Of a stretch of DNA of 64,000 nucleotides, positions 1 to 64,000 are shown piece by piece (position 1 is the first letter of the stretch; each line of letters begins with the position of its first letter). Below the pieces are notes generated by a model. It saw only the letters and a list, made by a program, of their open reading frames with translations, did not search any database and was not told the origin of the DNA. The DNA is from Actinoallomurus bryophytorum (GTDB taxonomy: Bacteria > Actinomycetota > Actinomycetes > Streptosporangiales > Streptosporangiaceae), in assembly GCF_006716425.1 (NCBI RefSeq), contig NZ_VFOZ01000001.1, positions 2,914,001 to 2,978,000 on the forward strand, written 5' to 3'. The position numbers and the translations under genes were made by a program.

Positions 1-3000
1 CGGGTTGGAACCCAGGAAACGCCGCATCTCCTCGGTGTAGCCGGCGACGATGACGACGACCTCGTCGCGATGGTCCTCCATCAGCTTCAGGAGCGTCTCC
101 ACCGCCTCGTGGCCGAAGTCGTTCGAGGAGCCCTCCGGAGTGAGGGTGTACGCCTCGTCGATGAACAGCACGCCGCCCAGCGCACTCTGGAACACCTCTC
201 TGGTGAGCTGCGCGGTGTGGCCGACGAACCGGCCGACCAGGTCCGCACGCGCCACTTCCACGAGCTGCCCGCGGCGCAGCACGCCGAGGGCGCGCAGCAG
301 CTCGGCGTAGAGCCGTGCCACGGTGGTCTTGCCGGTGCCGGGCGAGCCGGTGAAGACCAGGTGACGGCTGATGTTGGGCGCGGGCAGCCCGGCCGCCTCC
401 CGCTGCTTCGCCGCGGCCAGCAGGTCGACCATGTCCCTCACCTCGCGCTTCACGGCGCCGAGGCCGATCATGCCGGAGAGGCGGCCCAGCAGCGTCTCAC
501 GGTCCGCGGAAATCTCCGTCACCTGCGCGGCCTCGTCGCTGACGTCCTCGGGCAGGAGCAGGGACAGGTCGCTCTCGGCCGGGTCGGTCATCGCTGCCAG
601 CCGGAACGCCTGGCGGTCGACCATCTCCTCGAAAACGAGGCGCGCCGCGCGGCCGTTGCCGAACGTGGCGTCGCGCGGCATGCGCTCGTAGTGCGCGGCG
701 AGCGCCTGCCGGGTGAGGGGGCCCAGCTCGTACCGGTGGTTGCGGCACATGCCCTCGGTGATCGTCACCAGGTCCTCGACCGTGTAGTTGGTGAACTCGA
801 TGGTCCGGCTGAACCGCGAGGCCATGCCGGGGTTGGCCGACAGGAACGACTGCATCTCGACGGTGTAGCCGGCGGCCACCACTACGACGTCGTCGCGGTG
901 GTCCTCCATGAGCTTCACCAGCGTGTCGATGGCCTCACGGCCGAAGTCGCTGCCGCCCTTGCTTTCGGAGACCAGGGTGTAGGCCTCGTCGATGAACAGC
1001 ACGCCGCCCAGCGCCTCGTTGAACGCCTCCGTGGTCTTGATGGCCGTCGCGCCGACGTACTGGGCGACCAGGTCGGCGCGTGACACCTCGACCAGGTGCC
1101 CGCTGCGCAGCACGCCGAGCTCGGTGAGAATTCCGCCGTACAACCGGGCGACCGTGGTCTTGCCGGTGCCGGGAGGGCCGGCGAAGATCAGGTGCCGGCT
1201 CATCGGCGGCACGGGCATACCGAGCCGGGCACGGCGCTGCGACATCTGGTTGAGGTTGACCAGCGTGCGCACCTGCCGTTTGACCCCCTCGAGGCCGACG
1301 AGGGCGTCCAGCTCCTCCATCGGTCCCTTGGGCGCGGGCGCGCGGGTCTTGGCGGACTCGTCCGGCTCTCCGGAGGTGGATTCGTCTCCCGCCTCGACGC
1401 CCCACGAGTCGGGCGCGGCGTTGCCGGAGCTCTCCAGGTCACGCACGTTCAGCCGCCCGCCGGGGCGTGGCTGCCGCAGGCCGGCTCCCCGGTTGTCGCG
1501 TACGGTGCAGCCGAGGACGGAGACCGCCTCCGTGGTGTCGACCCGGATGCCGTCGCCGAGGCTCCCGGTCAGTTCGCAGGCGTCGAGGGTGGCACGCGCA
1601 CCGGCCGACAGGAGCACGCCGTGGGCGCCCGAGCCGCTGACCCGTGCCCGGGTCAGCGTCAGGTCGCCACCATCGCGCACCACCACACCCGAGGCACCGC
1701 TGCCGGACACCGCACAGTCCGAGGCCACGCCCATGCCGGCGGCGTCGACGGCGATGCCCGCCTCACCCGCCGAGCGCAGGTCGCAGTCGCGGAGGGTGAC
1801 GTTGGCCCCGGCTCCGATGCGCACCGCGGCGCCGGCGGCCCGCTCGACGACGCAGTGCTCCAGCCGCCCGCGCCCGTCTTCGGCGATCTCGATTCCGGTG
1901 CCGCCGGCCGCGGTGACGGTCGCGTGCCGCAGAAGCGGGTTGGCGCCGGACCGGATGACGATCGCGGCACCCGCGACGTCCACCACCTCCAGCCGGTCGA
2001 ACTCCGCCACGGAGTCCTCGGCCAGCAGCACGGACGCGGACGCGTCGGCGCACTCGCGCACCTTCGTCGCACTGAGCGACGGCGAGCTTGACCCCACGAT
2101 CCTGATCGCCGGCCCGTCCGAGCCGCTGAACTCACAGCTCTCGAACGTGCCGCGGGAGCGCTCGGTGACGGCCAGGCCGTTCTCCTTGGTCCGCGCGGTA
2201 CGGCAGCGCCGCAGCAGCGGATCCGCACCGCCGGCCAGCACGATCCCGGGACCCGCGGTGATGTCGGTGACCGAGACCTCCTCCAGCATCGGGCGCGACC
2301 CGCTGGTCACGTAGACGCCCACCGCGCAGTCGCGCACGCTGGTGCGCGCGATCCGGGTGGCGCTGTCCCCTTCGAGGGCGATGGCCGGCTTGGAGGTCGT
2401 GGTGATCTCGCAGTCCTCGACCGTGCCCTGCGCCTCGCCGTTGGCGAGTACTCCGTTGCCACGCGCGTCCCGCATCCGGCAGCCGCGGATCGTGGGCCGC
2501 GCCTTCTCGCCGAGGACGACGGCGGACGTGCCGAGGTTCTCGATCAGGCAGTCCTCGATGACGCTGACCGTCTCGGCGGTGTCGACGATCCCCGCGCCCT
2601 CGGCGTTCGTGATCCGGCATCCCCGCATCGCGAGCGAGCCGGATCCGCGGGAGAGTACGGCCGTCCAGCCGGAACCGGCCACGGTGCAGCCCTCCATCGC
2701 GACCTGGCCGTGCGCGGCGTCCACCACCGGAACGTCGTCGCCTCCGCCACGCAGCGTGAGGTCCGTGAGCATCACGGCGTCGGTCAGGAGCATCACCGCG
2801 GTGCCGCTCCGCGGGCAGATCTCCACGCTGCCCCGGTCGCCCTCGGCGACGATCGTCACCCGGGTCCGGATGACGAGGCTCTCGGCGTACCGGCCGGGCC
2901 GAATACGGATCACCGACCCCGTACGCGCCGCGGCCAGCGCCTCCTCGATCGTCCGGAAACCACCGGGCTCGTCCGGGGAGACCGTGAGCAACTGCCGTGA

Positions 3001-3003
3001 CAC
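1..3003 (-). CDS. EccA-like ATPase: right-handed beta-helix plus two CbxX/CfqX AAA domains (3' end beyond window)
   Basis: The reading frame opens at a GTG at 3003, 8 nt after AAGGAG, and runs leftward off the window edge, so the C-terminus is missing. Residues about 15-510 form a long right-handed parallel beta-helix made of repeated 'x-I-x-x-C-x-I' rungs. Two successive CbxX/CfqX-type AAA modules follow. Each has a Walker A (GPPGTGKTT near residue 607; GSPGTGKTT near 886) and a Walker B followed by FIDEAYTL. CbxX-type ATPases include EccA of type VII secretion, which remodels substrates before export. Classical EccA has an N-terminal TPR region and one AAA domain, so this is an enlarged variant. 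The divergent mycosin-like protease gene supports a type VII role. Exact partner and substrates are not visible. Confidence 0.85.
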   Translation of the reverse strand, partial: MSRQLLTVSPDEPGGFRTIEEALAAARTGSVIRIRPGRYAESLVIRTRVTIVAEGDRGSVEICPRSGTAVMLLTDAVMLTDLTLRGGGDDVPVVDAAHGQVAMEGCTVAGSGWTAVLSRGSGSLAMRGCRITNAEGAGIVDTAETVSVIEDCLIENLGTSAVVLGEKARPTIRGCRMRDARGNGVLANGEAQGTVEDCEITTTSKPAIALEGDSATRIARTSVRDCAVGVYVTSGSRPMLEEVSVTDITAGPGIVLAGGADPLLRRCRTARTKENGLAVTERSRGTFESCEFSGSDGPAIRIVGSSSPSLSATKVRECADASASVLLAEDSVAEFDRLEVVDVAGAAIVIRSGANPLLRHATVTAAGGTGIEIAEDGRGRLEHCVVERAAGAAVRIGAGANVTLRDCDLRSAGEAGIAVDAAGMGVASDCAVSGSGASGVVVRDGGDLTLTRARVSGSGAHGVLLSAGARATLDACELTGSLGDGIRVDTTEAVSVLGCTVRDNRGAGLRQPRPGGRLNVRDLESSGNAAPDSWGVEAGDESTSGEPDESAKTRAPAPKGPMEELDALVGLEGVKRQVRTLVNLNQMSQRRARLGMPVPPMSRHLIFAGPPGTGKTTVARLYGGILTELGVLRSGHLVEVSRADLVAQYVGATAIKTTEAFNEALGGVLFIDEAYTLVSESKGGSDFGREAIDTLVKLMEDHRDDVVVVAAGYTVEMQSFLSANPGMASRFSRTIEFTNYTVEDLVTITEGMCRNHRYELGPLTRQALAAHYERMPRDATFGNGRAARLVFEEMVDRQAFRLAAMTDPAESDLSLLLPEDVSDEAAQVTEISADRETLLGRLSGMIGLGAVKREVRDMVDLLAAAKQREAAGLPAPNISRHLVFTGSPGTGKTTVARLYAELLRALGVLRRGQLVEVARADLVGRFVGHTAQLTREVFQSALGGVLFIDEAYTLTPEGSSNDFGHEAVETLLKLMEDHRDEVVVIVAGYTEEMRRFLGSNP

Positions 3004-3179
3004 GCTGGACTCTCCTTGAGGGGGGCCGATTTCGGGGGACGGCCGGGGCAGGGGTCGCAGCATCCATCATGCCGCGCGCGCGTCTCACTTGGCACCCTTC
3101 CGTGCAATGGCTCTGACCAGCACCGACGTTTGCCGTACGCGACAAGAGAACGACAAGACGTGCGTCGTAGCCTCTTCGC

Positions 3180-4478
3180 ATGCGACGTGTATCTCGTCCC
3201 CTGCGCGCCGCAGTGTCGGTGGCCGTCGCCACAATCCCGGTGCTGTGCTCCGCTCTTCCCGGAGCCGCCGCCACGATGGCCGGTGCCCCGTCCGCCGACG
3301 ATCCGGGACCCGTCAGCCTGCCCGTCATCTCCTCGACCCTGGCCCCCGGCCGGTCGTGCACGGACACGTCGCCCACGCAGGCCCACGCGCAGCCCTGGAC
3401 CGTGCGGGCCCTGGGCCTCTCCCGTGCCCGGCAGCTCACCCAGGGCGCCGGGATCACCGTCGCCGTGGTGGATACCGGGGTGGGCACGAGCGCCCCGGCA
3501 CTGGCCGGCCGGGTGACCGCCACGGCAGGCTCCGGCCAGGACTGCGTGGGACACGGCAGTTTCGCGGCCGGCCTGATCGCCGCCGCCGTCGACGACACCG
3601 GCGGTGGCGGCGTAGCACCCGAGGCGCGGATCCTCGCCGTACGCGCGACCGACGCGCGCGGGACCGCCACTCCCGGCAAGGTCGCGGCCGGCATCCGCGC
3701 CGCCGTGGACCGGGGAGCCGGAGTCGTCTACGTCGGCGCGGCCCTGACGACCGGGAGAGACGAGCTCACCGCCGCGGTCGCCTACGCCACGCAGAAGAAC
3801 GTCCTGGTCGTCGCGCCCGCGGCCCCCGACGTCGCGCCCGCCGCCTCCACCGCCACGCCGCCGGCCTCCGGCACCGTGCCCCCCGCCGCGGGAGGCAACG
3901 CCCCCAGCGCCCCCAGCGTCGCCGGCGGCAACACGCTCGACCCGACCGCGCGGCCGTACTTTCCCGCGTTCATCCCCCAGGTGGTCTCGGTCGAGGACTT
4001 CGGGGCGGACGGCAGCCGTCCCAAGGACGCGCCGGACATCTTCGCGGCCGACCTGGCCGCACCGGGCGACGCCGTGGTGAGCATCGGCCCGAAGGGCACC
4101 GGCAACTTCATCGGCTCCGGCTCGTCCCTGGCGGCGGCCAACGTCGCCGGGACCGCGGCTCTGGTCCTCGCCTACCACCCGCACCTGACGCCCGCGCAGA
4201 TCCAGCGTGACCTTGTCGTCTCCGCCTATCCCGCGGCCATTCCGGTCCTGGACCCGTACGCGGCCGTGGCCGCGGTGCCCTCCATCGAGGCGGGCGGCGC
4301 ACCGGGACCGGCCGACCCCGTACGGATGACCGGGCACGCGACCTCCGGCCCGCGTACCCGTGCCCTGGCCATCGCCGCCGTGGGCGGCGGGATCGTGGCT
4401 TTGGTGGCGGGCGCGGCGGTGGTCATCCCGCTCGGCCGTGCCAGGCGCTGGCGCCCCGCCGGGGGCAAGACGGACTGA
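3180..4478 (+). CDS. Mycosin-like subtilase (type VII secretion protease MycP family), possibly degenerate
   Basis: 432 aa. A signal peptide spans about residues 1-32, an S8 subtilisin-like domain about 75-365, and a C-terminal membrane helix about 396-418 is followed by basic residues. This is the usual MycP layout of a membrane-anchored protease facing outward. Catalytic candidates are Asp98 (VAVVDTGV), His125 (CVGHGSFAAG) and Ser316 (SGSSLAAANVAG). Two oddities stand out. The usual GTS-x-AAP box reads GSSLAAAN, and the stretch that normally ends in the oxyanion-hole Asn (VVAAAGN) reads VVAPAAP, so catalysis may be weakened. A Pro/Ala/Thr-rich insert covers residues 213-250. It is divergent from the EccA-like gene across 176 bp in which I see no clear promoter. 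Confidence 0.85.
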   Translation: MRRVSRPLRAAVSVAVATIPVLCSALPGAAATMAGAPSADDPGPVSLPVISSTLAPGRSCTDTSPTQAHAQPWTVRALGLSRARQLTQGAGITVAVVDTGVGTSAPALAGRVTATAGSGQDCVGHGSFAAGLIAAAVDDTGGGGVAPEARILAVRATDARGTATPGKVAAGIRAAVDRGAGVVYVGAALTTGRDELTAAVAYATQKNVLVVAPAAPDVAPAASTATPPASGTVPPAAGGNAPSAPSVAGGNTLDPTARPYFPAFIPQVVSVEDFGADGSRPKDAPDIFAADLAAPGDAVVSIGPKGTGNFIGSGSSLAAANVAGTAALVLAYHPHLTPAQIQRDLVVSAYPAAIPVLDPYAAVAAVPSIEAGGAPGPADPVRMTGHATSGPRTRALAIAAVGGGIVALVAGAAVVIPLGRARRWRPAGGKTD

Positions 4479-4524
4479 GCGTCCCGGGTCGCCGACCCGC
4501 TCGCCGTCGACCACGACGTCGCAG

Positions 4525-4699
4525 TGACTTCATATCAGGCCGATCAGACGCAGGCCTGACGTCACTCTGAAGTACCCCAGGTCAGATGGCCATTACCGCG
4601 ATTTCACACGCCCGTACACGTGCCGCTGCGTCCACGTGACGTCAGATCAACCGGATTCGTGCTTGCGTTTGACGTCGCGATGATGTCATCATGACGTCA
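4525..4699. promoter_or_regulatory. Array of TGACGTCA palindromes, likely operator of the RHH regulator
   Basis: Exact TGACGTCA palindromes lie at 4557-4564, 4637-4644 and 4692-4699. One-mismatch copies lie at 4525 (TGACTTCA), 4670 (TGACGTCG) and 4681 (TGATGTCA). The last three start exactly 11 bp apart and the final copy overlaps the ATG of the next gene. Spacings of 32 and 33 bp elsewhere also approximate whole helical turns. Ribbon-helix-helix repressors often bind such short, helically phased repeats cooperatively, so autoregulation of the downstream RHH gene is a reasonable inference. The rest of 4479-4698 shows no gene. Confidence 0.6.
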
Positions 4700-5256
4700 T
4701 GGACCTCACGCCGTACATCGACAACCTTCGCCGGGAGCTGGCGGTCGCCGCCGAGGCCGGCGGCGATGACGCTCGCGCACTGGCCGAGCGGCTCAGCGCC
4801 GCCCTCGACTCGGCCGCGCGGCTCGCCCTGCTGGAGGCGCTGTCGGCCGCCGCGGACGAGATCACCACTGACCTCGCGCCGGGCTCGGTCGAGGTACGCC
4901 TGCGCGGGCGCGACCCCGACTTCGTCGTGACACCACCGCCGGTCGAGCCGGCGCCCGGGGAGGCTCCCGCGGGCAGCCTGCGGAGTGCCCTGGCCGGCGC
5001 GATCGAGGTCACGATGGGCGTACGGCCGCCGGCTCCGGACGCCGACGAGAGCAGCGGCACCTCGCGGATCACGCTGCGCCTCCCCGAGCACCTGAAGCCG
5101 CGCATCGACGAGGCGGCGTCCCGCATGGGGCTTTCGGTCAACGCCTGGCTCGTCCGCGCGGTGTCCGCCGCCCTCGACGCCGGCGACCAGAGTGGCCGCT
5201 CCGATCAGAGCCAGGGACAGCGGCTCGGACAGAGCTACACCGGCTGGGTCCGCTGA
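4699..5256 (+). CDS. Ribbon-helix-helix DNA-binding protein with helical N-terminal domain
   Basis: 185 aa. Residues 121-161 carry a CopG/HicB-like ribbon-helix-helix: the strand TSRITLRLPE, then two helices (LKPRIDEAASRMG and SVNAWLVRAVSAAL). The N-terminal 70 residues look helical, followed by an acidic/proline linker, and the tail is rich in Gln and Ser. No Shine-Dalgarno sequence precedes the ATG, which overlaps a TGACGTCA palindrome. A leaderless or self-repressed transcript is likely. DUF4097 and DrrAB-type transporter genes follow on the same strand with gaps of 64 and 40 bp, suggesting one regulated operon. Proteins of this layout often precede DUF4097 genes in actinomycetes; I infer it is the local repressor. 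Confidence 0.75.
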   Translation: MDLTPYIDNLRRELAVAAEAGGDDARALAERLSAALDSAARLALLEALSAAADEITTDLAPGSVEVRLRGRDPDFVVTPPPVEPAPGEAPAGSLRSALAGAIEVTMGVRPPAPDADESSGTSRITLRLPEHLKPRIDEAASRMGLSVNAWLVRAVSAALDAGDQSGRSDQSQGQRLGQSYTGWVR

Positions 5257-5320
5257 CCGCAGCCGCCCCCATCACCCCGTACCAGGTCAGGACACCCGAA
5301 GCCACTGAGAGGGCATCGCC

Positions 5321-6163
5321 ATGCCGATTTTCGACACCCCCGAGCCGATCACCGCCGTCATCGAGATCACAGCCGGCCGGGTTGAGATCAAGGCGAGCGA
5401 CCGCGCCGACACGGTCGTGGAGGTACGCCCTCGCGACGAGACCAGAGAAGCCGACGTCCACGCCGCCGAACAGACCCAGGTCGAGTACTCCAACGGCCAG
5501 CTCTCGGTGAGAGCACCCAAGAACAAGCTCCGCTCACTCCTCGGCCGGTATCCGTCCATCGAGCTGACGATCGAGCTGCCGAGTGACTCACGGGTCGACG
5601 CGAAGGGCTGGGCGGACTACCGCAGCGAGGGCCGCATCGGCGAGTCCTCCTTCGACACCGCCGCAGGCTCCATCCGCCTCGAGGAGACCGGCGGGCTGAA
5701 GCTGCGCACCGCCGCGGGCAACGTCTCGGTCGGCCGCTCGAGCGGTCACATCGACGTGAGCACCTCCTCCGGCAAGATCTGGATCGGCGAGGTCGACGGC
5801 GGCGCGGTGGTCAAGACCGCCAACGGCGACATCATCGTCGGCGAGGTGACCGACGACGTGCGGCTCAATACCGCGAACGGCGACATCAGCGTCCACCGTG
5901 CCCTGGCCGCCGTCAGCGCCAAGACCGCGTACGGCAGTGTCCGGATCGGCGAGGTCGTCCGCGGCACGATCGTGCTCGAGACCAGCTTCGGAGAGCTGGA
6001 GCTCGGAGTCAGGGAGGGCACCGCCGCCTGGCTGGACGTCAACTCCAAGCACGGCAGCATACGCAGCGATCTCCAGGCCAGCGACAACCCCGCGGCGTCC
6101 GACGACACCGTTGAGGTGCGTGCTCGCACCGGCTACGGCGACATCGTGATCCGCCGCCCCTGA
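5321..6163 (+). CDS. DUF4097-family beta-strand repeat protein
   Basis: 280 aa, ATG preceded by GAGAGGG. After a short N-terminal segment (FDTPEPITAVIEITAG) the protein is nearly all short beta strands with repeating 'S-x-x-G-x-I' and 'T-A-N-G-D-I' rungs, as in DUF4097 adhesin-like or bactofilin-like beta-solenoids. There is no signal peptide or membrane helix, so it should stay in the cytoplasm. It sits between the RHH regulator and the ABC transporter genes and is probably co-transcribed. The biochemical role of DUF4097 proteins is not established. In the reverse frame the region gives only shadow ORFs. Confidence 0.8.
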   Translation: MPIFDTPEPITAVIEITAGRVEIKASDRADTVVEVRPRDETREADVHAAEQTQVEYSNGQLSVRAPKNKLRSLLGRYPSIELTIELPSDSRVDAKGWADYRSEGRIGESSFDTAAGSIRLEETGGLKLRTAAGNVSVGRSSGHIDVSTSSGKIWIGEVDGGAVVKTANGDIIVGEVTDDVRLNTANGDISVHRALAAVSAKTAYGSVRIGEVVRGTIVLETSFGELELGVREGTAAWLDVNSKHGSIRSDLQASDNPAASDDTVEVRARTGYGDIVIRRP

Positions 6164-6203
6164 CAAACGGACGGCTCCTTCCAACCGCGCGAAAAGAGGG
6201 AAC

Positions 6204-7148
6204 ATGACCACCCCCCCAGCGATCGTGGCGACCGGGCTGCGCAAGTCCTACGGCGACAAGGTCGTGCTCGACGGCATCGATCTGGAGGTCGCCGAGGGAA
6301 CGATCTTCTCGCTGCTCGGTCCCAACGGCGCCGGTAAGACCACCATGGTCCAGATCCTGTCCACGCTCATCGGCGCCGACGGCGGCGAGATACGTGTCGC
6401 GGGCCATGACATGGCGCGCGATCCCGACGCGGTACGCGCCGCGATCGGCGTCACCGGCCAGTACTCCGCGGTCGACAAGCTCCTCACCGGCGAGGAGAAC
6501 CTCATCCTCATGGCGGACCTGCACCACCTCGGCCGGGCCGAGGGCCGGCGCCGCGCGGCCGCGCTGCTCGAGCGGTTCGACCTGGTCGAGGCGGCCAAGA
6601 AGACGGCCGCCACCTACTCCGGCGGCATGCGGCGCCGGCTCGATCTCGCGATGACCCTGGTCGGGGACCCGCGCATCATCTACCTCGACGAGCCGACCAC
6701 CGGCCTGGACCCACGCAGCCGTCGCACCATGTGGCAGATCATCCGCGACCTTGCCGCGAACGGGGTCACGATCTTCCTCACCACGCAGTACCTGGACGAG
6801 GCCGACCAGCTCGCCGACCGCATCGCGCTCCTCGACCACGGAAGGCTGATCGCCGAGGGCACCGCGGACGAGCTCAAGCGCATGATCCCCGGCGGTCACA
6901 TCCGCCTGCGGTTCACCGACGCCGAAGGACTTCGATCGGCCGTCCACGCTCTCGGCGAGGTGTCCCGCGACGACGACGAACTCACCCTCCAGGTCCCCAG
7001 CGACGGCAGCGTCCGGTCGCTGCGGGCCCTGCTCGCCCAGCTCGACGACCAGTCGATCGAGGTCGAAGAGATGTCGGTCCACACCCCCGACCTCGACGAC
7101 GTCTTCCTCACCCTCACCGGCCAACCCGAGAAGGAACGCGTTCGATGA
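6204..7148 (+). CDS. ABC transporter ATP-binding protein, daunorubicin-resistance (DrrA) type
   Basis: 314 aa. Start ATG follows AAGAGGGA. Walker A GPNGAGKT is at 39-46, ABC signature YSGGMRRR at 138-145, and Walker B with LDEP at about 157-164, followed by TTGLDP. The C-terminal 90 residues match the accessory domain typical of DrrA exporters. It would power drug or lipid export through the permease encoded next, with which it overlaps by 4 nt (ATGA), indicating translational coupling. The substrate cannot be read from sequence. Confidence 0.92.
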   Translation: MTTPPAIVATGLRKSYGDKVVLDGIDLEVAEGTIFSLLGPNGAGKTTMVQILSTLIGADGGEIRVAGHDMARDPDAVRAAIGVTGQYSAVDKLLTGEENLILMADLHHLGRAEGRRRAAALLERFDLVEAAKKTAATYSGGMRRRLDLAMTLVGDPRIIYLDEPTTGLDPRSRRTMWQIIRDLAANGVTIFLTTQYLDEADQLADRIALLDHGRLIAEGTADELKRMIPGGHIRLRFTDAEGLRSAVHALGEVSRDDDELTLQVPSDGSVRSLRALLAQLDDQSIEVEEMSVHTPDLDDVFLTLTGQPEKERVR

Positions 7149-7936
7149 GCACCATCTCCTTTGCCACGCGCGACTCGGCGACGATGCTGCGCCGCAACCT
7201 CCGGCACATGCTGCGCTACCCGTCCATGACACTCATGCTCGCCGGCATGCCCGTGGTCTTCCTGCTGATATTCGTCTACGTCTTCGGCGGCACCCTGGGC
7301 GCCGGCCTCGGCGGTGTTTCGGGCGGCCGCGCCGAGTACGTCAACTACGTGACTCCCGGAATCGTCCTGATGACCATCGCCGGCGCCGCCACCGGAACGG
7401 CCGTGTCGGTGGCCATGGACATGACCGAAGGGATCGTCGGCCGGTTCCGCACCATGGCGATCTCCCGGGCCTCGGTGCTGACCGGGCACGTCGTCGGCAG
7501 CGTGATCCAGACGCTCCTCAGCATGGCGATCGTCGTCGGCGTCGCCCTGCTGATCGGGTTCCGGCCCACCGCGGGGCCCGTGGAGTGGGTCGAGGCCACG
7601 GGCATGCTCACTCTGCTCGTCCTGTCGCTCACCTGGCTGTCGGTCGCGCTCGGCCTGGTGAGCAAGACCGTCGAGTCCGCCAGCAACGCACCCATGCCGC
7701 TGATGCTCCTGCCGTTCCTCGGCAGCGGGTTCGTCCCCACCGACTCCATGCCGACCGGCCTCCGCTGGTTCGCCGAGTACCAGCCCTTCACTCCCGTCAT
7801 CGACACGCTGCGAGGACTGCTCCTGGGCACCTCGATCGGCAACAGCGCCATCCTCGCGACCGCCTGGTGCGCCGCCATCACCCTGGTCGGCTACCTCTGG
7901 TCGAAGAAACTGTTCAATCGCGACCCTTCGCGCTGA
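7145..7936 (+). CDS. ABC-2 type permease, DrrB family
   Basis: 263 aa, starting within the stop of the ATPase gene (ATGA overlap). The N-terminus (RDSATMLRRNLRHMLRYP) is the usual cytoplasmic lead of ABC-2 permeases. About six membrane helices follow, including PVVFLLIFVYVFGG, TIAGAATGTAVSV and the segment before SKKLFNRDPSR at the C-terminus. A conserved PLMLLPFLGSGFVP motif precedes the last periplasmic loop. It should form the membrane channel of the DrrAB-like exporter. No separate resistance or biosynthesis gene lies next to it, so a housekeeping or stress role linked to DUF4097 is as likely as antibiotic export. Confidence 0.9.
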   Translation: MSTISFATRDSATMLRRNLRHMLRYPSMTLMLAGMPVVFLLIFVYVFGGTLGAGLGGVSGGRAEYVNYVTPGIVLMTIAGAATGTAVSVAMDMTEGIVGRFRTMAISRASVLTGHVVGSVIQTLLSMAIVVGVALLIGFRPTAGPVEWVEATGMLTLLVLSLTWLSVALGLVSKTVESASNAPMPLMLLPFLGSGFVPTDSMPTGLRWFAEYQPFTPVIDTLRGLLLGTSIGNSAILATAWCAAITLVGYLWSKKLFNRDPSR

Positions 7937-7949
7937 ACACCCGCCACCA

Positions 7950-8006
7950 GGCCCACCGGCAGGCACACCGCGGTGACATCACCCGGGCGTCTGTGGCCGG
8001 TGGGCC
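7950..8006. terminator. Inverted repeat after the DrrB-like gene, possible terminator
   Basis: GGCCCACCGG at 7950-7959 is perfectly complementary to CCGGTGGGCC at 7997-8006, 14 bp past the permease stop. The 37-nt loop is long and there is no T-run, so termination is only a guess. The rest of 7937-8172 shows no gene. Confidence 0.3.
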
Positions 8007-8172
8007 ATGGCCGTGGAAGCCCGGGAGCTCAACCGGGGCAAACTCTGCCCCTGGTCACCGTCCGCGAGGTGCGCGAGAGTCGACCCGCGATACGGGGATA
8101 CCCGTTCATCCACCGATGACCGGATGGACCCGTGAAAGGGTCGCGGCCGTCGCACACCCCAACGGAGTCCAC

Positions 8173-9066
8173 ATGGCTGACCACGGTCACGATCTCGTCT
8201 TCGGTACGTTGCTCGAACCCCCAGAGCGGGCGCACGATGTCGTGGAGCTCGCCGAGCTGTGCGATCAGGTCGGTCTCGATCTCGTGACCCTGTCCGACCA
8301 TCCGTACTGGCCGGAGCGCCTGGACACCGTCGCGCTGCTGTCCGCGATCGTGGCGCGGACCACCAGGGTGCGGGTCATGCCGAATCTGATGAACCTGCCT
8401 CTGCGCCCGCCGGCGATGCTGGCCCGCATGGCGACGACGCTGGACATTCTCAGCGACGGGCGGTTCGACCTCGGCGTGGCGACCGGCGCGCAGCAACTGT
8501 GGGACTCCATCGTCGCGGAGGGCGGGCCCGCCAGGAGCGCGGCGGAGTCGATCGAGGCGCTCGAGGAAGCCGTGCAGATCATCCGCGCGCTGTGGGCCTC
8601 CGACGCGGACGTGACTTTCGAGGGGAAGCACTACCACCTCCGCGGCGCCAAACCGTGCCCCGCACCAGTGCACGACATCGCCATCTGGCTCGGTGCCTAC
8701 CAGCCGCGCATGCTGCGCCGGACCGGGCGGACGGCCGACGGCTGGCTTCCCAGCTCCTCGGCCATGCCCCCGGAGGGTCTCGCCGCCGCCGGCAAGCTCA
8801 TCGACGAGGCGGCCACCGAGGCCGGTCGCTCCCCCGCGGCCGTACGCCGTGGGTACAACATCGAAGGGAACTTCTCCGGCACCGGCGCGGGCTTCCTTCA
8901 GGGGCCACCTGCCGTGTGGGTGGAGCAGCTCACCGAACTCGCTCTCGTCCACGGCATCAGCGCCTTCATCCTCTACCGGGTGAGCTCCGCCGACGTGATC
9001 AAAGAGTTCGCCGAGGACGTCGCGCCTGCGGTACGCGAAACGGTCGCCGCCGAGCGGTCACGCTGA
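8173..9066 (+). CDS. LLM-class (luciferase-like) flavin/F420-dependent oxidoreductase
   Basis: 297 aa. I chose the ATG at 8173 because GGAG lies 5 nt upstream; an in-frame start at 8116 would only add a basic leader. The TIM-barrel signature of luciferase-like monooxygenases is present: FGTLLEPPE, LSDHPYWPERLD, LDILSDGRFDLGVATG, and RRTGRTADGWLPSS near the C-terminal third. Members use FMN or F420 and oxidise or reduce small organic substrates in the cytoplasm; F420 use is frequent in actinomycetes. It stands alone, with a convergent TetR gene 34 bp downstream. Substrate unknown. Confidence 0.85.
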   Translation: MADHGHDLVFGTLLEPPERAHDVVELAELCDQVGLDLVTLSDHPYWPERLDTVALLSAIVARTTRVRVMPNLMNLPLRPPAMLARMATTLDILSDGRFDLGVATGAQQLWDSIVAEGGPARSAAESIEALEEAVQIIRALWASDADVTFEGKHYHLRGAKPCPAPVHDIAIWLGAYQPRMLRRTGRTADGWLPSSSAMPPEGLAAAGKLIDEAATEAGRSPAAVRRGYNIEGNFSGTGAGFLQGPPAVWVEQLTELALVHGISAFILYRVSSADVIKEFAEDVAPAVRETVAAERSR

Positions 9067-9100
9067 CGTACGACGAGGCCCGGCTGATCGGGGTGGACGG

Positions 9101-9703
9101 TCAGTCGTTGGATTCTGTGCCCGCTTCCTGTGGTCCGGCGATCGCCTCGTACGCGGCTTCGAGGTAGGGGACAAGCTCCTCCGCCTCTTCGTCCGTCAGC
9201 GCGGCCGTGCCGAGGATGTCGCGCATGAGAAGAATTCCCATGTTGATGGCGATGAGGAGAGCCGCCCGGCCGTCACGGTGAGGGCCGGAGAGTCGCGCGG
9301 CGACCGATTGCGTACCACTGCGTTCGATGACCTCTCTCAGAATCGCCGTGGCCTCCGGATTGGACGTCGACCGGATGGTCATGAGATAGCCATTGAGGTA
9401 ATTCTCGGCCCGTGGGCGGGTGAGCAGCTCCGCCGCCGCGTCGTCCGTGACCGGCGGGACCATGGGCCGTGACTCCGTGGTGAGCTCCAGCGTCTCGGCG
9501 AAGAGCTCGGCCTTGGACCCGAAGTAGCGTCCGACCAGCCGCGGGTCCACTCCCGCCGCCGTGGCGATCTCCCGCAGGCCGACCCCGTCGTATCCCGACC
9601 GCGTGAAGGCCTCCAGCGCGGCGCGCTTGAGCGCCTCCTTGGTCGCGGCGGCGTTACGGCGCCTGGCGGGCGGCGCTCCCGACGCGGGGTTGCGCGGACT
9701 CAT
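9101..9703 (-). CDS. TetR-family transcriptional regulator
   Basis: 200 aa, ATG at 9703. The N-terminal helix-turn-helix (ALKRAALEAFTRSGYDGVGLREIATAAGV in pieces, then DPRLVGRYFGSKAELF) is typical TetR. The C-terminal part resembles TetR_C domains that bind a ligand. It is divergent from a SnoaL-like gene, and a 22-bp palindrome lies between the two starts, so it very probably represses itself and that neighbour. The ligand is not evident. Confidence 0.9.
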   Translation of the reverse strand: MSPRNPASGAPPARRRNAAATKEALKRAALEAFTRSGYDGVGLREIATAAGVDPRLVGRYFGSKAELFAETLELTTESRPMVPPVTDDAAAELLTRPRAENYLNGYLMTIRSTSNPEATAILREVIERSGTQSVAARLSGPHRDGRAALLIAINMGILLMRDILGTAALTDEEAEELVPYLEAAYEAIAGPQEAGTESND

Positions 9704-9718
9704 GGCGGAAGTCTACGT

Positions 9719-9740
9719 TATGTCCACAGCCGTGGACATA
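9719..9740. promoter_or_regulatory. Palindromic TetR operator
   Basis: TATGTCCAC (9719-9727) and GTGGACATA (9732-9740) form a perfect 9-bp inverted repeat around AGCC. It lies between the divergent starts at 9703 and 9753, the size and place expected of a TetR dimer site that controls both genes. Confidence 0.75.
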
Positions 9741-9752
9741 GGGAGTTCTTCA

Positions 9753-10169
9753 ATGAGTGACATTTCGCCCGAGGCAGTGGCCAGGGATTTCTGCGCGAAC
9801 TTCGGACCCACGTACGAGGACGCCGTGACGACCTGTCAAAGGCTGGTCCATGAAGACGTGCACTGGGAGGCCATCACGTCCGCCGGCGATCCGGTTGAGA
9901 GCCGGGATCAGCTGCTGGCGGATCTCGAACGTGCGCGCAGCGGCATGGGCGCGGAGGGATTCGGCATCGAGCTCCACCACATCGCCGCGAACGGCAACAT
10001 CGTCCTGATGCAGCGGACGGACAAGGTGCTGGACAAGAACGGTGACGTCCTGACGGACCTCGACCTGATGGCGATCTTCCGTGTGGAGGACGGCAAGATC
10101 ACCTGGTCGCGCGACTACTTCTTCGACTCGCGCGTCTTCCTCGATGGCTGGGCGGAAGACGGCAGCTGA
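9753..10169 (+). CDS. SnoaL/limonene-epoxide-hydrolase-like (NTF2 fold) protein
   Basis: 138 aa, ATG 13 bp past the palindrome, with GGGAG upstream. It has the NTF2-like alpha+beta layout: an N-terminal helix pair (EAVARDFCANFGPTYEDAV), a pocket strand (VHEDVHWEAI) and C-terminal strands ending in DGKITWSRDYFFDSRVF. Known members include limonene-1,2-epoxide hydrolases and polyketide cyclases. It is the likely target of the divergent TetR repressor, possibly removing the molecule the repressor senses. Substrate unknown. Confidence 0.8.
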   Translation: MSDISPEAVARDFCANFGPTYEDAVTTCQRLVHEDVHWEAITSAGDPVESRDQLLADLERARSGMGAEGFGIELHHIAANGNIVLMQRTDKVLDKNGDVLTDLDLMAIFRVEDGKITWSRDYFFDSRVFLDGWAEDGS

Positions 10170-10172
10170 TGG

Positions 10173-10940
10173 TCAGCCGCCTGCCTCGTCAGCCGGGGCG
10201 ATGAGGTGGATCGCGTCACCGGTGACGTCCGCGAAGGCATAGCCCGTGGCCCAGACCTCGATGATCGCGGCGAACGGGTTGGCCAGGTCGGCCATGCTCC
10301 GCCCGGCCGCCTGCGGGCGGTCCGCCGAGGAGGGCACGACGAGCCCGCGGCCGGCGGCGAGGCGCCAGGCCCGGTCCAGCCGCGCGTGCCAGGCCGCCCG
10401 GCGGGCGAACAGGCTGACGAGGTCCAGCCCGGGAACATGGGTATGCGGCACCGTGCCCAGCGCGGAGCGCCACTGGTGGAAGAACAGGCGGCGGAGTACC
10501 TCGGCACGGGGATGGGGCATCGTGGCCCTCATCGGTTCCGCCGGCGGGCCGCCCACACGCCACACGACGCGGTCGGTGGCGGGGACTCCCCAGGGAGCGA
10601 GGCGCTCGACACCCGTGCGGGCCGCAGCCTCGGCCCTCAGCACTCCCTCGGGGTCGGCGGAGAGCAGTCCGGGCACCGGCGGCCGGTCGACGATCGGCAT
10701 GTCCGCGGGCACGGAACGGTACGTGCCGCAGTTTCCGCAGGTCCACGCGCCCTCCTCCCATTCGGGAGGGTCGTCGCCCGTGTACCCGCCGACCGTGCCC
10801 GTGCCACGGCACCTCGGGCAGGGCACCAGGTGAGATGCGCGGAACAGGCGGCGCGGGTCGGCCGCGAGAGGCGGTCCTTCGCTGCGGCCTGGGTGGAGCA
10901 CCCGGGCCGGCGACCAGGACAGGTCCGCCGGTTCGCTCAC
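10173..10940 (-). CDS. Conserved hypothetical protein with CxxC zinc-ribbon pair
   Basis: 255 aa, ATG at 10940. Two CxxC pairs (Cys41-Pro-Arg-Cys44 in CPRCRGTGTV and Cys68-Gly-Asn-Cys71) resemble half of a DnaJ-type zinc repeat and probably bind one zinc. The remainder is mixed alpha/beta with a helical C-terminal half (DRAWRLAAGRGLV) ending near GYAFADVTGDAIHLI. No catalytic motif is recognised. It is convergent with the SnoaL-like gene, with only 3 nt between them. Function not assigned. Confidence 0.7.
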   Translation of the reverse strand: MSEPADLSWSPARVLHPGRSEGPPLAADPRRLFRASHLVPCPRCRGTGTVGGYTGDDPPEWEEGAWTCGNCGTYRSVPADMPIVDRPPVPGLLSADPEGVLRAEAAARTGVERLAPWGVPATDRVVWRVGGPPAEPMRATMPHPRAEVLRRLFFHQWRSALGTVPHTHVPGLDLVSLFARRAAWHARLDRAWRLAAGRGLVVPSSADRPQAAGRSMADLANPFAAIIEVWATGYAFADVTGDAIHLIAPADEAGG

Positions 10941-11040
10941 GATGACCCCCCAGCCGCCTCGATCCCGGAGGAGTGTCTCAGACGCCAGGCGCGTGCGGCC
11001 CTCCCGTACGCGCGCTCATGGGCGTTCGGCGCCGGGATAG

Positions 11041-11172
11041 GACCCGGACGCTCACGCCGCGATCCGGGGCGGTCTGCTGCTCAGCCAGGCTCGGGGAGAT
11101 TCGGCCGCCCTCGAGGCCGCGCTCGACGCGATGATCGACCGCATCCGTCACTACCGGCCCGCCGGAGGTTGA
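11041..11172 (+). pseudogene. C-terminal remnant of a TetR-family regulator
   Basis: This frame lies between an in-frame TAG (11038-11040) and a TGA (11170-11172). It reads DPDAHAAIRGGLLLSQARGD and then two amphipathic helices (AALEAALDAMIDRIR), which closely resembles the last 40 residues of TetR proteins. No start or DNA-binding part is found upstream, where 10941-11040 shows no similar peptide. It looks like the stub of a deleted gene. The C-terminal tail of the SpoIIE gene is read antisense through it. Confidence 0.4.
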
Positions 11173-12475
11173 CGGCCTCCCGGCAGGCACCACCTGGTCG
11201 CCGCGCGTTCCGGAACCTCGCCGTCGCCGTGGCCGGGGGCAGCCGTAGGGCGATCACGGCGATGTCGTCCTCGTGGTCCGCGCGGGCCATGCTGAGCAGT
11301 TTGTCGCAGAAGGTGTCGATGTCGAGGTCGGACAGCGCGATGGTCTGCTGACGAAGCCGGGTCATCCCCCGGTCGAGCGACTCGGTACGGCGTTCGATCA
11401 GGCCGTCGGTGTAGAACAGCACCGTCGACTCCGGCGGCAGCGGTTCGCAGGCGTCGGGCCTGGCACGTTCGACGTCGACGCCGAGTAAGTGGTCGTGTCC
11501 GTCCTTGAGGAACCTGGCCTCGCCGGCTCTGGTGACCAGCAAGGGCGGTGGGTGACCGGCGTTGGTCCAGCGCAGCCGCCAGTGACCCGGTGCGGAGACC
11601 TCCACGCGGGCCAGCACCATCGTCGCCACCACGCCCTCGCCGACCCCGTCCAGGGCCTGGTCCAGCCTGCCGACGATCTCGCTCGGCGGCCCCTCCCGGT
11701 CCCAGGCGAGCGCGCGCGTCATGTTGCGGACCTGGCTCATCTGCACCGCGGCCTTGAGGTCGTGGCCCGCGATGTCCCCGATCACCAGCGCCGGGGCACC
11801 GTCGGCGAGCCGGAAGCAGTCGTACCAGTCACCGCCGACCTCTGAGGACTCACGCGCCGGCGCGTACCGTGCCGCCACACCCAGGGGGGCGATGTCGGGC
11901 AGCCGGGGAAGGAGCGACAGCTGCATCCGCTGCGCCATCTGCTTCTGCAGAAGATACAAACGCGCGTTGTCGATCGCGAGACCCACGCGATGGGCCAGGT
12001 CTTCGACCCACGGCAGGTCCTCCTCGGTCAACGACCGATCTGGGGTATTGGTCACCAGGGTCAGCGCCCCCAGCACGTTCCCACGAGCGCGTACGGAGGC
12101 CATGATCGCGGTGTGGGCACCCAGCCGCTCGAACTCCTCGAGCTCCCGCCGATGCGTCGCGTCCCTTGCCCGGCCGCGAGCGGTGAGCCCGGTGAGCAGC
12201 ATCGGACCGGCCCCCAGTAACACCCGCGCCAGTCGGGCGTGCGACGTGACCGGTAGCGCCCAGGGCAGATCGGTGGCCGGTTGGCCGGCCTTCCGGCCGG
12301 CCGCGCTCACCCGGCGTACGGTCCCGCCCTCCAGCAGGTCGGCCGCGCACCAGTCCGCCAGTGCCGGCACCATGAGCCGCACCAGCCGGCGCAACGCCTT
12401 GTCCGCGTCCAGACTGCTGCCGATCGCCGTCGACACCTGGGATATGAACGTATGTCGTTGCGTCCCGTCCGCCAT
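11081..12475 (-). CDS. GAF-SpoIIE (PP2C-type) serine phosphatase
   Basis: 464 aa from the ATG at 12475; an in-frame GTG at 12538 would add 21 residues. A GAF domain covers about 15-165 (LRRLVRLMVPALADWCAADL; LGALTLVTNTPDRSLTEEDL). A linker helix (LLQKQMAQRMQLSLLPRLP) leads to a SpoIIE-type PP2C domain with ESSEVGGDWYDCFRL, IGDIAGHDLKAA, TNAGHPPPLLV and DDIAVIALRL, which supply the metal-binding aspartates. Such phosphatases dephosphorylate STAS anti-anti-sigma factors; a STAS gene lies at 15.6 kb. The final 35 or so basic residues lie beyond the domain and are antisense to a TetR stub, suggesting the tail was acquired when the original stop was lost. Confidence 0.88.
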   Translation of the reverse strand: MADGTQRHTFISQVSTAIGSSLDADKALRRLVRLMVPALADWCAADLLEGGTVRRVSAAGRKAGQPATDLPWALPVTSHARLARVLLGAGPMLLTGLTARGRARDATHRRELEEFERLGAHTAIMASVRARGNVLGALTLVTNTPDRSLTEEDLPWVEDLAHRVGLAIDNARLYLLQKQMAQRMQLSLLPRLPDIAPLGVAARYAPARESSEVGGDWYDCFRLADGAPALVIGDIAGHDLKAAVQMSQVRNMTRALAWDREGPPSEIVGRLDQALDGVGEGVVATMVLARVEVSAPGHWRLRWTNAGHPPPLLVTRAGEARFLKDGHDHLLGVDVERARPDACEPLPPESTVLFYTDGLIERRTESLDRGMTRLRQQTIALSDLDIDTFCDKLLSMARADHEDDIAVIALRLPPATATARFRNARRPGGACREAVNLRRAGSDGCGRSSRRARPRGRPNLPEPG

Positions 12476-12737
12476 ACGGCGGCCCCCGATCTTTCGAGGC
12501 GATCGCCTCAGCGACAGCCAGGCGGTGACGACCGCCACGCGGCGGTGAAACGCCCGACACAGACTCTCTCATGCAGACAGTGAGTGTCGAAAATGTCGAC
12601 TATGTCACGCGACCTGGGCGTATTCACGAAAAATACCCGAGCGACCCCAGGTCCTCGTGAGCCCGGCCCGGTACGGGAGGTTCGAATACCGGGTGGATGG
12701 GCTGGGAGATACGGCCGGCTCACGGGATACTTGCCGC

Positions 12738-12989
12738 ATGGTCAACGACAGTGCGCGGGAACGAGCCATCTACCAGGCGCTCAAGGCGGTCGACGAGGTC
12801 GCCGCGGCCCTGCAGGCACATCTCGTTGAGGAGCATGGGGCCGACCCGGAACGCGCTGCCGAGCAGAGCACGTCCACCAACTCGCTCATGCTTTTGCGCC
12901 AGGCCCGCGAACGCCTCGGCGAAGGCCTACGGGCCATCGAGGCGAACAGCATCGCCGAGACCGACGGAATTTCCCTGCGCAACGAATAA
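12738..12989 (+). CDS. Small helical hypothetical protein
   Basis: 83 aa from the ATG at 12738. It is predicted almost entirely helical, with an acidic amphipathic pattern (ERAIYQALKAVDEVAAALQAHL; LMLLRQARERLGEGLRAIEA). No Cys, signal peptide or known motif. Upstream 12476-12737 holds a stretch with TATGTCACG and GTATTCACG but no clear promoter. The ATG lacks a strong ribosome binding site; I favour it because the coding pattern begins there. Function unknown. Confidence 0.5.
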   Translation: MVNDSARERAIYQALKAVDEVAAALQAHLVEEHGADPERAAEQSTSTNSLMLLRQARERLGEGLRAIEANSIAETDGISLRNE

Positions 12990-13261
12990 CGGACGACGTG
13001 CAGGCGGTTCAGGCGATACAACGGCCGATCGCCGAGACGCCGTCGTGCGCGAAAGGCTCGCCAAAGGCCGTTTCAAATCCCCAGTGACCCATCGCGGTAT
13101 CGGTCAGCATTAAACGTGCGGAATGCGCTCAATCCGGTCTGTGTGTACGGAGCCGGTGTTCTTTGCCAATGCCCGAGATTCGTCTCTGCCTCGCGCCGGG
13201 CAAAACAGCATCACCAGGCACCACCAGCCAGACAGACGCCACAACCACGAAAAGACTTGAT

Positions 13262-14215
13262 ATGCGATCTAATATCATTAACGACTTCAACAAGACTGTC
13301 CGCTATTCACTTTTTGCGGTAGGTATTGCGACTACTATCGCACTCATAGCTGTAATGTCCGTCTTTGCCGTCAGGCAATCCACCGCACGTGCCGCAACGG
13401 CGCCGGTGAACCTCGGAACGGCCGCCGCCTTCGCGGTCCTGGCCGGCACGACGGTCACCAATACCGGGCCCACCGTCGTGACCGGGGACCTGGGGGTGAG
13501 TCCGGGCAGTGCGGTCACCGGGTTCCCTCCCGGCGTGGTGATCGGGACCATTCACGCGGCAGATGCCACCGCGGCCCAGGCCCAGCTCGACCTGACCGCG
13601 GCCTACAACGACGCGGCCGGCCGTACCCCGACCGGGGCCCTTCCGGCCGCGATCGGCGGGCTGACGTTCACGCCGGGCGTCTACAACGCCGCAGCCGCTG
13701 TTGGTCTCACCGGCACCGTCACTCTCGACGCCCAAGGTGATCCCAACGCCGTCTTCATCTTCCAGGTGGGCTCCGCGCTCACCACCGCGTCGGGCAGCGT
13801 CGTCAACCTCATCAACGGGGCCAGGTCCTGCAACGTGTTCTGGCAGATCGGGAGCTCCGCCACTCTGGGCACCGGCTCCAGCTTCGCCGGCAACATTCTC
13901 GCCCTGACGTCCATCACCGTGACGACCGGAGTGACGGTCGACGGACGGACGCTGGCCCGCAACGGGGCGGTCACGCTCGACACCGACACCATCACGAGGT
14001 CGCCGGACTGCGCGCCCGGCCCCACACCGAGTCCGACGAACACGGCCAACGTCGCGAACAACGAGGACGAGGACCAGCAGGCGTTCAGCCACCAGGACAA
14101 CGGCACGAACGTCAACCTCAACCAGAACAGTGACGGACACACGAGCGACATCACCAGCAGCTACGACAGGCTCGCGCGCCTGCCGCTCGGCCGGACGCAC
14201 GCGTTCATCCGATGA
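13262..14215 (+). CDS. Secreted ice-binding-like protein (DUF3494 family)
   Basis: 317 aa from the ATG at 13262; an upstream in-frame start at 13163 would add a non-signal-like leader. A membrane/signal segment spans about residues 16-36, then the DUF3494 beta-solenoid: NLGTAAAFAVLAGTTVTNTG, DLGVSPGSAVTGFPPG, TFTPGVYNAAAAV, FIFQVGSALTT, VFWQIGSSATLGTGSSF, and TVDGRTLARNGAVTLDTDTI near residue 235. DUF3494 proteins are ice-binding or ice-adhesion proteins in cold-adapted microbes but are also common in mesophiles, where their role is unclear. The C-terminal 70 residues are an Asn/Asp-rich low-complexity tail. The upstream region 12990-13261 is relatively AT-rich and gene-free. Confidence 0.85.
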   Translation: MRSNIINDFNKTVRYSLFAVGIATTIALIAVMSVFAVRQSTARAATAPVNLGTAAAFAVLAGTTVTNTGPTVVTGDLGVSPGSAVTGFPPGVVIGTIHAADATAAQAQLDLTAAYNDAAGRTPTGALPAAIGGLTFTPGVYNAAAAVGLTGTVTLDAQGDPNAVFIFQVGSALTTASGSVVNLINGARSCNVFWQIGSSATLGTGSSFAGNILALTSITVTTGVTVDGRTLARNGAVTLDTDTITRSPDCAPGPTPSPTNTANVANNEDEDQQAFSHQDNGTNVNLNQNSDGHTSDITSSYDRLARLPLGRTHAFIR

Positions 14216-14239
14216 CCGGCTGACAACGCTCACGGCGCG

Positions 14240-14272
14240 AACGCCTCCGTCCCCGTTCCGGACGGAGGCGTT
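14240..14272. terminator. Strong bidirectional hairpin terminator
   Basis: AACGCCTCCGTCC (14240-14252) pairs perfectly with GGACGGAGGCGTT (14260-14272), a 13-bp stem with a 7-nt loop ending in TTT. It lies between the convergent ice-binding-like gene (ends 14215) and the slipin gene (ends 14279), so it can stop transcription from both sides. Confidence 0.85.
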
Positions 14273-14278
14273 TCGCTG

Positions 14279-15142
14279 CTAAGTACCGTTCGGCGAGGCG
14301 TGAGGCGGTCCGTCCGCCGATGGCATCGCGTTGCCCGGACCGTCACCGTTGGGCGTGATCAAGGGGGCCGCAGCGGTCTGCTCGCGAGCCAGGAAGGTTC
14401 CGAGTTCGGCGATCGTGGTCATCAGCGGCGCGGGGAAGACCACCGTGGTGTTCTTGTCCACGCCGATCTCGACCAGGCTCTGCAGGTTGCGCAGTTGCAG
14501 CGCCAGCGGGTGCGCCATCATCGTGTCCGAGGCGTCGCCCAGCGCCGCGGCGGCCATCGACTCGCCCTCGGCACTGATGATCTTGGCGCGCTTCTCGCGT
14601 TCGGCCTCGGCCTGGCGGGCCATGGCGCGCTTCATGCTCTCGGGCAGCTGAATGTCCTTCAGCTCCACCAGGCTGACCTCGATGCCCCAGCCGACCGTGG
14701 TCACGTCGAGGATCTCGCGGATGTCCAGGTTGATGCGGTCGGTCTCGGACAGAGTCTGGTCCAAGGTGTGCTGACCGACCACCTTCCGCAGGGTGGTCTG
14801 GGCGATCTGGTCGATGGCGGCGCGGACGTTCTCGATCGCCACGACCGACTTCACGGAGTCGACCACCCGGAAGTAGGCCACCGCGGACACGTCGACGCTG
14901 ACGTTGTCGCGGGTGATGATCCCCTGGGACTGGATCGGCATCGTGACGATCCGCATCGAGACCCGGCGCATGACGTCGACCAGCGGGATGATCAGCCGCA
15001 GACCGGGTTCTCGTGCCCCCCGCACCCGGCCGAGCCGGAACAACACCCCCTGCTCGTACTGCTTGACGATGCGCACCGCCAGCGCGAGCACCAGCAGCAG
15101 GACCACCGCCGCGATGATGACGACAACTATCAGGACCTTCAC
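14279..15142 (-). CDS. Slipin (stomatin/podocin-like SPFH band-7 protein)
   Basis: 287 aa, ATG at 15142. One N-terminal membrane helix (residues 3-25) is followed by [17 protein letters not shown] and the SPFH core ([58 protein letters not shown]). A charged helical segment ([19 protein letters not shown]) probably drives oligomerisation. The C-terminus is a low-complexity tail. Slipins assemble into membrane microdomain rings; many bacterial ones are partnered with an NfeD protease, but no NfeD gene is present here. Confidence 0.9.
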
Positions 15143-15181
15143 CGGAACGCTCCGATCGACGTGTGAATGAGTGCGCGGTAC

Positions 15182-15228
15182 CGGACCTGCGGCGGGCCGG
15201 CCACACGGACCGGCCCGCCGCAGGTCCG
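15182..15228. other. Very strong perfect hairpin upstream of the slipin gene
   Basis: CGGACCTGCGGCGGGCCGG (15182-15200) and its exact complement (15210-15228) make a 19-bp stem with a 9-nt loop. No T-run follows on either strand. It sits 40 bp upstream of the slipin start, in the middle of 15143-15586, a 444-bp stretch where I see no credible gene. It may end read-through toward slipin or act in its 5' leader. Confidence 0.6.
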
Positions 15229-15586
15229 TCCCCCCAACGGAGCACCAAGCCGTCGTACTCGTGCACCCTGAGACAACCCCTGTCGGGCCACTCGGGGAAA
15301 CAGGCGATCCGCGCTGAACCGATCACCGCAGCCGATCACCGTCTCGCGTCCGGCGAGGCAGGCGCCTCGAGCCGGTCCGAGGCGGCTATCGGTTATGGTG
15401 ATCGGCCCTTCCCAGATCGGCTGTTTCCGCCTCGGCACGGAGAATGTTGGGTCATAGGTGACCGCAACCGAGCCCGGCGCCCGCACCTCGCGGGTGGTCG
15501 CTCCCCTTGGCTTCTCCGGCCCGACGGCCGGAGCCGCGACGGCACGGTGAGTATCAGGTGACGATCGAGGATCGGAGATCACCGCC

Positions 15587-15994
15587 GTGCGTACCACCGA
15601 GGAACCCACTGGCTCCCGGGATGACGTGGAGCTGTCCGTCTTCTACGGATCGGCCCACACACTCGTCAAGCTGCGCGGTGAGATCGACGTCGCCACCGCT
15701 CCCGGACTGCGCGAACGCCTGTTCGGCCTGCTGCGACGCGGCTCGGCTCTGGTCATCCTCGATCTGTCCGGCGTCCCGTTCTGCGACGCGTCAGGACTGG
15801 GCATGCTGGTCGGCAGCCACCGCCACGCGACGACGCTCGGCGTCACCCTCCGTCTGACCGCTCTCCGTCCCCGGGTCGCCAGGCTGGTCTACATCAACGG
15901 GATGGATCGGGTCCTGTCGATCTACCCCGCGCCGCTGACCTGGCACGGTGCGCGTGACAGGCGGCCGCAGCCACGTGTACGAGCCTGCCGGTAG
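15587..15994 (+). CDS. STAS-domain anti-sigma factor antagonist
   Basis: 135 aa, GTG at 15587 with GGAG 9 nt upstream. The STAS fold is clear: VKLRGEIDVATAPGLRERL, then VILDLSGVPFCDASGLGML, where the Ser of DASG is the usual phosphorylation site. LTALRPRVARLVYINGMDRV closes the domain. Such proteins release sigma factors by binding an anti-sigma kinase and are reset by phosphorylation; a SpoIIE phosphatase gene 3 kb upstream could act on it. The last 20 residues are an arginine-rich extension. Confidence 0.88.
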   Translation: MRTTEEPTGSRDDVELSVFYGSAHTLVKLRGEIDVATAPGLRERLFGLLRRGSALVILDLSGVPFCDASGLGMLVGSHRHATTLGVTLRLTALRPRVARLVYINGMDRVLSIYPAPLTWHGARDRRPQPRVRACR

Positions 15995-16049
15995 CGACAC
16001 GAGGGACTCCGCGTGCGCCGCTCCCTGCCGTCGACCACGGCCGCCGCGT

Positions 16050-16964
16050 TCAGTCCGCCGTCCGGTCCGGGGTCGCGAGCCAGCCCAGGCGGCGTGACAT
16101 CGCTCGAGCGCACGTGGTGATGGCGCGTACGTGGTCGGTGGTGTCGGTGGCTCGCCACAGGATCGACCAGGGGTAGTGGGAGGGCGGGTCGATGAGGGGA
16201 CGCCAGAGGGTTCCGGGGAGGGCGGAGATGCAGGAGGAGGGCACGCAGTACAGGCATCGTCCTGCGGCGACGAGGGCGGCGGCGGCGCGGATGCTTTCGA
16301 CGGTGCCTTCGTAGACGGCAGGGGTGAATCCGGCGGTCCGGCACATTTCAACGACGAATTGGTTGAATTCTGGTGCTTGAGCGTCTTCGGCGAGCAGGAG
16401 GGGTTCTTCGGCGAGCGTGGCGACGGGTACGCCGTCCAGGGACGCGAAGCGATGGCCGTCGGGGACGAGTACGCCGAGTGGGTCATCGCGGAACAGGTGG
16501 GAGGCCACGCCGGCGGGGGCGAGTGCGGCTCGTCCGATGCCGACGTCGAGGCGGCCGTCGAGGAGTCGCTGGTACTGCTCGGGGACGCTGGCCTCGATCT
16601 GGTGGATGACCAGATCGGGATAGCGGGCCTGGACCTCGTGCAGGATCAGGGGCATCGAGTCGTAGCTGGCGTCGATGATGCCGACGCGCAGGCTGGGGGC
16701 GGTGCCGGCGGCGCTTCGGGCCACGCGTGCGGCGCGGTCGACGTGGGCGATGATCTGCCGGGCCTCGACGAGGAACGCCGCTCCGGCGGTGGTCAGGCCG
16801 ACGTGGTGGGTGCTGCGTTCGAGCAGGCGCACGCCCAGCTCGCGTTCGAGGCGCTGTAGTTGCTGGCTCAGCGCGGACTGCACGATGTGCTCGCGCGCGG
16901 ACGCGCGGCCGAAGTGGAGTTCTTCGGCCAGGGTCACGAAGTAGCGAAGCTGACGAAGCTCCAC
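16050..16964 (-). CDS. LysR-family transcriptional regulator
   Basis: 304 aa from the GTG at 16964, chosen because MELRQLRYFVTLAEELHFGR is the standard LysR N-terminus. An upstream start at 17027 would add 21 unusual residues. The winged helix (ASAREHIVQSALSQQLQRLE; GVRLLERSTHHVGLTTAG) is followed by a periplasmic-binding-like effector domain (LRVGIIDASYDSMPLILHEV; GRLDVGIGRAAL). It is convergent with the STAS gene. No obvious divergent target lies next to its start, only the small RGCIC gene 280 bp away. Confidence 0.9.
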   Translation of the reverse strand: MELRQLRYFVTLAEELHFGRASAREHIVQSALSQQLQRLERELGVRLLERSTHHVGLTTAGAAFLVEARQIIAHVDRAARVARSAAGTAPSLRVGIIDASYDSMPLILHEVQARYPDLVIHQIEASVPEQYQRLLDGRLDVGIGRAALAPAGVASHLFRDDPLGVLVPDGHRFASLDGVPVATLAEEPLLLAEDAQAPEFNQFVVEMCRTAGFTPAVYEGTVESIRAAAALVAAGRCLYCVPSSCISALPGTLWRPLIDPPSHYPWSILWRATDTTDHVRAITTCARAMSRRLGWLATPDRTAD

Positions 16965-17243
16965 GCCCACCACCCCCCGCTCTCGCCGCCCAGAATCACG
17001 TATACCACCGTGGTCCGCGTTCGGCACCCTCAGGGCCTGCGTACTCTCGGGCCGGCCGGCCGGTCTCTCCGGTCATCAGCCCACGTGATGAGGCTTGACC
17101 AGGTTCGTGGTTTCCGTTCGCGTCACATCGCGATTGGCTGTTGACATGTACCTTCGTGCGCGCCTGCCCTCCTGCCACCGGCAGATGATCTTCGGCGGCG
17201 TCGCCTGGCGTCTCGGGCATGGACCGTTTGGACAGGTGACCTC

Positions 17244-17411
17244 ATGACATTGGAATCTCGCTTCGAGACCCCGCTGACCACCCTGTGCACATGCGGGCAT
17301 CCCATGGACGAACACGACCCTGTCGCCGCCCGCTACTGCCGGGCGACCGCCTCGAGTGACCTGGAACGGGGCTGCATCTGCGTCGTGACCTCCGGGCCGC
17401 CGCCCCGTTGA
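17244..17411 (+). CDS. RGCxC-type small cysteine-rich protein
   Basis: 55 aa, ATG at 17244 preceded by GGACAGG. Features are CTCGHPMDEHDPVAARYC (Cys-x-Cys-x-His then a third Cys) and a C-terminal ERGCICV. The Cys/His spacing suggests a metal site. Small actinobacterial proteins with an RGCVC or RGCIC ending form a recognised but functionally uncharacterised family, often near stress genes. Here it lies 133 bp before ftsH on the same strand. The upstream stretch 16965-17243 contains TTGACA at about 17141, a plausible -35 element. Confidence 0.65.
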   Translation: MTLESRFETPLTTLCTCGHPMDEHDPVAARYCRATASSDLERGCICVVTSGPPPR

Positions 17412-17544
17412 CGGTCTCGGCCGAGGGAGACCGCGCGGCGGCGGGGGACGTGACCACCGCGGTCCGCCGCCGGAGCCTGTCCTCACGGCGAACAACAGAA
17501 CCAGCGTTCACGGCAGTCGGCCGACCAGGAAGCAGGTACCGCTC

Positions 17545-19515
<1,971 letters not shown>

Positions 19516-19708
19516 TATGGGGATGTCGTCGTTTTACGGATAGTCTTCGCCCATTTGCCACTGAGCGGTAAATAGACGTATTGATCAAGGCGTTCTCGCA
19601 GGCAGGGCGGCAAATGGATTCTCCATCAATACACCTTTTTTGATGTATCCTGGGAATTACTGAGGATATTTCGCACGCCAACGATCAAGTTGACGTCGTC
19701 CTGGGCGC
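19516..19708. other. AT-rich intergenic stretch after ftsH
   Basis: This 193-bp gap is markedly AT-richer than its surroundings. ATGGA-TTC-TCCAT followed within 10 nt by CTTTTTTG near 19613-19645 could act as a terminator for ftsH. TTGACG at 19689 is a candidate -35 element for the next gene. No coding frame is credible. Confidence 0.35.
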
Positions 19709-20212
19709 ATGAAATTCGGTTCCCTTATCCGGGCCGAGGACGGGGCCGACGTCATGGCACCAGTAGTCACCGTTCAGACGGACGTTCATTCTCCCGCCCT
19801 GCCGCCGGCGTCGAGGCTCAGCCTGGATCCGACGCTCAAGCGCCGAGGGGTGGTCGACGGCGGCTGGTGGCCGAGCTCCCGCGACGCCGAGACGGAGCTC
19901 CCGGTCCTCCTCTCCCTGCTGAACGCGCGGGTCGGCGTGATCGTACGGCTCGGCGTCGACGCCCGCGACTGGGACGACCTCCCCCACCGCATCGCGGTCG
20001 ATGGGCACGTGGTGCGGATAGGCCGGTTCGCCGACGTGAACCACAAGATCATCGCGACCCGCGGCCCCCAGGACCACATCATGCTCCTGGTCGTGCCACC
20101 CCAGGCATCAACCGCCGAGGCGAAGTCCGCGCTGGCGAGGGCGGCGTCCGGCGCGCACGGCGGCACGCCCGAAGAGATCCTGGCCGCCGCCGGCATCGAG
20201 CTGCCGAACTGA
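19709..20212 (+). CDS. DUF5994 family protein
   Basis: 167 aa from the ATG at 19709; an internal ATG at 19754 would give 152 aa and both lack a clear ribosome binding site. The diagnostic segment is RLSLDPTLKRRGVVDGGWWP followed by SRDAETELPVLLSLL, as in actinobacterial DUF5994 proteins. A second conserved segment is VDGHVVRIGRFADVNHKI. No signal peptide or catalytic motif. Neighbours (FtsH, universal stress protein) suggest a stress-response context, but the function of the family is not known. Confidence 0.75.
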   Translation: MKFGSLIRAEDGADVMAPVVTVQTDVHSPALPPASRLSLDPTLKRRGVVDGGWWPSSRDAETELPVLLSLLNARVGVIVRLGVDARDWDDLPHRIAVDGHVVRIGRFADVNHKIIATRGPQDHIMLLVVPPQASTAEAKSALARAASGAHGGTPEEILAAAGIELPN

Positions 20213-20259
20213 CCGGCTGACGCCCGAGCGGCGCGAGGTCCGAGGAGAAAGGCCCCCCT

Positions 20260-20715
20260 GTGTACAAGCGAATCCTCGCCGCGATCGACTGGACGCCGAG
20301 CTCGGAGGACGTGCTGGACCAGACCCGGCAACTGGCGTCGCTGACCGGCGCGGCGGTCGTCGTCGTGCACGTGCGGGCCGCGGACTTCCCGTCCCTGCCG
20401 TCGATACTGGGCGTTCTCGCGAGCCAGGCACTGGCCGGCGAACCGGCGGGCAACGAAGCGAGCAGCGTGGCGCGGCGGATGGTCGACGACGCCACCGCGG
20501 TCCTGACCACGGCGGGCGTACGCGCCGAGGGCCTCCTTCTGCAGAGCACTCCGGGATCGGTGCCACGAGCCGTACTGGACCAGGCACGGGAGATGGACGC
20601 GGACCTGGTCGTCCTGGGTTCACGTAGCGATGGCCCACCGTCGGTGCTCTTCCGGTCCAACGTCGCCGACGAGGTATCCCGTCACGCCAGGTGCCCCGTC
20701 CTCATCGTGCCCTGA
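20260..20715 (+). CDS. Universal stress protein (UspA family)
   Basis: 151 aa, GTG start with GAGGAGAAAG upstream. One Usp domain: KRILAAIDWTPSSEDVL at the N-terminus, VVVVHVRAADF, then ADLVVLGSRSDGPPSVLF and HARCPVLIVP at the C-terminus. The ATP-binding loop G-x2-G-x9-G-(S/T) is only partly kept (GSRSDGPPSVLFRS), so nucleotide binding is uncertain. It lies 47 bp after the DUF5994 gene on the same strand and may share its transcript. Confidence 0.88.
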   Translation: MYKRILAAIDWTPSSEDVLDQTRQLASLTGAAVVVVHVRAADFPSLPSILGVLASQALAGEPAGNEASSVARRMVDDATAVLTTAGVRAEGLLLQSTPGSVPRAVLDQAREMDADLVVLGSRSDGPPSVLFRSNVADEVSRHARCPVLIVP

Positions 20716-20865
20716 CACGCAGGCCCCGGGCCGCCGCCGCCACGCGGAGAACCGCGTGCGCGGACTCCGGGCTGGGTATCACCGGATCATGGGGGCTGGT
20801 CCGAGCGACTCGGAACGTGGGCGGTCGAGGCCCAGGTCACGGGCGTTTCGCGGGAGGACGGCCCG

Positions 20866-21957
20866 GTGACGGGGCCCTCCGCTCTCCGGACGACCGTCCT
20901 GCGCGGACTGTCGGGCGCCTTCGAACGGTTGACGACGCCGTTACTGCCCGATGACTATCTCGCGCTGGTGAATCCGCTCTGGTGCGGCCGGGAGCTGCGC
21001 GGCCGGATCGAGGCGATCCACCCGGAGACCCCGGACGCGGCGACGCTGGTGATCCGTCCCGGCCACGCATGGGCCGGGCACCGGCCGGGGCAGTGGGCCG
21101 GGATCGGCGTCGACATCGAGGGGGTACGCCACTGGCGGGCGTACTCGCTGTCCTGTCCGCCGGGGCGGCCCGACGGGCGGATCACGATCACCGTCAAGGC
21201 GGTCCCCGGCGGGCTCGTCTCGCGCTACCTGGTACGCCGGGCCACGCCTGGCACGATCGTCGGCCTGGCCGGGCCCGACGGCGAGTTCGTGCTGCCCAAG
21301 CGGCCTCCGCCGCGCCTGCTGTTCCTGACGGCGGGCAGCGGCATCACCCCCGTACGGGCGATGCTGCACGCCCTCTTCACCGGCGGGGCCGCGAAGGGCG
21401 CGCTGCCCGATGTGGTCCTCCTGCACTCCGCACCGGCACCGGGTGAGGCCATCTTCGGCGAGGAGCTCCGGGCCCTGGCGGCGCGATTCTCGAGTCTGCG
21501 GCTGTACGAACGCCACACGCGGGCCGAGGGGCGCCTCAGACCTGCCGACCTGCCCGCTTTGTGCCCGGACTGGGCCGACCGTACGGCATGGGTCTGCGGG
21601 CCTGCGGGAATGCTCGAGGAGGTCCAGAAGCAGTGGGCCGGCCTGGAAGACCGGCTGCACATCGAGCGTTTTCGTCCGGCCGTACCGGAGGCACCGGGCG
21701 ACGGCGGCCGGGTCCGGTTCACCAAGAGCGGCCGGGAGACCGACGCCGGCGGCGGCGTGCCGCTGCTGGTCGCCGGAGAGGAGGCGGGGGTCGTCATGCC
21801 GAGCGGCTGCCGGATGGGAATCTGCCACAGCTGCGTGGCGCGGCTCGCCGCGGGAAGGGTTCGTGACCTGCGCACCGGTCAGGTTCACGGCGATGCGGGG
21901 GACCTTGTCCAGACCTGTGTGTCGTCCGCCACCGGCCCGGTCCAGATCGAGCTTTGA
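20866..21957 (+). CDS. Ferredoxin reductase with C-terminal [2Fe-2S] domain, partner of a fatty-acid desaturase
   Basis: 363 aa, GTG start. The FAD-binding barrel carries WRAYSLSCPPG; the NAD(P) domain begins FLTAGSGITPVRAML and ends WVCGPAGMLEEV. The C-terminal plant-type ferredoxin domain has SGCRMGICHSC plus a distant QTC, giving four cysteines for the cluster. This architecture matches the reductase that supplies electrons to membrane desaturases (for example mycobacterial Rv3230c with DesA3). The desaturase gene begins 14 nt after its stop, so the pair should be one operon and one electron chain. Confidence 0.92.
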   Translation: MTGPSALRTTVLRGLSGAFERLTTPLLPDDYLALVNPLWCGRELRGRIEAIHPETPDAATLVIRPGHAWAGHRPGQWAGIGVDIEGVRHWRAYSLSCPPGRPDGRITITVKAVPGGLVSRYLVRRATPGTIVGLAGPDGEFVLPKRPPPRLLFLTAGSGITPVRAMLHALFTGGAAKGALPDVVLLHSAPAPGEAIFGEELRALAARFSSLRLYERHTRAEGRLRPADLPALCPDWADRTAWVCGPAGMLEEVQKQWAGLEDRLHIERFRPAVPEAPGDGGRVRFTKSGRETDAGGGVPLLVAGEEAGVVMPSGCRMGICHSCVARLAAGRVRDLRTGQVHGDAGDLVQTCVSSATGPVQIEL

Positions 21958-21971
21958 CGCAGAGGAGGATC

Positions 21972-23087
21972 ATGTCGACCACCGCGCTTGCCAGCCGGGC
22001 CGACGTCGAGGAGTTCGGGCGTGAGCTGGACAGAATCCGCGATGAGATCACCGCGAGCCTCGGGGACAGGGACGCGGCCTACATCCGTGGCGTAATCGCG
22101 GCCCAGCGGAAGCTGGAGCTGGGCGGCCGCGCGCTGCTGTTCGCCTCCTGGCTACCGCCCGCATGGGCCGCCGGGACCGCGGCGCTCGCCGCCGCGAAGA
22201 TCCTCGAGAACATGGAGATCGGCCACAACGTCCTGCACGGGCAGTGGGACTGGATGCGCGACCCGAAGATCCACTCCACGACGTGGGAGTGGGACACCGC
22301 CTCCCCGGCCGACCAGTGGAAGCACTCGCACAACTTCATCCACCATACCTGGACGAACGTGCTCGGCAAGGACCGCGACATCGGCTACTCGCTCCTGCGC
22401 GTCAGCCCCGAGCAACGCTGGCACCCCGTTTATCTTCTCCAGCCGATCTACAACCTGCTGCTCGCCCTGACCTTCGAATACGGCATCGCCCTGTACGACC
22501 TGGAGGTCGAACGCATACCGTCCGGAGACAAGAGCGTGGCAGAGGCCCTGACCCAGCTGCGTGCCATCGCCGGCAAGGTGCGTCGCCAGATCGTCAAGGA
22601 CTACCTCGCGTTTCCGCTGCTGGCCGGTCCCGCCTTTCTGCCCGTCCTGGCCGGCAACCTCACCGCGAACCTGACCCGCAACCTCTGGGCGCACACGATC
22701 ATCTTCTGCGGCCACTTCCCCGAAGGCGCCGAGGTCTTCACCGAGGACCAGCTCGCCGGCGAGACCCGCGGCGAGTGGTACGTCCGCCAGTTGCTCGGCT
22801 CCTGCAACATCGACGGGAGCCGGCTCCTCCATCTCATGAGCGGCAACCTCAGCCACCAGATCGAACACCACCTGTTCCCCGACCTGCCGAGCAACCGCTA
22901 CGCCGAGATCGCCTCACGGGTCCGTGCCCTGTGCGAACGATTCGAACTCCCGTACAACTCCGGCACACTGGCCCGCCAGACGAGCTCGGTCTACAAACGC
23001 ATCCTGCGCCTGGCCCTCCCCGGCACAGGACGCCACCGGCCCGAAAGCGCGGCACCACCCGCCCCAGACCTTCACGCGGTCGGCTGA
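21972..23087 (+). CDS. Membrane fatty-acid desaturase
   Basis: 371 aa. I chose the ATG at 21972 because AGGAGG lies just upstream. The three histidine boxes of membrane-bound desaturases are present: H85-x3-H89 in GHNVLHGQW, H120-x3-HH in HSHNFIHHTW, and HQIEHHLFP near residue 300. They bind the di-iron centre. Hydrophobic segments (residues 52-76 and around 155 and 215) cross the membrane. It resembles the DesA3-type acyl-CoA delta-9 desaturase and would use electrons from the reductase encoded immediately upstream. Likely role: adjusting membrane fluidity. Confidence 0.92.
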   Translation: MSTTALASRADVEEFGRELDRIRDEITASLGDRDAAYIRGVIAAQRKLELGGRALLFASWLPPAWAAGTAALAAAKILENMEIGHNVLHGQWDWMRDPKIHSTTWEWDTASPADQWKHSHNFIHHTWTNVLGKDRDIGYSLLRVSPEQRWHPVYLLQPIYNLLLALTFEYGIALYDLEVERIPSGDKSVAEALTQLRAIAGKVRRQIVKDYLAFPLLAGPAFLPVLAGNLTANLTRNLWAHTIIFCGHFPEGAEVFTEDQLAGETRGEWYVRQLLGSCNIDGSRLLHLMSGNLSHQIEHHLFPDLPSNRYAEIASRVRALCERFELPYNSGTLARQTSSVYKRILRLALPGTGRHRPESAAPPAPDLHAVG

Positions 23088-23226
23088 GGCACCCCCGGGC
23101 CTGGTCCAGAAACCCTGGTCAGGGGCAGACTGGGGAGTGTCCGGGTCCACAGCGACGCAGCACGGACAGGTCCCAGAGGCCGGCCCGGCGGGCACCGTCC
23201 TGGATCCGCTGAGGGAGGGACCGGCC

Positions 23227-23487
23227 GTGCCTGACAAGACCGTACTGATCTTGCGTTTTCACCCGGTGGGCGGTGAGGACGTCTCAGTGCTGAGCAGAGA
23301 CTTCAGCGAGGAGCGCGAGGCGCTGGAAGCCGTCGCCCATGCCATCGACGAGCACCGCAGCCTTGTCCTGAACGAGGCGAGGTACGAACGCGAGCCCGAG
23401 GAGAACGGCGTCGTCGTCAACCTGGCCAACGTCGTCTCGATGCGCGTGTCGAAGACCGACGGCACCGCGACGGGCCAATATCTCTGA
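23227..23487 (+). CDS. Small conserved hypothetical protein
   Basis: 86 aa from a GTG at 23227 preceded by GAGGGA. Predicted alpha/beta: KTVLILRFHPVGGEDVSVL, an acidic helix (SEEREALEAVAHAIDEHRS), then VVVNLANVVSMRVSKTD. This short layout resembles actinobacterial proteins of unknown function of about 90 residues. No signal peptide or metal motif. It is 139 bp after the desaturase gene and 54 bp before an MFS gene. Not assigned. Confidence 0.6.
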   Translation: MPDKTVLILRFHPVGGEDVSVLSRDFSEEREALEAVAHAIDEHRSLVLNEARYEREPEENGVVVNLANVVSMRVSKTDGTATGQYL

Positions 23488-23541
23488 CCTATAATTTCGG
23501 CGTTTGTCATTACCCACTGTCTGGACCACGCCCTTGAACCG

Positions 23542-24807
23542 GTGAACAGACGCCGTACGTCCCCCAGGGTGAAGGACGCGTCGGCCGCGCGACTCCGAGT
23601 CCTGCGTCTGCGCGACTTCCGCTGGTTCTTCACCGGGCAGACCCTCTCGACCTTCGGCGACTACCTGGCGTTACCCGCAGTCTCCATCGCGGTGCTCGAC
23701 CGGACCGGCTCGGCGAGTGACATCGGGCTGGTCCTGGGCGCGCGGAGTGTTCCCATCGTGGTGTTCATGCTGCTCGGCGGCGTGATCGCCGACTGGCTGC
23801 CCCGCGATCGAGTGATGATCGGCGCGGATCTGGCCCGGCTGACGGGTCAGGGCGCCACGGCGATCCTGCTGCTGGGCGGACACTCCCAGGTCTGGCAGCT
23901 CATGTGCCTGCAAGTCGTGAACGGCACGGCGAGCGCGATGTTCACCCCCGCCGTGTCCGGGCTCGTCCAGCAGACCACTCCGCCTGAGCTGCGGCAGGCC
24001 GCCAACGCGCTGCGCGGCATGTCGCAGTCGGCGACGATGGTCGCGGGCCCGCTGGTGTCGACGCTGCTGATCCTGAGCGTGGGCTCGGCCTGGGCCATCG
24101 CGGCCGATGCCGCGACCTTCGGCCTCAGCGCGGCATGCCTGTCGCGGCTGCGGCTATCGGACTCCCGCGGCCCACGCGAGGTCCTCCACCTGGTACGGGA
24201 CCTGCGGGAGGGCTGGAGTGAGCTGACGGCACGTACCTGGGCCTGGAGCCTCATCCTGGCGGCGTCGGTGAGCAACATGCTCTCCACGACCTTCACCGTC
24301 CTCGGACCGGTGGTCAGCGAGCGCTACCTGGCCGGGGGTGCCAGCGCGTGGGGAGTGGTACTCACGGCGTTCGGAGCCGGCGCCGTCACCGGCGGCGTCG
24401 TGGCCCTCAACGTGCGGCCGAACCGGCCCCTGCGGTTCGCGGTACTGGTGGGAGCGCTGTTCGCGCTCCCCTCACTGGTGATGTCGCAGGCGTCATCCGT
24501 CGTGCCCATCGCCGCGGGCGCGTTCCTCGGCGGCGTCGGCCTGATGGTCTTCGACCCCCTGTGGGAGACCGTGCTTCAGCGAGAGGTCCCGGCCACCGCA
24601 TTGTCCAAGGTCAGTGCGTACGAGTGGTTCGGTTCCTACCTCGGACAACCCCTCGGGCTGATGTTCGCCGGACCGGTCTCGGCGCACTTGGGGCTGCGCG
24701 GCACCCTGCTGGCCGCCGGGCTCGCGAACCTGACGGTCAGCCTCGCACCACTGGCGGTACGCGACGTACGCGAGTACTCGGCCGCGCCGGACCCGGCGAA
24801 GGAATGA
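23542..24807 (+). CDS. MFS transporter, enterobactin-exporter/drug-efflux type
   Basis: 421 aa from a GTG. About twelve membrane helices. The N-terminal LRDFRWFFTGQTLSTFGDYL and GGVIADWLPRDRVMI (motif A region) are typical of the MFS_3-like group that includes tetracycline and siderophore exporters. A cytoplasmic loop separates the two six-helix halves near residue 215. No regulator lies next to it, and its substrate cannot be inferred. It converges with the next gene, 43 bp away. Confidence 0.88.
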   Translation: MNRRRTSPRVKDASAARLRVLRLRDFRWFFTGQTLSTFGDYLALPAVSIAVLDRTGSASDIGLVLGARSVPIVVFMLLGGVIADWLPRDRVMIGADLARLTGQGATAILLLGGHSQVWQLMCLQVVNGTASAMFTPAVSGLVQQTTPPELRQAANALRGMSQSATMVAGPLVSTLLILSVGSAWAIAADAATFGLSAACLSRLRLSDSRGPREVLHLVRDLREGWSELTARTWAWSLILAASVSNMLSTTFTVLGPVVSERYLAGGASAWGVVLTAFGAGAVTGGVVALNVRPNRPLRFAVLVGALFALPSLVMSQASSVVPIAAGAFLGGVGLMVFDPLWETVLQREVPATALSKVSAYEWFGSYLGQPLGLMFAGPVSAHLGLRGTLLAAGLANLTVSLAPLAVRDVREYSAAPDPAKE

Positions 24808-24850
24808 CACCGCGGCCAGATCCGGAGGCGGCTCTTCCCGCCGTGCCGGG

Positions 24851-25666
24851 TCAGCGTGAGGAGAACCAGCGGCGGGGGTGACGGGTCAGGCTGTAGCCGG
24901 CGACGCCCATGGCGGCGGCGAGTGCGCCGCCGCCGATGGTCCACCACCACCGGGTGGACGGCCAGGAGAACCAGCCACTCGCCCGCTCCAACGGCCCCGC
25001 CTCCGACGACGGGCCGGACGAGGGATCCGACGACGGGCCGGCGGCCTGCGGCGCCACCGTGGTTCCGGGATCGACCGCCGGGGACAGCGGGGCCTTGAGG
25101 TTCGCGTTGTCCGGCTGGGGGTCGCCCTTGCGCGCGGTGATGGCCAGGTCCGTCCGGACCGCCAGGCCGAGGTCCTGCTCCGGCAGGCCGGTCGCCGACA
25201 GCCGTACGTAGTAGGTGCCCGGCAGGGGCTCGTCGGACCACGGGTCGGCCCAGGAGCGGACCTGGCGCAGCAGGCAGTGGAGCTTGACCGCCGCGTCGCC
25301 GGCCGCCGCGGTGGCCGTCTGCGAGCCCGCCACGCATGCCTGGCGCCGGCGCAGTCCGTCGAAGACGTCGACGGTCCAGGTGGCCGGGCCGTGCCGGCTC
25401 CCGCTGGGCGGCAGGGTGATGGTGAAGGCGAGCCGGTCGGTCTCGCCGGCCGCCGCGTCGAACGACCAGTACAGGTAGTCGCCGGTGGACCCCGACACCC
25501 GTACGGGCTGTCCGGGCTCCACCGCGGTCGCCGTCAGGAAGGACGTACCGGCGGTGCTGACCGTACTGCTGGGACTCGGTGAGGGGGTCTCGTCCGCGGC
25601 GGCCGGAGCCGCCGCGGCCAGGGACAGCACGGTGAAGGGCAGGCCGGCGAGCAGAATGCCACGCAT
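24851..25666 (-). CDS. Secreted, membrane-anchored protein partner of the VWA protein
   Basis: 271 aa from the ATG at 25666, with AAGGA upstream inside the stop region of the preceding gene. A signal peptide (1-25, ending AAAAPAAADE) leads to a beta-rich domain (VEPGQPVRVSGSTGDYLYWS) with Cys pairs, a Ser/Pro-rich linker near residues 205-225 and a C-terminal helix (WWWTIGGGALAAAMGVAGYS) followed by basic residues. The layout mirrors the upstream VWA protein, whose C-terminal half looks related. The two genes are only 2 nt apart, so they are surely co-expressed and may form an extracytoplasmic complex. Function unknown. Confidence 0.75.
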   Translation of the reverse strand: MRGILLAGLPFTVLSLAAAAPAAADETPSPSPSSTVSTAGTSFLTATAVEPGQPVRVSGSTGDYLYWSFDAAAGETDRLAFTITLPPSGSRHGPATWTVDVFDGLRRRQACVAGSQTATAAAGDAAVKLHCLLRQVRSWADPWSDEPLPGTYYVRLSATGLPEQDLGLAVRTDLAITARKGDPQPDNANLKAPLSPAVDPGTTVAPQAAGPSSDPSSGPSSEAGPLERASGWFSWPSTRWWWTIGGGALAAAMGVAGYSLTRHPRRWFSSR

Positions 25667-25668
25667 GA

Positions 25669-26958
25669 TCAGTTGTCCTTCCAGATGGCGATCCGCCAGC
25701 GGGCCAGCCAGCCGGTGACCAGGCCGCCGAGCAGGCCGGCTCCGGCGAGTACGAGCAACAGCAACCAGCCGCGTCCCAGCGACGGGCCGCCCGGCGCAGG
25801 CGAGGAGGGCACCACGCCGACGGTCAGCTCCAGGGGCATGCCGGGCGTGGTCCGTACGCCCGCGGGGATGGAGAAGGAGTTGCTGACCACCAGGCAGACC
25901 AGGCCCGTACCGGACTCGTCCGCCGCCGGCGACGCCGAGGGTTCGGGTGATGCCGACGGCTGCTGGTCCGACCAGCGCAGCCCGGTGGACAGCACGTCGG
26001 TACGCCCGCTGCCGGCGTCGGTTCCGCGCACCATCTCCTGGCCGCTCGATGAGATCGCGCGCAGCAGCACCCCGTAGTCCGGGTTCAGGCTCCGGTCGAG
26101 CGCGACGCTCACCGAGGCGCGCAGTTCCTGCCCCGGCGACACCGCCACCCGGTACCAGCGGTGCTCGGCGAAGCGTTCGCGGTCGGTGTAGACCCCGGGA
26201 GCCAGGATGGGAGCGTTGGCGCACCGGTCGCTGCCGCCGACCTGGCGCGGGGTCCTGCGGTACGTGTCGTGTGCCCGGTGGACCAGCTGGTCGAGACGGT
26301 CGGTGAGCTCGGCCTGGTGCTGGACGGCGGTGTAGGTGCCGCCGGTGGCGTCGGCGATGCAGGTCAGCTGCCGTCGTACCTTGTCGTCCAGGGTGAGCCC
26401 GAGCGTGTCCACCACGAGGTGGGTGCCGCGGGCGGCGAGCTCCCTGGCCACGTCACAGGGGCCGGGCACCCCGCAGGTGTCCTCGCCGTCGGTGATGAGG
26501 ACGATCCGCCGGGTGGTCTCGCCGGTGCCCAGGTCGGCCGCGGCCCCGCGGAGGGCGAGGCCGATCGGGGTCCAGCCGGTGGGACGCAACCTGGCGATCG
26601 CGGCCTTGGCCCTGACCTTGTCGACCGGGCCGACGGGGCTGATCTGCTGCGTGTCCCGGCAGCCGAGGGCCTGGCTGCTGGAGGCGGAGACACGGGAGCC
26701 CAGGACCCGGATGCCCAGCTGGGTCTCGTCGGGTAGGGAGTCCACCACCGCGCCGAAGGACTGCTGGGCGACCGACATACGGCTGCGGCCGTCGATGTCG
26801 GTGGCGCGCATCGAGCCGCTGGAATCCAGCACCAGCTCGACCTTCGGGGCCTCCTGGTCCGACGATCCGCCGGCGGAGGCGGGCGGCGCGCTCAGCGTCG
26901 CCAAAGCGGCCAGCACGCCGACGAGCAGACCGATTTTCGGCCCGTTCCTGATGATCAC
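25669..26958 (-). CDS. Secreted von Willebrand factor A domain protein with C-terminal anchor
   Basis: 429 aa. A signal peptide covers 1-29. The VWA domain (about 36-225) has the complete MIDAS start DSSGSM (Asp45-x-Ser-x-Ser), then TPIGLALRGAA and VLITDGEDTCG. A beta-sandwich-like region (APGVYTDRERFAEHRWYRV), a Pro/Ser linker and a C-terminal membrane helix (LLLLVLAGAGLLGGLVTGWL) follow. VWA domains bind protein ligands through a metal. It is the first gene of a two-gene operon with the anchored protein above. A secretion or cell-surface assembly role is possible but not shown. Confidence 0.85.
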   Translation of the reverse strand: MIIRNGPKIGLLVGVLAALATLSAPPASAGGSSDQEAPKVELVLDSSGSMRATDIDGRSRMSVAQQSFGAVVDSLPDETQLGIRVLGSRVSASSSQALGCRDTQQISPVGPVDKVRAKAAIARLRPTGWTPIGLALRGAAADLGTGETTRRIVLITDGEDTCGVPGPCDVARELAARGTHLVVDTLGLTLDDKVRRQLTCIADATGGTYTAVQHQAELTDRLDQLVHRAHDTYRRTPRQVGGSDRCANAPILAPGVYTDRERFAEHRWYRVAVSPGQELRASVSVALDRSLNPDYGVLLRAISSSGQEMVRGTDAGSGRTDVLSTGLRWSDQQPSASPEPSASPAADESGTGLVCLVVSNSFSIPAGVRTTPGMPLELTVGVVPSSPAPGGPSLGRGWLLLLVLAGAGLLGGLVTGWLARWRIAIWKDN

Positions 26959-27103
26959 CCGTGGATCTTAATGATCTTGAGTTGGACTGCCTAACCGGCC
27001 GTTCGCCCCTTCCCGCTACCGCCGAGACCACGTCGGCGACGGATCCGTCCCCGGCGGAACACGGCCCCCGCCGTTCCCGCGTGAGCGCGGCGAACGCGCC
27101 GCT

Positions 27104-27748
27104 CTACCGCCAGTCGTGGTCGCGCTCACGACTCCTCGACCGGACTCGCCGGGCGAACTCCTGGCGGTCATTGGCGTGCGGGAACGGCTCGTCCGGGACG
27201 GGCACGCCGAGGAACGCGCACAGCGGTCCCCAGCCCTGACCGACCTCGAAGACCAGCAGCCGGTCCAGGGAGATCTCGCGGCGTACGGCCTCGTTGTGTT
27301 CGTTGAACACCTTGATGGCGTGGTCCATGTCGTCGAAACGGCCGCCGAACTCGCCGTCCCACAGCACGCCGCGTACGACCTCCCGCATCCGTGCCACGAC
27401 CGGGTCCGCCGGCGGCGGGCCGCAGGCCGCCAGGTGGATGCTCTGGGCCGCGCTGTCGTACCAGCGCCGCGGATCGCGGACCGTGAGGACCACCTTGGCC
27501 TGCGAGAAGTGATCGGTGATCTGACGCCAGAAGCGCACGCCCGGCCAGTCGGCCGTCGAGCGGTAGCCGCGGTAGACCGCGTCCCAGTCCGGCGTCTCGC
27601 CGTCCGCGACCCGCTTCCACAGCAAGATCTGCTCGGTGTCGCCGATGAGCTCGACCATGTGATGGCAGGGGCCGAACCCGACGCGTTCGAGCGCCGATTT
27701 CAACGACAGGGTCCCCGTACGCCCGAATCCCACTCCGATGACATCCAT
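27104..27748 (-). CDS. Sulfotransferase family protein
   Basis: 214 aa from the ATG at 27748, with GGGAGGG 9 nt upstream; the longer in-frame start is less likely. The 5' phosphosulfate loop is GFGRTGTLSLKSALE at residues 7-21, and the 3' phosphate motif is KVVLTVRDPRRWYDSA near residue 88. It belongs to the short 'sulfotransferase family' that often carries a C-terminal EVGQGWGPLCAFLGVPVP motif, as here. It would move sulfate from PAPS to an unknown acceptor. It follows a TetR gene on the same strand after 41 bp and may be co-transcribed. Confidence 0.88.
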   Translation of the reverse strand: MDVIGVGFGRTGTLSLKSALERVGFGPCHHMVELIGDTEQILLWKRVADGETPDWDAVYRGYRSTADWPGVRFWRQITDHFSQAKVVLTVRDPRRWYDSAAQSIHLAACGPPPADPVVARMREVVRGVLWDGEFGGRFDDMDHAIKVFNEHNEAVRREISLDRLLVFEVGQGWGPLCAFLGVPVPDEPFPHANDRQEFARRVRSRSRERDHDWR

Positions 27749-27789
27749 CAAGATCATCCCTCCCTGTGCGCGTGTGGGCGGATGGCCCT

Positions 27790-28428
27790 CTACCGGCCGG
27801 GCAGGAGCTCGCCGATCACGGCGTCTGCGGTCCAGTGTTCCCATCGCTCGGGACTCCAGCCACGGCGGCGGGTGAGGTACTGGTAGATCTCGGGGGTCTG
27901 CAGGGCGAGCGTGATGTCGACCGCCGTGGCGATGTCGAGTCCCTCACGGAGAGGGGTCTTGGCCGCGAGCGCGGTGATGAGCCGTTCCTGGGCGGTGGCG
28001 CGCTGGGTGTTGTTGATCTCCCAGAGCTCGGCGATGTCGGGATCGGCCGAGGCGGCGCCGGCGACGACCTGCAGGACGGGTGCGACGCGCTCGTAGATCT
28101 CGCGTGCGAGCCGCACCTGTGTGCGCAGCTGCCGCCTCGGGTCCGGGTCGGCGAGCGCGGCGAGGACGGCCGGGCGTTCGAGCGTCGGGATGGGCTCGTC
28201 GTCGCCGGCCACCGCGACGTCCAGGATCTCCGAAAGCAGGCTTCGCTTGGTGCCGAAGGTGAAGTAGAGGGTCTGCACCGCGACTCCCGCTTCGTCGGCG
28301 ATGGCCTGCATGGACGTCGCGACGTATCCCTGGTCGACGAAGAGGGACAGGGCCGCGTCGCGCATCCGGCGCCGGTTGGCCCGTGCCTTGTCGGCTCGGG
28401 CGTTCGGCCGCTTCGCTGTCGCGCTCAT
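27790..28428 (-). CDS. TetR-family regulator
   Basis: 212 aa, ATG at 28428. The helix-turn-helix (MRDAALSLFVDQGYVATSMQ and AIADEAGVAVQTLYFTFGTK) is followed by a C-terminal ligand domain with a Trp/Tyr-rich end (TPEIYQYLTRRRGWSPERWE). It is divergent from an MFS exporter gene with a 78-bp gap that holds four phased CTAG motifs, so it probably represses that exporter and itself. Drug-responsive regulation is typical for this arrangement. Confidence 0.9.
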   Translation of the reverse strand: MSATAKRPNARADKARANRRRMRDAALSLFVDQGYVATSMQAIADEAGVAVQTLYFTFGTKRSLLSEILDVAVAGDDEPIPTLERPAVLAALADPDPRRQLRTQVRLAREIYERVAPVLQVVAGAASADPDIAELWEINNTQRATAQERLITALAAKTPLREGLDIATAVDITLALQTPEIYQYLTRRRGWSPERWEHWTADAVIGELLPGR

Positions 28429-28446
28429 CTCACCACCGTACCAGTT

Positions 28447-28493
28447 GACTAGAGTACGTCACTAGTGGTTCTCTCTAGTGGCTGACTCTAGTG
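28447..28493. promoter_or_regulatory. Four CTAG half-sites with 13-bp period between TetR and MFS genes
   Basis: CTAG occurs at 28449, 28462, 28475 and 28488, exactly 13 bp apart, embedded in GACTAGAG, CACTAGTG, CTCTAGTG and CTCTAGTG. CTAG is rare in high-GC actinomycete DNA. The cluster covers the intergenic promoter region and is the likely operator for the divergent TetR repressor, perhaps for two dimers. TTGACT at 28445 is a possible -35 element. Confidence 0.65.
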
Positions 28494-28506
28494 AACGGGG
28501 AGTGGG

Positions 28507-29958
28507 ATGGCACGCACCAGGAGCAGGCCCGGGGCCGTGCTGGCGTTGCTGACCGTGGTCGAGCTGCTGGTCTTCCTCGACACCTCGGTGGTGAACGTGG
28601 CCCTTCCGTCGATCGGGGCCGGGCTGGGGCTGTCCGTCACGGGGCTCGCGTGGGTCACGGGCGCGTACCAGCTCACGTTCGGCGGGTTTCAGCTCGTCGG
28701 GGGGCGGGCGGCCGACCTGCTGGGCCGCCGCAGGATGTTCGTCACCGGGCTGACGGTGTTCACCGTGGCGTCGCTGCTGGCCGGGGTGGCCCGGTGGGCG
28801 TGGCTGTTGCCGGCCGCGCGTGCCCTGCAGGGGGTCGGCGCGGCACTGTTGGTGCCGGCCGAGATCGCGCTGCTCGCCGTCACCTTCACCGACCCGAAGG
28901 CGCACGCGAAGGCGTTCGGGATCTGGTCGGCGATGGGGGCGGCGGGAGCGGCGATCGGGACCTCGCTCGGCGGAATCCTCACCCAGGCGTTCGGCTGGCA
29001 GTCGATCTTTCTGGTCAACCTGCCGATCGGAGCGGTGTCACTACTGCTCTGCGGCCGGCTGCTGCCCGCCGACGAGCTCGAGCCGGCCGCGGGCACGCGG
29101 TGGCGCGGGCTGGATCTGCCGGGGGTGGTGACGGGCACCACCGCGTTGCTGCTGATCGTGTACGCGATCACGGCGTCCGCCCAACGGGGGCCGGACGCCG
29201 TCGCGTTCACCGCGGCCACGACCGGGCTGGTCCTGGGCGTGGTGTTCTTCCGCATCGAGGCGCGCACCGCGTCCCCGGTGCTGGCGCTGGGCCTGTTGCG
29301 AGTCCGCAACGTGACCGGCTCGGCGCTGGCCAACTTCATGATCGGCGTCGCCCACGTGCCGGCGTTCTTCCTGCTCGCTCTCTACCTGCAGCAGGTACGG
29401 GGATACGCACCCACCGCGTCGGGATTCGCCGTACTGCCCGTCGCGGCCGGCGCGCTGGTCTTCGCACGTACGCTGCTGCCCCGGGCCCTCGCGCGTTACG
29501 GACCCCGTACGGTGCTGGCGGCCGGGATGCTGCTGCTGGCCGGCGCGCTGGCCGGGTTCGCCCGGCTGCCCCTGCACGGTTCGTACCTGCGGGACGTCCT
29601 GCCCTTCGGCCTCCTGCTCGCCGCCGGGCTGCCCGCCTCGTTCGCGGGTTCGACCATCCCCGCGGTGAGGTCCGTGCCCGCGGCCGACGTCGGGGTCGTC
29701 TCAGGAATCGTGCAGACCGCACAGCGGGTCGGCAGCGCGCTCGGAGCGACAGGAGCCACCGCCGTGATCGCCGCCTGGACCGCTCACCACGCCGGACCCC
29801 ACCTCGCGGTCTACAACACCGGCCTGAGAGTCGCCTTCGCGACGGCCGCCGGCGTCGCGCTGCTCGGCGTGGCCCTGACCCTTCTGGTCATCCGGACGGT
29901 GGCGACGGACCGCCCCGTCGAGTCCCCTGCCCCGAGCGGGCTGTCCGAGAGGAAGTGA
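28507..29958 (+). CDS. MFS drug efflux transporter, DHA2 (14-helix) family
   Basis: 483 aa, ATG after GGGGAGTGGG. About fourteen membrane helices. Motifs are LDTSVVNVALPSIGAGLGLS (DHA2 motif D1), GGRAADLLGRRRMFVTGL (motif A) and ARALQGVGAALLVPAEIALL (motif C region). These place it with EmrB/QacA proton-driven multidrug exporters. It is divergent from and probably repressed by the TetR gene. A membrane-protein gene begins 6 nt after its stop and should be in the same operon. Confidence 0.92.
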   Translation: MARTRSRPGAVLALLTVVELLVFLDTSVVNVALPSIGAGLGLSVTGLAWVTGAYQLTFGGFQLVGGRAADLLGRRRMFVTGLTVFTVASLLAGVARWAWLLPAARALQGVGAALLVPAEIALLAVTFTDPKAHAKAFGIWSAMGAAGAAIGTSLGGILTQAFGWQSIFLVNLPIGAVSLLLCGRLLPADELEPAAGTRWRGLDLPGVVTGTTALLLIVYAITASAQRGPDAVAFTAATTGLVLGVVFFRIEARTASPVLALGLLRVRNVTGSALANFMIGVAHVPAFFLLALYLQQVRGYAPTASGFAVLPVAAGALVFARTLLPRALARYGPRTVLAAGMLLLAGALAGFARLPLHGSYLRDVLPFGLLLAAGLPASFAGSTIPAVRSVPAADVGVVSGIVQTAQRVGSALGATGATAVIAAWTAHHAGPHLAVYNTGLRVAFATAAGVALLGVALTLLVIRTVATDRPVESPAPSGLSERK

Positions 29959-29964
29959 CACGCG

Positions 29965-30654
29965 ATGAGTGATCGAGGAACCCCACTGGACGCGGCCACC
30001 GCGCGAACGAGCGGTACGCGCCGGCGACTGCGAATGATCGCGAAGACCACGGCATCTGTCGGAGGGCCGCTGTTCCTGCTCGGGACGGTGCTGCACCCCG
30101 CACGCGACGGCTGGGGAATGGCGAAGGCCGGGCAGCTCTACGGGGTGACCCACGACATCCAGGCCGCCGGCCTGCTGCTCCAGGCGCTCAGCCTGGCCGG
30201 CATGCTCGCGCTGGGCACCCTAGTCCACTCTCGACGAGACCTTGTGGGCTGGTACGCCGGCCTGATCGGCACCCTGTTGTGGTTCGCCCTCATCATCTTC
30301 GACGGCGCCCACAATCCAGTGCGTGCGCACTATGAGCCCAGTCTCGTGCACACCTCGGGCGACATCGACGCGGGCGCAGCGATCATCGTGTTCCCGGGCC
30401 TGCTCGTTTTTCCGATCGGCTATGTGCTTTTGGCGCTGATGCTGCGCCGGCACGGCATGACGTGGGTGCCCTTGCTGCTCAGTGTGGGTGCCGTCCTCTA
30501 CACCCTCGGCGGCCTGTTCATCTTCAGCTCGGGGCCGCGGTTTCCGCTCATCCAGGTCTTCGAAGTCGGTGGCGCCACGCTGTACGCGCTCGGCTTCATC
30601 CTTCTGGGCCGATCGCCGACCGATACGGTCCAAGCGACGGAGGCCGCCGGCTGA
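29965..30654 (+). CDS. Integral membrane protein of unknown function
   Basis: 229 aa, ATG 6 nt after the MFS stop, with GAGAGGAAG in the end of that gene. About seven hydrophobic segments: ASVGGPLFLLGTVLHP, GLLLQALSLAGMLALG, AGLIGTLLWFALII, AAIIVFPGLLVFPIGYVLLA, VPLLLSVGAVLYTLGGLFIF, and a last helix near 205-220. No motif of a known transporter or enzyme is evident. Position suggests it works with, or is controlled like, the MFS exporter. Confidence 0.7.
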   Translation: MSDRGTPLDAATARTSGTRRRLRMIAKTTASVGGPLFLLGTVLHPARDGWGMAKAGQLYGVTHDIQAAGLLLQALSLAGMLALGTLVHSRRDLVGWYAGLIGTLLWFALIIFDGAHNPVRAHYEPSLVHTSGDIDAGAAIIVFPGLLVFPIGYVLLALMLRRHGMTWVPLLLSVGAVLYTLGGLFIFSSGPRFPLIQVFEVGGATLYALGFILLGRSPTDTVQATEAAG

Positions 30655-30672
30655 GTGGTGAGGCGCGGTCGT

Positions 30673-33381
30673 CTACAGGTCGAGGTTCAGCGCGGCGAGT
30701 TCGGTGCGTGTGGCGATGCCGAGCTTGGGGAACGCGCGGTAGAGATGCTGGGCCACCGTACGCGGGCTGAGGAACATCTGCGCGGCGATGTCCCGGTTGG
30801 TGGCCCCGGTGGCGGCGAGCCGCACGACCCTGAGCTCCTGCGGGGTCAGCCGGGCGGCCGGGCCCGGACCCGGGTCGGGGGCCGCCGATCGGTCGCCGGT
30901 GGCCCGTAGCTCCTCCTGGGCGCGGCTCGCCCAGAGTTTCGCACCGGAGCCGGAGAAGATGTCCAGTGCCGCCCTCAGCCGGACACGAGCCTCGGCCTTG
31001 CGGTGCTCGCGGCGGAGCCACTGACCGTACGCGAGCAGGGTGCGTGCACGTTCGAACGGGCGGTCGTCACTCGGCACGGGCCCCAGGGCCGCGGTGAAGT
31101 ACTCCTCGGCCTCGTCCGCCTCCCCGGCCAGGGCCCGGCAGCGGGCGATGATCGAGGGTGCGTACGGGTCGAGGAGCTGTTCGGCGTGCTCCTCCAGCTC
31201 GCCGAGCAGCCGGAGCGCGATGCCGGGCTCCCCCGCGCGTACCGCGACCTCGATGTGGTCGGCGGTGCTCCGGATCCACGCACTGCTGTGCGGCCACGAC
31301 CTCCACCGGTCCTCCATGCGGCCCAGCGCGGCCTCGTAACGGCCGTTTCCGAAGTCGAGCAGGGCCAGCGCCCAGGTCGCGTCCGCCGCACTCGGCGGGG
31401 TCCGGTGGTCGCCGGCGTACTGGATGGCCTCGTCGGCGAACGTCCGGCATCGCTCGTCGTCGCCGTCGAGTGCCGCCAGCCAGGCCAGCAGCCCGCGCAG
31501 ATAGGTCGCGACCGAACCCTGACGGGTGTCGACCGCGACCGCGAGGGCCTCCTCCGCCGACACGCTCGCCGCCCGGTGCCGGCCGAGCAGAACCTGCGCA
31601 CACGCCCGGTGGAACAGCGCGTTGGCCAGATGGCCCATGAGCCCGGCCTCCCGGCTGCCGGCGACCATGGCCTCCGACGTCTCCAGCGCCGCCGAGGCGT
31701 GCCCGGCGACGTTCAGCGAACGCGCCGACCAGCTCTGCTCCCACACCGAGTCGGGGCTGCGGCCGCTGAGCAGGGCATCGCTCGTGACCTCGCCCCTGAT
31801 GAGCCGGTTGTACTCGACCGTCGACCGCACCCACGGCTGGAGCGCGTGGCCGGGGGGCAGCTCCAGCGTCTCCAGAAGCGCCACCGCCTCGCCGGCCAGC
31901 GGAAGGTCCACACCGTGCCCGGCGTAGTACGCCGCCAGGACCAGCGTCTCGGCGGCGGTCGCCGGCATCGCGGTGGCGATCTCCGCCGCGCTGTCGATCA
32001 TGGTGCGCGCGGCGGCACGTGGGTGGCCACCCTCGAACTCCAGCCTGGCTCGGGTCACCGCCAGCCTGGATCGAATCGCCGGATCGTCGGTCAGGGGCTC
32101 CGCCGCGGCGCAGAGTTCGCCGGCGCGCTGGAACCGGCCGAGCTCGACCGCCGCCACGGCGGCCGCCGCGAGCCGGCGCCCCCGCGCCGTCGCGTCCTCG
32201 CTGAGCCGCGCCGCGCGTTCGTACGCCGCCACCGCCGCGGCCTGGCCGTCGCGCTCGACGGCTCTGTCGGCCGCGCGTTCGAGGGCAGCGGCCACCTTCT
32301 CGTCCGGGCCGAACGCCGCAGCGGCCAGATGCCACGGCCACCGGTGCGGATCGCTGCCTTTGAGAGTCTCGGCGAGGGCCTGGTGAACGGCCTGCCGCTG
32401 GGTGAACAGCGCTCCCTGGTAGGCCGCGGTCCGTACGAGGGGATGGCGGAACCGCACCGAACCGGCGGAGACGACCACGAGTCCCGCTCGCTCGGCCTCG
32501 GCCAGGGCGGTCGCCGGCACGCCGAGCCGGTCGGCCGCCTGCAGGACGGTGCCGAGGTCACCGGTGCCCTCCGCGGCGATCACCAGAACGAGCGTCCGGC
32601 ACGCCTCGTCCAGCCGGTCGATCTGTCCCGCGAAGGCCCGTTGCAGCCGGTCCGTGATCGGCAGGAGATCGCCGGCGGCCGAGTCGTCCTCACCGAGTGA
32701 CTTGGGGAGCTCCTGCAGCGCCAGCGGGTTGCCGTCCGCCGCGGCCAGCACCCTGTCCTGGAGCCATGGGGGCAGTGCGGGCGATCGTCCCGCGAGGAGC
32801 GCGACGGCCGCGTCCCGCTGGAGGCCACCGAGCCGCAGGACCGGCAGGTCGGCGTACGGCGGGGTCCCCCCGGACGTGCGCCCTTCCTCACGTACGGCCA
32901 CGACCAGCCCCACCGGGTCGTGGCGGAGACGGCGCCCGACGAAACGCAGCGCCTCGACGGATGCCGTGTCCACCCACTGGCCGTCATCGACCAGGCACAG
33001 CACCGGTGTCTCGGTGGCCAGCTCGGACAGCAACGTGAGCGTGGCGAGCCCGACAAGGAACCGGTCGGCGCCCGCCGCGGGCCCGCGGCCGAAGGCGCTG
33101 TGCAGCGCGGCGGCCTGGGGGGCGGGGAGCAGCCCGATCTGGTCGATGACGGGACTCAACAGCAGGTGCAGGGTGGCATAAGGCAGGTCGGCCTCGTTCT
33201 CGACGCCCGTCACCTGCAAAAGGCGAAGGTCCCGTGAGGCGCGTTCTGTCGCCTGCTGTAGCAGCGTGGTCTTGCCAATTCCCGGCTCGCCCGTCACCAC
33301 GAGCGCCCGGCCTTTGCCGTGCGTTACTCCGTCCACAAGCTGGTCGATGAGTTCAAGCTCCGGGCCTCTCCCCAGCAACAC
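30673..33381 (-). CDS. Large LuxR-family ATP-binding regulator (LAL type)
   Basis: About 902 aa from a GTG at 33381. The frame stays open to 33675, but the conserved sequence LLGRGPELELIDQLV begins here; a GTG at 33471 is the main alternative, and the ribosome binding site is unclear for both. Walker A TGEPGIGKTTLL lies near residue 30 and Walker B LCLVDDGQWVD near 130. A long TPR-like helical region covers the middle. The C-terminal LuxR helix-turn-helix reads LTPQELRVVRLAATGATNRD then FLSPRTVAQHLYRAFPKLGI. LAL regulators activate catabolic or antibiotic operons on ligand binding. No obvious target is adjacent; it converges with the exporter operon. Confidence 0.9.
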   Translation of the reverse strand: MLLGRGPELELIDQLVDGVTHGKGRALVVTGEPGIGKTTLLQQATERASRDLRLLQVTGVENEADLPYATLHLLLSPVIDQIGLLPAPQAAALHSAFGRGPAAGADRFLVGLATLTLLSELATETPVLCLVDDGQWVDTASVEALRFVGRRLRHDPVGLVVAVREEGRTSGGTPPYADLPVLRLGGLQRDAAVALLAGRSPALPPWLQDRVLAAADGNPLALQELPKSLGEDDSAAGDLLPITDRLQRAFAGQIDRLDEACRTLVLVIAAEGTGDLGTVLQAADRLGVPATALAEAERAGLVVVSAGSVRFRHPLVRTAAYQGALFTQRQAVHQALAETLKGSDPHRWPWHLAAAAFGPDEKVAAALERAADRAVERDGQAAAVAAYERAARLSEDATARGRRLAAAAVAAVELGRFQRAGELCAAAEPLTDDPAIRSRLAVTRARLEFEGGHPRAAARTMIDSAAEIATAMPATAAETLVLAAYYAGHGVDLPLAGEAVALLETLELPPGHALQPWVRSTVEYNRLIRGEVTSDALLSGRSPDSVWEQSWSARSLNVAGHASAALETSEAMVAGSREAGLMGHLANALFHRACAQVLLGRHRAASVSAEEALAVAVDTRQGSVATYLRGLLAWLAALDGDDERCRTFADEAIQYAGDHRTPPSAADATWALALLDFGNGRYEAALGRMEDRWRSWPHSSAWIRSTADHIEVAVRAGEPGIALRLLGELEEHAEQLLDPYAPSIIARCRALAGEADEAEEYFTAALGPVPSDDRPFERARTLLAYGQWLRREHRKAEARVRLRAALDIFSGSGAKLWASRAQEELRATGDRSAAPDPGPGPAARLTPQELRVVRLAATGATNRDIAAQMFLSPRTVAQHLYRAFPKLGIATRTELAALNLDL

Positions 33382-33559
33382 TCCTTGATCGTACGCCGCG
33401 GCCCTCCCGTGAACGTCGCGTAGCCCTCTGCGTAACAGTATTAAGTCATTTGACGCTGTCCTCTCCGACACCGCGCGTGTTGTGCTCGGGCCGAATTCCC
33501 CGAGGTCATCGCATTGCGATGTACGAGCCTCGGGCCGCTGGTTCACGAGAGGAAGACAC

Positions 33560-33778
33560 ATGCGCTTGCGTACCGCACTCGCCGGAACCGGACTGGCCAC
33601 CCTGATGGTCGGCGGACTCGCCGTCCCGGCACACGCCGCGGCCTGGCACTCGATCACTCCCGCGTACGGCAGCAAGAAGCTCTGCGTCGACGCCGGCCAG
33701 CAGTACGAGCGTGAGGGCTGGCCGTACCGTTGCCTGCCCTATTCGGGTGGTGTCTACCTGCTCCAGATCTGGGAGTAG
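33560..33778 (+). CDS. Small secreted peptide
   Basis: 72 aa, ATG at 33560 with GAGAGGAAG upstream. A clear signal peptide (MRLRTALAGTGLATLMVGG to AHAA, cleavage near residue 27) leaves a mature peptide of about 45 residues with two Cys (KLCVDAGQ and YRCLPYS) that could form one disulfide. Tyr- and Trp-rich C-terminus (GGVYLLQIWE). No known family recognised. It is divergent from the LAL regulator across about 180 relatively AT-rich bases. Confidence 0.65.
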   Translation: MRLRTALAGTGLATLMVGGLAVPAHAAAWHSITPAYGSKKLCVDAGQQYEREGWPYRCLPYSGGVYLLQIWE

Positions 33779-33906
33779 CCGCGCCCCGCGCCGGCCGAAC
33801 CGCCGGGGACGGCGGTCAGCGCGAGACACCGGCCCGGTCACACGCCGCCGGACCACAGCCCCTACCGTCTTACAGGACATCAGGGCCTGCGGCAGGGAGC
33901 CTCCTC

Positions 33907-33966
33907 GTGAGCGACACCGTCTCCACCGTGAACCGGCCTGCCGGGCAGGGCAGGCCGGTCACGTGA
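33907..33966 (+). CDS. Possible 19-residue leader peptide coupled to gtrA-like gene
   Basis: A short frame (GTG, MSDTVSTVNRPAGQGRPVT, TGA) has AGGGAG 7 nt upstream, a better ribosome binding site than the next gene has. Its TGA overlaps the GTG of the GtrA-like gene (GTGA), so it may serve translational coupling. It may equally be chance. Confidence 0.3.
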   Translation: MSDTVSTVNRPAGQGRPVT

Positions 33967-34463
33967 TCGGCGAGGACGTCGCCGTCCCGGCCCCGGCGGT
34001 ACGCCGGGAGCGGTTCCACGCGTTCACGGCCGAGGTCGTGCGCCGGCTGCCCTTTGGCCTTTCCCGTGTCGTCGCGCCCAGTCTCCTGGGCTTCGGCCTC
34101 ATCAACGGGTTCACTTTCGCCGTCGACCTCGGGCTGCTGACGGTGTTCCGCGGTGGCCTGGGCTGGCCGTTGCCGCCGGCCATCACGGTCGCCTACCTGC
34201 TGGCGTTCGGGCTGAGTTTCCTGTTGAACCGCAGGTTCAACTTCCGCTCGCACGCACCCGTCGGGCCGCAGGCCGCGACGTACGCGGTGGCGATCGGCGT
34301 CAACTACGTCGTGTGCATCCTCGGTGTCGGCGGAGGGCTGGCCGCGCTGGGCCTGGAGTACCACCTCGCCCGTGTCACCGCCGGCCTGTGTGAGGCGGTC
34401 TACATGTACTGCGTGCTGCGCTGGGTCGTGTTCCGCGCGGAGCGGGAGACGCCCGGCCGGTAG
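33963..34463 (+). CDS. GtrA-like membrane protein
   Basis: 166 aa from a GTG at 33963. Four hydrophobic segments: VAPSLLGFGLINGFTFAVDL, PAITVAYLLAFGLSFLLNRR, a third near ATYAVAIGVNYVVCILGVGG, and the C-terminal AGLCEAVYMYCVLRWVVF. The LNRRFNFR motif after helix two is characteristic of GtrA/DPMS_TM proteins, which help move polyprenyl-linked sugars for cell-surface polysaccharide glycosylation. No glycosyltransferase gene is adjacent, so its partner is elsewhere. Confidence 0.8.
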   Translation: MIGEDVAVPAPAVRRERFHAFTAEVVRRLPFGLSRVVAPSLLGFGLINGFTFAVDLGLLTVFRGGLGWPLPPAITVAYLLAFGLSFLLNRRFNFRSHAPVGPQAATYAVAIGVNYVVCILGVGGGLAALGLEYHLARVTAGLCEAVYMYCVLRWVVFRAERETPGR

Positions 34464-34529
34464 GACGCCTCGGTGAGCCACGGCAACCGCCCCGGCCCAC
34501 ACCGCGGCGGCCGGTCGGTCGTCGCCTGT

Positions 34530-35624
34530 TCAGGGCGTCACCTCGGGAGGCGTGAGCGTGCCGATCTCGTGGATGTTCAGCGGACGGTACGCGTGGTACG
34601 GGCTGGGAGCGTCCAGGGCGTAGGCCAGGACGAGGTGATCCGTGCCGTATCCACGTCGTTGCTGGTACACCCAGTACCGCGTGTGCGCTGCGTCCGCCCA
34701 CCGGTCGAACACCGCGACCTGGCGGGTCCCGGCGTCGCCGGTCGGGTTGATGACCAGGTCACCGGGCAGGAGCTCGGTGGGCGCGATCCTGCGGGTGTAC
34801 TGGCCCGATGCGAGGTCCGGGGAGTTCGGGCCGGGCGTGGGGAGTCCGACGGCCATCGAGGCGTAGCCGGAGCCGTCCGTGCGGTACCCCTGGTAGAAGC
34901 GGCTCTGGCTGTAGGGGATCCGCAGGTCGGTGTGCGGGTGCCACGTCCGTACACGGGCGAGGATCTCCTCCCTGGTCAGCCACTTGGCGGAGGGTTGTAT
35001 CGGCTCGGCCGGGGTCGTGCGGAGCGAGAGCCCGATGACGAGGCCGGCGGCCCCGGCGGCGATGGCGCAGCCCAGAAGGGTTCCCACGAAGATGGTCCGG
35101 CCCCGTCGCGACCGGGCCGGGCGTGGACCGCCGGGGTGGACCGGGGGCTCGTGGGCGCCGGGGCCGGCCGTGCCTGCCGGGCGGGCCGCGCTCGCGGGAT
35201 CGCCGTTGGTCGCCTCGCCGTTGGTCGCGTGGCCGTTGGTCGCGTGGCCGTTGGTCGCGTGGTCGGCCGGGTGGGGCGGGCCGGCCGGGTGGGGCGGGCC
35301 GGCCGCGTCTAATGGCCCTGCCGGATCGGGAGGATCGGCGAACTGCCGTGCCCGCCGCTCGTCTTCGGCCCGCTGCCACAGGGCGTTCAGGTGGCCGGAG
35401 TCCCCCGCGCACAGCTCGGCCATGTTCACCACGGCCTCACGCGGAATCCAGGTCTCCCCGGAGAGCCAGCGGCCCCAGGAGGAGCGGCTGGCGTGGGTCT
35501 TCATCGCCAGGGCGCGCAGGTCGTAGCCGGATCGGTCCTTCAGGAGACGGAGTTCTCCCAGCAGTGTTCGAACCGCCTGGGGAAGGTCGTCCGGCAGCGG
35601 ACTCAGTTGTCGGCTTCGGCTCAC
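34530..35624 (-). CDS. XRE-type HTH, transmembrane, NlpC/P60-like pseudoenzyme regulator
   Basis: 364 aa. Residues about 14-62 form an XRE helix-turn-helix (VRTLLGELRLLKDRSGYDLR; HASRSSWGRWLSGETWIP). A Pro/Gly linker includes HATNG repeats (122-141). A membrane helix spans 177-201, so the C-terminal domain (215-352) should lie outside. That domain aligns along its length with the divergent secreted NlpC/P60 protein (TWHPHT, PYSQ, GYRTD-SGYASMA, LLPGDLVI, YGTDH, YHAY), but the catalytic Cys is Gly251 (codon GGC, 34872-34874) and the catalytic His is Gln302. I infer a one-component membrane sensor whose outer domain binds, but cannot cut, cell-wall peptides. Confidence 0.85.
   Translation of the reverse strand: MSRSRQLSPLPDDLPQAVRTLLGELRLLKDRSGYDLRALAMKTHASRSSWGRWLSGETWIPREAVVNMAELCAGDSGHLNALWQRAEDERRARQFADPPDPAGPLDAAGPPHPAGPPHPADHATNGHATNGHATNGEATNGDPASAARPAGTAGPGAHEPPVHPGGPRPARSRRGRTIFVGTLLGCAIAAGAAGLVIGLSLRTTPAEPIQPSAKWLTREEILARVRTWHPHTDLRIPYSQSRFYQGYRTDGSGYASMAVGLPTPGPNSPDLASGQYTRRIAPTELLPGDLVINPTGDAGTRQVAVFDRWADAAHTRYWVYQQRRGYGTDHLVLAYALDAPSPYHAYRPLNIHEIGTLTPPEVTP
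35201..35260. repeat. Four tandem 15-bp units inside the XRE regulator gene
   Basis: Four copies of a 15-mer close to GGCCGTTGGTCGCGT lie head to tail and encode the pentapeptide repeat HATNG/EATNG on the minus strand, within the linker between the DNA-binding domain and the membrane helix. Copy number may vary between strains. Confidence 0.85.
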
Positions 35625-35740
35625 CTCTCTACCTTTCCGCTATTACATCTCCAATATTGCTGGATCAGGCTGTTTGCGATGCTTGCCGTTGCGACGTTTC
35701 TAGTCCAGACCGGGTGCCCCGGTAGTCCGTTTTCACGGAT

Positions 35741-35781
35741 CTCGACCATGACGAATACTCGGAGTAGTCATAATGGTCGAG
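35741..35781. promoter_or_regulatory. 41-bp imperfect palindrome between the XRE regulator and the NlpC/P60 gene
   Basis: Centred on 35761, arms CTCGACCAT (35741-35749) and ATGGTCGAG (35773-35781) enclose TACTC-G-GAGTA, with 17 of 20 positions paired. It lies in the 403-bp gap (35625-36027) between the divergent genes, so it is a candidate operator or transcript hairpin for the pair. The gap is AT-richer than its flanks. A weak 56-aa minus-strand frame (35665-35835) also covers it but I do not trust it as a gene. Confidence 0.5.
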
Positions 35782-36027
35782 CCACCGGCCAGCGGGTTTC
35801 CCTGACACCTTGATGCTGGTCAGGAGATAGTCCATTGTCCCATCGACGTCCCACGTCGCCGGAGTATGCCCTGTTCGAACGCGCGAGGGGTGAAGTTTTC
35901 GTCCCGGGACCTGCGAATCCTCTAGCAATGAAGGACTCGTCTATCTACGTTATTCACCGTTCGGTCTTTGCGGCATACCGACAACCCGACGGAATATCGC
36001 ATCCCCGAGATCAGATGGAGAAGTCTC

Positions 36028-36648
36028 ATGCGCACGCAACTCGCAGTTCGTATCGGCGCAGGCGCCCTGGCACTGTCCGGCGCCGCGGCAGCCGTCTACG
36101 GATTCACCGCGACCCCCTCCGCCCACCCCTCACAGACGCGTCAGGCCGACGTCGCCGTGCAGGCGGCCGCTCAGCAGAAGGCCCTCCCGCAGAAGGCCGC
36201 CGCCGCCCAGGGAACCGTCACCGCCCTCGCCACCATCACCAGGGCCAAGGTGCTGGCCAACGCCAAGACCTGGCACCCGCACACCGCCCAGCGCGTGCCG
36301 TACAGCCAGGCGAAGACGCACAACGGATACCGCACCGACTGCTCGGGCTACGCCTCGATGGCCCTCGCCCTGGGCAAGCCCGGGCTGAACACCGTCGGCC
36401 TGGCCGGTTCGGCGACCACCAAGCGCATCGCGATGTCGGCACTGAAGCCCGGCGACCTCATCATCGACGCCACCGGCACGAGTAACACCCGCCACGTCGT
36501 CATCTTCGAGAAGTGGGCCAACAGCGCGCACAGCTCGTACTGGGAGTACGAGCAGCGCGGGTCCTACGGCACCGACCACCGCACGCGCACGTACGGCCTG
36601 GCCAGCGGCAGTCAGTACCACGCCTACCACCCGAAGAAGCTCGTCTGA
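36028..36648 (+). CDS. Secreted NlpC/P60-like peptidase
   Basis: 206 aa from the ATG at 36028 with GGAGAAG upstream. A signal peptide or N-terminal anchor (RIGAGALALSGAAAAVYGFT) precedes an Ala/Gln-rich spacer (40-66) and an NlpC/P60-like domain (70-206). Catalytic Cys105 sits in GYRTDCSGYASMA and His156 in NTRHVVIF; Glu173 or nearby polar residues may complete the site. NlpC/P60 enzymes cut peptide bonds of peptidoglycan stems. The nearest relative in the window is the outer domain of the divergent XRE regulator, which lacks both catalytic residues. A strong terminator follows. Confidence 0.85.
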   Translation: MRTQLAVRIGAGALALSGAAAAVYGFTATPSAHPSQTRQADVAVQAAAQQKALPQKAAAAQGTVTALATITRAKVLANAKTWHPHTAQRVPYSQAKTHNGYRTDCSGYASMALALGKPGLNTVGLAGSATTKRIAMSALKPGDLIIDATGTSNTRHVVIFEKWANSAHSSYWEYEQRGSYGTDHRTRTYGLASGSQYHAYHPKKLV

Positions 36649-36665
36649 TCCGGCGGCTCATCGGC

Positions 36666-36696
36666 GAAGAGGGCGGGGGTCACCCCCGCCCTCTTC
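36666..36696. terminator. Strong bidirectional terminator
   Basis: GAAGAGGGCGGGGGT (36666-36680) and ACCCCCGCCCTCTTC (36682-36696) form an almost continuous palindrome followed by TCTT. It separates the convergent NlpC/P60 gene (ends 36648) and O-methyltransferase gene (ends 36727). Confidence 0.85.
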
Positions 36697-36726
36697 TCTT
36701 GTGCGTGGATCCGGAGCCGTACGCCT

Positions 36727-37371
36727 CTACTTCGTCGCGTCGGCGCGGCAGCTGACCTCCATGCCGTCCTCCACCGGGAAGGCGACGCTGACGTACCCGT
36801 GCGCCGGGTCGCGTACGTAGTCGAGGTAGCCGGCCATGGTGGCCATGGTGATGTCGTCCGCCACGACCAGCGCGCCAGGGGCGAGCCGGGGTTCCAGCGA
36901 CCGCAGGACCGGCAGGCACAGGTCCTTCCATCCATCCAGCAGTACGAGGCCGATCGGCCCGGGAACATCGGCGAGAGTGTCCCGTGCGTCACCGGCAAGG
37001 ATGGTCACCACGTCGGCGAGGCCGGCCTCGCCGAGATTGGCCTCCGCCGCAGCGATCTTGGCCGTACTCATCTCGGTGCCGAAGACCCGGCCGGTGCCGT
37101 TGTCCGTGACCGCGGCGGCGAGGTAGATGGTCGAGATGCCGAACGAGGTGCCGAACTCCACGACCGTTTCGGGGCGGCATGCCCGGACCAGCGCGTAGAG
37201 CAGCTCCCCGCCCCGCGCGGAGATCGGCAGGTAGAGGCTCTCCCGCGCGTCGGCGAGCTCCTGCGGCGTGCCGGTGGTCGTGCGTACCGGCCGCTGGTCG
37301 TCGAGGGTCGCCGCGGCGAACAGCCGGTCGAGCGTGGCGCGGACCGGCGGGGCGTGCAGAGAAATGGGCAT
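36727..37371 (-). CDS. O-methyltransferase (class I SAM-dependent)
   Basis: 214 aa from the ATG at 37371; an in-frame TTG at 37380 is less likely. The SAM-binding motif is TVVEFGTSFGISTIYLAAAV, followed by the acidic residue in VFGTEMSTAKI and DARDTLADVPGPIGLVLLDG. This matches the catechol-O-methyltransferase-like family 3, which often act on small phenolics. It is divergent from a TetR gene 57 bp away, with a CTAG-containing inverted repeat between, so its expression probably responds to that regulator. Confidence 0.85.
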   Translation of the reverse strand: MPISLHAPPVRATLDRLFAAATLDDQRPVRTTTGTPQELADARESLYLPISARGGELLYALVRACRPETVVEFGTSFGISTIYLAAAVTDNGTGRVFGTEMSTAKIAAAEANLGEAGLADVVTILAGDARDTLADVPGPIGLVLLDGWKDLCLPVLRSLEPRLAPGALVVADDITMATMAGYLDYVRDPAHGYVSVAFPVEDGMEVSCRADATK

Positions 37372-37381
37372 GGGGGCCAAA

Positions 37382-37408
37382 CTAGACGCAACGTTGAGTC
37401 TTGTCTAG
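37382..37408. promoter_or_regulatory. CTAGAC/GTCTAG inverted repeat, likely TetR operator
   Basis: CTAGAC (37382-37387) and GTCTAG (37403-37408) form an inverted repeat centred on 37395 between the divergent O-methyltransferase and TetR starts. A third CTAG follows at 37415. CTAG is rare in this genome type, so the cluster is probably functional. Confidence 0.5.
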
Positions 37409-37428
37409 CCTTCGCTAGGCTGTCCGGC

Positions 37429-38046
37429 ATGGGTGAAGGTTCCGACGGCGGCGTCGTCGTCCCCCGGACTGGGCATCACGGAAACCGGCACGGCCGGAGC
37501 CAACGAGCCCGTCAGGCCGTACTCGAGGCGGTCGACGACCTCCTCGTCGAGCGCGGGTTCGCCGGCGTGACCATCGAGGGGATCGCCGCCAGGGCCGGGG
37601 TCGCCAAGCAGACCATCTACCGCTGGTGGCCCTCCAAGGTCGACATCCTGATGGACGCGTTCGTCGATGACATGGCCCAGCATCTGACCCCGCCCGACCA
37701 GGGCGATCTGGAGAGCGAGCTACGGACCCACCTGAGCCGGCTGGCCGACTTCCTGACCAGGACCGATCCGGGTGCCGTATTCCGCGCGCTGGCGGGCCAG
37801 GCCCAGCACGACCCGGACATGGCCGCCCGCTTCCGCGCCGAGTGCCTGAGTCAGCAGCGCGTCCTGGACAGCCTGCCGCTACGGCGTGCCGTCGAACGAG
37901 GCGACCTGCCCGCGGACCTGGATCTCGACCTCGCCGTCGATCAGCTCGTCGGCCCCATCTACTACCGCGTGCTGGTCACCGGCCAGCCCGTACCACCCGC
38001 GTTCACCGACGCCCTCGTCGACCGGTTCCTCACGCGGCGCGACTGA
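37429..38046 (+). CDS. TetR-family regulator
   Basis: 205 aa, ATG at 37429. The DNA-binding part reads RQAVLEAVDDLLVERGFAGV then GIAARAGVAKQTIYRWWPSK, a canonical TetR helix-turn-helix of the AcrR type with a TetR_C-like domain (FLTRTDPGAVFRALAGQAQH). Likely represses the divergent O-methyltransferase gene and itself. Ligand unknown. Confidence 0.9.
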   Translation: MGEGSDGGVVVPRTGHHGNRHGRSQRARQAVLEAVDDLLVERGFAGVTIEGIAARAGVAKQTIYRWWPSKVDILMDAFVDDMAQHLTPPDQGDLESELRTHLSRLADFLTRTDPGAVFRALAGQAQHDPDMAARFRAECLSQQRVLDSLPLRRAVERGDLPADLDLDLAVDQLVGPIYYRVLVTGQPVPPAFTDALVDRFLTRRD

Positions 38047-38146
38047 CGAGAGGGTGGCCGGCCGGACCAGGCGGCACCCGGGCCGCGTCAACGCGTCGTC
38101 AAGGATGGGGACCGGGCCGTGAAGGCCCCGTTCACCTCCGCCCGAT

Positions 38147-38398
38147 GTGTCCCTTCATTTCGTGGTGAACATGGAGCGGGTCACCTGCCTGGACTCCACC
38201 GCGCCGGCCGTGCTGATCGGGGCCTGGTGGCGGGTGCGCGACCACGGCGGCCGGCTGGATCTGGCGGGCGTGCCAGCGCCGATCCGGAAGATCTTGCATG
38301 TCGCCTGTCTCACCCACGACCTCGCGTTCCACGACACGACCGAGGAGGCCCTCCGGGCCAGTGCTCACAGCCATCCTCGGTGCTTGAAGACCAGGTAG
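38147..38398 (+). pseudogene. N-terminally truncated STAS-domain gene
   Basis: The frame encodes the C-terminal half of a STAS domain: RVTCLDSTAPAVLIGAWWRV, HGGRLDLAGVPAPIRKIL and HDLAFHDTTEEALRAS. The first two strands and helix of the fold (about 45 residues) are absent, and no in-frame or shifted continuation is seen upstream (38047-38146). The signature Ser is kept (LDST), but the usual G-L after it is A-P. It probably cannot fold. Its end overlaps the 3' end of the convergent corA by 34 bp, so it is likely a remnant left by a deletion. Confidence 0.6.
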
Positions 38399-39410
38399 AG
38401 CGCGACGGACGCCAGCACCATCAAGATCAGCGCGGCCGGGTAGCCGACGACCCAGTGCAGCTCCGGCATGTGGGTGAAGTTCATCCCGTACACCGTGCCG
38501 ATGAGCGTGGGAGCGAAGAAGATCGCTGCCCAGGCGGAGATCTTCTTGATCTCCTCGTTCTGGGCGTAGCTGGCCTCCGTCAGTCGCTTGACCTCCTCGT
38601 TCTGCGCGTGGCCGATGATCGCGGCGTTGATGGTCAGCGTGGTCTGGTAAAACTCGATCACTCCCTGCAGGTACTCCTTTTCGCCCTCCGCGATGCTGCG
38701 GACCCGGTCGAGCCGGTCCGCGATGTCGGCCACGAACCGGCGGCCGTCAGGTGAGACGCGGGGGAGGGTGGTCATCCGCCCGTAGATCGCCGCGCCCAGC
38801 GCGCCCATGGTGCGTACGGCCAGGAGCTCGTGGCGGGCGCGGAACAGTTCGTCGAGGAACTCCTCCGGATCCCCGATGCCCCACCGGTGACCCGCTGTTC
38901 GAGCCGCCACACGTCACTCGTCACCGTCTCCACATACGCCTCCTGGCTGCGGATCAGGGCCGAGACGATCGCGTAGGACAGTTCGAACGGTGTCGCCGGG
39001 CGCAGGCGGCCCGCCCTGAGCCGCGCGAGCACCGCCTGGGTCTCGCGCTGGGCCCCCCCCGCCTCGACCACCGGGTTGACCGGCCCGTGGACGGTGACCA
39101 GATAGTTCCGCCCGATGAACTGGTCGAGCTCGATGTAGTGCACGTGCCCGCGCTCCCCTTGCTCCGGAGCGTGCAGGACGACGAACACGTGGTCCGCGTA
39201 CGCGTGCACCTTGGGAACGCGGTTGCGCTCCACGCAGTCCCGTACCGCCATCGGATGAAAACCGAACACCTGCGACAGCACCCGCTCGGCGTCCGCGTCA
39301 CAGAACGGGATGTCCACCCAGACGAAACCGGCCGCACGGCCGAGCAGCGCGGCCAGCTCACCGGCGGAACGGTCCTCGACCGCCCCATCGGTGACCAGGC
39401 GAACATCCAT
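38365..39410 (-). pseudogene. corA: CorA-type magnesium transporter, frameshifted
   Basis: Two overlapping frames make one CorA. The 5' frame (ATG 39410) encodes the cytoplasmic domain (DVRLVTDGAVEDRSAGELAA to SDVWRLEQRVTGG). The 3' frame continues IGDPEEFLDELFRARHELLA through to the pore with the essential YGMNF motif and a second helix. They join at a C4 run (38879-38882 on the plus strand; GGGG in the gene), where adding one base restores a single protein of about 347 aa. CorA forms pentameric Mg2+/Co2+ channels. The break is either a real inactivation or a homopolymer sequencing error; both halves otherwise look intact. Confidence 0.85.
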
Positions 39411-39549
39411 CCGGCTCCCCCGAACCGGCTATGGGCAGCTCCGACCAGGCTCTGCCCGGCGCCTGAAGTATCCCCACGTCCCCCTCCATCGTGCCCCGAG
39501 CGCCGCGGTTGAGGCGACAGAGCCCGCGCGAAAAGGGCGCGAGGGGCTC

Positions 39550-40194
39550 CTATTCCGGCTCGGGTGGCTCGACGGCGCCCAGGACGCCGGAGCGGTCGGG
39601 CAGTCCCGCGGCGATCCGCAGTCGCGCGAACTCCCTCGCGAGGAGGGCCGGCGGGTAGTGCGCGTTGAGGCCGCTGGGGTTGGGCAGCACCCAGATGCGC
39701 GTCTCTCCGATGGTCTGCCGCTGAAGGCCGACCGAGGCGCCGGGCGCGTCGAACGCCGCGCGGTAGCCGGTCACGCCCAGCAGCGCGAGCCAGGCCGGGC
39801 GGCGGGCGAGCACGCGGCGGCGCAGCTGTACGCCGCCCTCGGCGTACTCGCTCCTGGTCAGTTCGGCGGCGCGGACCGTGGGCCTGTCCACGATGCTGGT
39901 GATGCCGATCCCGTACTCCAGCAGGTGATCCCCCTGCTCGGCCCGCAGGAGCCGGGGGGTGAACCCCGCCCGGTAGAGGGCGGGCCACAGGCGGTTCCCG
40001 GGGGTGGCGAAGTGACGTCCGTCCGCCGCCGACGAGAGCCCCGGGTTGATGCCCACGAGAAGTACGGCCAGGTCATCGGCGATCAGGTCCGGCAGCCGCG
40101 CGCCGCGTGCGGTGTCCAGCTCGGCACGCGTCCGGCGGCGCCGCGGGGTGCCGGACGTGGGGTCGTCCGTACGGCGCTGTGACGTCCGGGCCAT
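39550..40194 (-). CDS. mug: Mismatch-specific uracil/thymine-DNA glycosylase (Mug family)
   Basis: 214 aa from the ATG at 40194 (GAGG upstream); longer in-frame starts at 40290 and 40341 are less supported. The family motifs are VGINPGLSSA (residues 47-56), with the catalytic Asn50, and LPNPSGLNAHY, which inserts into the DNA groove. It would remove uracil, or thymine opposite guanine, arising from cytosine deamination, a useful activity in a GC-rich genome. It is divergent from a GNAT gene. Confidence 0.9.
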   Translation of the reverse strand: MARTSQRRTDDPTSGTPRRRRTRAELDTARGARLPDLIADDLAVLLVGINPGLSSAADGRHFATPGNRLWPALYRAGFTPRLLRAEQGDHLLEYGIGITSIVDRPTVRAAELTRSEYAEGGVQLRRRVLARRPAWLALLGVTGYRAAFDAPGASVGLQRQTIGETRIWVLPNPSGLNAHYPPALLAREFARLRIAAGLPDRSGVLGAVEPPEPE

Positions 40195-40340
40195 CAGCCT
40201 CGGACCTTCCCGGGGCACGTCCTGCGGGTGAGTCGCCCACGGCGGGAGAGTGCGTACATAAGTGCCCTGAACCACCCGTAAGTTGATCATATTTCCCAAC
40301 TCCCGTGCGAAACGCCGATGATCGTGGGCACTATGAGCCA

Positions 40341-41201
40341 ATGAGCTGGGTCATTACGGGGGATATCGCCGCATTCGACACGGCCGCAGGTGACTTCCTG
40401 AGATCGCGGCCGGTCGAGAACACCGTGCTCGTGACGGTCCTGGAATCGCTACAGGCCCGGGGGCTGACAGCGTATGGGAACGCTCCAGCGATCCTGGGCT
40501 CGTGGACCGTCGGAGGCTGCGCCGCCGGCGCGTTCGTGCACACGCCGCCCTTCCCCATGCTGCTCAGCACCATGCCCGAGCAGGCCGTCGAGGAGCTTAC
40601 GGCGGCACTGATGGCCCACGACCTGCGTCCACCCGGCGTCACAGCGCGCCGCGAGATCGCCGAGGCCTTCGCCGCCCGCTGGCGCATGGTGGCCGGTGCC
40701 GACTTCACCGTCTGGGAGCGCCGGAGGCTCTTCCGGCTCGTCCAGGTACGACGGCCCGCGGCACCCGGCCAGGCCCGGGCGGCCGGGCCCTCCGACCGGG
40801 ACCTGCTCCTCTCCTGGTACGACGCCGCCGAAAAGGAGATACGCGAACGTCCCGGTGACCACAGTGCCGCGATCGACGACCGGATCGGCTACGGCGGCGT
40901 CACGCTGTGGGAGAGAGACGGCGTACCGGTCGCCCTCGCCGGCCAGAGCCGCATGGTCGCCGGAATGGTGCGAATCGCCCCCGTCTACACCCCGCCGGAA
41001 CACCGGCGCCACGGATACGGAGCCGCCGCCACCGCCGCGGTCAGCCAGTTCGCCATCGACGCCGGGGCACAGGAGGTCGTCGTCTTCAGCGACCTGGCCA
41101 ACCCCGCCACCAACGTCATTCACCAGCGAATCGGCTACCAGCCCCTCGACGACTACCTCGTCCTGTCCTTCACGACACCCCACCGGCAGCTGCTCCAGTG
41201 A
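40341..41201 (+). CDS. GNAT-family N-acetyltransferase
   Basis: 286 aa from the ATG at 40341; an in-frame start at 40305 is possible. The N-terminal half is a degenerate domain with a hydrophobic pattern (VENTVLVTVLESLQARG). The C-terminal half is a GNAT fold: the acetyl-CoA loop APVYTPPEHRRHGYGAAATA (V-x-T-x2-x-x-R-x2-G-x-G/A type) and a final segment NVIHQRIGYQPLDDYLVL. Two-domain GNATs of this size are common in actinomycetes. Substrate unknown. Confidence 0.85.
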   Translation: MSWVITGDIAAFDTAAGDFLRSRPVENTVLVTVLESLQARGLTAYGNAPAILGSWTVGGCAAGAFVHTPPFPMLLSTMPEQAVEELTAALMAHDLRPPGVTARREIAEAFAARWRMVAGADFTVWERRRLFRLVQVRRPAAPGQARAAGPSDRDLLLSWYDAAEKEIRERPGDHSAAIDDRIGYGGVTLWERDGVPVALAGQSRMVAGMVRIAPVYTPPEHRRHGYGAAATAAVSQFAIDAGAQEVVVFSDLANPATNVIHQRIGYQPLDDYLVLSFTTPHRQLLQ

Positions 41202-41211
41202 CGGCGTGGTC

Positions 41212-41874
41212 TCAGCTCTGCGGCCTGGCGCTCGCGCCGATCCGCGCCGCGGCGGCGTAGAGATCCTCACCGCGCTCGCGCCCGGCGAGGAGCAGCGGGA
41301 ATGCCTGTTCCGGCCCGCACCGGTGACGTGCCATCAGGACGCCGACGGCCTGGGCCACCTCACTGCGGTGGACCAGCGTCTGCCGGAATCGCCCGGCCAG
41401 CGTCGGATTCGCCTCGATGTGCGCGGTGGCGACGACGACGCCCGCGATGATGCCGGCGAACTCCGTGCAGGCCAGCCGATCGTTCTCGTCGAACGCGTGG
41501 GCGACCTGGGAGTAGAGATTGAGCGCGCCGCGCCCGGCCTCGGCGGCGTCAATGGGCAGCGAGAGCACCGAACGCATCCCTCCGCCCGCGGCCGCCGCCG
41601 GATAGCGGCCCCAGCGGGACTCGTCGGTGAGGTCCTCGCTCTGCACGGCCGAGCCGCTCTCCAGCGTCTGCAGGCAGGGCCCGGCCTCGGCGGCGTACTG
41701 GATCTCGTCGTTGAGGGCCGCCAGGTCCGAGGAGCACGCCACGGTCACGGCCCGCCCGTGGTGCATCACCGCGATCCCGCAGTCTTCGACCCCGTCGACC
41801 GTACGGCAGATCAGGCGGGTCATGCGCGTGAGGAGGTCGGACGGCGTATCGGCCACGACCACGGCGCCCCTCAT
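41212..41874 (-). CDS. GAF-ANTAR RNA-binding regulator (copy 1)
   Basis: 220 aa from the ATG at 41874. The GAF domain spans about 15-150 (VDGVEDCGIAVMHHGRAVTV; AGGGMRSVLSLPID; GRGALNLYSQVAHAFDENDR). The C-terminal ANTAR domain (160-215) reads HRSEVAQAVGVLMARHRCGP then EQAFPLLLAGRERGEDL. ANTAR domains bind paired RNA hairpins and prevent transcription termination. First of four such genes in a row. It converges with the GNAT gene. Confidence 0.9.
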   Translation of the reverse strand: MRGAVVVADTPSDLLTRMTRLICRTVDGVEDCGIAVMHHGRAVTVACSSDLAALNDEIQYAAEAGPCLQTLESGSAVQSEDLTDESRWGRYPAAAAGGGMRSVLSLPIDAAEAGRGALNLYSQVAHAFDENDRLACTEFAGIIAGVVVATAHIEANPTLAGRFRQTLVHRSEVAQAVGVLMARHRCGPEQAFPLLLAGRERGEDLYAAAARIGASARPQS

Positions 41875-41995
41875 ACCGAGCGGGCCAGGCCCGGACGGTG
41901 GTAGTCGAACGCCGGGAACGGAGCATGGGCGACCCAGGCTCACGAGGTGTTCTCGGTGTCTTCAACGTATACCGGCCACCCGCTCGGTTTTAGAC

Positions 41996-42754
41996 CTAGG
42001 GCACGGTGTCCGGCTCGGTGCCCCGCCGCCACGTGGCGGCGATCGCCCGCGGGTCGGCGTCGCCGTTGATCACGTCGTTGGCCACTTTCACCACGGTGAC
42101 CCCGCTGGTGCGGGCGTGATGAGCGAGCACCTCATGGGCGTCGCCGGGGCTGATGCCCATGTGCGCGGCCAGGATGCCGCTGACCTGCTCGACCCGGCCC
42201 CGGTCGTTGAGAATCTGCTGGATGTGCTCGGAGAGGCGCTCCGTACGCCGGGCCGGGCGTTCCTGGGCCAGTGCGATCGACACCAGGCCGCACATCGCCT
42301 GGCCGAGTCCGGGGTCGGGAACCTCCCCGCCGGCCTCGGACCGGAACAGGTTGAGGGCGCCGACGACCTCCGAGCCGAGCCGGATGGGCAGCGCGTGGAC
42401 CCAGCGGATGTCCACGTCACGCGCCGCCGGAGCGAACGCGGGCCAGCGCGCGTCGGCGCAGGCGAGGTCGACGGTCAGTGGCTCGCGTGAGGCCAGGACG
42501 TCCAGCGCGGGCCCTTCCTCCTCGAAGGACTGGAAGAGCTCGGCGAGGTCCGCGCGTTCGTCGGAGGCCGCCACGACACGGTATCCCCCACGAGGGTCGA
42601 CGACGATGATGCCCGCCGACGTGACGTCGAACAGCTCGACGCTTCGACGGGTCAGCAGCTCCAGCACGCGTGCCACATGATCGCCGTCGATGATCGCGCC
42701 GATGATCTGGGCGAAGACATCGGGAAGGCCGCGCTGGTCCCCTGGCATGCTCAC
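41996..42754 (-). CDS. GAF-ANTAR RNA-binding regulator (copy 2)
   Basis: 252 aa from the GTG at 42754, with AGGAG 5 nt upstream; an ATG at 42748 is an alternative. GAF domain about 25-165 (TSAGIIVVDPRGGYRVVAAS; RWVHALPIRLGSEVVGALNL). The ANTAR helices read NDRGRVEQVSGILAAHMGIS and GDAHEVLAHHARTSGVTVVK. It lies 42 bp after copy 3 on the same strand, so the two are likely co-transcribed. Confidence 0.9.
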   Translation of the reverse strand: MSMPGDQRGLPDVFAQIIGAIIDGDHVARVLELLTRRSVELFDVTSAGIIVVDPRGGYRVVAASDERADLAELFQSFEEEGPALDVLASREPLTVDLACADARWPAFAPAARDVDIRWVHALPIRLGSEVVGALNLFRSEAGGEVPDPGLGQAMCGLVSIALAQERPARRTERLSEHIQQILNDRGRVEQVSGILAAHMGISPGDAHEVLAHHARTSGVTVVKVANDVINGDADPRAIAATWRRGTEPDTVP

Positions 42755-42796
42755 ACCGACTCCTGCCGCACCGGCCGGTCCGGTGCATCCGCTGTC

Positions 42797-43510
42797 TCAG
42801 TCATCGGTGTCTCCTTCGTCAAGACGCAGTCGCCCCTGCACGACTTCGCGTGCCACTGCGGAAATAGGTTGACCGTGCGCGAAGGCGTGGCCGCGCAGCC
42901 GAGCGAGCGCATCGGCGAGGCTCACCCCGAGGTGGACCGACACCATGCCCGTGGCCTGATAGACCTCGACATGGTGATCGGAGGAAATCGCGTCCTGAAC
43001 GAAGCCTTGACCACTTTGGCCCTCAGGCCCCAGGAGCAGTACCGACATGATGTCCGCCAGCACAAGTGCGTCTCCGAGCTGACTGGCCGTCAATTCACCG
43101 GGATTAGCCCGATACGCCCGAAATACGCCGACCGGTACCGTGCCCGACCGCAGAGGAAAGGCGAAGATCCCCCGTATGCCCATTTCGAGCGCGTCCGACC
43201 CGAACAGCGGCCAGCCTGCGCTGCACCGCTCGAGATCGGACGTCAGGACCGCCGCGCCATCGGAATGCGCCTGCGTGCCGGGTCCTTCGCCGAGAGCGAA
43301 CTCCAGGTCCTCCAGCCGTCGTCCGAGTTCACTGGTGGCAAAGACCGGGAGGTGAACGTCGTCGTGACCCATGGCCGCGACCGTGACCCCGTCGACCGCC
43401 AGGACCCGTACGGCGGTGTGACACGCCACAGCGATCGAGATGGGCTCTCTGCGCTTGCCCGCCTCATCCGCCAGGAGGTTCCAGACGTGAACCCTGCGGC
43501 TAATGTCCAT
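42797..43510 (-). CDS. GAF-ANTAR RNA-binding regulator (copy 3)
   Basis: 237 aa from the ATG at 43510, with GAGG upstream; in-frame starts to 43606 are less supported. GAF domain about 25-165 (VRVLAVDGVTVAAMGHDDVH; IRGIFAFPLRSGTVPVGVFR). The ANTAR domain at 175-235 is more divergent (HHVEVYQATGMVSVHLGVSL; ALARLRGHAFAHGQPISAVA) but keeps the three-helix spacing. Divergent from copy 4 across 137 bp. Confidence 0.88.
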   Translation of the reverse strand: MDISRRVHVWNLLADEAGKRREPISIAVACHTAVRVLAVDGVTVAAMGHDDVHLPVFATSELGRRLEDLEFALGEGPGTQAHSDGAAVLTSDLERCSAGWPLFGSDALEMGIRGIFAFPLRSGTVPVGVFRAYRANPGELTASQLGDALVLADIMSVLLLGPEGQSGQGFVQDAISSDHHVEVYQATGMVSVHLGVSLADALARLRGHAFAHGQPISAVAREVVQGRLRLDEGDTDD

Positions 43511-43647
43511 GGGCCTCAGAACTCTACTCGCGCGTGCCCAGGAGCTCGACATTCGTCCCTGACCTATTCCGTACCGGCGCCGACTAAGCAGCTTGTTTTC
43601 GGGCATACGGTCTTCTGGGCCAAATAAGCGCGCGCGGCGGAGACGGC

Positions 43648-44382
43648 ATGGACAATTTGACGGTGCGGTTACGTGATGTCGCGGCCACGCTGAAGGATCT
43701 TCAGACGCTGCTTGAGGAGGAGGGTCAACGGGACCAGGCCCTCGTATGGCTGGCCGAGACGGCCGAGCGTGCGGTCCCTGCGGCCGCCATGGCCACTGCG
43801 ACCGTACTCACCGAGGACGGACGGACCAGCTGGACCGCGACGGCCACCGGCCGATCATCGACGGAGTTCGACGGCGATCAGTACGCCGCGGGCCGGGGAC
43901 CGTGGCTGGAGGCGGCGCGCACGCGGCGTACGGTCTGCGGCGACATCGACGGGTTCCGTGGCCGCTGGCCGGAGTTCGCCGGGGCGGCCGGGGAGGCCGG
44001 ACTGAGGTCGTACCTGTCGGTGCCGCTGCTGCTGGGTGACGAGCCGGTACTCGGCACGCTGACCCTCTACTCCCGGCTCCCGGACGCGTTCGAGCCCGTC
44101 GACGAGGCACTGATCGAGGTGTTCACCGTGGCCGCCTCGGCGACGATCGTGAACTCCCGGCGCTACCGGCGAGCGCGTGAGCTCGCCGATCACCTGAAGA
44201 TCGCGCTGACCTCTCGAGCCCAGATCGAACAGGCCAAAGGCCTGCTGATGGCCCAGCACTCGATCACCGCGGACGAGGCGTTCGCGATGCTGTCGCAGCA
44301 GTCACAGAACACCAACGCCAAGCTGCGCGATGTAGCCCGCTCCATACTGGATTCGGCCGCTCCTCTCCGTCCGCCCACCTGA
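43648..44382 (+). CDS. GAF-ANTAR RNA-binding regulator (copy 4)
   Basis: 244 aa, ATG with GGCGGAG upstream. The GAF domain (about 30-170) includes QYAAGRGPWLEAARTRRTV, a very common actinobacterial GAF segment, and LRSYLSVPLLLGDEPVLGTL. The ANTAR domain (185-236) is the most canonical of the four: SRAQIEQAKGLLMAQHSITA then DEAFAMLSQQSQNTNAKLRD. Transcribed opposite to copies 1-3. Targets would be transcripts with twin hexaloop hairpins, not identified here. Confidence 0.9.
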   Translation: MDNLTVRLRDVAATLKDLQTLLEEEGQRDQALVWLAETAERAVPAAAMATATVLTEDGRTSWTATATGRSSTEFDGDQYAAGRGPWLEAARTRRTVCGDIDGFRGRWPEFAGAAGEAGLRSYLSVPLLLGDEPVLGTLTLYSRLPDAFEPVDEALIEVFTVAASATIVNSRRYRRARELADHLKIALTSRAQIEQAKGLLMAQHSITADEAFAMLSQQSQNTNAKLRDVARSILDSAAPLRPPT

Positions 44383-44456
44383 GGCCGGAGCCTCGCCCCA
44401 CACGATCAGCAGGTCACACGGGTGTCTTATCCCTCTGGTTGCGGTATGAGCACTCT

Positions 44457-45101
44457 GTGCTCCTGTTCAGACCGCCAGGTGTCTACCGGCCTCAGGGGGA
44501 CACCCGGCTGCTCGCCGAGACGCTGCGTACCGCGCGTGTCGGGGCGAGGGTGCTCGACGTCGGTACGGGCACCGGCGTGCTCGCCCTGGCCGCCGCCCGC
44601 GGTGGCGCCGCCCAGGTGATCGCGGTCGACAGCTGCGCTCGCGCCGTCTTCACCGCGCGGGTCAACGCGTTGCTGCGCAGGCTGCCGGTACGTGTGGTTC
44701 ACAGCGATCTGTTCGAGGCGGTGGCCGGAGAGGTCTTCGACGTGATCGTCGCCAATCCGCCCTATGTGTGCTCGGACGGCCTTTCCTCTGCGGGCAGGTC
44801 GGCGCACGTCTGGGACGGGGGCCTCGACGGACGCGCGGTCCTGGACCGGCTCTGTGCCGCGGCTCCGCCGTTGCTGGCGCCCGGGGGAATGCTGCTGCTC
44901 CTGCAGTCGGCCCTGTGCGGGATCCAGACCACCGTCGAACGGCTGCGCTCGCAGCGGCTGAGGGTGGCGGTGGTCGCGCGCCGTCAGGAGCCCTTCGGCC
45001 CGGTGATGCGGGCCAGGGCCGCCCAGCTGGAGAGATGTGGGCTGATCGGTCCCGAGCAGCGCTACGAGGACCTGGTGGTGATCCGTGCCGAGCGGTGGTG
45101 A
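44457..45101 (+). CDS. HemK2/MTQ2-like methyltransferase
   Basis: 214 aa from a GTG at 44457, chosen because FRPPGVYRPQGDTRLLAE is the usual start of the family; a TTG at 44439 would add six residues. The SAM motif is VLDVGTGTGVLALAAA and the substrate motif DVIVANPPYV (NPPY), shared by enzymes that methylate glutamine in release factors or amino groups in nucleic acids. It overlaps a CDGSH gene by 17 nt and lies next to a haem-oxygenase-like gene, a trio I recall from other actinobacteria. True substrate unknown. Confidence 0.82.
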   Translation: MLLFRPPGVYRPQGDTRLLAETLRTARVGARVLDVGTGTGVLALAAARGGAAQVIAVDSCARAVFTARVNALLRRLPVRVVHSDLFEAVAGEVFDVIVANPPYVCSDGLSSAGRSAHVWDGGLDGRAVLDRLCAAAPPLLAPGGMLLLLQSALCGIQTTVERLRSQRLRVAVVARRQEPFGPVMRARAAQLERCGLIGPEQRYEDLVVIRAERW

Positions 45102-45303
45102 GAGCCGTCGCAGGGACCGGCGCCGCGTCTTCCTGGTCCCGGGGGGCCCGGCTCTGGTCGAGGGGCCCGTGGAGATCATGCTCACCGACGGCTCGACGGT
45201 CGTTTCCGACCGTTTCATGGTCGCCATCTGCCTCTGCCATCGCAGCCGCCGTTTCCCGCTGTGCGACACCAGTCACCGGAGGCGGCCACGCCGGCGCGGC
45301 TGA
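45085..45303 (+). CDS. CDGSH-type iron-sulfur protein
   Basis: 72 aa from a GTG inside the end of the methyltransferase gene, suggesting translational coupling. The cluster motif is C49-x-C51-x8-C60-D-T-S-H64 (ICLCHRSRRFPLCDTSH), matching the 3-Cys-1-His [2Fe-2S] ligand set of CDGSH proteins with Thr for the usual Gly. An arginine-rich tail follows. Such small proteins act in redox or iron sensing. It ends 5 nt before a convergent haem-oxygenase-like gene. Confidence 0.82.
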   Translation: MPSGGESRRRDRRRVFLVPGGPALVEGPVEIMLTDGSTVVSDRFMVAICLCHRSRRFPLCDTSHRRRPRRRG

Positions 45304-45308
45304 GAGTG

Positions 45309-46346
45309 TCAGGAGTCGCGCGGGCCCGGCGCACGCGCGGAAGGCAGCGCGGAACGGAGCGATGACCGGCCCGCGGACCATTGGGCCAGCAGATGGCGTC
45401 CCAGCCGTCCCTCCAGCATCTCGGTCACCTGGACTCCCAGGACGACGTCGGCCGCCAGGTCCGGCTCATGGGCGATGAGATCGCCGACCACGTCGTGGCG
45501 CAACACCTGCTCGTGGACCGCGTCGGCCTCGATGTGCTCGGTGAAGAACTCGTCGCAGCGAGGGTCTGCTCCCATCCGGTCCAGTGCCTCGACCATCCGC
45601 TGGGCACTGGGCGGGGTACTGATCTCGGCCGCGGCGAAGTGGCCGACCAGCGCCCCGCGCAGCGCCCGGTGCAGGCCGAACAGGGACATCATGTTCACCG
45701 TCGCCAGCGTCACCGCGGGCACCACGTCCAGGTAGCGGCCGTAACCGGGGTCGAGCCCGACCCCGTCCATCAGCTCCGCGAAGAGCCGCGAGTGCATGCG
45801 GTCGGCCCGGCCGCCGCCGAACTCGTCGAACTCCACGGCCACCAGCGAGGCCTTCGCCCGGCCGTGTAGCCGCGGTATCACCCAGGCATGCGGGTCGGCC
45901 TCCTTGAGGTGGTAGAGCGACCGGTGCGCCAGGAACTCCCTCAGCTCCCACCATTCACCCTCGTCCCTCAGGTAACCGCTCACCCCACCGGCATCGCTCG
46001 TCTCGAGCACCACCCGGTCCAGGGCGGCGTCCGCGTCGTCCCCGCCAGAGGTCGCCGCACGCATCGCCGACAGGAAACGCCTCTCCAGCAGCCGCCGCAC
46101 CCGCAGGAGCTCCGGCTCCCACTCCCAGCCGGAGTCGACCTCGTCGAATCCGCGGTAGTGCAGCTCGTAACAGACGTACAGGCCGAGCTGCAGGTCCTCG
46201 CCGAACGGGTCGGCCTGGGCCGGGCCGACACCGGAGAGTGGATCGAGCGATCCAGTTCTCAGGGCGGTGATGATCGCCTCCGACAGCGGGCCGCGTGTTC
46301 CGGGCAACGCCGGCGCGACCGTCCTTTCGTCGATGTTCGAGATCAC
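45309..46346 (-). CDS. Iron-containing redox enzyme (haem-oxygenase-like fold)
   Basis: 345 aa, ATG at 46346. Helical throughout, with likely iron ligands in GEWWELREFLAHRSLYHLKE, VAVEFDEFGGGRADRMHSRL and FFTEHIEADAVHEQVLRHDV, the E-x(n)-H...E-x2-x-H pattern of haem-oxygenase-like di-iron proteins. Family members include oxidases and oxygenases acting on amino-acid or lipid substrates. It follows the GCS2 ligase on the same strand after 35 bp. Specific reaction not determined. Confidence 0.8.
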   Translation of the reverse strand: MISNIDERTVAPALPGTRGPLSEAIITALRTGSLDPLSGVGPAQADPFGEDLQLGLYVCYELHYRGFDEVDSGWEWEPELLRVRRLLERRFLSAMRAATSGGDDADAALDRVVLETSDAGGVSGYLRDEGEWWELREFLAHRSLYHLKEADPHAWVIPRLHGRAKASLVAVEFDEFGGGRADRMHSRLFAELMDGVGLDPGYGRYLDVVPAVTLATVNMMSLFGLHRALRGALVGHFAAAEISTPPSAQRMVEALDRMGADPRCDEFFTEHIEADAVHEQVLRHDVVGDLIAHEPDLAADVVLGVQVTEMLEGRLGRHLLAQWSAGRSSLRSALPSARAPGPRDS

Positions 46347-46381
46347 AGCGTTTCCTCCCGTAGGACAGGCCGCCCAGGTGA

Positions 46382-47491
46382 TCAGCGTCGTCCTGTCTGG
46401 CGAACGAGCATGTCCACGACGTTCGGCAGGCCGTGTACGGCGGCCTCACGCTGGCGGGCGGCGCCCGTGCCGCAGGGACCGAGCCTGCGGATCGACCGGC
46501 GCACCGTCGCCAGATCGCCGGTCTCCTCAAGCGCCGGCCGTACGCGACGGAGCAGTTCCTCCAGCAGGACCGTGGCGTCCACCCGGAGCTCCTTTACTGG
46601 ATGAATACCCGGTCCGGCGAGGCCGTAGCGGGCCGCCGACCACAGAGCGGCCGCACACAGCTGATCGTCGACCGGAAGAGCCTCTCTCCCCACGGCGAGC
46701 TCGGTGAGCGCGGTCTGGACGAGCGCGCGGACCATGGCGGCCTGGAGGACCGCCTCGTCGACCGTGGATGCCGCGTCCGCCGCCCTGACCTCGATCGTCG
46801 GCAGCCATGGCGAGGGTCTGGCCAGCCAGTACGTCGTACCGCTGTCCGCCAGGGCACCGAGCTCGACCAGCCGGTGGAGCCGCCGGTCGTACGCCGCGGC
46901 GGAGGGGAACCACGGAGGTATTCCGGCTCCGGGAAACCGCGCCTGTGCCTGGATGCGCCAGCTCGCGTACCCGGAGTCCCGGCCTCGGTCGAACGGGGAG
47001 TTGACCGACAGCGCGAGCAGCGTCGGCAGCCACGGGCGCAGATGGTTCGAGACCCCCACGGCCAGTTCCCGGTCGGCCACTCCGACGTGCACGTGGCATC
47101 CGCACGACTCATAGCCGGCCACCGCGCCCGCCAGGATCTCGGTCACCCGTGCGTAGTGGTCACCCGGCATGAACGGCACCGGGTGCTCGGTCAGCACCGG
47201 ATTGCCCGTCGAGACCAGCCGCATGCCCTCGGCCTCGGCGGCCGCCGCCAGGCAGGCCCGTCCGTCCCACAGCTGGCCCCGCAGGCTCGTGAGGTCGAGA
47301 CAGACCCCGGTGGCCGCCTCGATCTGGGTGGCCGCCAGCTCCGCCTGAAAGCTCATCCCCTCCGCCGGCAGAGAAACCTCCGCGAGCCGGGTGAGTACCG
47401 CCGCGGCGCGAGGCGAGGTGATCCGGGTGGCGGCGTCGACGAGGAGGAACTCCTCTTCGACCCCCACCGTCAGAGCGCCGACGCTCACCAT
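46382..47491 (-). CDS. Carboxylate-amine ligase, glutamate-cysteine ligase type 2 (YbdK) family
   Basis: 369 aa, ATG at 47491. N-terminal VGVEEEFLLVDAATR is the hallmark of GCS2/YbdK ligases, with AELAATQIEAATGVC, GCHVHVGVADRELAVG (metal-binding His pair) and SPWLPTIEVRAADAAS. These enzymes join a carboxylate to an amine using ATP; in E. coli YbdK has weak glutamate-cysteine ligase activity. In mycothiol-making actinomycetes the biological product is usually unknown. Likely co-transcribed with the haem-oxygenase-like gene. Confidence 0.9.
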   Translation of the reverse strand: MVSVGALTVGVEEEFLLVDAATRITSPRAAAVLTRLAEVSLPAEGMSFQAELAATQIEAATGVCLDLTSLRGQLWDGRACLAAAAEAEGMRLVSTGNPVLTEHPVPFMPGDHYARVTEILAGAVAGYESCGCHVHVGVADRELAVGVSNHLRPWLPTLLALSVNSPFDRGRDSGYASWRIQAQARFPGAGIPPWFPSAAAYDRRLHRLVELGALADSGTTYWLARPSPWLPTIEVRAADAASTVDEAVLQAAMVRALVQTALTELAVGREALPVDDQLCAAALWSAARYGLAGPGIHPVKELRVDATVLLEELLRRVRPALEETGDLATVRRSIRRLGPCGTGAARQREAAVHGLPNVVDMLVRQTGRR

Positions 47492-47702
47492 GCGCGCACC
47501 TCTCGCGGACCGCCCCCCGGCTCCCGCCCCAGAACGTCATCTGCCCTGACCTGGGCATTCCCGCCGAACAGTGACCCCATACCGAGACTCGGCCGGTCCG
47601 CGCGGAGGTGGCGGCCACCGGCCCCGAGTTTGGGCCGGGGCGCCGGGGTAGGTCCGGAAGTATGTCGCCGCAGCTCGCGGGCGACGAGACCGAGGGAGAG
47701 CC

Positions 47703-48236
47703 ATGGGCCAGTACGGCGGCGGCACTGTCGCCACAGGGCACGTCGGCCGATCGGGCCTGGCGCTGCTCGGCATCTATCTCAACGACCATCTGGCCGGCGC
47801 GACCCTGGGGACCGAGCTGGCCTTCCGGCTGGCCGGGGCGCACCGCGAGTCGGAGGAGAGTGCCACGTTCGAACGGCTCGCGAACGAGATCGCCGAAGAT
47901 CGCGCCGCGCTGATGGAGCTGATGACGGCCCTGGACGTACCCGTACGGCAGTACAAGATCGTGCTGGGCTGGGTGGCGGAGAAGGCCGGCAGGTTCAAGC
48001 CCAACGGCCGGCTGCTCGCTCGTTCACCGCTGAGCAGCCTGGAAGAGGTCGAGATGATGCGGCTGGGTGTGGAGGGCAAGGCCGCCTGCTGGCGGACGCT
48101 CCTCGTGCTGGCCGACCGGGACGACCGCCTCGACCGGGAGCGGCTCGACGAGCTGCTGCGCCGGGCGGACGAACAGGCGGAGACGCTCGAGGATCTGCGG
48201 ATCGAGGTCACCGCCGAGCTCACGGGCGCCCTGTAG
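47703..48236 (+). CDS. Helical hypothetical protein (ferritin-like pattern)
   Basis: 177 aa, ATG with GGGAGAG upstream. Four long helices with Glu/His-spaced residues (ALLGIYLNDHLAGATLGTEL; HRESEESATFERLANEIAED; EVEMMRLGVEGKAACWRTLL; RRADEQAETLEDLRIEV) resemble a ferritin-like bundle, although full metal-ligand pairs are not certain. Similar proteins are conserved in actinobacteria without known function. It lies 80 bp before an amylase-type gene on the same strand. Confidence 0.65.
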   Translation: MGQYGGGTVATGHVGRSGLALLGIYLNDHLAGATLGTELAFRLAGAHRESEESATFERLANEIAEDRAALMELMTALDVPVRQYKIVLGWVAEKAGRFKPNGRLLARSPLSSLEEVEMMRLGVEGKAACWRTLLVLADRDDRLDRERLDELLRRADEQAETLEDLRIEVTAELTGAL

Positions 48237-48315
48237 CCCCGGCACGACCGGGCGAGAGGCCGCCGGGCCCGGCCGGGTCGCTCCCCTCCGGCCCACCCGG
48301 CTAGCGTGGGCGGGC

Positions 48316-49614
48316 ATGGAGCCGCAATGGGTGCAGTACGCGATCTGGTGGCACGTCTACCCGCTGGGTTTCACCGGGGCCGACACCACCGGCACCGATC
48401 GCGGGCTCACCCACCGGCTGCCGCGGCTGGAGAAGTGGCTGGACCACGCCGTACGGCTCGGCGCCTCCGGCCTGGCACTCGGCCCGATCTTCACCTCCTC
48501 CACGCACGGCTACGACACGATCGACCATCGGCGGATCGACCCGCGGCTGGGCGACGACAAGGACTTCGACGATCTCGTGGCCGCCGCGCACGCCCGTGGC
48601 CTCCGGGTGTTGCTGGACGGCGTCTTCAACCACGTCGGCCGGGACTTCCCCGCCTTCCAGCGCGCACTCCGCTACGGTCCGAACGCCCCGGAGGCGGACT
48701 GGTTCCGCTTCTCCTGGGGCGCGCCGGAAGCGCGCTATGACACGTTCGAGGGCCACCCGGGGCTGGTCACGCTCGACCACGCGAACCCCGCCGTGGCCGA
48801 CTACGTCACCGATGTCATGGGCCACTGGCTGGCACGCGGCGTGGACGGCTGGCGGCTGGACGCCGCCTACGCCGTACCCGCGGAGTTCTGGGCCACCGTG
48901 CTCCCCCGGGTCCGCCAGGCCCATCCCGAGGCGTACCTGGTCGGCGAGGTCATCCACGGTGACTACGGCGCGATCGTGGCCGAGAGCGGGCTGGACTCCG
49001 TCACGCAGTACGAACTCTGGAAGGCCATCTGGAGCTCGCTGAGCGACCGGAACCTGTTCGAGCTCGCCTGGGCGTTCGAGCGCCACAACGCCTACCTGGA
49101 CGTGTTCACGCCGCAGACGTTCGTCGGGAACCACGACGTGACCCGTCTGGCCAGCAGGCTCACCGACGAACGCCACCTCGGCCACGCCCTGGTCGTGCTG
49201 CTCACCACCGGCGGCACCCCGTCGATCTACTACGGCGACGAGTACGCCTTCCGCGGGGTCAAGGAGGAACGCGCCGGCGGGGACGACGCCATTCGCCCGG
49301 CCTACCCCGACGACCCGGCACAGCTCCCCGAGGACGGTTCGGCCACCTTCCGGCTGCACCAGGACCTCATCGGCCTGCGCCGCCGTCACCCCTGGCTGCA
49401 CCGGGCGCGGACACGCGTCGTCGACCTGGCGAACGAGCACCTGGTCTACGAGAGCGCCGACGGCGACGACCGGCTGATCGTGGCGCTCAACCTGAGCGAC
49501 TCCGAACTCACCCACCGTTCACTGGACTCCGCCACGGTCATCGGCCGCTCGGAGCCCGCGGACAACGGCAACGCGATCCCCGCGAACGGCTGGCTCATCG
49601 CCGAACCCGGCTAG
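48316..49614 (+). CDS. Alpha-amylase family (GH13) glycosidase
   Basis: 432 aa, ATG at 48316. The TIM barrel motifs are DGVFNHVG (region I), DGWRLDAAY with nucleophile Asp182 (II), LVGEVIHGDY with acid/base Glu211 (III) and FVGNHDVTR with Asp274 (IV). No signal peptide, so it acts on cytoplasmic alpha-glucans or oligosaccharides. Length is short for the family, with a compact C-terminal domain (residues 375-432). Specificity (amylase, trehalose or oligo-glucosidase) cannot be decided. Confidence 0.9.
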   Translation: MEPQWVQYAIWWHVYPLGFTGADTTGTDRGLTHRLPRLEKWLDHAVRLGASGLALGPIFTSSTHGYDTIDHRRIDPRLGDDKDFDDLVAAAHARGLRVLLDGVFNHVGRDFPAFQRALRYGPNAPEADWFRFSWGAPEARYDTFEGHPGLVTLDHANPAVADYVTDVMGHWLARGVDGWRLDAAYAVPAEFWATVLPRVRQAHPEAYLVGEVIHGDYGAIVAESGLDSVTQYELWKAIWSSLSDRNLFELAWAFERHNAYLDVFTPQTFVGNHDVTRLASRLTDERHLGHALVVLLTTGGTPSIYYGDEYAFRGVKEERAGGDDAIRPAYPDDPAQLPEDGSATFRLHQDLIGLRRRHPWLHRARTRVVDLANEHLVYESADGDDRLIVALNLSDSELTHRSLDSATVIGRSEPADNGNAIPANGWLIAEPG

Positions 49615-49739
49615 CGCGCGTTTATGTGACAACAATTCCTGAATTACTTCTGGACCGGCCGCCCGACACATGCTTACGATGCCCAGCGCCGACGAAATCC
49701 GCACAGGCCGCATGTGTCCGTCCGTACCAAGAAGGGGAT

Positions 49740-50294
49740 ATGACCATGTTGTCCGCATTTCGCCATAGAAAACTCTCGGCCGGTTTCAACGAACTGGACG
49801 TCGACGGGGACGGTCGCGTCGGCAACGATGACATCGAGTCCCTCATCAAGAACCACGGCACTGCGTACGGATACGCCGAGGGCACGCCCGAGTACGAGGC
49901 CCTCGCCCAGCGGACCAGGGACGTTTGGGCGCAGCTCAAGCAGTTCGACTCCTCCGGCGACGGCGAGGTGACCCTCGAGGAGTACGTCGCGGGTTTCGCC
50001 GCGTTCCTGGATCAGCGAGACGCTTTTATGAACAGCATGGACGTGCTGGTCGACGCCTTCTACGCCCTGGCGGACCAAGATCGCGACGGGCGTGTCGGTG
50101 AAAACGAATTGATCATGCATTTCCGTGCCTGGAACCACTCCGAAGATCAGGCTAGAGAGGCATTTCGGCACCTCGACCGGAACACCAACGGGGCCATCTC
50201 CAAGGCGGAATGGATGGCGAACCTCGAGGAGTTCTATTACAGCGAGGATCCGGAGGCGCCGGGAAACTGGCTGGCGCCCCTTCCACCGGCCTGA
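49740..50294 (+). CDS. EF-hand calcium-binding protein (calerythrin-like)
   Basis: 184 aa from the ATG at 49740, preceded by AAGGGG. Four EF-hand loops start at Asp20 (DVDGDGRVGNDD), Asp70 (DSSGDGEVTLEE), Asp112 (DQDRDGRVGENE) and Asp146 (DRNTNGAISKAE). The spacing matches actinobacterial calerythrin, a cytoplasmic calcium buffer or sensor. The last loop of each pair keeps the key Asp/Asn ligands, though position 12 is Asp in loop one. No signal peptide. The upstream gap 49615-49739 is AT-richer and may hold its promoter. Confidence 0.88.
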   Translation: MTMLSAFRHRKLSAGFNELDVDGDGRVGNDDIESLIKNHGTAYGYAEGTPEYEALAQRTRDVWAQLKQFDSSGDGEVTLEEYVAGFAAFLDQRDAFMNSMDVLVDAFYALADQDRDGRVGENELIMHFRAWNHSEDQAREAFRHLDRNTNGAISKAEWMANLEEFYYSEDPEAPGNWLAPLPPA

Positions 50295-50324
50295 TCCCGC
50301 AGCGCCCGAAGAAAGGGGACGGCC

Positions 50325-50834
50325 GTGAAGAAGGTCGCCGGTGTCCTGCTCGGCCCGCTGCTGGCGCTACCGGCCGCCGCGGGCACCGCCCGTGCGTCGT
50401 CCACCCACGACCAGAGCTTCGTGCTGTCCGGCCAGGTCGAGGCGCCGTCACTCACGCTCTTCGCGAGCGGCGTGATCAACGGAGTCGGACCCCTGACGGC
50501 CCAGACGGTCGACTACCGACCCTCCGACCGGACCTACCGCGAGACGGACCTGGCCGTCATCGGCGGCGGAACCCTCACCCTGTCGTTCAACGGCGCGTTC
50601 GACACCTGGCCTTTCACACTGGATCCCAGAACCTGCACCCAGCACGGAGGACTCGCGGGCACCTGGAACGTCACCGGCGCCGGCGGCACCTTCACGGGCG
50701 CGACCGGCCACGGCACGTTCTCCGGCCGCTTTCTGACCTACGCCGCCCGAACCGCGACCGGTTGCGACGAAGCGGCGATCAAGGGCTTCGTCGCCGGCCC
50801 GATGACCGGCTCACTGGCCCTCCACGGCTCTTGA
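50325..50834 (+). CDS. Secreted beta-rich protein of unknown function
   Basis: 169 aa from a GTG at 50325 with GAAAGGGG upstream. A signal peptide (KKVAGVLLGPLLALPAAAGTA) is followed by a beta-strand-rich domain with Gly-rich turns (VTGAGGTFTGATGHGTFSGR) and two Cys (RTCTQHG; ATGCDEA) likely joined by a disulfide. The GTGxF repeats resemble allene-oxide-cyclase-like or DUF3224-like barrels, but I cannot assign it. It lies 30 bp after the EF-hand gene and may share its transcript. Confidence 0.6.
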   Translation: MKKVAGVLLGPLLALPAAAGTARASSTHDQSFVLSGQVEAPSLTLFASGVINGVGPLTAQTVDYRPSDRTYRETDLAVIGGGTLTLSFNGAFDTWPFTLDPRTCTQHGGLAGTWNVTGAGGTFTGATGHGTFSGRFLTYAARTATGCDEAAIKGFVAGPMTGSLALHGS

Positions 50835-50842
50835 AGGACGAT

Positions 50843-51106
50843 ATGCGCGGGATAGAGACGGGCGACGACAACAGCCAGTCCCCTGCCGAGAGTGTCCCCG
50901 AACCCGAAGGCTACAAGGAGATGATGGCGCAGGCCCGCGGCCCCTTCGGGCTCCCCGTACAGGAGGCTCTACTCCCCGAGGATGGGAGCCTTTCGGAGGG
51001 CGAGGCCGAATTTGTGCCTGACAAGCCCTCGGCAGAGGATCCGCCGGTACGTGGGGGACTTCGGTGCGCTGGCCGCGGTGGTGGACGAAGAATTCTCTCA
51101 GCCTGA
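50843..51106 (+). CDS. Small acidic hypothetical protein, possibly truncated
   Basis: 87 aa from an ATG at 50843, preceded by AAGGA, 8 nt after the previous stop. The first 70 residues look natural and acidic (SPAESVPEPEGYKEMMAQAR; EALLPEDGSLSEGEAEFVPD). The last 15 switch to Gly/Arg-rich sequence, while frame +3 nearby gives another natural-looking peptide (FGALAAVVDEEFSQPETVSL), so a frameshift near 51055 is possible. No family recognised. Confidence 0.4.
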   Translation: MRGIETGDDNSQSPAESVPEPEGYKEMMAQARGPFGLPVQEALLPEDGSLSEGEAEFVPDKPSAEDPPVRGGLRCAGRGGGRRILSA

Positions 51107-51257
51107 AACGGTGTCTCTCGGCCCGATCGTGAGCGAGACGACCACCGATCAAGACGAGAGGCCCAGGTCAGAAGGATGGCGAGTCCCAAGGCAGGAGTCC
51201 CCCGAACCGCCCTCGTATGCCGCGATGGCCGGCGACCGCTCGACCTGACGGAAGCTC

Positions 51258-51617
51258 GTGAAGTCGGGCAGTGTTCGCGAGGTCGAGGAGTGGGGAGCCG
51301 ACAGCCCTCCGCCCGGCCGGATACGCGACTCCGCCGAGCAGCTGACCGAGACGATCCTCAAGGCGGTGAAGACCGAGGCCACAGCCGAGGTCGCCACCGA
51401 ACTGAACGAGGCGATCCCCGTGCTGGCGCTCCCGCCCCCTGATGCGGCGCTCCGGGCGTTCGGTGTCTCGATCGACGCTCTGCGAGCCGGGACGGTCCCC
51501 CAAGCCGTCGCCGGGAAGGCGGTCACGGCGATCAGTCACGTCATGGGGGCCAGAATCCGGCGCATCGCCTCTTCGAGCGCGCCGGCGGGATCGTCGGCCA
51601 GGTCCTGGTGGCGGTAG
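51258..51617 (+). CDS. Possible small hypothetical protein overlapping the monooxygenase 3' end
   Basis: 119-aa frame from a GTG at 51258. An amphipathic helical core (SAEQLTETILKAVKTEATAE; ALRAFGVSIDALRAGTVPQA) looks protein-like, but the last 27 residues run antisense into the convergent monooxygenase gene. No clear ribosome binding site. It may be the tail of a broken gene that includes 50843-51106. Nothing else is seen in 51107-51257. Confidence 0.3.
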   Translation: MKSGSVREVEEWGADSPPPGRIRDSAEQLTETILKAVKTEATAEVATELNEAIPVLALPPPDAALRAFGVSIDALRAGTVPQAVAGKAVTAISHVMGARIRRIASSSAPAGSSARSWWR

Positions 51618-53284
51618 CAGACGTGGTTGTCGGGCCGGGTGAGAACACAGCCCGCGTCGGCCGTTTCCCGAAGACGTGCCCAGTCGTCGTACAGGTCCTC
51701 GTACTCCTGGCCGGGCCCGATGACCACGGGGGTGATCTCGACGCCGAGCCCGGCGCCGACACGACGCGCGGCCGACACCCAGGCGTCTCCACCGATGCCG
51801 GTGAACAGGGTGAAGTGCCCGTGACCGCCCAGGTCGAGCGTGGAGACGCGGTGACCGTCCCGGCCGACCCAGGCGTGCGGGAGCTTGGCGCCCGGGCGCG
51901 TGGTGGCCTGGTGGTACAGCTCGGCGTCGCGTTCGTACCCGGGATCCGGAGAGCCGTCGGCGACGATCGCCGCCGAGGTGTACCGCTGGTTCAGCTCCAC
52001 GCCGAGGGTGTTGAACTCATAGTTCTTGTACTCGATGGCATCGCGCAGCGCCTGCCGCTGCTTCTCCGCCTCCGGCGTCGCCTCTTTGCGCGCGGCCATG
52101 TTCGCGCGCATCTGGTCCGGGTCCTCGGTCGACAGCAGGCCGAGCGCCTCGAAGATCCGTGCGGTGTCGGCGATGCTCTTGTTGGCGCGGTCGACGATCT
52201 GGCGGCCGACCGGCGCACGCTCGGTGGAGTAGGTCTCCAGCAGCGCGGGGCCCGCGGTGCCCTTCAGAACGAGCGCCAGCTTCCACGCGAGGTTGTAGGC
52301 GTCCTGGATCGAGGTGTTGGAGCCCAGCCCGTTGGACGGCGGATGGCGGTGTACGGCGTCGCCGGCGCAGAACACCCGCCCGCGCTGGTAGTGCTCGGCG
52401 TACAGGTGGTTGACCGTCCACGCCGAGGAGGACTTGATGGTGACCGGGATCGTGTCGTCGCCGATGAGGTGGTGTGCGATCTGCCGCGCGTACTCCTCGG
52501 TCAGGTCGGGCGGGTCGCCGTTGATGTCGTAGCCCCACACGATCAGCCATTCGTGCCAGGGCCGTACGCACCTGACCAGGCCCATGCCGATCCCGCCGAC
52601 CTCCGAGCCGGTCTGCAGCACCCAGTAGAGAATGCTCGGCCGGTGGGCCACCAGGTGCGACAGGTCGGCCTCGAAGACGATGTTGATGCTGCCCGCGACG
52701 CCCATCTGGCCGACCAGCGGCAGGCCGATGTCGTCGGCCACCTGGCTGCGGCCGCCGTCCGCGCCGATGAGGTACTTCGCCCGGATGCGGTACGTGTCGC
52801 CGCGCAGCCGGTCGCGTACCGTCGCGGTCACCCCGTCGTCGTCCTGGTCCAGCGACACGTACTCGGTGTCGAACCGGAACTTCGTGCCACGGGCGACCGC
52901 GTTGTCCACGAGCACGGGTTCCATCAGGTGCTGGGGCATGTCACAGATCCGCGTGGGGGACGCGAGAACGTGCTCGGCGAGCCGCTCGGGATGGGTGTAC
53001 CACGTCCGCAGCCGGCCGAGCTCCTCACCGGCCAGGCTCGCGCAGAACACCGTGTCGCCCATCAGTTCCTGCGGCGTGGCCTGCGCGATGACCTCGTCCT
53101 CGACCCCGGCGTCGCGCAGCACCTCCATCGTGCGCTGGTTGGTGATGTGCGCCCGCGGCGTGTCGGCCAGCCGCCCGTACTTGGTGACGACGATGTTGTC
53201 GACGCCGTACGTGCTCAGGAGCAGCGCCGCCGCGCCGCCCGCCGGGCCGCTGCCCACGATCAGAACATCCGTCTCGACGTCCAT
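51536..53284 (-). CDS. FAD-dependent aromatic hydroxylase (resorcinol / phenol monooxygenase type)
   Basis: 582 aa. The dinucleotide motif is VLIVGSGPAGGAAALLLSTY at residues 7-26, a second FAD motif YLIGADGGRSQV is near 178, and the GD motif RVFCAGDAVHRHPPSNGLGS near 312. This matches PheA/TfdB-type single-component flavin hydroxylases of phenolics. Its ATG lies 3 nt after the stop of the fused maleylacetate reductase-hydroxyquinol dioxygenase, whose last codons (GAGGAG) form its ribosome binding site. I infer that it hydroxylates resorcinol or a related phenol to hydroxyquinol. Confidence 0.9.
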   Translation of the reverse strand: MDVETDVLIVGSGPAGGAAALLLSTYGVDNIVVTKYGRLADTPRAHITNQRTMEVLRDAGVEDEVIAQATPQELMGDTVFCASLAGEELGRLRTWYTHPERLAEHVLASPTRICDMPQHLMEPVLVDNAVARGTKFRFDTEYVSLDQDDDGVTATVRDRLRGDTYRIRAKYLIGADGGRSQVADDIGLPLVGQMGVAGSINIVFEADLSHLVAHRPSILYWVLQTGSEVGGIGMGLVRCVRPWHEWLIVWGYDINGDPPDLTEEYARQIAHHLIGDDTIPVTIKSSSAWTVNHLYAEHYQRGRVFCAGDAVHRHPPSNGLGSNTSIQDAYNLAWKLALVLKGTAGPALLETYSTERAPVGRQIVDRANKSIADTARIFEALGLLSTEDPDQMRANMAARKEATPEAEKQRQALRDAIEYKNYEFNTLGVELNQRYTSAAIVADGSPDPGYERDAELYHQATTRPGAKLPHAWVGRDGHRVSTLDLGGHGHFTLFTGIGGDAWVSAARRVGAGLGVEITPVVIGPGQEYEDLYDDWARLRETADAGCVLTRPDNHVCYRHQDLADDPAGALEEAMRRILAPMT

Positions 53285-53287
53285 CGC

Positions 53288-55219
53288 TCACTCCTCGGTG
53301 TGCACCGCCGGACGGTGCCCGGCGAGGCGGAACGTGAACTCCAGCGAGCGCCACTCGCCGTCCACGCGGCGCCCGTCGGGTGCCGGCCCGTTCCGCGGGA
53401 CGTAGTCGACCACCAGGGCCTCCTTGACGCCGAACACGGCGTCGGAGTCCAGGTACGCGCCTCCGGCGACGAACAGCTGGGTGACCAGCCGCTGGAAGCC
53501 GGGCGCCGTGATCATGAAGTGGAGGTGCGGCGCCCGGTACTCGTGCCGGCCCGCCGCCTCGAGCAGCCGGCCGACCGGGCCGTCGACGGGAATCGGGTAC
53601 TCCGAGGGCAGGATCGACCAGAACCTCAGCCGCCCGTCGGCGTCGCCGCGCAGCCGGGCGCGCAGTACGGGACCGTCCAGGTCGGGCAGCTGGACGTCGT
53701 AGAAGCCGTCCTCGTTGGACTGCCACACGTCGACCACGGCACCCGGGACCGGGGCTCCGTCCAGGTCGGTGATCCGGATGTCGGCCCACAGCGGCGTCCC
53801 GTGCAGCCCGCCGGAGATGTCCGCGCCCTGCGCCATCTCGGGCGGACCCTCGACGTAGAACGGCCCGAGCACCGCCGACGGTGTCGTGTCGGGGGTACGG
53901 GAGTTGGTCAGCTGGTCGACCATGCTGGACACGCCCAGGACGTCCGACAGCAGCACGAACTCCTGCCGCGTGGCGCTGGAGATCTGGCCGGTACGGGTGA
54001 GGAAGTCGATGGCGTGGCGCCACTCGTCCTCGGTGACGTCATTGGCGGTCACGAAGTGGTGCAGGTGCCGTACGAGATCGGCCAGCAGCCGCCCGGTCCT
54101 CGGGTCCGGCGCGTGGTCGAAGGTGGCCACGACCTGTTCGGTGAGCCCGGACGGGCGCCGTGGCTCGGGGCGGCGCCCGGCCCAGGCGTCGCGCAGCAGG
54201 CCCGTGACCTCCTCGGCCGTCGCCTCGCGTGGGCCCGCGTACGGCGTGGCGAGTTCGGCCGCGCGGGGCAGGTCCGCCTCCGCCATGCCCAGTGACCGCA
54301 GTGCGGTCGGCCCGTTCAGCCGGGTGACCAGGTCGAACATCCCGGTCGGCGCGTCGGTGACGCCGAGCGCGGCGGCGATGCGGTCCATGACCTCCGGGAC
54401 CGCGGGCGCGTTGTAGGCCATGACGTGCGGCAGCACGACCGTGTGCGTCTCGGAGTGCGGCAGGCCGAACGAGCCGCCCAGCGTGTGGCACAGCTTGTGG
54501 TGCAACCCCGAGCCCACCGTTCCGAGACAGACGCCCGCCTGCCAGGCCGCCTGCAACGCGTCGGCGCGCGCCTCACGGTCCGCCGGATCGGCGGCGATAC
54601 GGGGAAGGGCGCGCGCCATCCGGGCGATCGCGTCCACGGCCATCTCGTCGGTGAGCGGGCCCGCCTGGGGTGAGTACAGCGCCTCCACCGCGTGCGCGAG
54701 CGCGTTGACGCCGCTGGTGACCGACAGGGCCACGGGCAGGTCCAGCGTCAGGTCGACGTCGTAGATGACGGTCTCGGGCAGCACCGAGGGCGAGGACCGG
54801 GTGGTCTTGCGACCGTCGGCCGTCTGCCCGACGACCGGGGTGACCTCCGATCCCGCGTACGTCGTGGGCAGGACGATCTGCGGGAGATCGGTGCGGAGCG
54901 CCAGCGCCTTGGCCAGGCCCGTGGTCGAGCCGCCGCCGACGGCCACCAGGCAGTCCGCCGCGTGCTCCTGTGCGACGCGCAGCGCACGCTCGGTCGCCTC
55001 GACCGGGGTGTGCATCGCCGCGCCGTCGAACCCGGCCACGGCCATCGGCCCGAGCGCCTCGCGTACGCGCCCGGCCGCCGCCGCCAGCCGCGGGCCGCTG
55101 AGCACCAGCGCGCGTGAACGGCCCAGCCGCGCGACCTCGTCGCGGACCTGACCGGCCGTGCCGGCCCCGAAGACCACCCGTGACGGGTGGGAGGTGTAGA
55201 CGAAGGACCGCATCCGCAT
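53288..55219 (-). CDS. Fused maleylacetate reductase - hydroxyquinol 1,2-dioxygenase
   Basis: 643 aa from the ATG at 55219. Residues 1-355 are an iron-type alcohol dehydrogenase fold of the maleylacetate reductase group (VAVGGGSTTGLAKALALRTD; PTTYAGSEVTPVVG; LHHKLCHTLGGSFGLPHSET). Residues about 360-643 are an intradiol dioxygenase with a hydroxyquinol-type N-terminal helical part (MVDQLTNSRTPDTTPSAVLG), then GPFYVEG. Probable Fe(III) ligands are Tyr507, Tyr541, His565 and His567 (RAPHLHFMI). The two enzymes act in order: hydroxyquinol to maleylacetate, then to 3-oxoadipate. Fusion would channel the unstable product. Normally they are separate genes; there is no stop or frameshift at the joint. 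Confidence 0.93.
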   Translation of the reverse strand: MRMRSFVYTSHPSRVVFGAGTAGQVRDEVARLGRSRALVLSGPRLAAAAGRVREALGPMAVAGFDGAAMHTPVEATERALRVAQEHAADCLVAVGGGSTTGLAKALALRTDLPQIVLPTTYAGSEVTPVVGQTADGRKTTRSSPSVLPETVIYDVDLTLDLPVALSVTSGVNALAHAVEALYSPQAGPLTDEMAVDAIARMARALPRIAADPADREARADALQAAWQAGVCLGTVGSGLHHKLCHTLGGSFGLPHSETHTVVLPHVMAYNAPAVPEVMDRIAAALGVTDAPTGMFDLVTRLNGPTALRSLGMAEADLPRAAELATPYAGPREATAEEVTGLLRDAWAGRRPEPRRPSGLTEQVVATFDHAPDPRTGRLLADLVRHLHHFVTANDVTEDEWRHAIDFLTRTGQISSATRQEFVLLSDVLGVSSMVDQLTNSRTPDTTPSAVLGPFYVEGPPEMAQGADISGGLHGTPLWADIRITDLDGAPVPGAVVDVWQSNEDGFYDVQLPDLDGPVLRARLRGDADGRLRFWSILPSEYPIPVDGPVGRLLEAAGRHEYRAPHLHFMITAPGFQRLVTQLFVAGGAYLDSDAVFGVKEALVVDYVPRNGPAPDGRRVDGEWRSLEFTFRLAGHRPAVHTEE

Positions 55220-55330
55220 CGCCCGTCCTGTTGCCGGAACGCCGTTGCGGCAAGTATCGGACCGGCCCGGATGGATTTCCTGCACGTCCGTGCTGCCGCG
55301 GCTGCACGAAACCCGCACGCGGCGCAGGGG

Positions 55331-56200
55331 TCAGCCGGTGCGGCGCAGCGCGGCCGGCGTCGTGCCGAGGTGGGCGCGCATCACGCGCGTCAGGTGTTCC
55401 TGGTGCGAGAAACCGCACGCGATCGCGACGTCGGCGATGGGCAGCGTGCCGGTGCGCAGCATCCGCCCGGCCTGTTCGACCCGGAGCCGCAGGAGGAACC
55501 GGTGGGGGCTGAGGCCGGTCGTCGCCTTGAACCGCCGGGAGAACTGGCTGACGCTCAGCCCGGCGACCGCGGCCATGTCCGCCAGCGGTATCGGCTCGGC
55601 CAGACGCGCCTCGAGCAACTCGCGTACCGCGGCGAACCCCTGCCCGGTCAGGCCCGCCGGCGAGGGCGGCTCCCGTTGCTCCACGGAGCAGCGGCGCGCC
55701 AGCTGCGCGGCGAGCATGCAGCGGAGCTGGTCGACGTAGGTCAGCGCGGAGGGCTCCCAGCCGCGCAGAGCCCCGTCGAGGGACAGCACGAGCTGTTCGA
55801 GCAGCGGATCGGAGGCCCCGAACTCCTCGCCGAGCTCGACGGGACGGCCCGCGCCGCTCGCCTCCTGCACGGCCGCGTCACTGACGTAGACGTGGACGGT
55901 GTCCAGCTCGCCGCCGAGCTCCACGGTCAGGTCCTTGCCGGCGGGGTGCACGAACATCCCGCCGGAGGGAATCCGCCGCGAGCGTGTCAGGCCGTACCGC
56001 CCGCGCCGTACGGTGACCGGCCCGGTGAGATGCAGGATCAGCAGATGGCTGCTCGCCGCGTCGAACGCGGCCCGGTACGGAAGCTCGTGCTGGGTCGAGA
56101 CGTACATCTGCTGCCAGCCGAGTCCCGCGCTGGTCCGCTCCGGATGGATCCAGGGCTGGCGGAGGATGCCGCCCGTGTCACGGAGGCCCAGCTCTGCCAT
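55331..56200 (-). CDS. AraC-family transcriptional regulator
   Basis: 289 aa, ATG at 56200. The N-terminal cupin-like ligand domain (RIPSGGMFVHPAGKDLTVEL) is followed by two helix-turn-helix units at 185-285 (IPLADMAAVAGLSVSQFSRR; LPIADVAIACGFSHQEHLTR). It lies 111 bp upstream of the fusion gene on the same strand and most likely activates the catabolic operon in response to its aromatic substrate. Confidence 0.9.
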   Translation of the reverse strand: MAELGLRDTGGILRQPWIHPERTSAGLGWQQMYVSTQHELPYRAAFDAASSHLLILHLTGPVTVRRGRYGLTRSRRIPSGGMFVHPAGKDLTVELGGELDTVHVYVSDAAVQEASGAGRPVELGEEFGASDPLLEQLVLSLDGALRGWEPSALTYVDQLRCMLAAQLARRCSVEQREPPSPAGLTGQGFAAVRELLEARLAEPIPLADMAAVAGLSVSQFSRRFKATTGLSPHRFLLRLRVEQAGRMLRTGTLPIADVAIACGFSHQEHLTRVMRAHLGTTPAALRRTG

Positions 56201-56224
56201 CGCTCCGACCCCCTTCCACGCCGG

Positions 56225-58168
56225 TCAGATGTCGACCTGCTGTCCCATGACGACGGTACGCGGCTCAGGAAGGCCGAAGTACTCCGCCGGGCTCGCCGCG
56301 TTGTTGGCCAGCGCGAGGAACAGCCGCTTGCGCCACATGCGCATGCCGGGAGCGTGGGTGAGGCGCAGGGTCACCCGGGACACGAAGTAGGAGGCCTGGT
56401 CCGGGTCGAGGTCGAGCTCGCCACCGAGCTCTCCCCGTGCCGCGGCCGCCTGGCGCAGTGCCGACGCGAGGTTCTGCTCGTCCTGGAAGCCGTACCGGAC
56501 GGTGAGGTGGAGGATGCCGTCGTCGCGGTAGCCGAGGTCGTCGACGGAGATGCGGTCCGCCTCCGGGATGTGCGGCACGTTCTGCGCGAGTGCCGAGACG
56601 ATCACGACGTGCTCGTGCACGACGTGGTTGTGCTCGACGTTCGCGCGCAGCGCCAGCGGAGTGGTCTCCTTCGTCGGGTGGGGGAAGACCGCGGTCCCGG
56701 GCACACGGGTGACCTTCGTCTCGCGCAGCTTCTCCACGAACGCCGGCAGCGGCCCTTCGCGCTCCGTCCGCCGGGCCGTGACGATCTGACGGCCCCGCTC
56801 CCAGGTCTTCATGATCGTGAACACCGAGACCGCGATCAGCAACGGCAGCCAGCCGCCGTGCAGGACCTTGGTGAGGTTCGCCGCGAAGTAGGTGAGCTCG
56901 GCGCCCCCGATCACGACCGCGGCCAGCACGACCTTCCACATGGCCCACTTCCAGTGCACCCGCGCCACGGTCAGGAACAGGGTGGTGGTGATGAGGAACG
57001 TGCCGGTGACCGCCACGCCGTACGCCGTGGCCAGGCGTTCGGACGAACGGAACCCCAGCATCAGCACCAGCACGCCGACGTACAGGATCCAGTTGACGGC
57101 GGGTACGTACACCTGGCCGACCTCGTGCGGTGAGGTGTGCCGGATCCGCAGGTACGGCAGGAATCCCAGGCGTACCGCCTGCCGTGACACCGAGAAGGCC
57201 CCGGTGATCACCGCCTGCGAGGCGATCACGGTCGCGACCGTCGCCAGCACCACCATCGGGAGGCGCGCCCAGCCGGGGAACAGCAGGAAGAACGGTGACG
57301 TGTGGTTCGCCGGGTGACGCAGGATCAGCGCGCCCTGGCCGAGGTAGTTCAGCGTCAGCGCGGGGAAGACGACCGCGAACCAGGCGCGCCGGATGGGCTT
57401 GCGGCCGAAGTGACCCATGTCGGCGTACAGGGCCTCGGCACCGGTGATCGCCAGCACGACCGCGCCCATCGCGATGAACGCGATGTAGGGATGGTCGAAC
57501 ACGAAGGCGCCGACGTACGTGGGTGACAGCCCGGCCAGGATGCGCGGCTGCCGGACGACCTCGTTCAGTCCCCCGGCTGCGAGTGCCGCGAACCAAACCA
57601 CCATCACCGGCCCGAACAGGCTCCCGACCCGGTGCGTGCCCCACCGCTGCGCGACGAACAGCAGGGTCAGGATCGTCGCGGCGACGGGGACGACCACATG
57701 GGAGAGGCTGGGCGCGGCGACCTTGAGTCCTTCCACCGCGGACAGCACCGAGATCGCCGGCGTGATCACGCTGTCGCCGTAGAACAGCGAGGCGCCGAAC
57801 ACCCCGAGCGCCATCAGCGCGACCGCCCTGCCGCGTACGTCGCCCAGCACCCTGCGCACCAGGGCGGCCAGCGCCATCACGCCACCCTCACCGTCGTTGT
57901 CGGCGCGCAGGATGAACAGGACGTACTTCACCGACACGACCAGCGTGATCGTCCAGAAGACCGTCGAGATGACGCCGTACACGTCACCGCTCGTCGGGCG
58001 GACCGCGCCGTTGTCGATCGAGAACACCGTCTGCAGCGCGTACAGCGGGCTGGTGCCGATGTCGCCGTAGACGACGCCGAGCGCCCCCAGCAACAGCGCC
58101 AGACTCGCCGACCGGCCGGCGGACGGGCTCGAGGAGGAGGCCGAGGTCTCGGCATCGGGCTCTGTCAT
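56225..58168 (-). CDS. kup: Kup-type potassium uptake transporter
   Basis: 647 aa from the ATG at 58168; a longer start at 58198 is less likely. About twelve membrane helices after an Asp/Ser-rich lead. Characteristic segments are GALGVVYGDIGTSPLYALQT, ADNDGEGGVMALAALVRR, GDSVITPAISVLSAVEGLKV and SVSRQAVRLGFLPYLRI. The C-terminal cytoplasmic domain ends AEYFGLPEPRTVVMGQQVDI. Kup imports K+ with protons at low K+ or acidic pH. It ends 24 bp past the AraC start on the same strand. Confidence 0.95.
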   Translation of the reverse strand: MTEPDAETSASSSSPSAGRSASLALLLGALGVVYGDIGTSPLYALQTVFSIDNGAVRPTSGDVYGVISTVFWTITLVVSVKYVLFILRADNDGEGGVMALAALVRRVLGDVRGRAVALMALGVFGASLFYGDSVITPAISVLSAVEGLKVAAPSLSHVVVPVAATILTLLFVAQRWGTHRVGSLFGPVMVVWFAALAAGGLNEVVRQPRILAGLSPTYVGAFVFDHPYIAFIAMGAVVLAITGAEALYADMGHFGRKPIRRAWFAVVFPALTLNYLGQGALILRHPANHTSPFFLLFPGWARLPMVVLATVATVIASQAVITGAFSVSRQAVRLGFLPYLRIRHTSPHEVGQVYVPAVNWILYVGVLVLMLGFRSSERLATAYGVAVTGTFLITTTLFLTVARVHWKWAMWKVVLAAVVIGGAELTYFAANLTKVLHGGWLPLLIAVSVFTIMKTWERGRQIVTARRTEREGPLPAFVEKLRETKVTRVPGTAVFPHPTKETTPLALRANVEHNHVVHEHVVIVSALAQNVPHIPEADRISVDDLGYRDDGILHLTVRYGFQDEQNLASALRQAAAARGELGGELDLDPDQASYFVSRVTLRLTHAPGMRMWRKRLFLALANNAASPAEYFGLPEPRTVVMGQQVDI

Positions 58169-58260
58169 ACCGGCATGCCTACCGGAACAGCACCCCAACG
58201 ACCAACATCGGGGCCGGTGACCGCCCGTTCGGACCCCGCCACGTGATCACGGGACGGGCT

Positions 58261-59250
58261 CTAGGTGTCCGTGTCCCAGCCCTGGCGAGCGATCCTGAGA
58301 AAGTTACCGCCGAGGATGCCGGCGATGGCCTCATCGGGGTATCCGCGATCGGCGAGAGCGGCCGCGACGGGTGGGAGCGCCTCCGGTTCGACGAAGCGGA
58401 TCGGTCCCCAGCGCCGGTAGCTTTCGGGGAACAGCTCCGGGTTGTCGCTGAGCTCCTGGTTGAAGTCGGCGAGATCGAAGGGGTAGTCGGTGCCGATCCC
58501 GACATGCTCCGGTCCCACGATCTCCACCGCGTGGTCGATGTGGCGGATCACCGCGTCGACGCTGACGTCGTTGGGCCCGAGGAAGATCCCCACACCGGTG
58601 ATGCCGATCACCCCGCCGGTCGCGGCGCAGGCCCTCGCCTGTTCGTCAGTGATGTTGCGCTCGTGCTCCCACACCGACCGCATGCAGGTGTGGCTGTAGA
58701 TGACCGGGCGGGTGGAGACCTCACACAGGTCCAGTCCGGTACGCGCGCTGCAGTGCGAGCCGTCGGCGACCATGCCGACCTGGTTCATCTCCCGCACCAG
58801 CGCGCGTCCGTACGCGGTGAGGCCGCCGTCGGCGGTGTCCATACACCCCGAGCCCGCCTCGTTCCGGTAGTTGTAGGTGGGCAGGAGCGTCCGCACTCCG
58901 AGGCGGTGGTAGCGCTCGACGAGTTCGAGACGCCCCTCCAGCGGGTTCGCGTCTTCCAGGTCGAAGGCCACGGCCAGCCGGCCGGACGCACGCGCCGCGT
59001 CCACGTCGTCCGCCGAGCTCGCGAGCGAAAGACGCTCGTCCGCGGCGACCTGCCGCCGGAACGAGTCCAGCACCCGGAGCGTCGAGTCCGTGTCGTTCGG
59101 CCGGTAGCCGACGTTGACCGAGACGAAGCTCGCCCCGGCGTCGCGGAAGCGCAGCAACCGCCCGACGTCGGCATCGGGTGTCAGCGGCAGGGCGCAGTGC
59201 TGGTCCCACAGCAGCGGTGGCAGGTCGGGGGCGGGGTCTGGTCGCGTCAC
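58261..59250 (-). CDS. Membrane-dipeptidase family (M19) zinc peptidase
   Basis: 329 aa from a GTG at 59250. Metal ligands are recognisable: DQHCA (D-x-H, residues 16-18), the Glu in FDLEDANPLEG, DGSHCSART and IYSHTCMRS, with GTDYPFD near the end of the barrel. M19 enzymes cut dipeptides, including those with D-residues. No signal peptide, so it is probably cytoplasmic. It begins 3 nt after the stop of an MFS gene, forming an import-and-hydrolyse operon. Confidence 0.88.
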   Translation of the reverse strand: MTRPDPAPDLPPLLWDQHCALPLTPDADVGRLLRFRDAGASFVSVNVGYRPNDTDSTLRVLDSFRRQVAADERLSLASSADDVDAARASGRLAVAFDLEDANPLEGRLELVERYHRLGVRTLLPTYNYRNEAGSGCMDTADGGLTAYGRALVREMNQVGMVADGSHCSARTGLDLCEVSTRPVIYSHTCMRSVWEHERNITDEQARACAATGGVIGITGVGIFLGPNDVSVDAVIRHIDHAVEIVGPEHVGIGTDYPFDLADFNQELSDNPELFPESYRRWGPIRFVEPEALPPVAAALADRGYPDEAIAGILGGNFLRIARQGWDTDT

Positions 59251-59253
59251 CGG

Positions 59254-60477
59254 TCATACCTCCGAGGGGGCGGATTCGAATGATCTCTTCCCCGCGCGCG
59301 CCCCGCCACGCGTGAGCGGGAGGACGCTGATCGTCGCGAGGGCGGTCAGCGCGAAGGCGCCGGGGTAGCCGGTGTGGACCGCGAGCAAGCCGAAGCCGAT
59401 GGAGCCCAGCCCGTACCCGGAGTCGTAGGCGATGTTCCACACGGCACTCACCGCGCCGTAGCCCGTCGGGCGCACCCGGTCGAACATCGCCGCCAGGCTC
59501 GCGCTCTGCGCGGCGCCGAAGCCGGCGCCGAAGAGCACCATGCCGACCATCACCGCGGCCGGGTTCCTCACCAGGACCAGCGCGAGCATCCCCACGGCCG
59601 CGACGAGTACGGCGGGCGCCAGCAGCCGGGCCGCGCCGTGGCGGTCGCCGTACCGGCCGGCCCACCAGCGGGACGCGGTCGCCGCCACGGCCTGGACGAG
59701 CAGGGCGAGCACGGCGACGTCACCGGTGGCACCGCCCACCGCGGCGGGGACGAACGTGGTGACGATTCCGGCCGCCATCGCGGTGGCGGAGAAGACGACC
59801 GAGGGCCGGGCGAGGGCCGGGGTCCGCAGCCCTGCGAGGACCCCGAGTGACCGTCCCGGCTCCTGCCTCGCCTCTCCGCGTGGCAGGCAGAGCACCGCGA
59901 CGACGCCGGCCAGTGTGGTCACGGCTCCCGCGACGAAGACCGGCGTGTAGCCGACCCGGTTCGCGAGCCAGACGCCCAGGGGAAGCGCGACCACCGCCGG
60001 TACGGTCGCCACGACCCCGGACAGGCCGAGCCCCTCCCCGCGACGCGACGCCGGGACCAGCTCGGCGACCAGTGCGCCGACGGTCACGACCATGATCGCG
60101 AAACCCACGCCGCGTACGACGCAGACGACCAGGATCGCGGTCAGGCCCGAGGCGCCCGGCAGTGCCAGAGCCGGGGCCCCGAGGAGGACGAGACCGGTGG
60201 TCAGCACCGGTCGCCGGCCGTACCGGGCGACCAGGGCCGGCGTGACCAGCTCAGCGGCCACCGTGGACAGCATCAGCGCACCGGTGGACATCCCGGCCCC
60301 GACACCGCCGACACCGATCGACGTGGCGAACAGCGGCACCACGGAGAGCAGGAGGTAGAAGCCGGTCATCGCGCCGAAGTTGGTGAGGAACACCAGGACC
60401 AGCGGCAGTGTCAGAAGTCGTGGCCGGGGCGCGACGCTCGCCGGCGCGTCGGCTGTGATGTCCATGCATGCGGTCAT
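59254..60477 (-). CDS. MFS transporter, co-transcribed with the dipeptidase
   Basis: 407 aa from the ATG at 60477 (second in-frame ATG at 60465). About twelve membrane helices. Motif A is ELVTPALVARYGRRPVLTTG after helix two, with FLTNFGAMTGFYLLLSVVPL at helix one. Motif LVPASRRGEGLGLSGVVATV lies near the middle. It may import or export the dipeptidase substrate or be an efflux pump; the 3-nt gap to the dipeptidase argues for a linked role. Confidence 0.88.
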   Translation of the reverse strand: MTACMDITADAPASVAPRPRLLTLPLVLVFLTNFGAMTGFYLLLSVVPLFATSIGVGGVGAGMSTGALMLSTVAAELVTPALVARYGRRPVLTTGLVLLGAPALALPGASGLTAILVVCVVRGVGFAIMVVTVGALVAELVPASRRGEGLGLSGVVATVPAVVALPLGVWLANRVGYTPVFVAGAVTTLAGVVAVLCLPRGEARQEPGRSLGVLAGLRTPALARPSVVFSATAMAAGIVTTFVPAAVGGATGDVAVLALLVQAVAATASRWWAGRYGDRHGAARLLAPAVLVAAVGMLALVLVRNPAAVMVGMVLFGAGFGAAQSASLAAMFDRVRPTGYGAVSAVWNIAYDSGYGLGSIGFGLLAVHTGYPGAFALTALATISVLPLTRGGARAGKRSFESAPSEV

Positions 60478-60634
60478 GCTGTGACCGTAAGCCCCAGGTG
60501 GACCTGTGCTGAGGTCCAATCTCGGCACGGTCGAGCGGACCGATTCGGAGACACTCCCGGCCGGCCGCAGCGGCGGGGCGGCCGGCCGTCCACAGCTCGC
60601 CGGACTCAGTGCCCTTCGACTCCGGCGATGGAAC

Positions 60635-60754
60635 TCAGTACACGTACTCGCACGGCTCGCCGATGTTGGTGTAACCGCCCATCCCGCTCTGCCATGCGAC
60701 CGCGCAGTACTCGCCCGGACCGAGTCGCTGCCACGCGATGTTGTTGCCTCGATG
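60635..60754 (-). pseudogene. C-terminal fragment of a small secreted-type protein
   Basis: A 39-codon minus-strand frame between two stops reads IAWQRLGPGEYCAVAWQSG then GGYTNIGEPCEYVY. The two Cys and aromatic residues resemble short extracellular peptides, but no start codon or signal peptide precedes it. It sits in the 288-bp gap 60478-60765, where nothing else is seen. Probably a decayed gene. Confidence 0.3.
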
Positions 60755-60765
60755 TCAGGCCGCTG

Positions 60766-61320
60766 TCACACGGCCGGGACCACCGGCTGGTAGGAGAGGA
60801 TGACGACGCCCGAGTCGAGCACCCGGGTGTCCAGCAGCCGCAGCTCGGCGCTCTCACCCTGGCCGAACAGCATGTCCGCGGTGGTCCCGACGCCGGCGAA
60901 GGCAGGGTGCACCCACAGGTGGAGCTCGTCGAGCAGGCCGTACTTCAGCAGGGTCCGCGCGACCGGGCCGAACCCGTGCATCAGGATGTCGCCGCCGGGC
61001 TCCTTCTTGAGCCTGATGACCTCCTCCAGCAGGTCGCCGTCGATGATCTGTGAATTGGTCCACTCGGCCTTGTCCAGAGTGGATGAGACGACGTATTTCG
61101 GCATGCTGTTGATCTTCTCGGCGTACGTGCCGTCGCGCTTGGACCACGCGTTCGCGTAGCCCTCGTAGGTCCCGCGGCCCATCAGCATGGCGCCACTCGC
61201 GAGCAGTTGTTCGGTGGCGATCCGGTCCGTTTCGCCATCGACGTACTTGAAATGCCATGCCTCCATGTGGTTGATGACTCCATCGAGACTGACGAAGGTC
61301 GAGTTGATAACGCGTCGCAT
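60766..61320 (-). CDS. Dihydrofolate-reductase-like (RibD C-terminal) protein
   Basis: 184 aa, ATG at 61320, with GAGGAG upstream. The pattern is MRRVINSTFVSLDGVINHME, LLASGAMLMGRGTYEGYANA, ILMHGFGPVARTLLKYGLLD and ELHLWVHPAFAGVG, as in actinobacterial 'dihydrofolate reductase family' proteins with an NADPH-binding fold. Biological reduction substrate unknown. It follows the FAD oxidase gene after 26 bp on the same strand and is likely co-expressed. Confidence 0.88.
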   Translation of the reverse strand: MRRVINSTFVSLDGVINHMEAWHFKYVDGETDRIATEQLLASGAMLMGRGTYEGYANAWSKRDGTYAEKINSMPKYVVSSTLDKAEWTNSQIIDGDLLEEVIRLKKEPGGDILMHGFGPVARTLLKYGLLDELHLWVHPAFAGVGTTADMLFGQGESAELRLLDTRVLDSGVVILSYQPVVPAV

Positions 61321-61346
61321 GTCGTTTCTCCTCGTGCGGTGGTCCG

Positions 61347-62696
61347 CTATGCGCGGCCGGGTCTGATGTTGTGGTTCAGGTGGAACACGTTGTGCGGGTC
61401 GAAGGCGTTCTTGAGCACCGTCAGCCGGGCGAGCTTGCCGGGCGGGTACGCGCGGCGGACCCCCTCGGCTCCTTCGTCGCTGAGGACGTTGACGTAGGCG
61501 CCGGTGGCGTACGGCTCGAGCTCCGCGGCGGCGCGCCGCGCCGCTCCCATGCGCGTCCGGTCCTCGGCGGGCTCGCTCCACCTGGCCGCACATACGTACT
61601 CGAACAGCGTGTTCCGGTGGCTGAACGCGGCGTCCTGGTCGGGCACGTCCGCGATGGCGCCGCCATAGGCCTGGAGTGAAACGCTCGGCAGGCCGGCGTC
61701 CCCCGCCGCGACCCCCCGCCGCAGGAAGGCCTCGATCGCCGCGTCGGGGAACCCGCCCAGATAGTGCCCCTTCCAGTACCGGCGGCTGGTGTGGCCCTGG
61801 ACGCTGTCGTCGACGCGCTGCAGCTCCAGATAGGACGGTTCCGCGACGCGCTCGGACACCGGACGGCCGAGGGCGCGCATCTCCGGCAACAGCAGCCGCC
61901 CCTGTCCGGGGTCGCCCACCCAGACGAAACCGGCCCTGACAAGACCGTCGCCGCCGACGGAGGCGGTGAAGGTGGCCTGTCGTGGCGCCCGTGCGTTCAG
62001 GTCCCGCCACGCGCGCAGCGCGGGCAGTGCCCGGTCGAGCGGGAAGGTGTACTCGGCGACGAGGGCACGCGTTCCGACGGGGTGCAGCCGGAACTCGAAC
62101 TCGGTGACGATGCCGAAGTTGCCGCCTCCGCCGCGCAGCCCCCAGAACAACTCCGGGTTCTCGGTACGGCTCGCGCGCACCACGTCGCCGTCCGCGGTCA
62201 CCATGGTGAACGACACCACGTTGTCGCAGGTGAGGCCGTACTGCCGGGCAAGCCACCCCATGCCGCCACCCAGAGTGAGGCCGCCGACTCCGGTATGGGA
62301 GACGTTGCCCGCCGTCGTCGCCAGGCCGTACCGCTGCACCTCACGGTCCAGCGCGCCCAGCAGCGCACCGCCCTGAACCCACGCCCGGCGCCGCACCGGA
62401 TCGACCCGCACCCCGCCCATCGGCCTCAGATCGACCATCAGACCCTCCTCGGGGACGGCCAGCCCGACGATGCTGTGGCCGCCGCAGCGTACGCCGAGCT
62501 CCAGATCCAGCTCACGCGCCGTACGCACCGCGGCCACCACGTCGCCGACGCTCGCGCAGCGGACGACCATACGGGGCCGCCGGTCCACCATCGCGTTCCA
62601 GACCGACCGCGCCTCGTCGTAGCCCGCCTCGCCCGGCAGGACCAGTCGCCCGTCGAGCCGTTCGTGGATCGCCGTGACGTTCGATGAATCCGTCAT
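61347..62696 (-). CDS. FAD-linked oxidase (berberine-bridge-enzyme-like)
   Basis: 449 aa, ATG at 62696. The PCMH FAD domain contains RCGGHSIVG, where His74 should bind FAD covalently. The second covalent residue of bicovalent enzymes (Cys in G-x-C) is Val here (GNVSHTGVGGLTLGGGMGWL), so the enzyme is probably monocovalent. The C-terminal BBE motif is KNAFDPHNVFHLNHNI. No signal peptide. Such enzymes oxidise sugars or secondary metabolites. The DHFR-like gene follows it in the same operon. Confidence 0.92.
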   Translation of the reverse strand: MTDSSNVTAIHERLDGRLVLPGEAGYDEARSVWNAMVDRRPRMVVRCASVGDVVAAVRTARELDLELGVRCGGHSIVGLAVPEEGLMVDLRPMGGVRVDPVRRRAWVQGGALLGALDREVQRYGLATTAGNVSHTGVGGLTLGGGMGWLARQYGLTCDNVVSFTMVTADGDVVRASRTENPELFWGLRGGGGNFGIVTEFEFRLHPVGTRALVAEYTFPLDRALPALRAWRDLNARAPRQATFTASVGGDGLVRAGFVWVGDPGQGRLLLPEMRALGRPVSERVAEPSYLELQRVDDSVQGHTSRRYWKGHYLGGFPDAAIEAFLRRGVAAGDAGLPSVSLQAYGGAIADVPDQDAAFSHRNTLFEYVCAARWSEPAEDRTRMGAARRAAAELEPYATGAYVNVLSDEGAEGVRRAYPPGKLARLTVLKNAFDPHNVFHLNHNIRPGRA

Positions 62697-62769
62697 CGCG
62701 GTCTCCTTTCACGATCGAATGCCGAGATCGCGCCATGTCCACAGGGTTGCGGTCCGGGCACTCGCGTCA

Positions 62770-62859
62770 CCAGATGCCGATGTCCTCACTCCGTGATGGC
62801 ATTTGCGTCCGGTGGGCAAATGACAAATGTCATCCGGAGGTGGCGACATCGGCATCTGG
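62770..62859. other. 90-nt near-perfect hairpin between divergent genes
   Basis: CCAGATGCCGATGTC (62770-62784) pairs with GACATCGGCATCTGG (62845-62859). Inside, CTCCG (62789-62793) pairs with CGGAG (62835-62839), and GATGGCATTTG (62795-62805) pairs with CAAATGTCATC (62824-62834) with one G-U. Only a small asymmetric bulge and an 18-nt loop interrupt it. It lies in the 246-bp gap between the FAD oxidase start (62696) and the kinase start (62943). Role unknown: operator, RNA leader or mobile-element remnant. Confidence 0.8.
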
Positions 62860-62942
62860 CGAGAAAGGACCACGACGGCGAGAGTCACGTAAATGAGCCG
62901 CGCCGGCGGGTGCCGGCCGGTCCGGAGACCGAGGGGGTGCGT

Positions 62943-64000
62943 ATGACGGCCTCGCCGGAGGTACTCAGGCCCCGGGAGGCCGGTGAGAGCGAAGGTCAGC
63001 GCCGGCGGCGGTTGCGCGAGCCCCATTTCGGACCATACGGTGGCGAAACTTCGATCCCCTGCTCTTCTTCGGCGGTCCGCCTGACTGACAGTGCGCGCTC
63101 CAGCCTGCTCCTGCGGCTCAGCACCACGGGGGTCGTCGCGTACTGCTTGGTCTTTCCGGTCGTCCAGGTCGGTGTGGTCGCGGCCGACGAGGACGGCATC
63201 GGACCGACGCTCTGGGCCCTGACGGCGACAGTGGCCTATACCCCGTTGTTCGCCCGCCACGTCCGCTACTACCTTCGCGGGGTCAGGCCCCCGGCGGCCG
63301 GCTGGACGTTCGCGGCGATGACCGTCGTCATCACCGGCGCACTTCCGTTCTCCGGCGCCTACTGGCTGCCGGCGTTCTTCGTCCTCGCGGTCACCGCGCT
63401 CATCGTGTTGCCGTGGCGCTGGTCGCTGCCATCGGTGGCCGGCCTGGCCGTGGCCCAGGTGCCGCTCGCCCTGGCCCTGTCATCGGACATCGCGTCGGCG
63501 CCCGCCTACTTCACGCTCACGTTGCTGTGGCGGACGTCGGCCGTGTTCTTCCCGCTGTGGCTGGTCGGCGCCGTCCGCCAGTTGGAGACGGCACGGCGTG
63601 AGCTGGCCGAGGACGCGGTCCTGCGGACGAGACTGCGCATCGAGTCCGAGCTGCGGAACACCGTGGGAACCGCCCTGGCCTCCATCGTCGCCCGCGGGCA
63701 GAGGTCCGCGACGCTGCTCGAACGCGATCCTGGCGCGGCCTCGCCGGAACTGGCGGCTCTGGTCGAGACCTCACGCGGCGCGCTCGCCGACACCCGGCGG
63801 TTGCTCAGCGGATTCCACCGGCCCTCGCTGTGGGCCGAGCTCGAGACGGCGGCGGGCCTGCTGGCCGCCGCGGGCGTCGAGACGCGGCTGGCCCTCCCGG
63901 CCGGTGAACCCCCGGGCGTCATCAGCGCGGAGTTCCGGGCCGAGCTGCGTTCGATCACGGCACGACTGCTCCGCGACGACGCCGCACGTACGTGCCTGAT
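62943..64000 (+). CDS. Membrane sensor kinase-like protein lacking the usual His (3' end beyond window)
   Basis: At least 352 aa, ATG at 62943 with GAGGGGG upstream; it runs off the right edge. After a cytoplasmic lead, hydrophobic segments about residues 60-220 form the membrane part. A helix at 220-260 aligns with the HisKA_3 dimerisation region, but where NarX/DesK-type kinases have R-I-A-R-D/E-L-H-D it reads RIESELRNTVGTALASI: Arg238 (codon 63654-63656) replaces His. The ATPase domain would lie downstream. It may be a degenerate kinase that signals through a partner. Confidence 0.75.
   Translation, partial: MTASPEVLRPREAGESEGQRRRRLREPHFGPYGGETSIPCSSSAVRLTDSARSSLLLRLSTTGVVAYCLVFPVVQVGVVAADEDGIGPTLWALTATVAYTPLFARHVRYYLRGVRPPAAGWTFAAMTVVITGALPFSGAYWLPAFFVLAVTALIVLPWRWSLPSVAGLAVAQVPLALALSSDIASAPAYFTLTLLWRTSAVFFPLWLVGAVRQLETARRELAEDAVLRTRLRIESELRNTVGTALASIVARGQRSATLLERDPGAASPELAALVETSRGALADTRRLLSGFHRPSLWAELETAAGLLAAAGVETRLALPAGEPPGVISAEFRAELRSITARLLRDDAARTCL

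Follow-up and report, generated by a model that had tools for sequence, protein, structure and literature searches.

The way in which bacteria monitor their cell wall so as to pace its hydrolases is, to our knowledge, largely an open question, and the locus described here poses it in a concrete form: what is sensed by a membrane-bound regulator whose outer domain is a dead paralog of the hydrolase encoded beside it? The window, i.e., the whole stretch of 64,000 nucleotides that was analysed, carries the following divergent pair and the region between its two genes.

34530..35624, minus strand: membrane-bound regulator of 364 aa with a GTG start (ORF call, translation, HTH_31 match, homologs)
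36028..36648, plus strand: live NlpC/P60-family enzyme of 206 aa, its N-terminal segment signal-like by eye (ORF, translation, PF00877)
35625..36027, strand not applicable: divergent intergenic region and candidate control region (conserved blocks in relatives)

The host of this pair is a soil actinobacterium. The plus-strand protein is predicted to be secreted from its N-terminal hydrophobic segment, as judged by eye.

Both open reading frames were confirmed, as was the original prediction that the outer domain of the regulator and the plus-strand protein are paralogs. Thus, in a single BLASTP comparison, the two proteins were identical at 71 of 136 positions (52%) and similar at 70%, without gaps (E=7e-52), and their likeness is therefore not due to chance. 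The enzyme matched NLPC_P60 (PF00877) marginally, at 23.6 bits or only 0.6 bits above the cut-off of 23.0, and a PF00877 match at E<=1 was obtained for all 48 aligned enzymes. No NLPC_P60 match was seen in the outer domain of the regulator by Pfam, and PF00877 was absent from the families listed at E<=1 for 52 aligned regulators, so that assignment of this domain to the family rests on its 52% identity to the enzyme. An NCBIfam search gave no match above cut-off, and PDB sequence searches gave no matches with the regulator profile and nothing useful with the regulator or the enzyme as single proteins. The domains and positions compared were as follows.

36235..36645, plus strand: live NlpC/P60 domain, residues 70-206 (Pfam and BLASTP)
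36340..36342, plus strand: codon of catalytic Cys105 (invariant in 48/48 aligned enzymes; aligned with MepS/Spr)
36493..36495, plus strand: codon of catalytic His156 (invariant in 48/48; aligned with MepS/Spr)
36550..36552, plus strand: codon of Glu175, the probable third catalytic residue (invariant in 48/48 aligned enzymes)
34569..34985, minus strand: outer dead NlpC/P60-like domain, residues 214-352 (BLASTP and alignment with the enzyme)
34872..34874, minus strand: Gly251 codon GGC, at the catalytic Cys place (alignment; codon read by eye)
34719..34721, minus strand: Gln302 codon, at the catalytic His place (alignment)
34662..34664, minus strand: Gln321 codon, opposite Glu175 of the enzyme, the probable third catalytic residue (alignment; Gln in 64/64 HTH-bearing proteins)

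The catalytic assignments are consistent with alignment of Cys105 with the Cys of DCSG in MepS/Spr, and of His156 likewise, in a weak match of the enzyme profile to the PDB (E=0.09), and with the Cys-His-Glu triad described for RipA/RipB in the available text of a review (PMC12067865). In the regulator, Cys105, His156 and Glu175 are replaced by Gly251, Gln302 and Gln321. The original prediction had named the first two of these losses, which stood, but three were found, the third being evident from YEQR around Glu175 as opposed to YQQR around Gln321. Among 64 HTH-bearing proteins, counted with both spellings of the HTH motif and with the window's own included, none kept any of the three residues, and the predicted absence of Cys and His from homologs of the regulator thus held throughout. 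The Cys place was occupied by Gly in 63 of these proteins and by Asp in one, the His place by Gln (34), Glu (27), Ala (2) or Arg (1), and the Glu place by Gln in every case. Outside this count, Met was seen at the His place in Planobispora. By eye, the Gly251 codon GGC does differ by one base from the enzyme Cys codon TGC, as had been pointed out, but the catalytic loss looks old and shared rather than a recent one-base change.

Outside these three places, most enzyme-constant residues were kept. Thus, of 61 enzyme-constant columns, 36 were kept in at least 90% of the 52 aligned regulators, 16 were mixed and 9 were lost, and many of the kept columns lie around the Cys, His and Glu motifs. Given this retention and the loss of Cys, His and Glu, the outer domain, with a cleft judged from the alignment, would bind the substrate of the enzyme uncut. 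The dead domain is under purifying selection as judged by dN/dS, which was 0.19-0.44 in 9 of 10 chosen pairs and 0.71 in one, the pairs not being independent; dead domains changed faster than live ones in most compared pairs. Strong conservation, together with five class-specific constants of the dead domain (Gly251, Ser268, Gln321, Arg324 and Leu331), might be taken to indicate an enzyme of changed chemistry rather than a dead one, but this is scarcely credible and was rejected, given that no nucleophile occupies the Cys place, the His place is variable and Glu is replaced by Gln in 64/64. The reading that we regard as probable is that the regulator is a one-component transmembrane unit, the pseudoenzyme ectodomain of which binds the cell-wall substrate of the enzyme and which controls the divergent enzyme gene.

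The architecture of the regulator, in the order HTH_31, Pro/Ala-rich linker, one membrane helix and dead NlpC/P60-like domain, includes two further features.

35400..35558, minus strand: HTH_31 DNA-binding domain, residues 23-75 (Pfam PF13560, 35 bits, cut-off 27)
35022..35096, minus strand: predicted membrane helix, the only one, at about residues 177-201 (hydropathy and charge)

The HTH_31 domain holds the near-invariant stretch SRSSWGRWLSGETWIP, for which SSWSRWL is an alternative spelling in some relatives. The predicted helix is Gly-rich with GxxxG and is preceded by basic RSRRGR. By simple hydropathy, the regulator has one hydrophobic segment with its positive side facing the HTH, which points to an inner HTH and an outer domain. 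The same was noted among the 52 aligned regulators, 46 of which had one segment and 48 of which were more positive on the HTH side, so that the topology originally predicted, with the HTH inside, a membrane helix between and the domain outside, agrees with hydropathy and charge. RodZ likewise combines an HTH inside the cell with one membrane helix and a domain outside, and the regulator could by analogy be a scaffold or chromosome-to-wall tether, with a non-regulatory HTH and with an inner partner or the nucleoid linked to bound peptidoglycan. This we consider quite unlikely. The HTH_31 profile was matched by 52/52 aligned regulators (Pfam, E<=1), the further HTH profiles being HTH_19 (26), HTH_3 (7), HTH_26 (4) and HTH_36 (2), and neither HTH_25, the RodZ-type HTH profile, nor the RodZ outer domain was among the 17 families listed for the 52 members at E<=1. 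In addition, the divergent arrangement with a single enzyme gene, and the conserved blocks between the two genes, fit local control better.

That pairing was nearly complete. Regulator and live enzyme were divergent in 24 of 28 named loci, and across 345 genomes of the order, 27 of the 28 regulators counted were divergent from a live copy, in line with the predicted linkage to a live NlpC/P60 gene. The relation was asymmetric, with 36 live copies in the same genomes lacking an adjoining regulator as opposed to one neighbourless regulator, in which the HTH coding is split between frames. The three outcomes named beforehand as refuting the original prediction, i.e., Cys or His kept, no linkage and a domain inside the cell, were looked for and none occurred. 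Among 59 hits to the HTH subfamily of the regulator, counted for proteins 0.55 to 1.75 times the regulator length, 55 were dead by motif and one more by a variant motif, two were truncated records, one was partly out of frame and none was live; within that length range, the subfamily was thus met only with the dead domain. If the outer domain only anchored the protein in the wall and had no part in signalling, the regulator answering an inner ligand instead, neither this exclusive association nor the link with the live gene would be explained; we consider such an arrangement very unlikely, despite use of the dead module as an appendage in secreted enzymes, where binding is the sole possible role.

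Within the intergenic region lies one candidate operator.

35837..35853, plus strand: GTCCCA-N5-GTCCCA direct repeat with an 11-bp period, candidate operator half-sites (motif enrichment)

TGTCCC repeats were present in 17/17 intergenic regions, with 41 copies as opposed to a mean of 4.5 in shuffles (first-order resampling; the 17 regions are mutually related). These regions came from 24 oriented loci, of which L065, L071, L111 and L115 were not extracted (variant HTH spelling) and L110, L112 and L118 were dropped as near-duplicates. As a control, TGTCYC was found upstream of 21/36 unpaired live copies, some from genomes where no regulator was found, and TGTCCCA upstream of 15/36. This result set back the repeats as a decisive operator, and since the element also lies upstream of unpaired copies it may not be the operator of the regulator and is a candidate only. 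Its density was higher in paired regions, with 75 copies in 14,950 bases versus 25 in 23,381 bases of unpaired regions, but related sequences are included in these counts. The exact GTCCCA-N5-GTCCCA repeat has one match in the genome, inside the 35625-36027 region, but the pattern was derived from this region, so its presence there is not independent, and the reversed control has one site there too. Eight genomes of the genus contained 6 sites, two of which lie in regulator-enzyme intergenic regions, versus 9 for the reversed control, i.e., no genus-wide enrichment of the exact repeat. For putative DNA binding and control from the membrane, the observation is one of conserved intergenic blocks with an ambiguous control.

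The dead domain had been proposed as the sensor of the regulator, and while it is present in the regulators it is not confined there, being also used in enzymes. It was appended to a live NlpC/P60 domain in five loci and to another, muramidase-like N-terminal domain in four. The latter domain, tested on P0063, resembles the solved muramidase 8b2e (E=7e-7); a better match was 8b2h (E=4e-11), which is named only SH3b domain-containing protein. Such fusion to cell-wall enzymes is as expected of a putative binding module. It also bears on an unlikely alternative, in which the dead ectodomain senses or competes with the live enzyme rather than the substrate, binding the secreted paralog or a partner of it, so that the amount of enzyme is reported as feedback on the protein. 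Live and dead domains are paralogous and encoded almost always side by side, and tandem live-dead fusions bring both into contact, but a purely protein-protein role would not need the 36 kept of 61 enzyme-constant columns, many of them near the Cys, His and Glu motifs, and fusion of the dead domain to a muramidase-like protein involves no NlpC/P60 enzyme.

Dead domains grouped together in a tree with SH-aLRT 88, or 76 when the three catalytic columns were removed, which lends modest support to a single origin. The tree drew on 92 classified domain rows, each 120 aa or longer, of which the unpaired live rows were thinned from 36 to 20, leaving 76 rows; L066 was additionally omitted in a further run. 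In two Planobispora loci, dead domains of the regulator and the enzymes showed 97-99% DNA identity within a genome and 86-88% between genomes, and 4-fold sites were equal at 77-84 of 81-86 within as opposed to 55-57 of 73-75 between genomes. This pattern is that of concerted evolution, although gene conversion between neighbouring genes may be all that it reflects; it was seen in 2 of 5 loci of this kind.

For the regulator as a sensor of the enzyme's substrate, the steps that we infer, from substrate binding through signal transfer and DNA binding to the target gene and the sign of control, would run as follows. The HTH_31 domain would stay inside the cell and the NlpC/P60 pseudoenzyme outside, where it would bind the cell-wall substrate of the live enzyme but leave it uncut. 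Ligand binding would shift dimerisation or packing via the GxxxG membrane helix, and this shift would change the grip of the HTH on the shared intergenic region, which would set how strongly the divergent live hydrolase gene, and probably the regulator gene too, is transcribed.

BlaR1 is a membrane receptor, the sensor of which is related to the enzyme class it controls, is acylated by ligand and signals via a metalloprotease and a separate repressor. BlaR1/MecR1 receptors have a reactive sensor residue, an inner metalloprotease and a separate repressor. Membership of the regulator in this group was rejected, there being no such Pfam match, an HTH in the same chain and no nucleophile at the Cys place. 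BlaR1 with its beta-lactamase gene (PMC9834060) is nonetheless among the closest known systems, from which the present one differs in that the sensor has lost its catalytic residues and is joined to the DNA-binding domain in a single chain. Transmembrane transcription regulators of the ToxR, TcpP and CadC type, of which the single-pass form is the commonest in the available part of a survey (PMC10269533), combine a DNA-binding domain and a membrane helix in one protein, as the regulator does with HTH_31 and one hydrophobic segment in the same chain. In contrast with these, the regulator has an NlpC/P60 pseudoenzyme as outer domain, with the live paralog encoded as its partner; the main text of the survey contains none of the words NlpC, XRE and peptidoglycan. 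With Gly/Gln/Gln, the outer domain lacks the NlpC/P60 catalytic triad and resembles RipD (Rv1566c), a non-catalytic NlpC/P60 protein of an actinobacterium that binds peptidoglycan, its domain having lost triad residues but retained a binding role (PMC12067865, available text). The triad places of RipD are Ala-Ser-Glu as opposed to Gly-Gln-Gln with a DNA-binding domain attached, and no HTH or membrane regulator part is described for RipD in the available text of that review.

A second control device was evident on sister copies of the enzyme. Thus, a c-di-AMP riboswitch (Rfam), a control element of wall genes, was found at 26/36 unpaired live copies as opposed to 0/18 paired loci scanned (oriented loci L065, L070-L073 and L076 lay outside the scan). 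In the available text of PMC9960051, NlpC/P60 peptidases in Actinobacteria are under control of this riboswitch, i.e., the same kind of target; paired copies differ in having the membrane regulator in its place. Within this family, two control devices, membrane regulator and c-di-AMP riboswitch, can thus be compared cleanly on sister enzyme copies. Tentatively, and with less than even confidence, a hydrolase domain may have been duplicated and disarmed once, to give a shared substrate-recognition module carried by the membrane regulator and, among some relatives, also by the enzymes encoded at that locus, with gene conversion able to keep sensor and enzymes matched as a substrate meter and, in ten relatives, with a sister enzyme copy elsewhere in the genome wired to c-di-AMP instead. 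With sensor and enzymes kept matched, the cell would measure exactly what its enzymes will cut, and the locus would be a case where the sensor of a regulator and the binding modules of enzymes appear to evolve together. Since the hydrolase has its own dead copy as candidate sensor, the question of its ligand is directly testable, the first candidate being whatever the live enzyme cuts.

The divergent arrangement of a regulator and a secreted protein described in the original prediction was borne out by open reading frames and their translations. The features concerned are as follows.

34530-35624, minus strand, regulator of 364 amino acids
36028-36648, plus strand, secreted NlpC/P60-family enzyme of 206 amino acids
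35837-35853, candidate GTCCCA-N5-GTCCCA repeat, the sole exact match in the A. bryophytorum genome

Residues 216-351 of the regulator aligned without gaps to residues 70-205 of the enzyme (BLASTP, 52% identity), and Pfam assigned HTH_31 to the regulator and NLPC_P60, barely over the cut-off, to the enzyme. With the enzyme as query (E<=1e-3), only these two copies were found in the A. bryophytorum genome, while a profile of the dead domain (i.e., the regulator's outer domain with replaced catalytic places) gave one further match elsewhere, weak and partial (E=8e-7).

A search of 5.77 billion proteins for relatives of the outer domain, with candidates of 0.55-1.75 times the query length, yielded 85 proteins, or 87 with the window's two, and 64 of these, including the window's regulator, carried the HTH motif SSWGRWLxGE or SSWSRWLxGE. 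In the HTH-bearing proteins the Cys place was occupied by Gly (63) or Asp (1) and the His place by Gln (34), Glu (27), Ala (2) or Arg (1), while Gln stood at the Glu place (YEQR in the enzyme) in 64/64. The loss of Cys and His noted originally extends to all 64 proteins, and a third place, Glu, is lost as well. Glu175 of the enzyme fits as the third catalytic residue because the triad of RipA and RipB, as given in an excerpt of PMC12067865, is Cys-His-Glu. The HTH motif was missing from 23 proteins. Nine of them had Cys, His and Glu, namely the enzyme of the window, two distant relatives and six proteins in which a live domain comes first; the other 14 had Gly, Gln/Glu/Ala and Gln at these places.

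When alignments of 52 regulators and 48 enzymes were compared, 61 columns were constant in at least 95% of enzymes. Of these, 36 were retained by at least 90% of the regulators, 16 were mixed and nine were lost (Cys105, Thr122, Val123, Gly124, Asp147, His156, Glu175, Gly178 and Arg185); five residues were constants of the regulators alone (Gly251, Ser268, Gln321, Arg324 and Leu331). Values of dN/dS for the dead domain were 0.19-0.44 in nine of ten chosen pairs and 0.71 in the other; the live domain of these genomes gave 0.02-0.63. As judged from sequence, the dead domain is a specialised module rather than a decaying one.

In 24 of 28 named loci, a live copy (i.e., one keeping Cys, His and Glu) lay divergent from a dead HTH protein; these loci include L045, L047, L055 and L057, where the HTH motif expression was silent and the corresponding genomes had the SSWSRWL spelling. 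The remaining four were L033 (Actinoallomurus soli), L052, in which the contig begins within the domain, L056, with both genes truncated, and L058, a fragment. In L056 (Actinomadura livida, ~7736-8264), the C-terminal halves of dead regulator and live enzyme lie head to head with the intervening part missing, through either deletion or an assembly fault. An order-wide search, scoring 11 candidates per genome, gave a match in 73 of 345 genomes. In these 345 genomes we counted 28 regulators, 27 of them paired, a count made up of 24 read directly (23 paired) and four (G294, G323, G324 and G326) each taken from two strong opposite-strand matches ~1.4-1.6 kb apart, and excluding G117 (contig edge) and G296 (truncated). 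Conservation of the divergent pair, proposed earlier as a check, was evident in both samples. The sole unpaired regulator, that of G003 (attributed to A. soli; L065, 8681-9907), has its HTH coding divided between two reading frames, and no live partner was present in the 18.8 kb read around it; this regulator seems to be broken at a locus that no longer has the live copy.

Copies lacking a dead partner were live, the Cys motif and the His/Glu pair each being found in 35/36, with L061 (Cys motif) and L066 (His/Glu pair) unresolved by the motif expression. A class-wide search of 394 genomes gave further, more distant matches, and Cys was kept in 12/12 distant loci read (one from the family, three from the genus and eight from other orders, including all seven other-order matches above 100 bits). 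The regulator's HTH half matched 59 proteins, within length limits that shorter HTH proteins fall beyond. The dead motif was present in 55 of them and a variant of it in one more dead protein; two were truncated records, and in the last the domain lay partly out of frame. A live domain on this HTH subfamily was found in 0/59 within these limits. In P0207, a regulator record of Actinomadura madurae, the reading frame of the linker, the helix and the first half of the dead domain differs from that in relatives.

A branch with an SH-aLRT support of 88 set 33 dead domains apart in a tree built from 76 domains; with the three catalytic columns removed, support was 76, under the star threshold, and the grouping was uncontradicted. 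In L073 and L074 (attributed to Planobispora longispora and siamensis), DNA identity among the three dead copies of a genome was 97-99%, and 77-84 of 81-86 four-fold sites agreed, whereas dead copies of L073 compared with those of L074 were 86-88% identical, with 55-57 of 73-75 such sites equal. The near-identical stretch spans roughly the domain, at 402-416 bp, and reaches 506 bp in one of the pairs. This pattern is concerted evolution between the regulator and two other genes, which was not seen in the three Sphaerisporangium loci (60-79% amino-acid identity within genomes).

The dead domain also occurs in Sphaerisporangium and Streptosporangium proteins, either after a live domain in one chain (P0005, P0010 and others) or, as in P0063 among others, after another N-terminal domain. 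In P0063 this N-terminal part matched solved chains of a Muramidase (E=7e-7) and, better, an SH3b domain-containing protein (E=4e-11), matched tail tape-measure, structural and endolysin families in PHROGs and had no Pfam family; because these matches are mixed, muramidase-like is our own reading of it. In five loci attributed to Planobispora and Sphaerisporangium, the divergent partner of the regulator was a live-dead enzyme; the next gene in four of them encoded a P0063-type N-terminal part (67-85% identity) plus the dead domain. Since it is common to two different secreted wall proteins and the regulator, the dead domain is best read as a putative ligand-binding module.

One hydrophobic segment exceeded our threshold in 46/52 aligned regulators, the HTH side was more positive in 48/52 and GxxxG was present at the segment in 52/52. 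The single segment and the positive HTH side agree with the topology originally suggested, in which the HTH is probably inside and the outer domain outside, with the membrane helix between.

The intergenic regions of paired loci shared blocks within each clade, and TGTCCC repeats were noted across clades (17/17); as TGTCCC was present in unpaired loci too, it is only a candidate operator. Upstream of paired live copies, CATTATG or CATAATG was found in 15/23 and GTCGATCGAC in 13/23, mainly in Actinomadura-type loci, as opposed to 0/36 for either upstream of unpaired copies. Rfam indicated a c-di-AMP riboswitch upstream of unpaired live copies in 26/36 loci (L063, L079-L081 and L083-L104) and in 0/18 paired loci scanned. 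Ten genomes (G280, G283, G285, G294, G298, G301, G302, G323, G324 and G326) contained both a pair and a riboswitch-bearing unpaired copy; no such second copy was found in the A. bryophytorum genome. At unpaired live copies such as L080, L084 and L085, a GCGTTTTGTCCCAC block was noted upstream, on the 5' side of the riboswitch, with a near form in L083, whose genome gave no regulator in the order-wide search. Near the unpaired live copy of L061, positions 2913-3506 matched Sernc389 (Saccharopolyspora sRNA 389; Rfam, 188 bits).

According to an excerpt of PMC9960051, genes behind this riboswitch in Actinobacteria almost all seem wall related, and nlpC of Corynebacterium glutamicum is controlled by one; with the riboswitch on sister copies, this places the enzyme among wall hydrolases. 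In the open-licence literature, no combination of NlpC/P60 with helix-turn-helix/pseudoenzyme, one-component or XRE/extracellular was found, although the slash spelling may escape such searches; broader queries gave nothing similar among the titles and abstract openings listed, and NlpC, XRE and peptidoglycan were absent from the main text of a survey of transmembrane transcription regulators (PMC10269533). On this literature, we therefore regard the NlpC/P60 pseudoenzyme outer domain as new on an otherwise known type of transmembrane regulator. The outer domain would bind the enzyme's substrate without cutting it, its state would be relayed through the membrane helix to the HTH, and the HTH would govern the promoter region common to regulator and enzyme; by the logic of a substrate meter, our guess is induction when uncut substrate is abundant. 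Sister copies of the enzyme would thus be under two control devices, the riboswitch at most unpaired loci and the regulator at paired loci.
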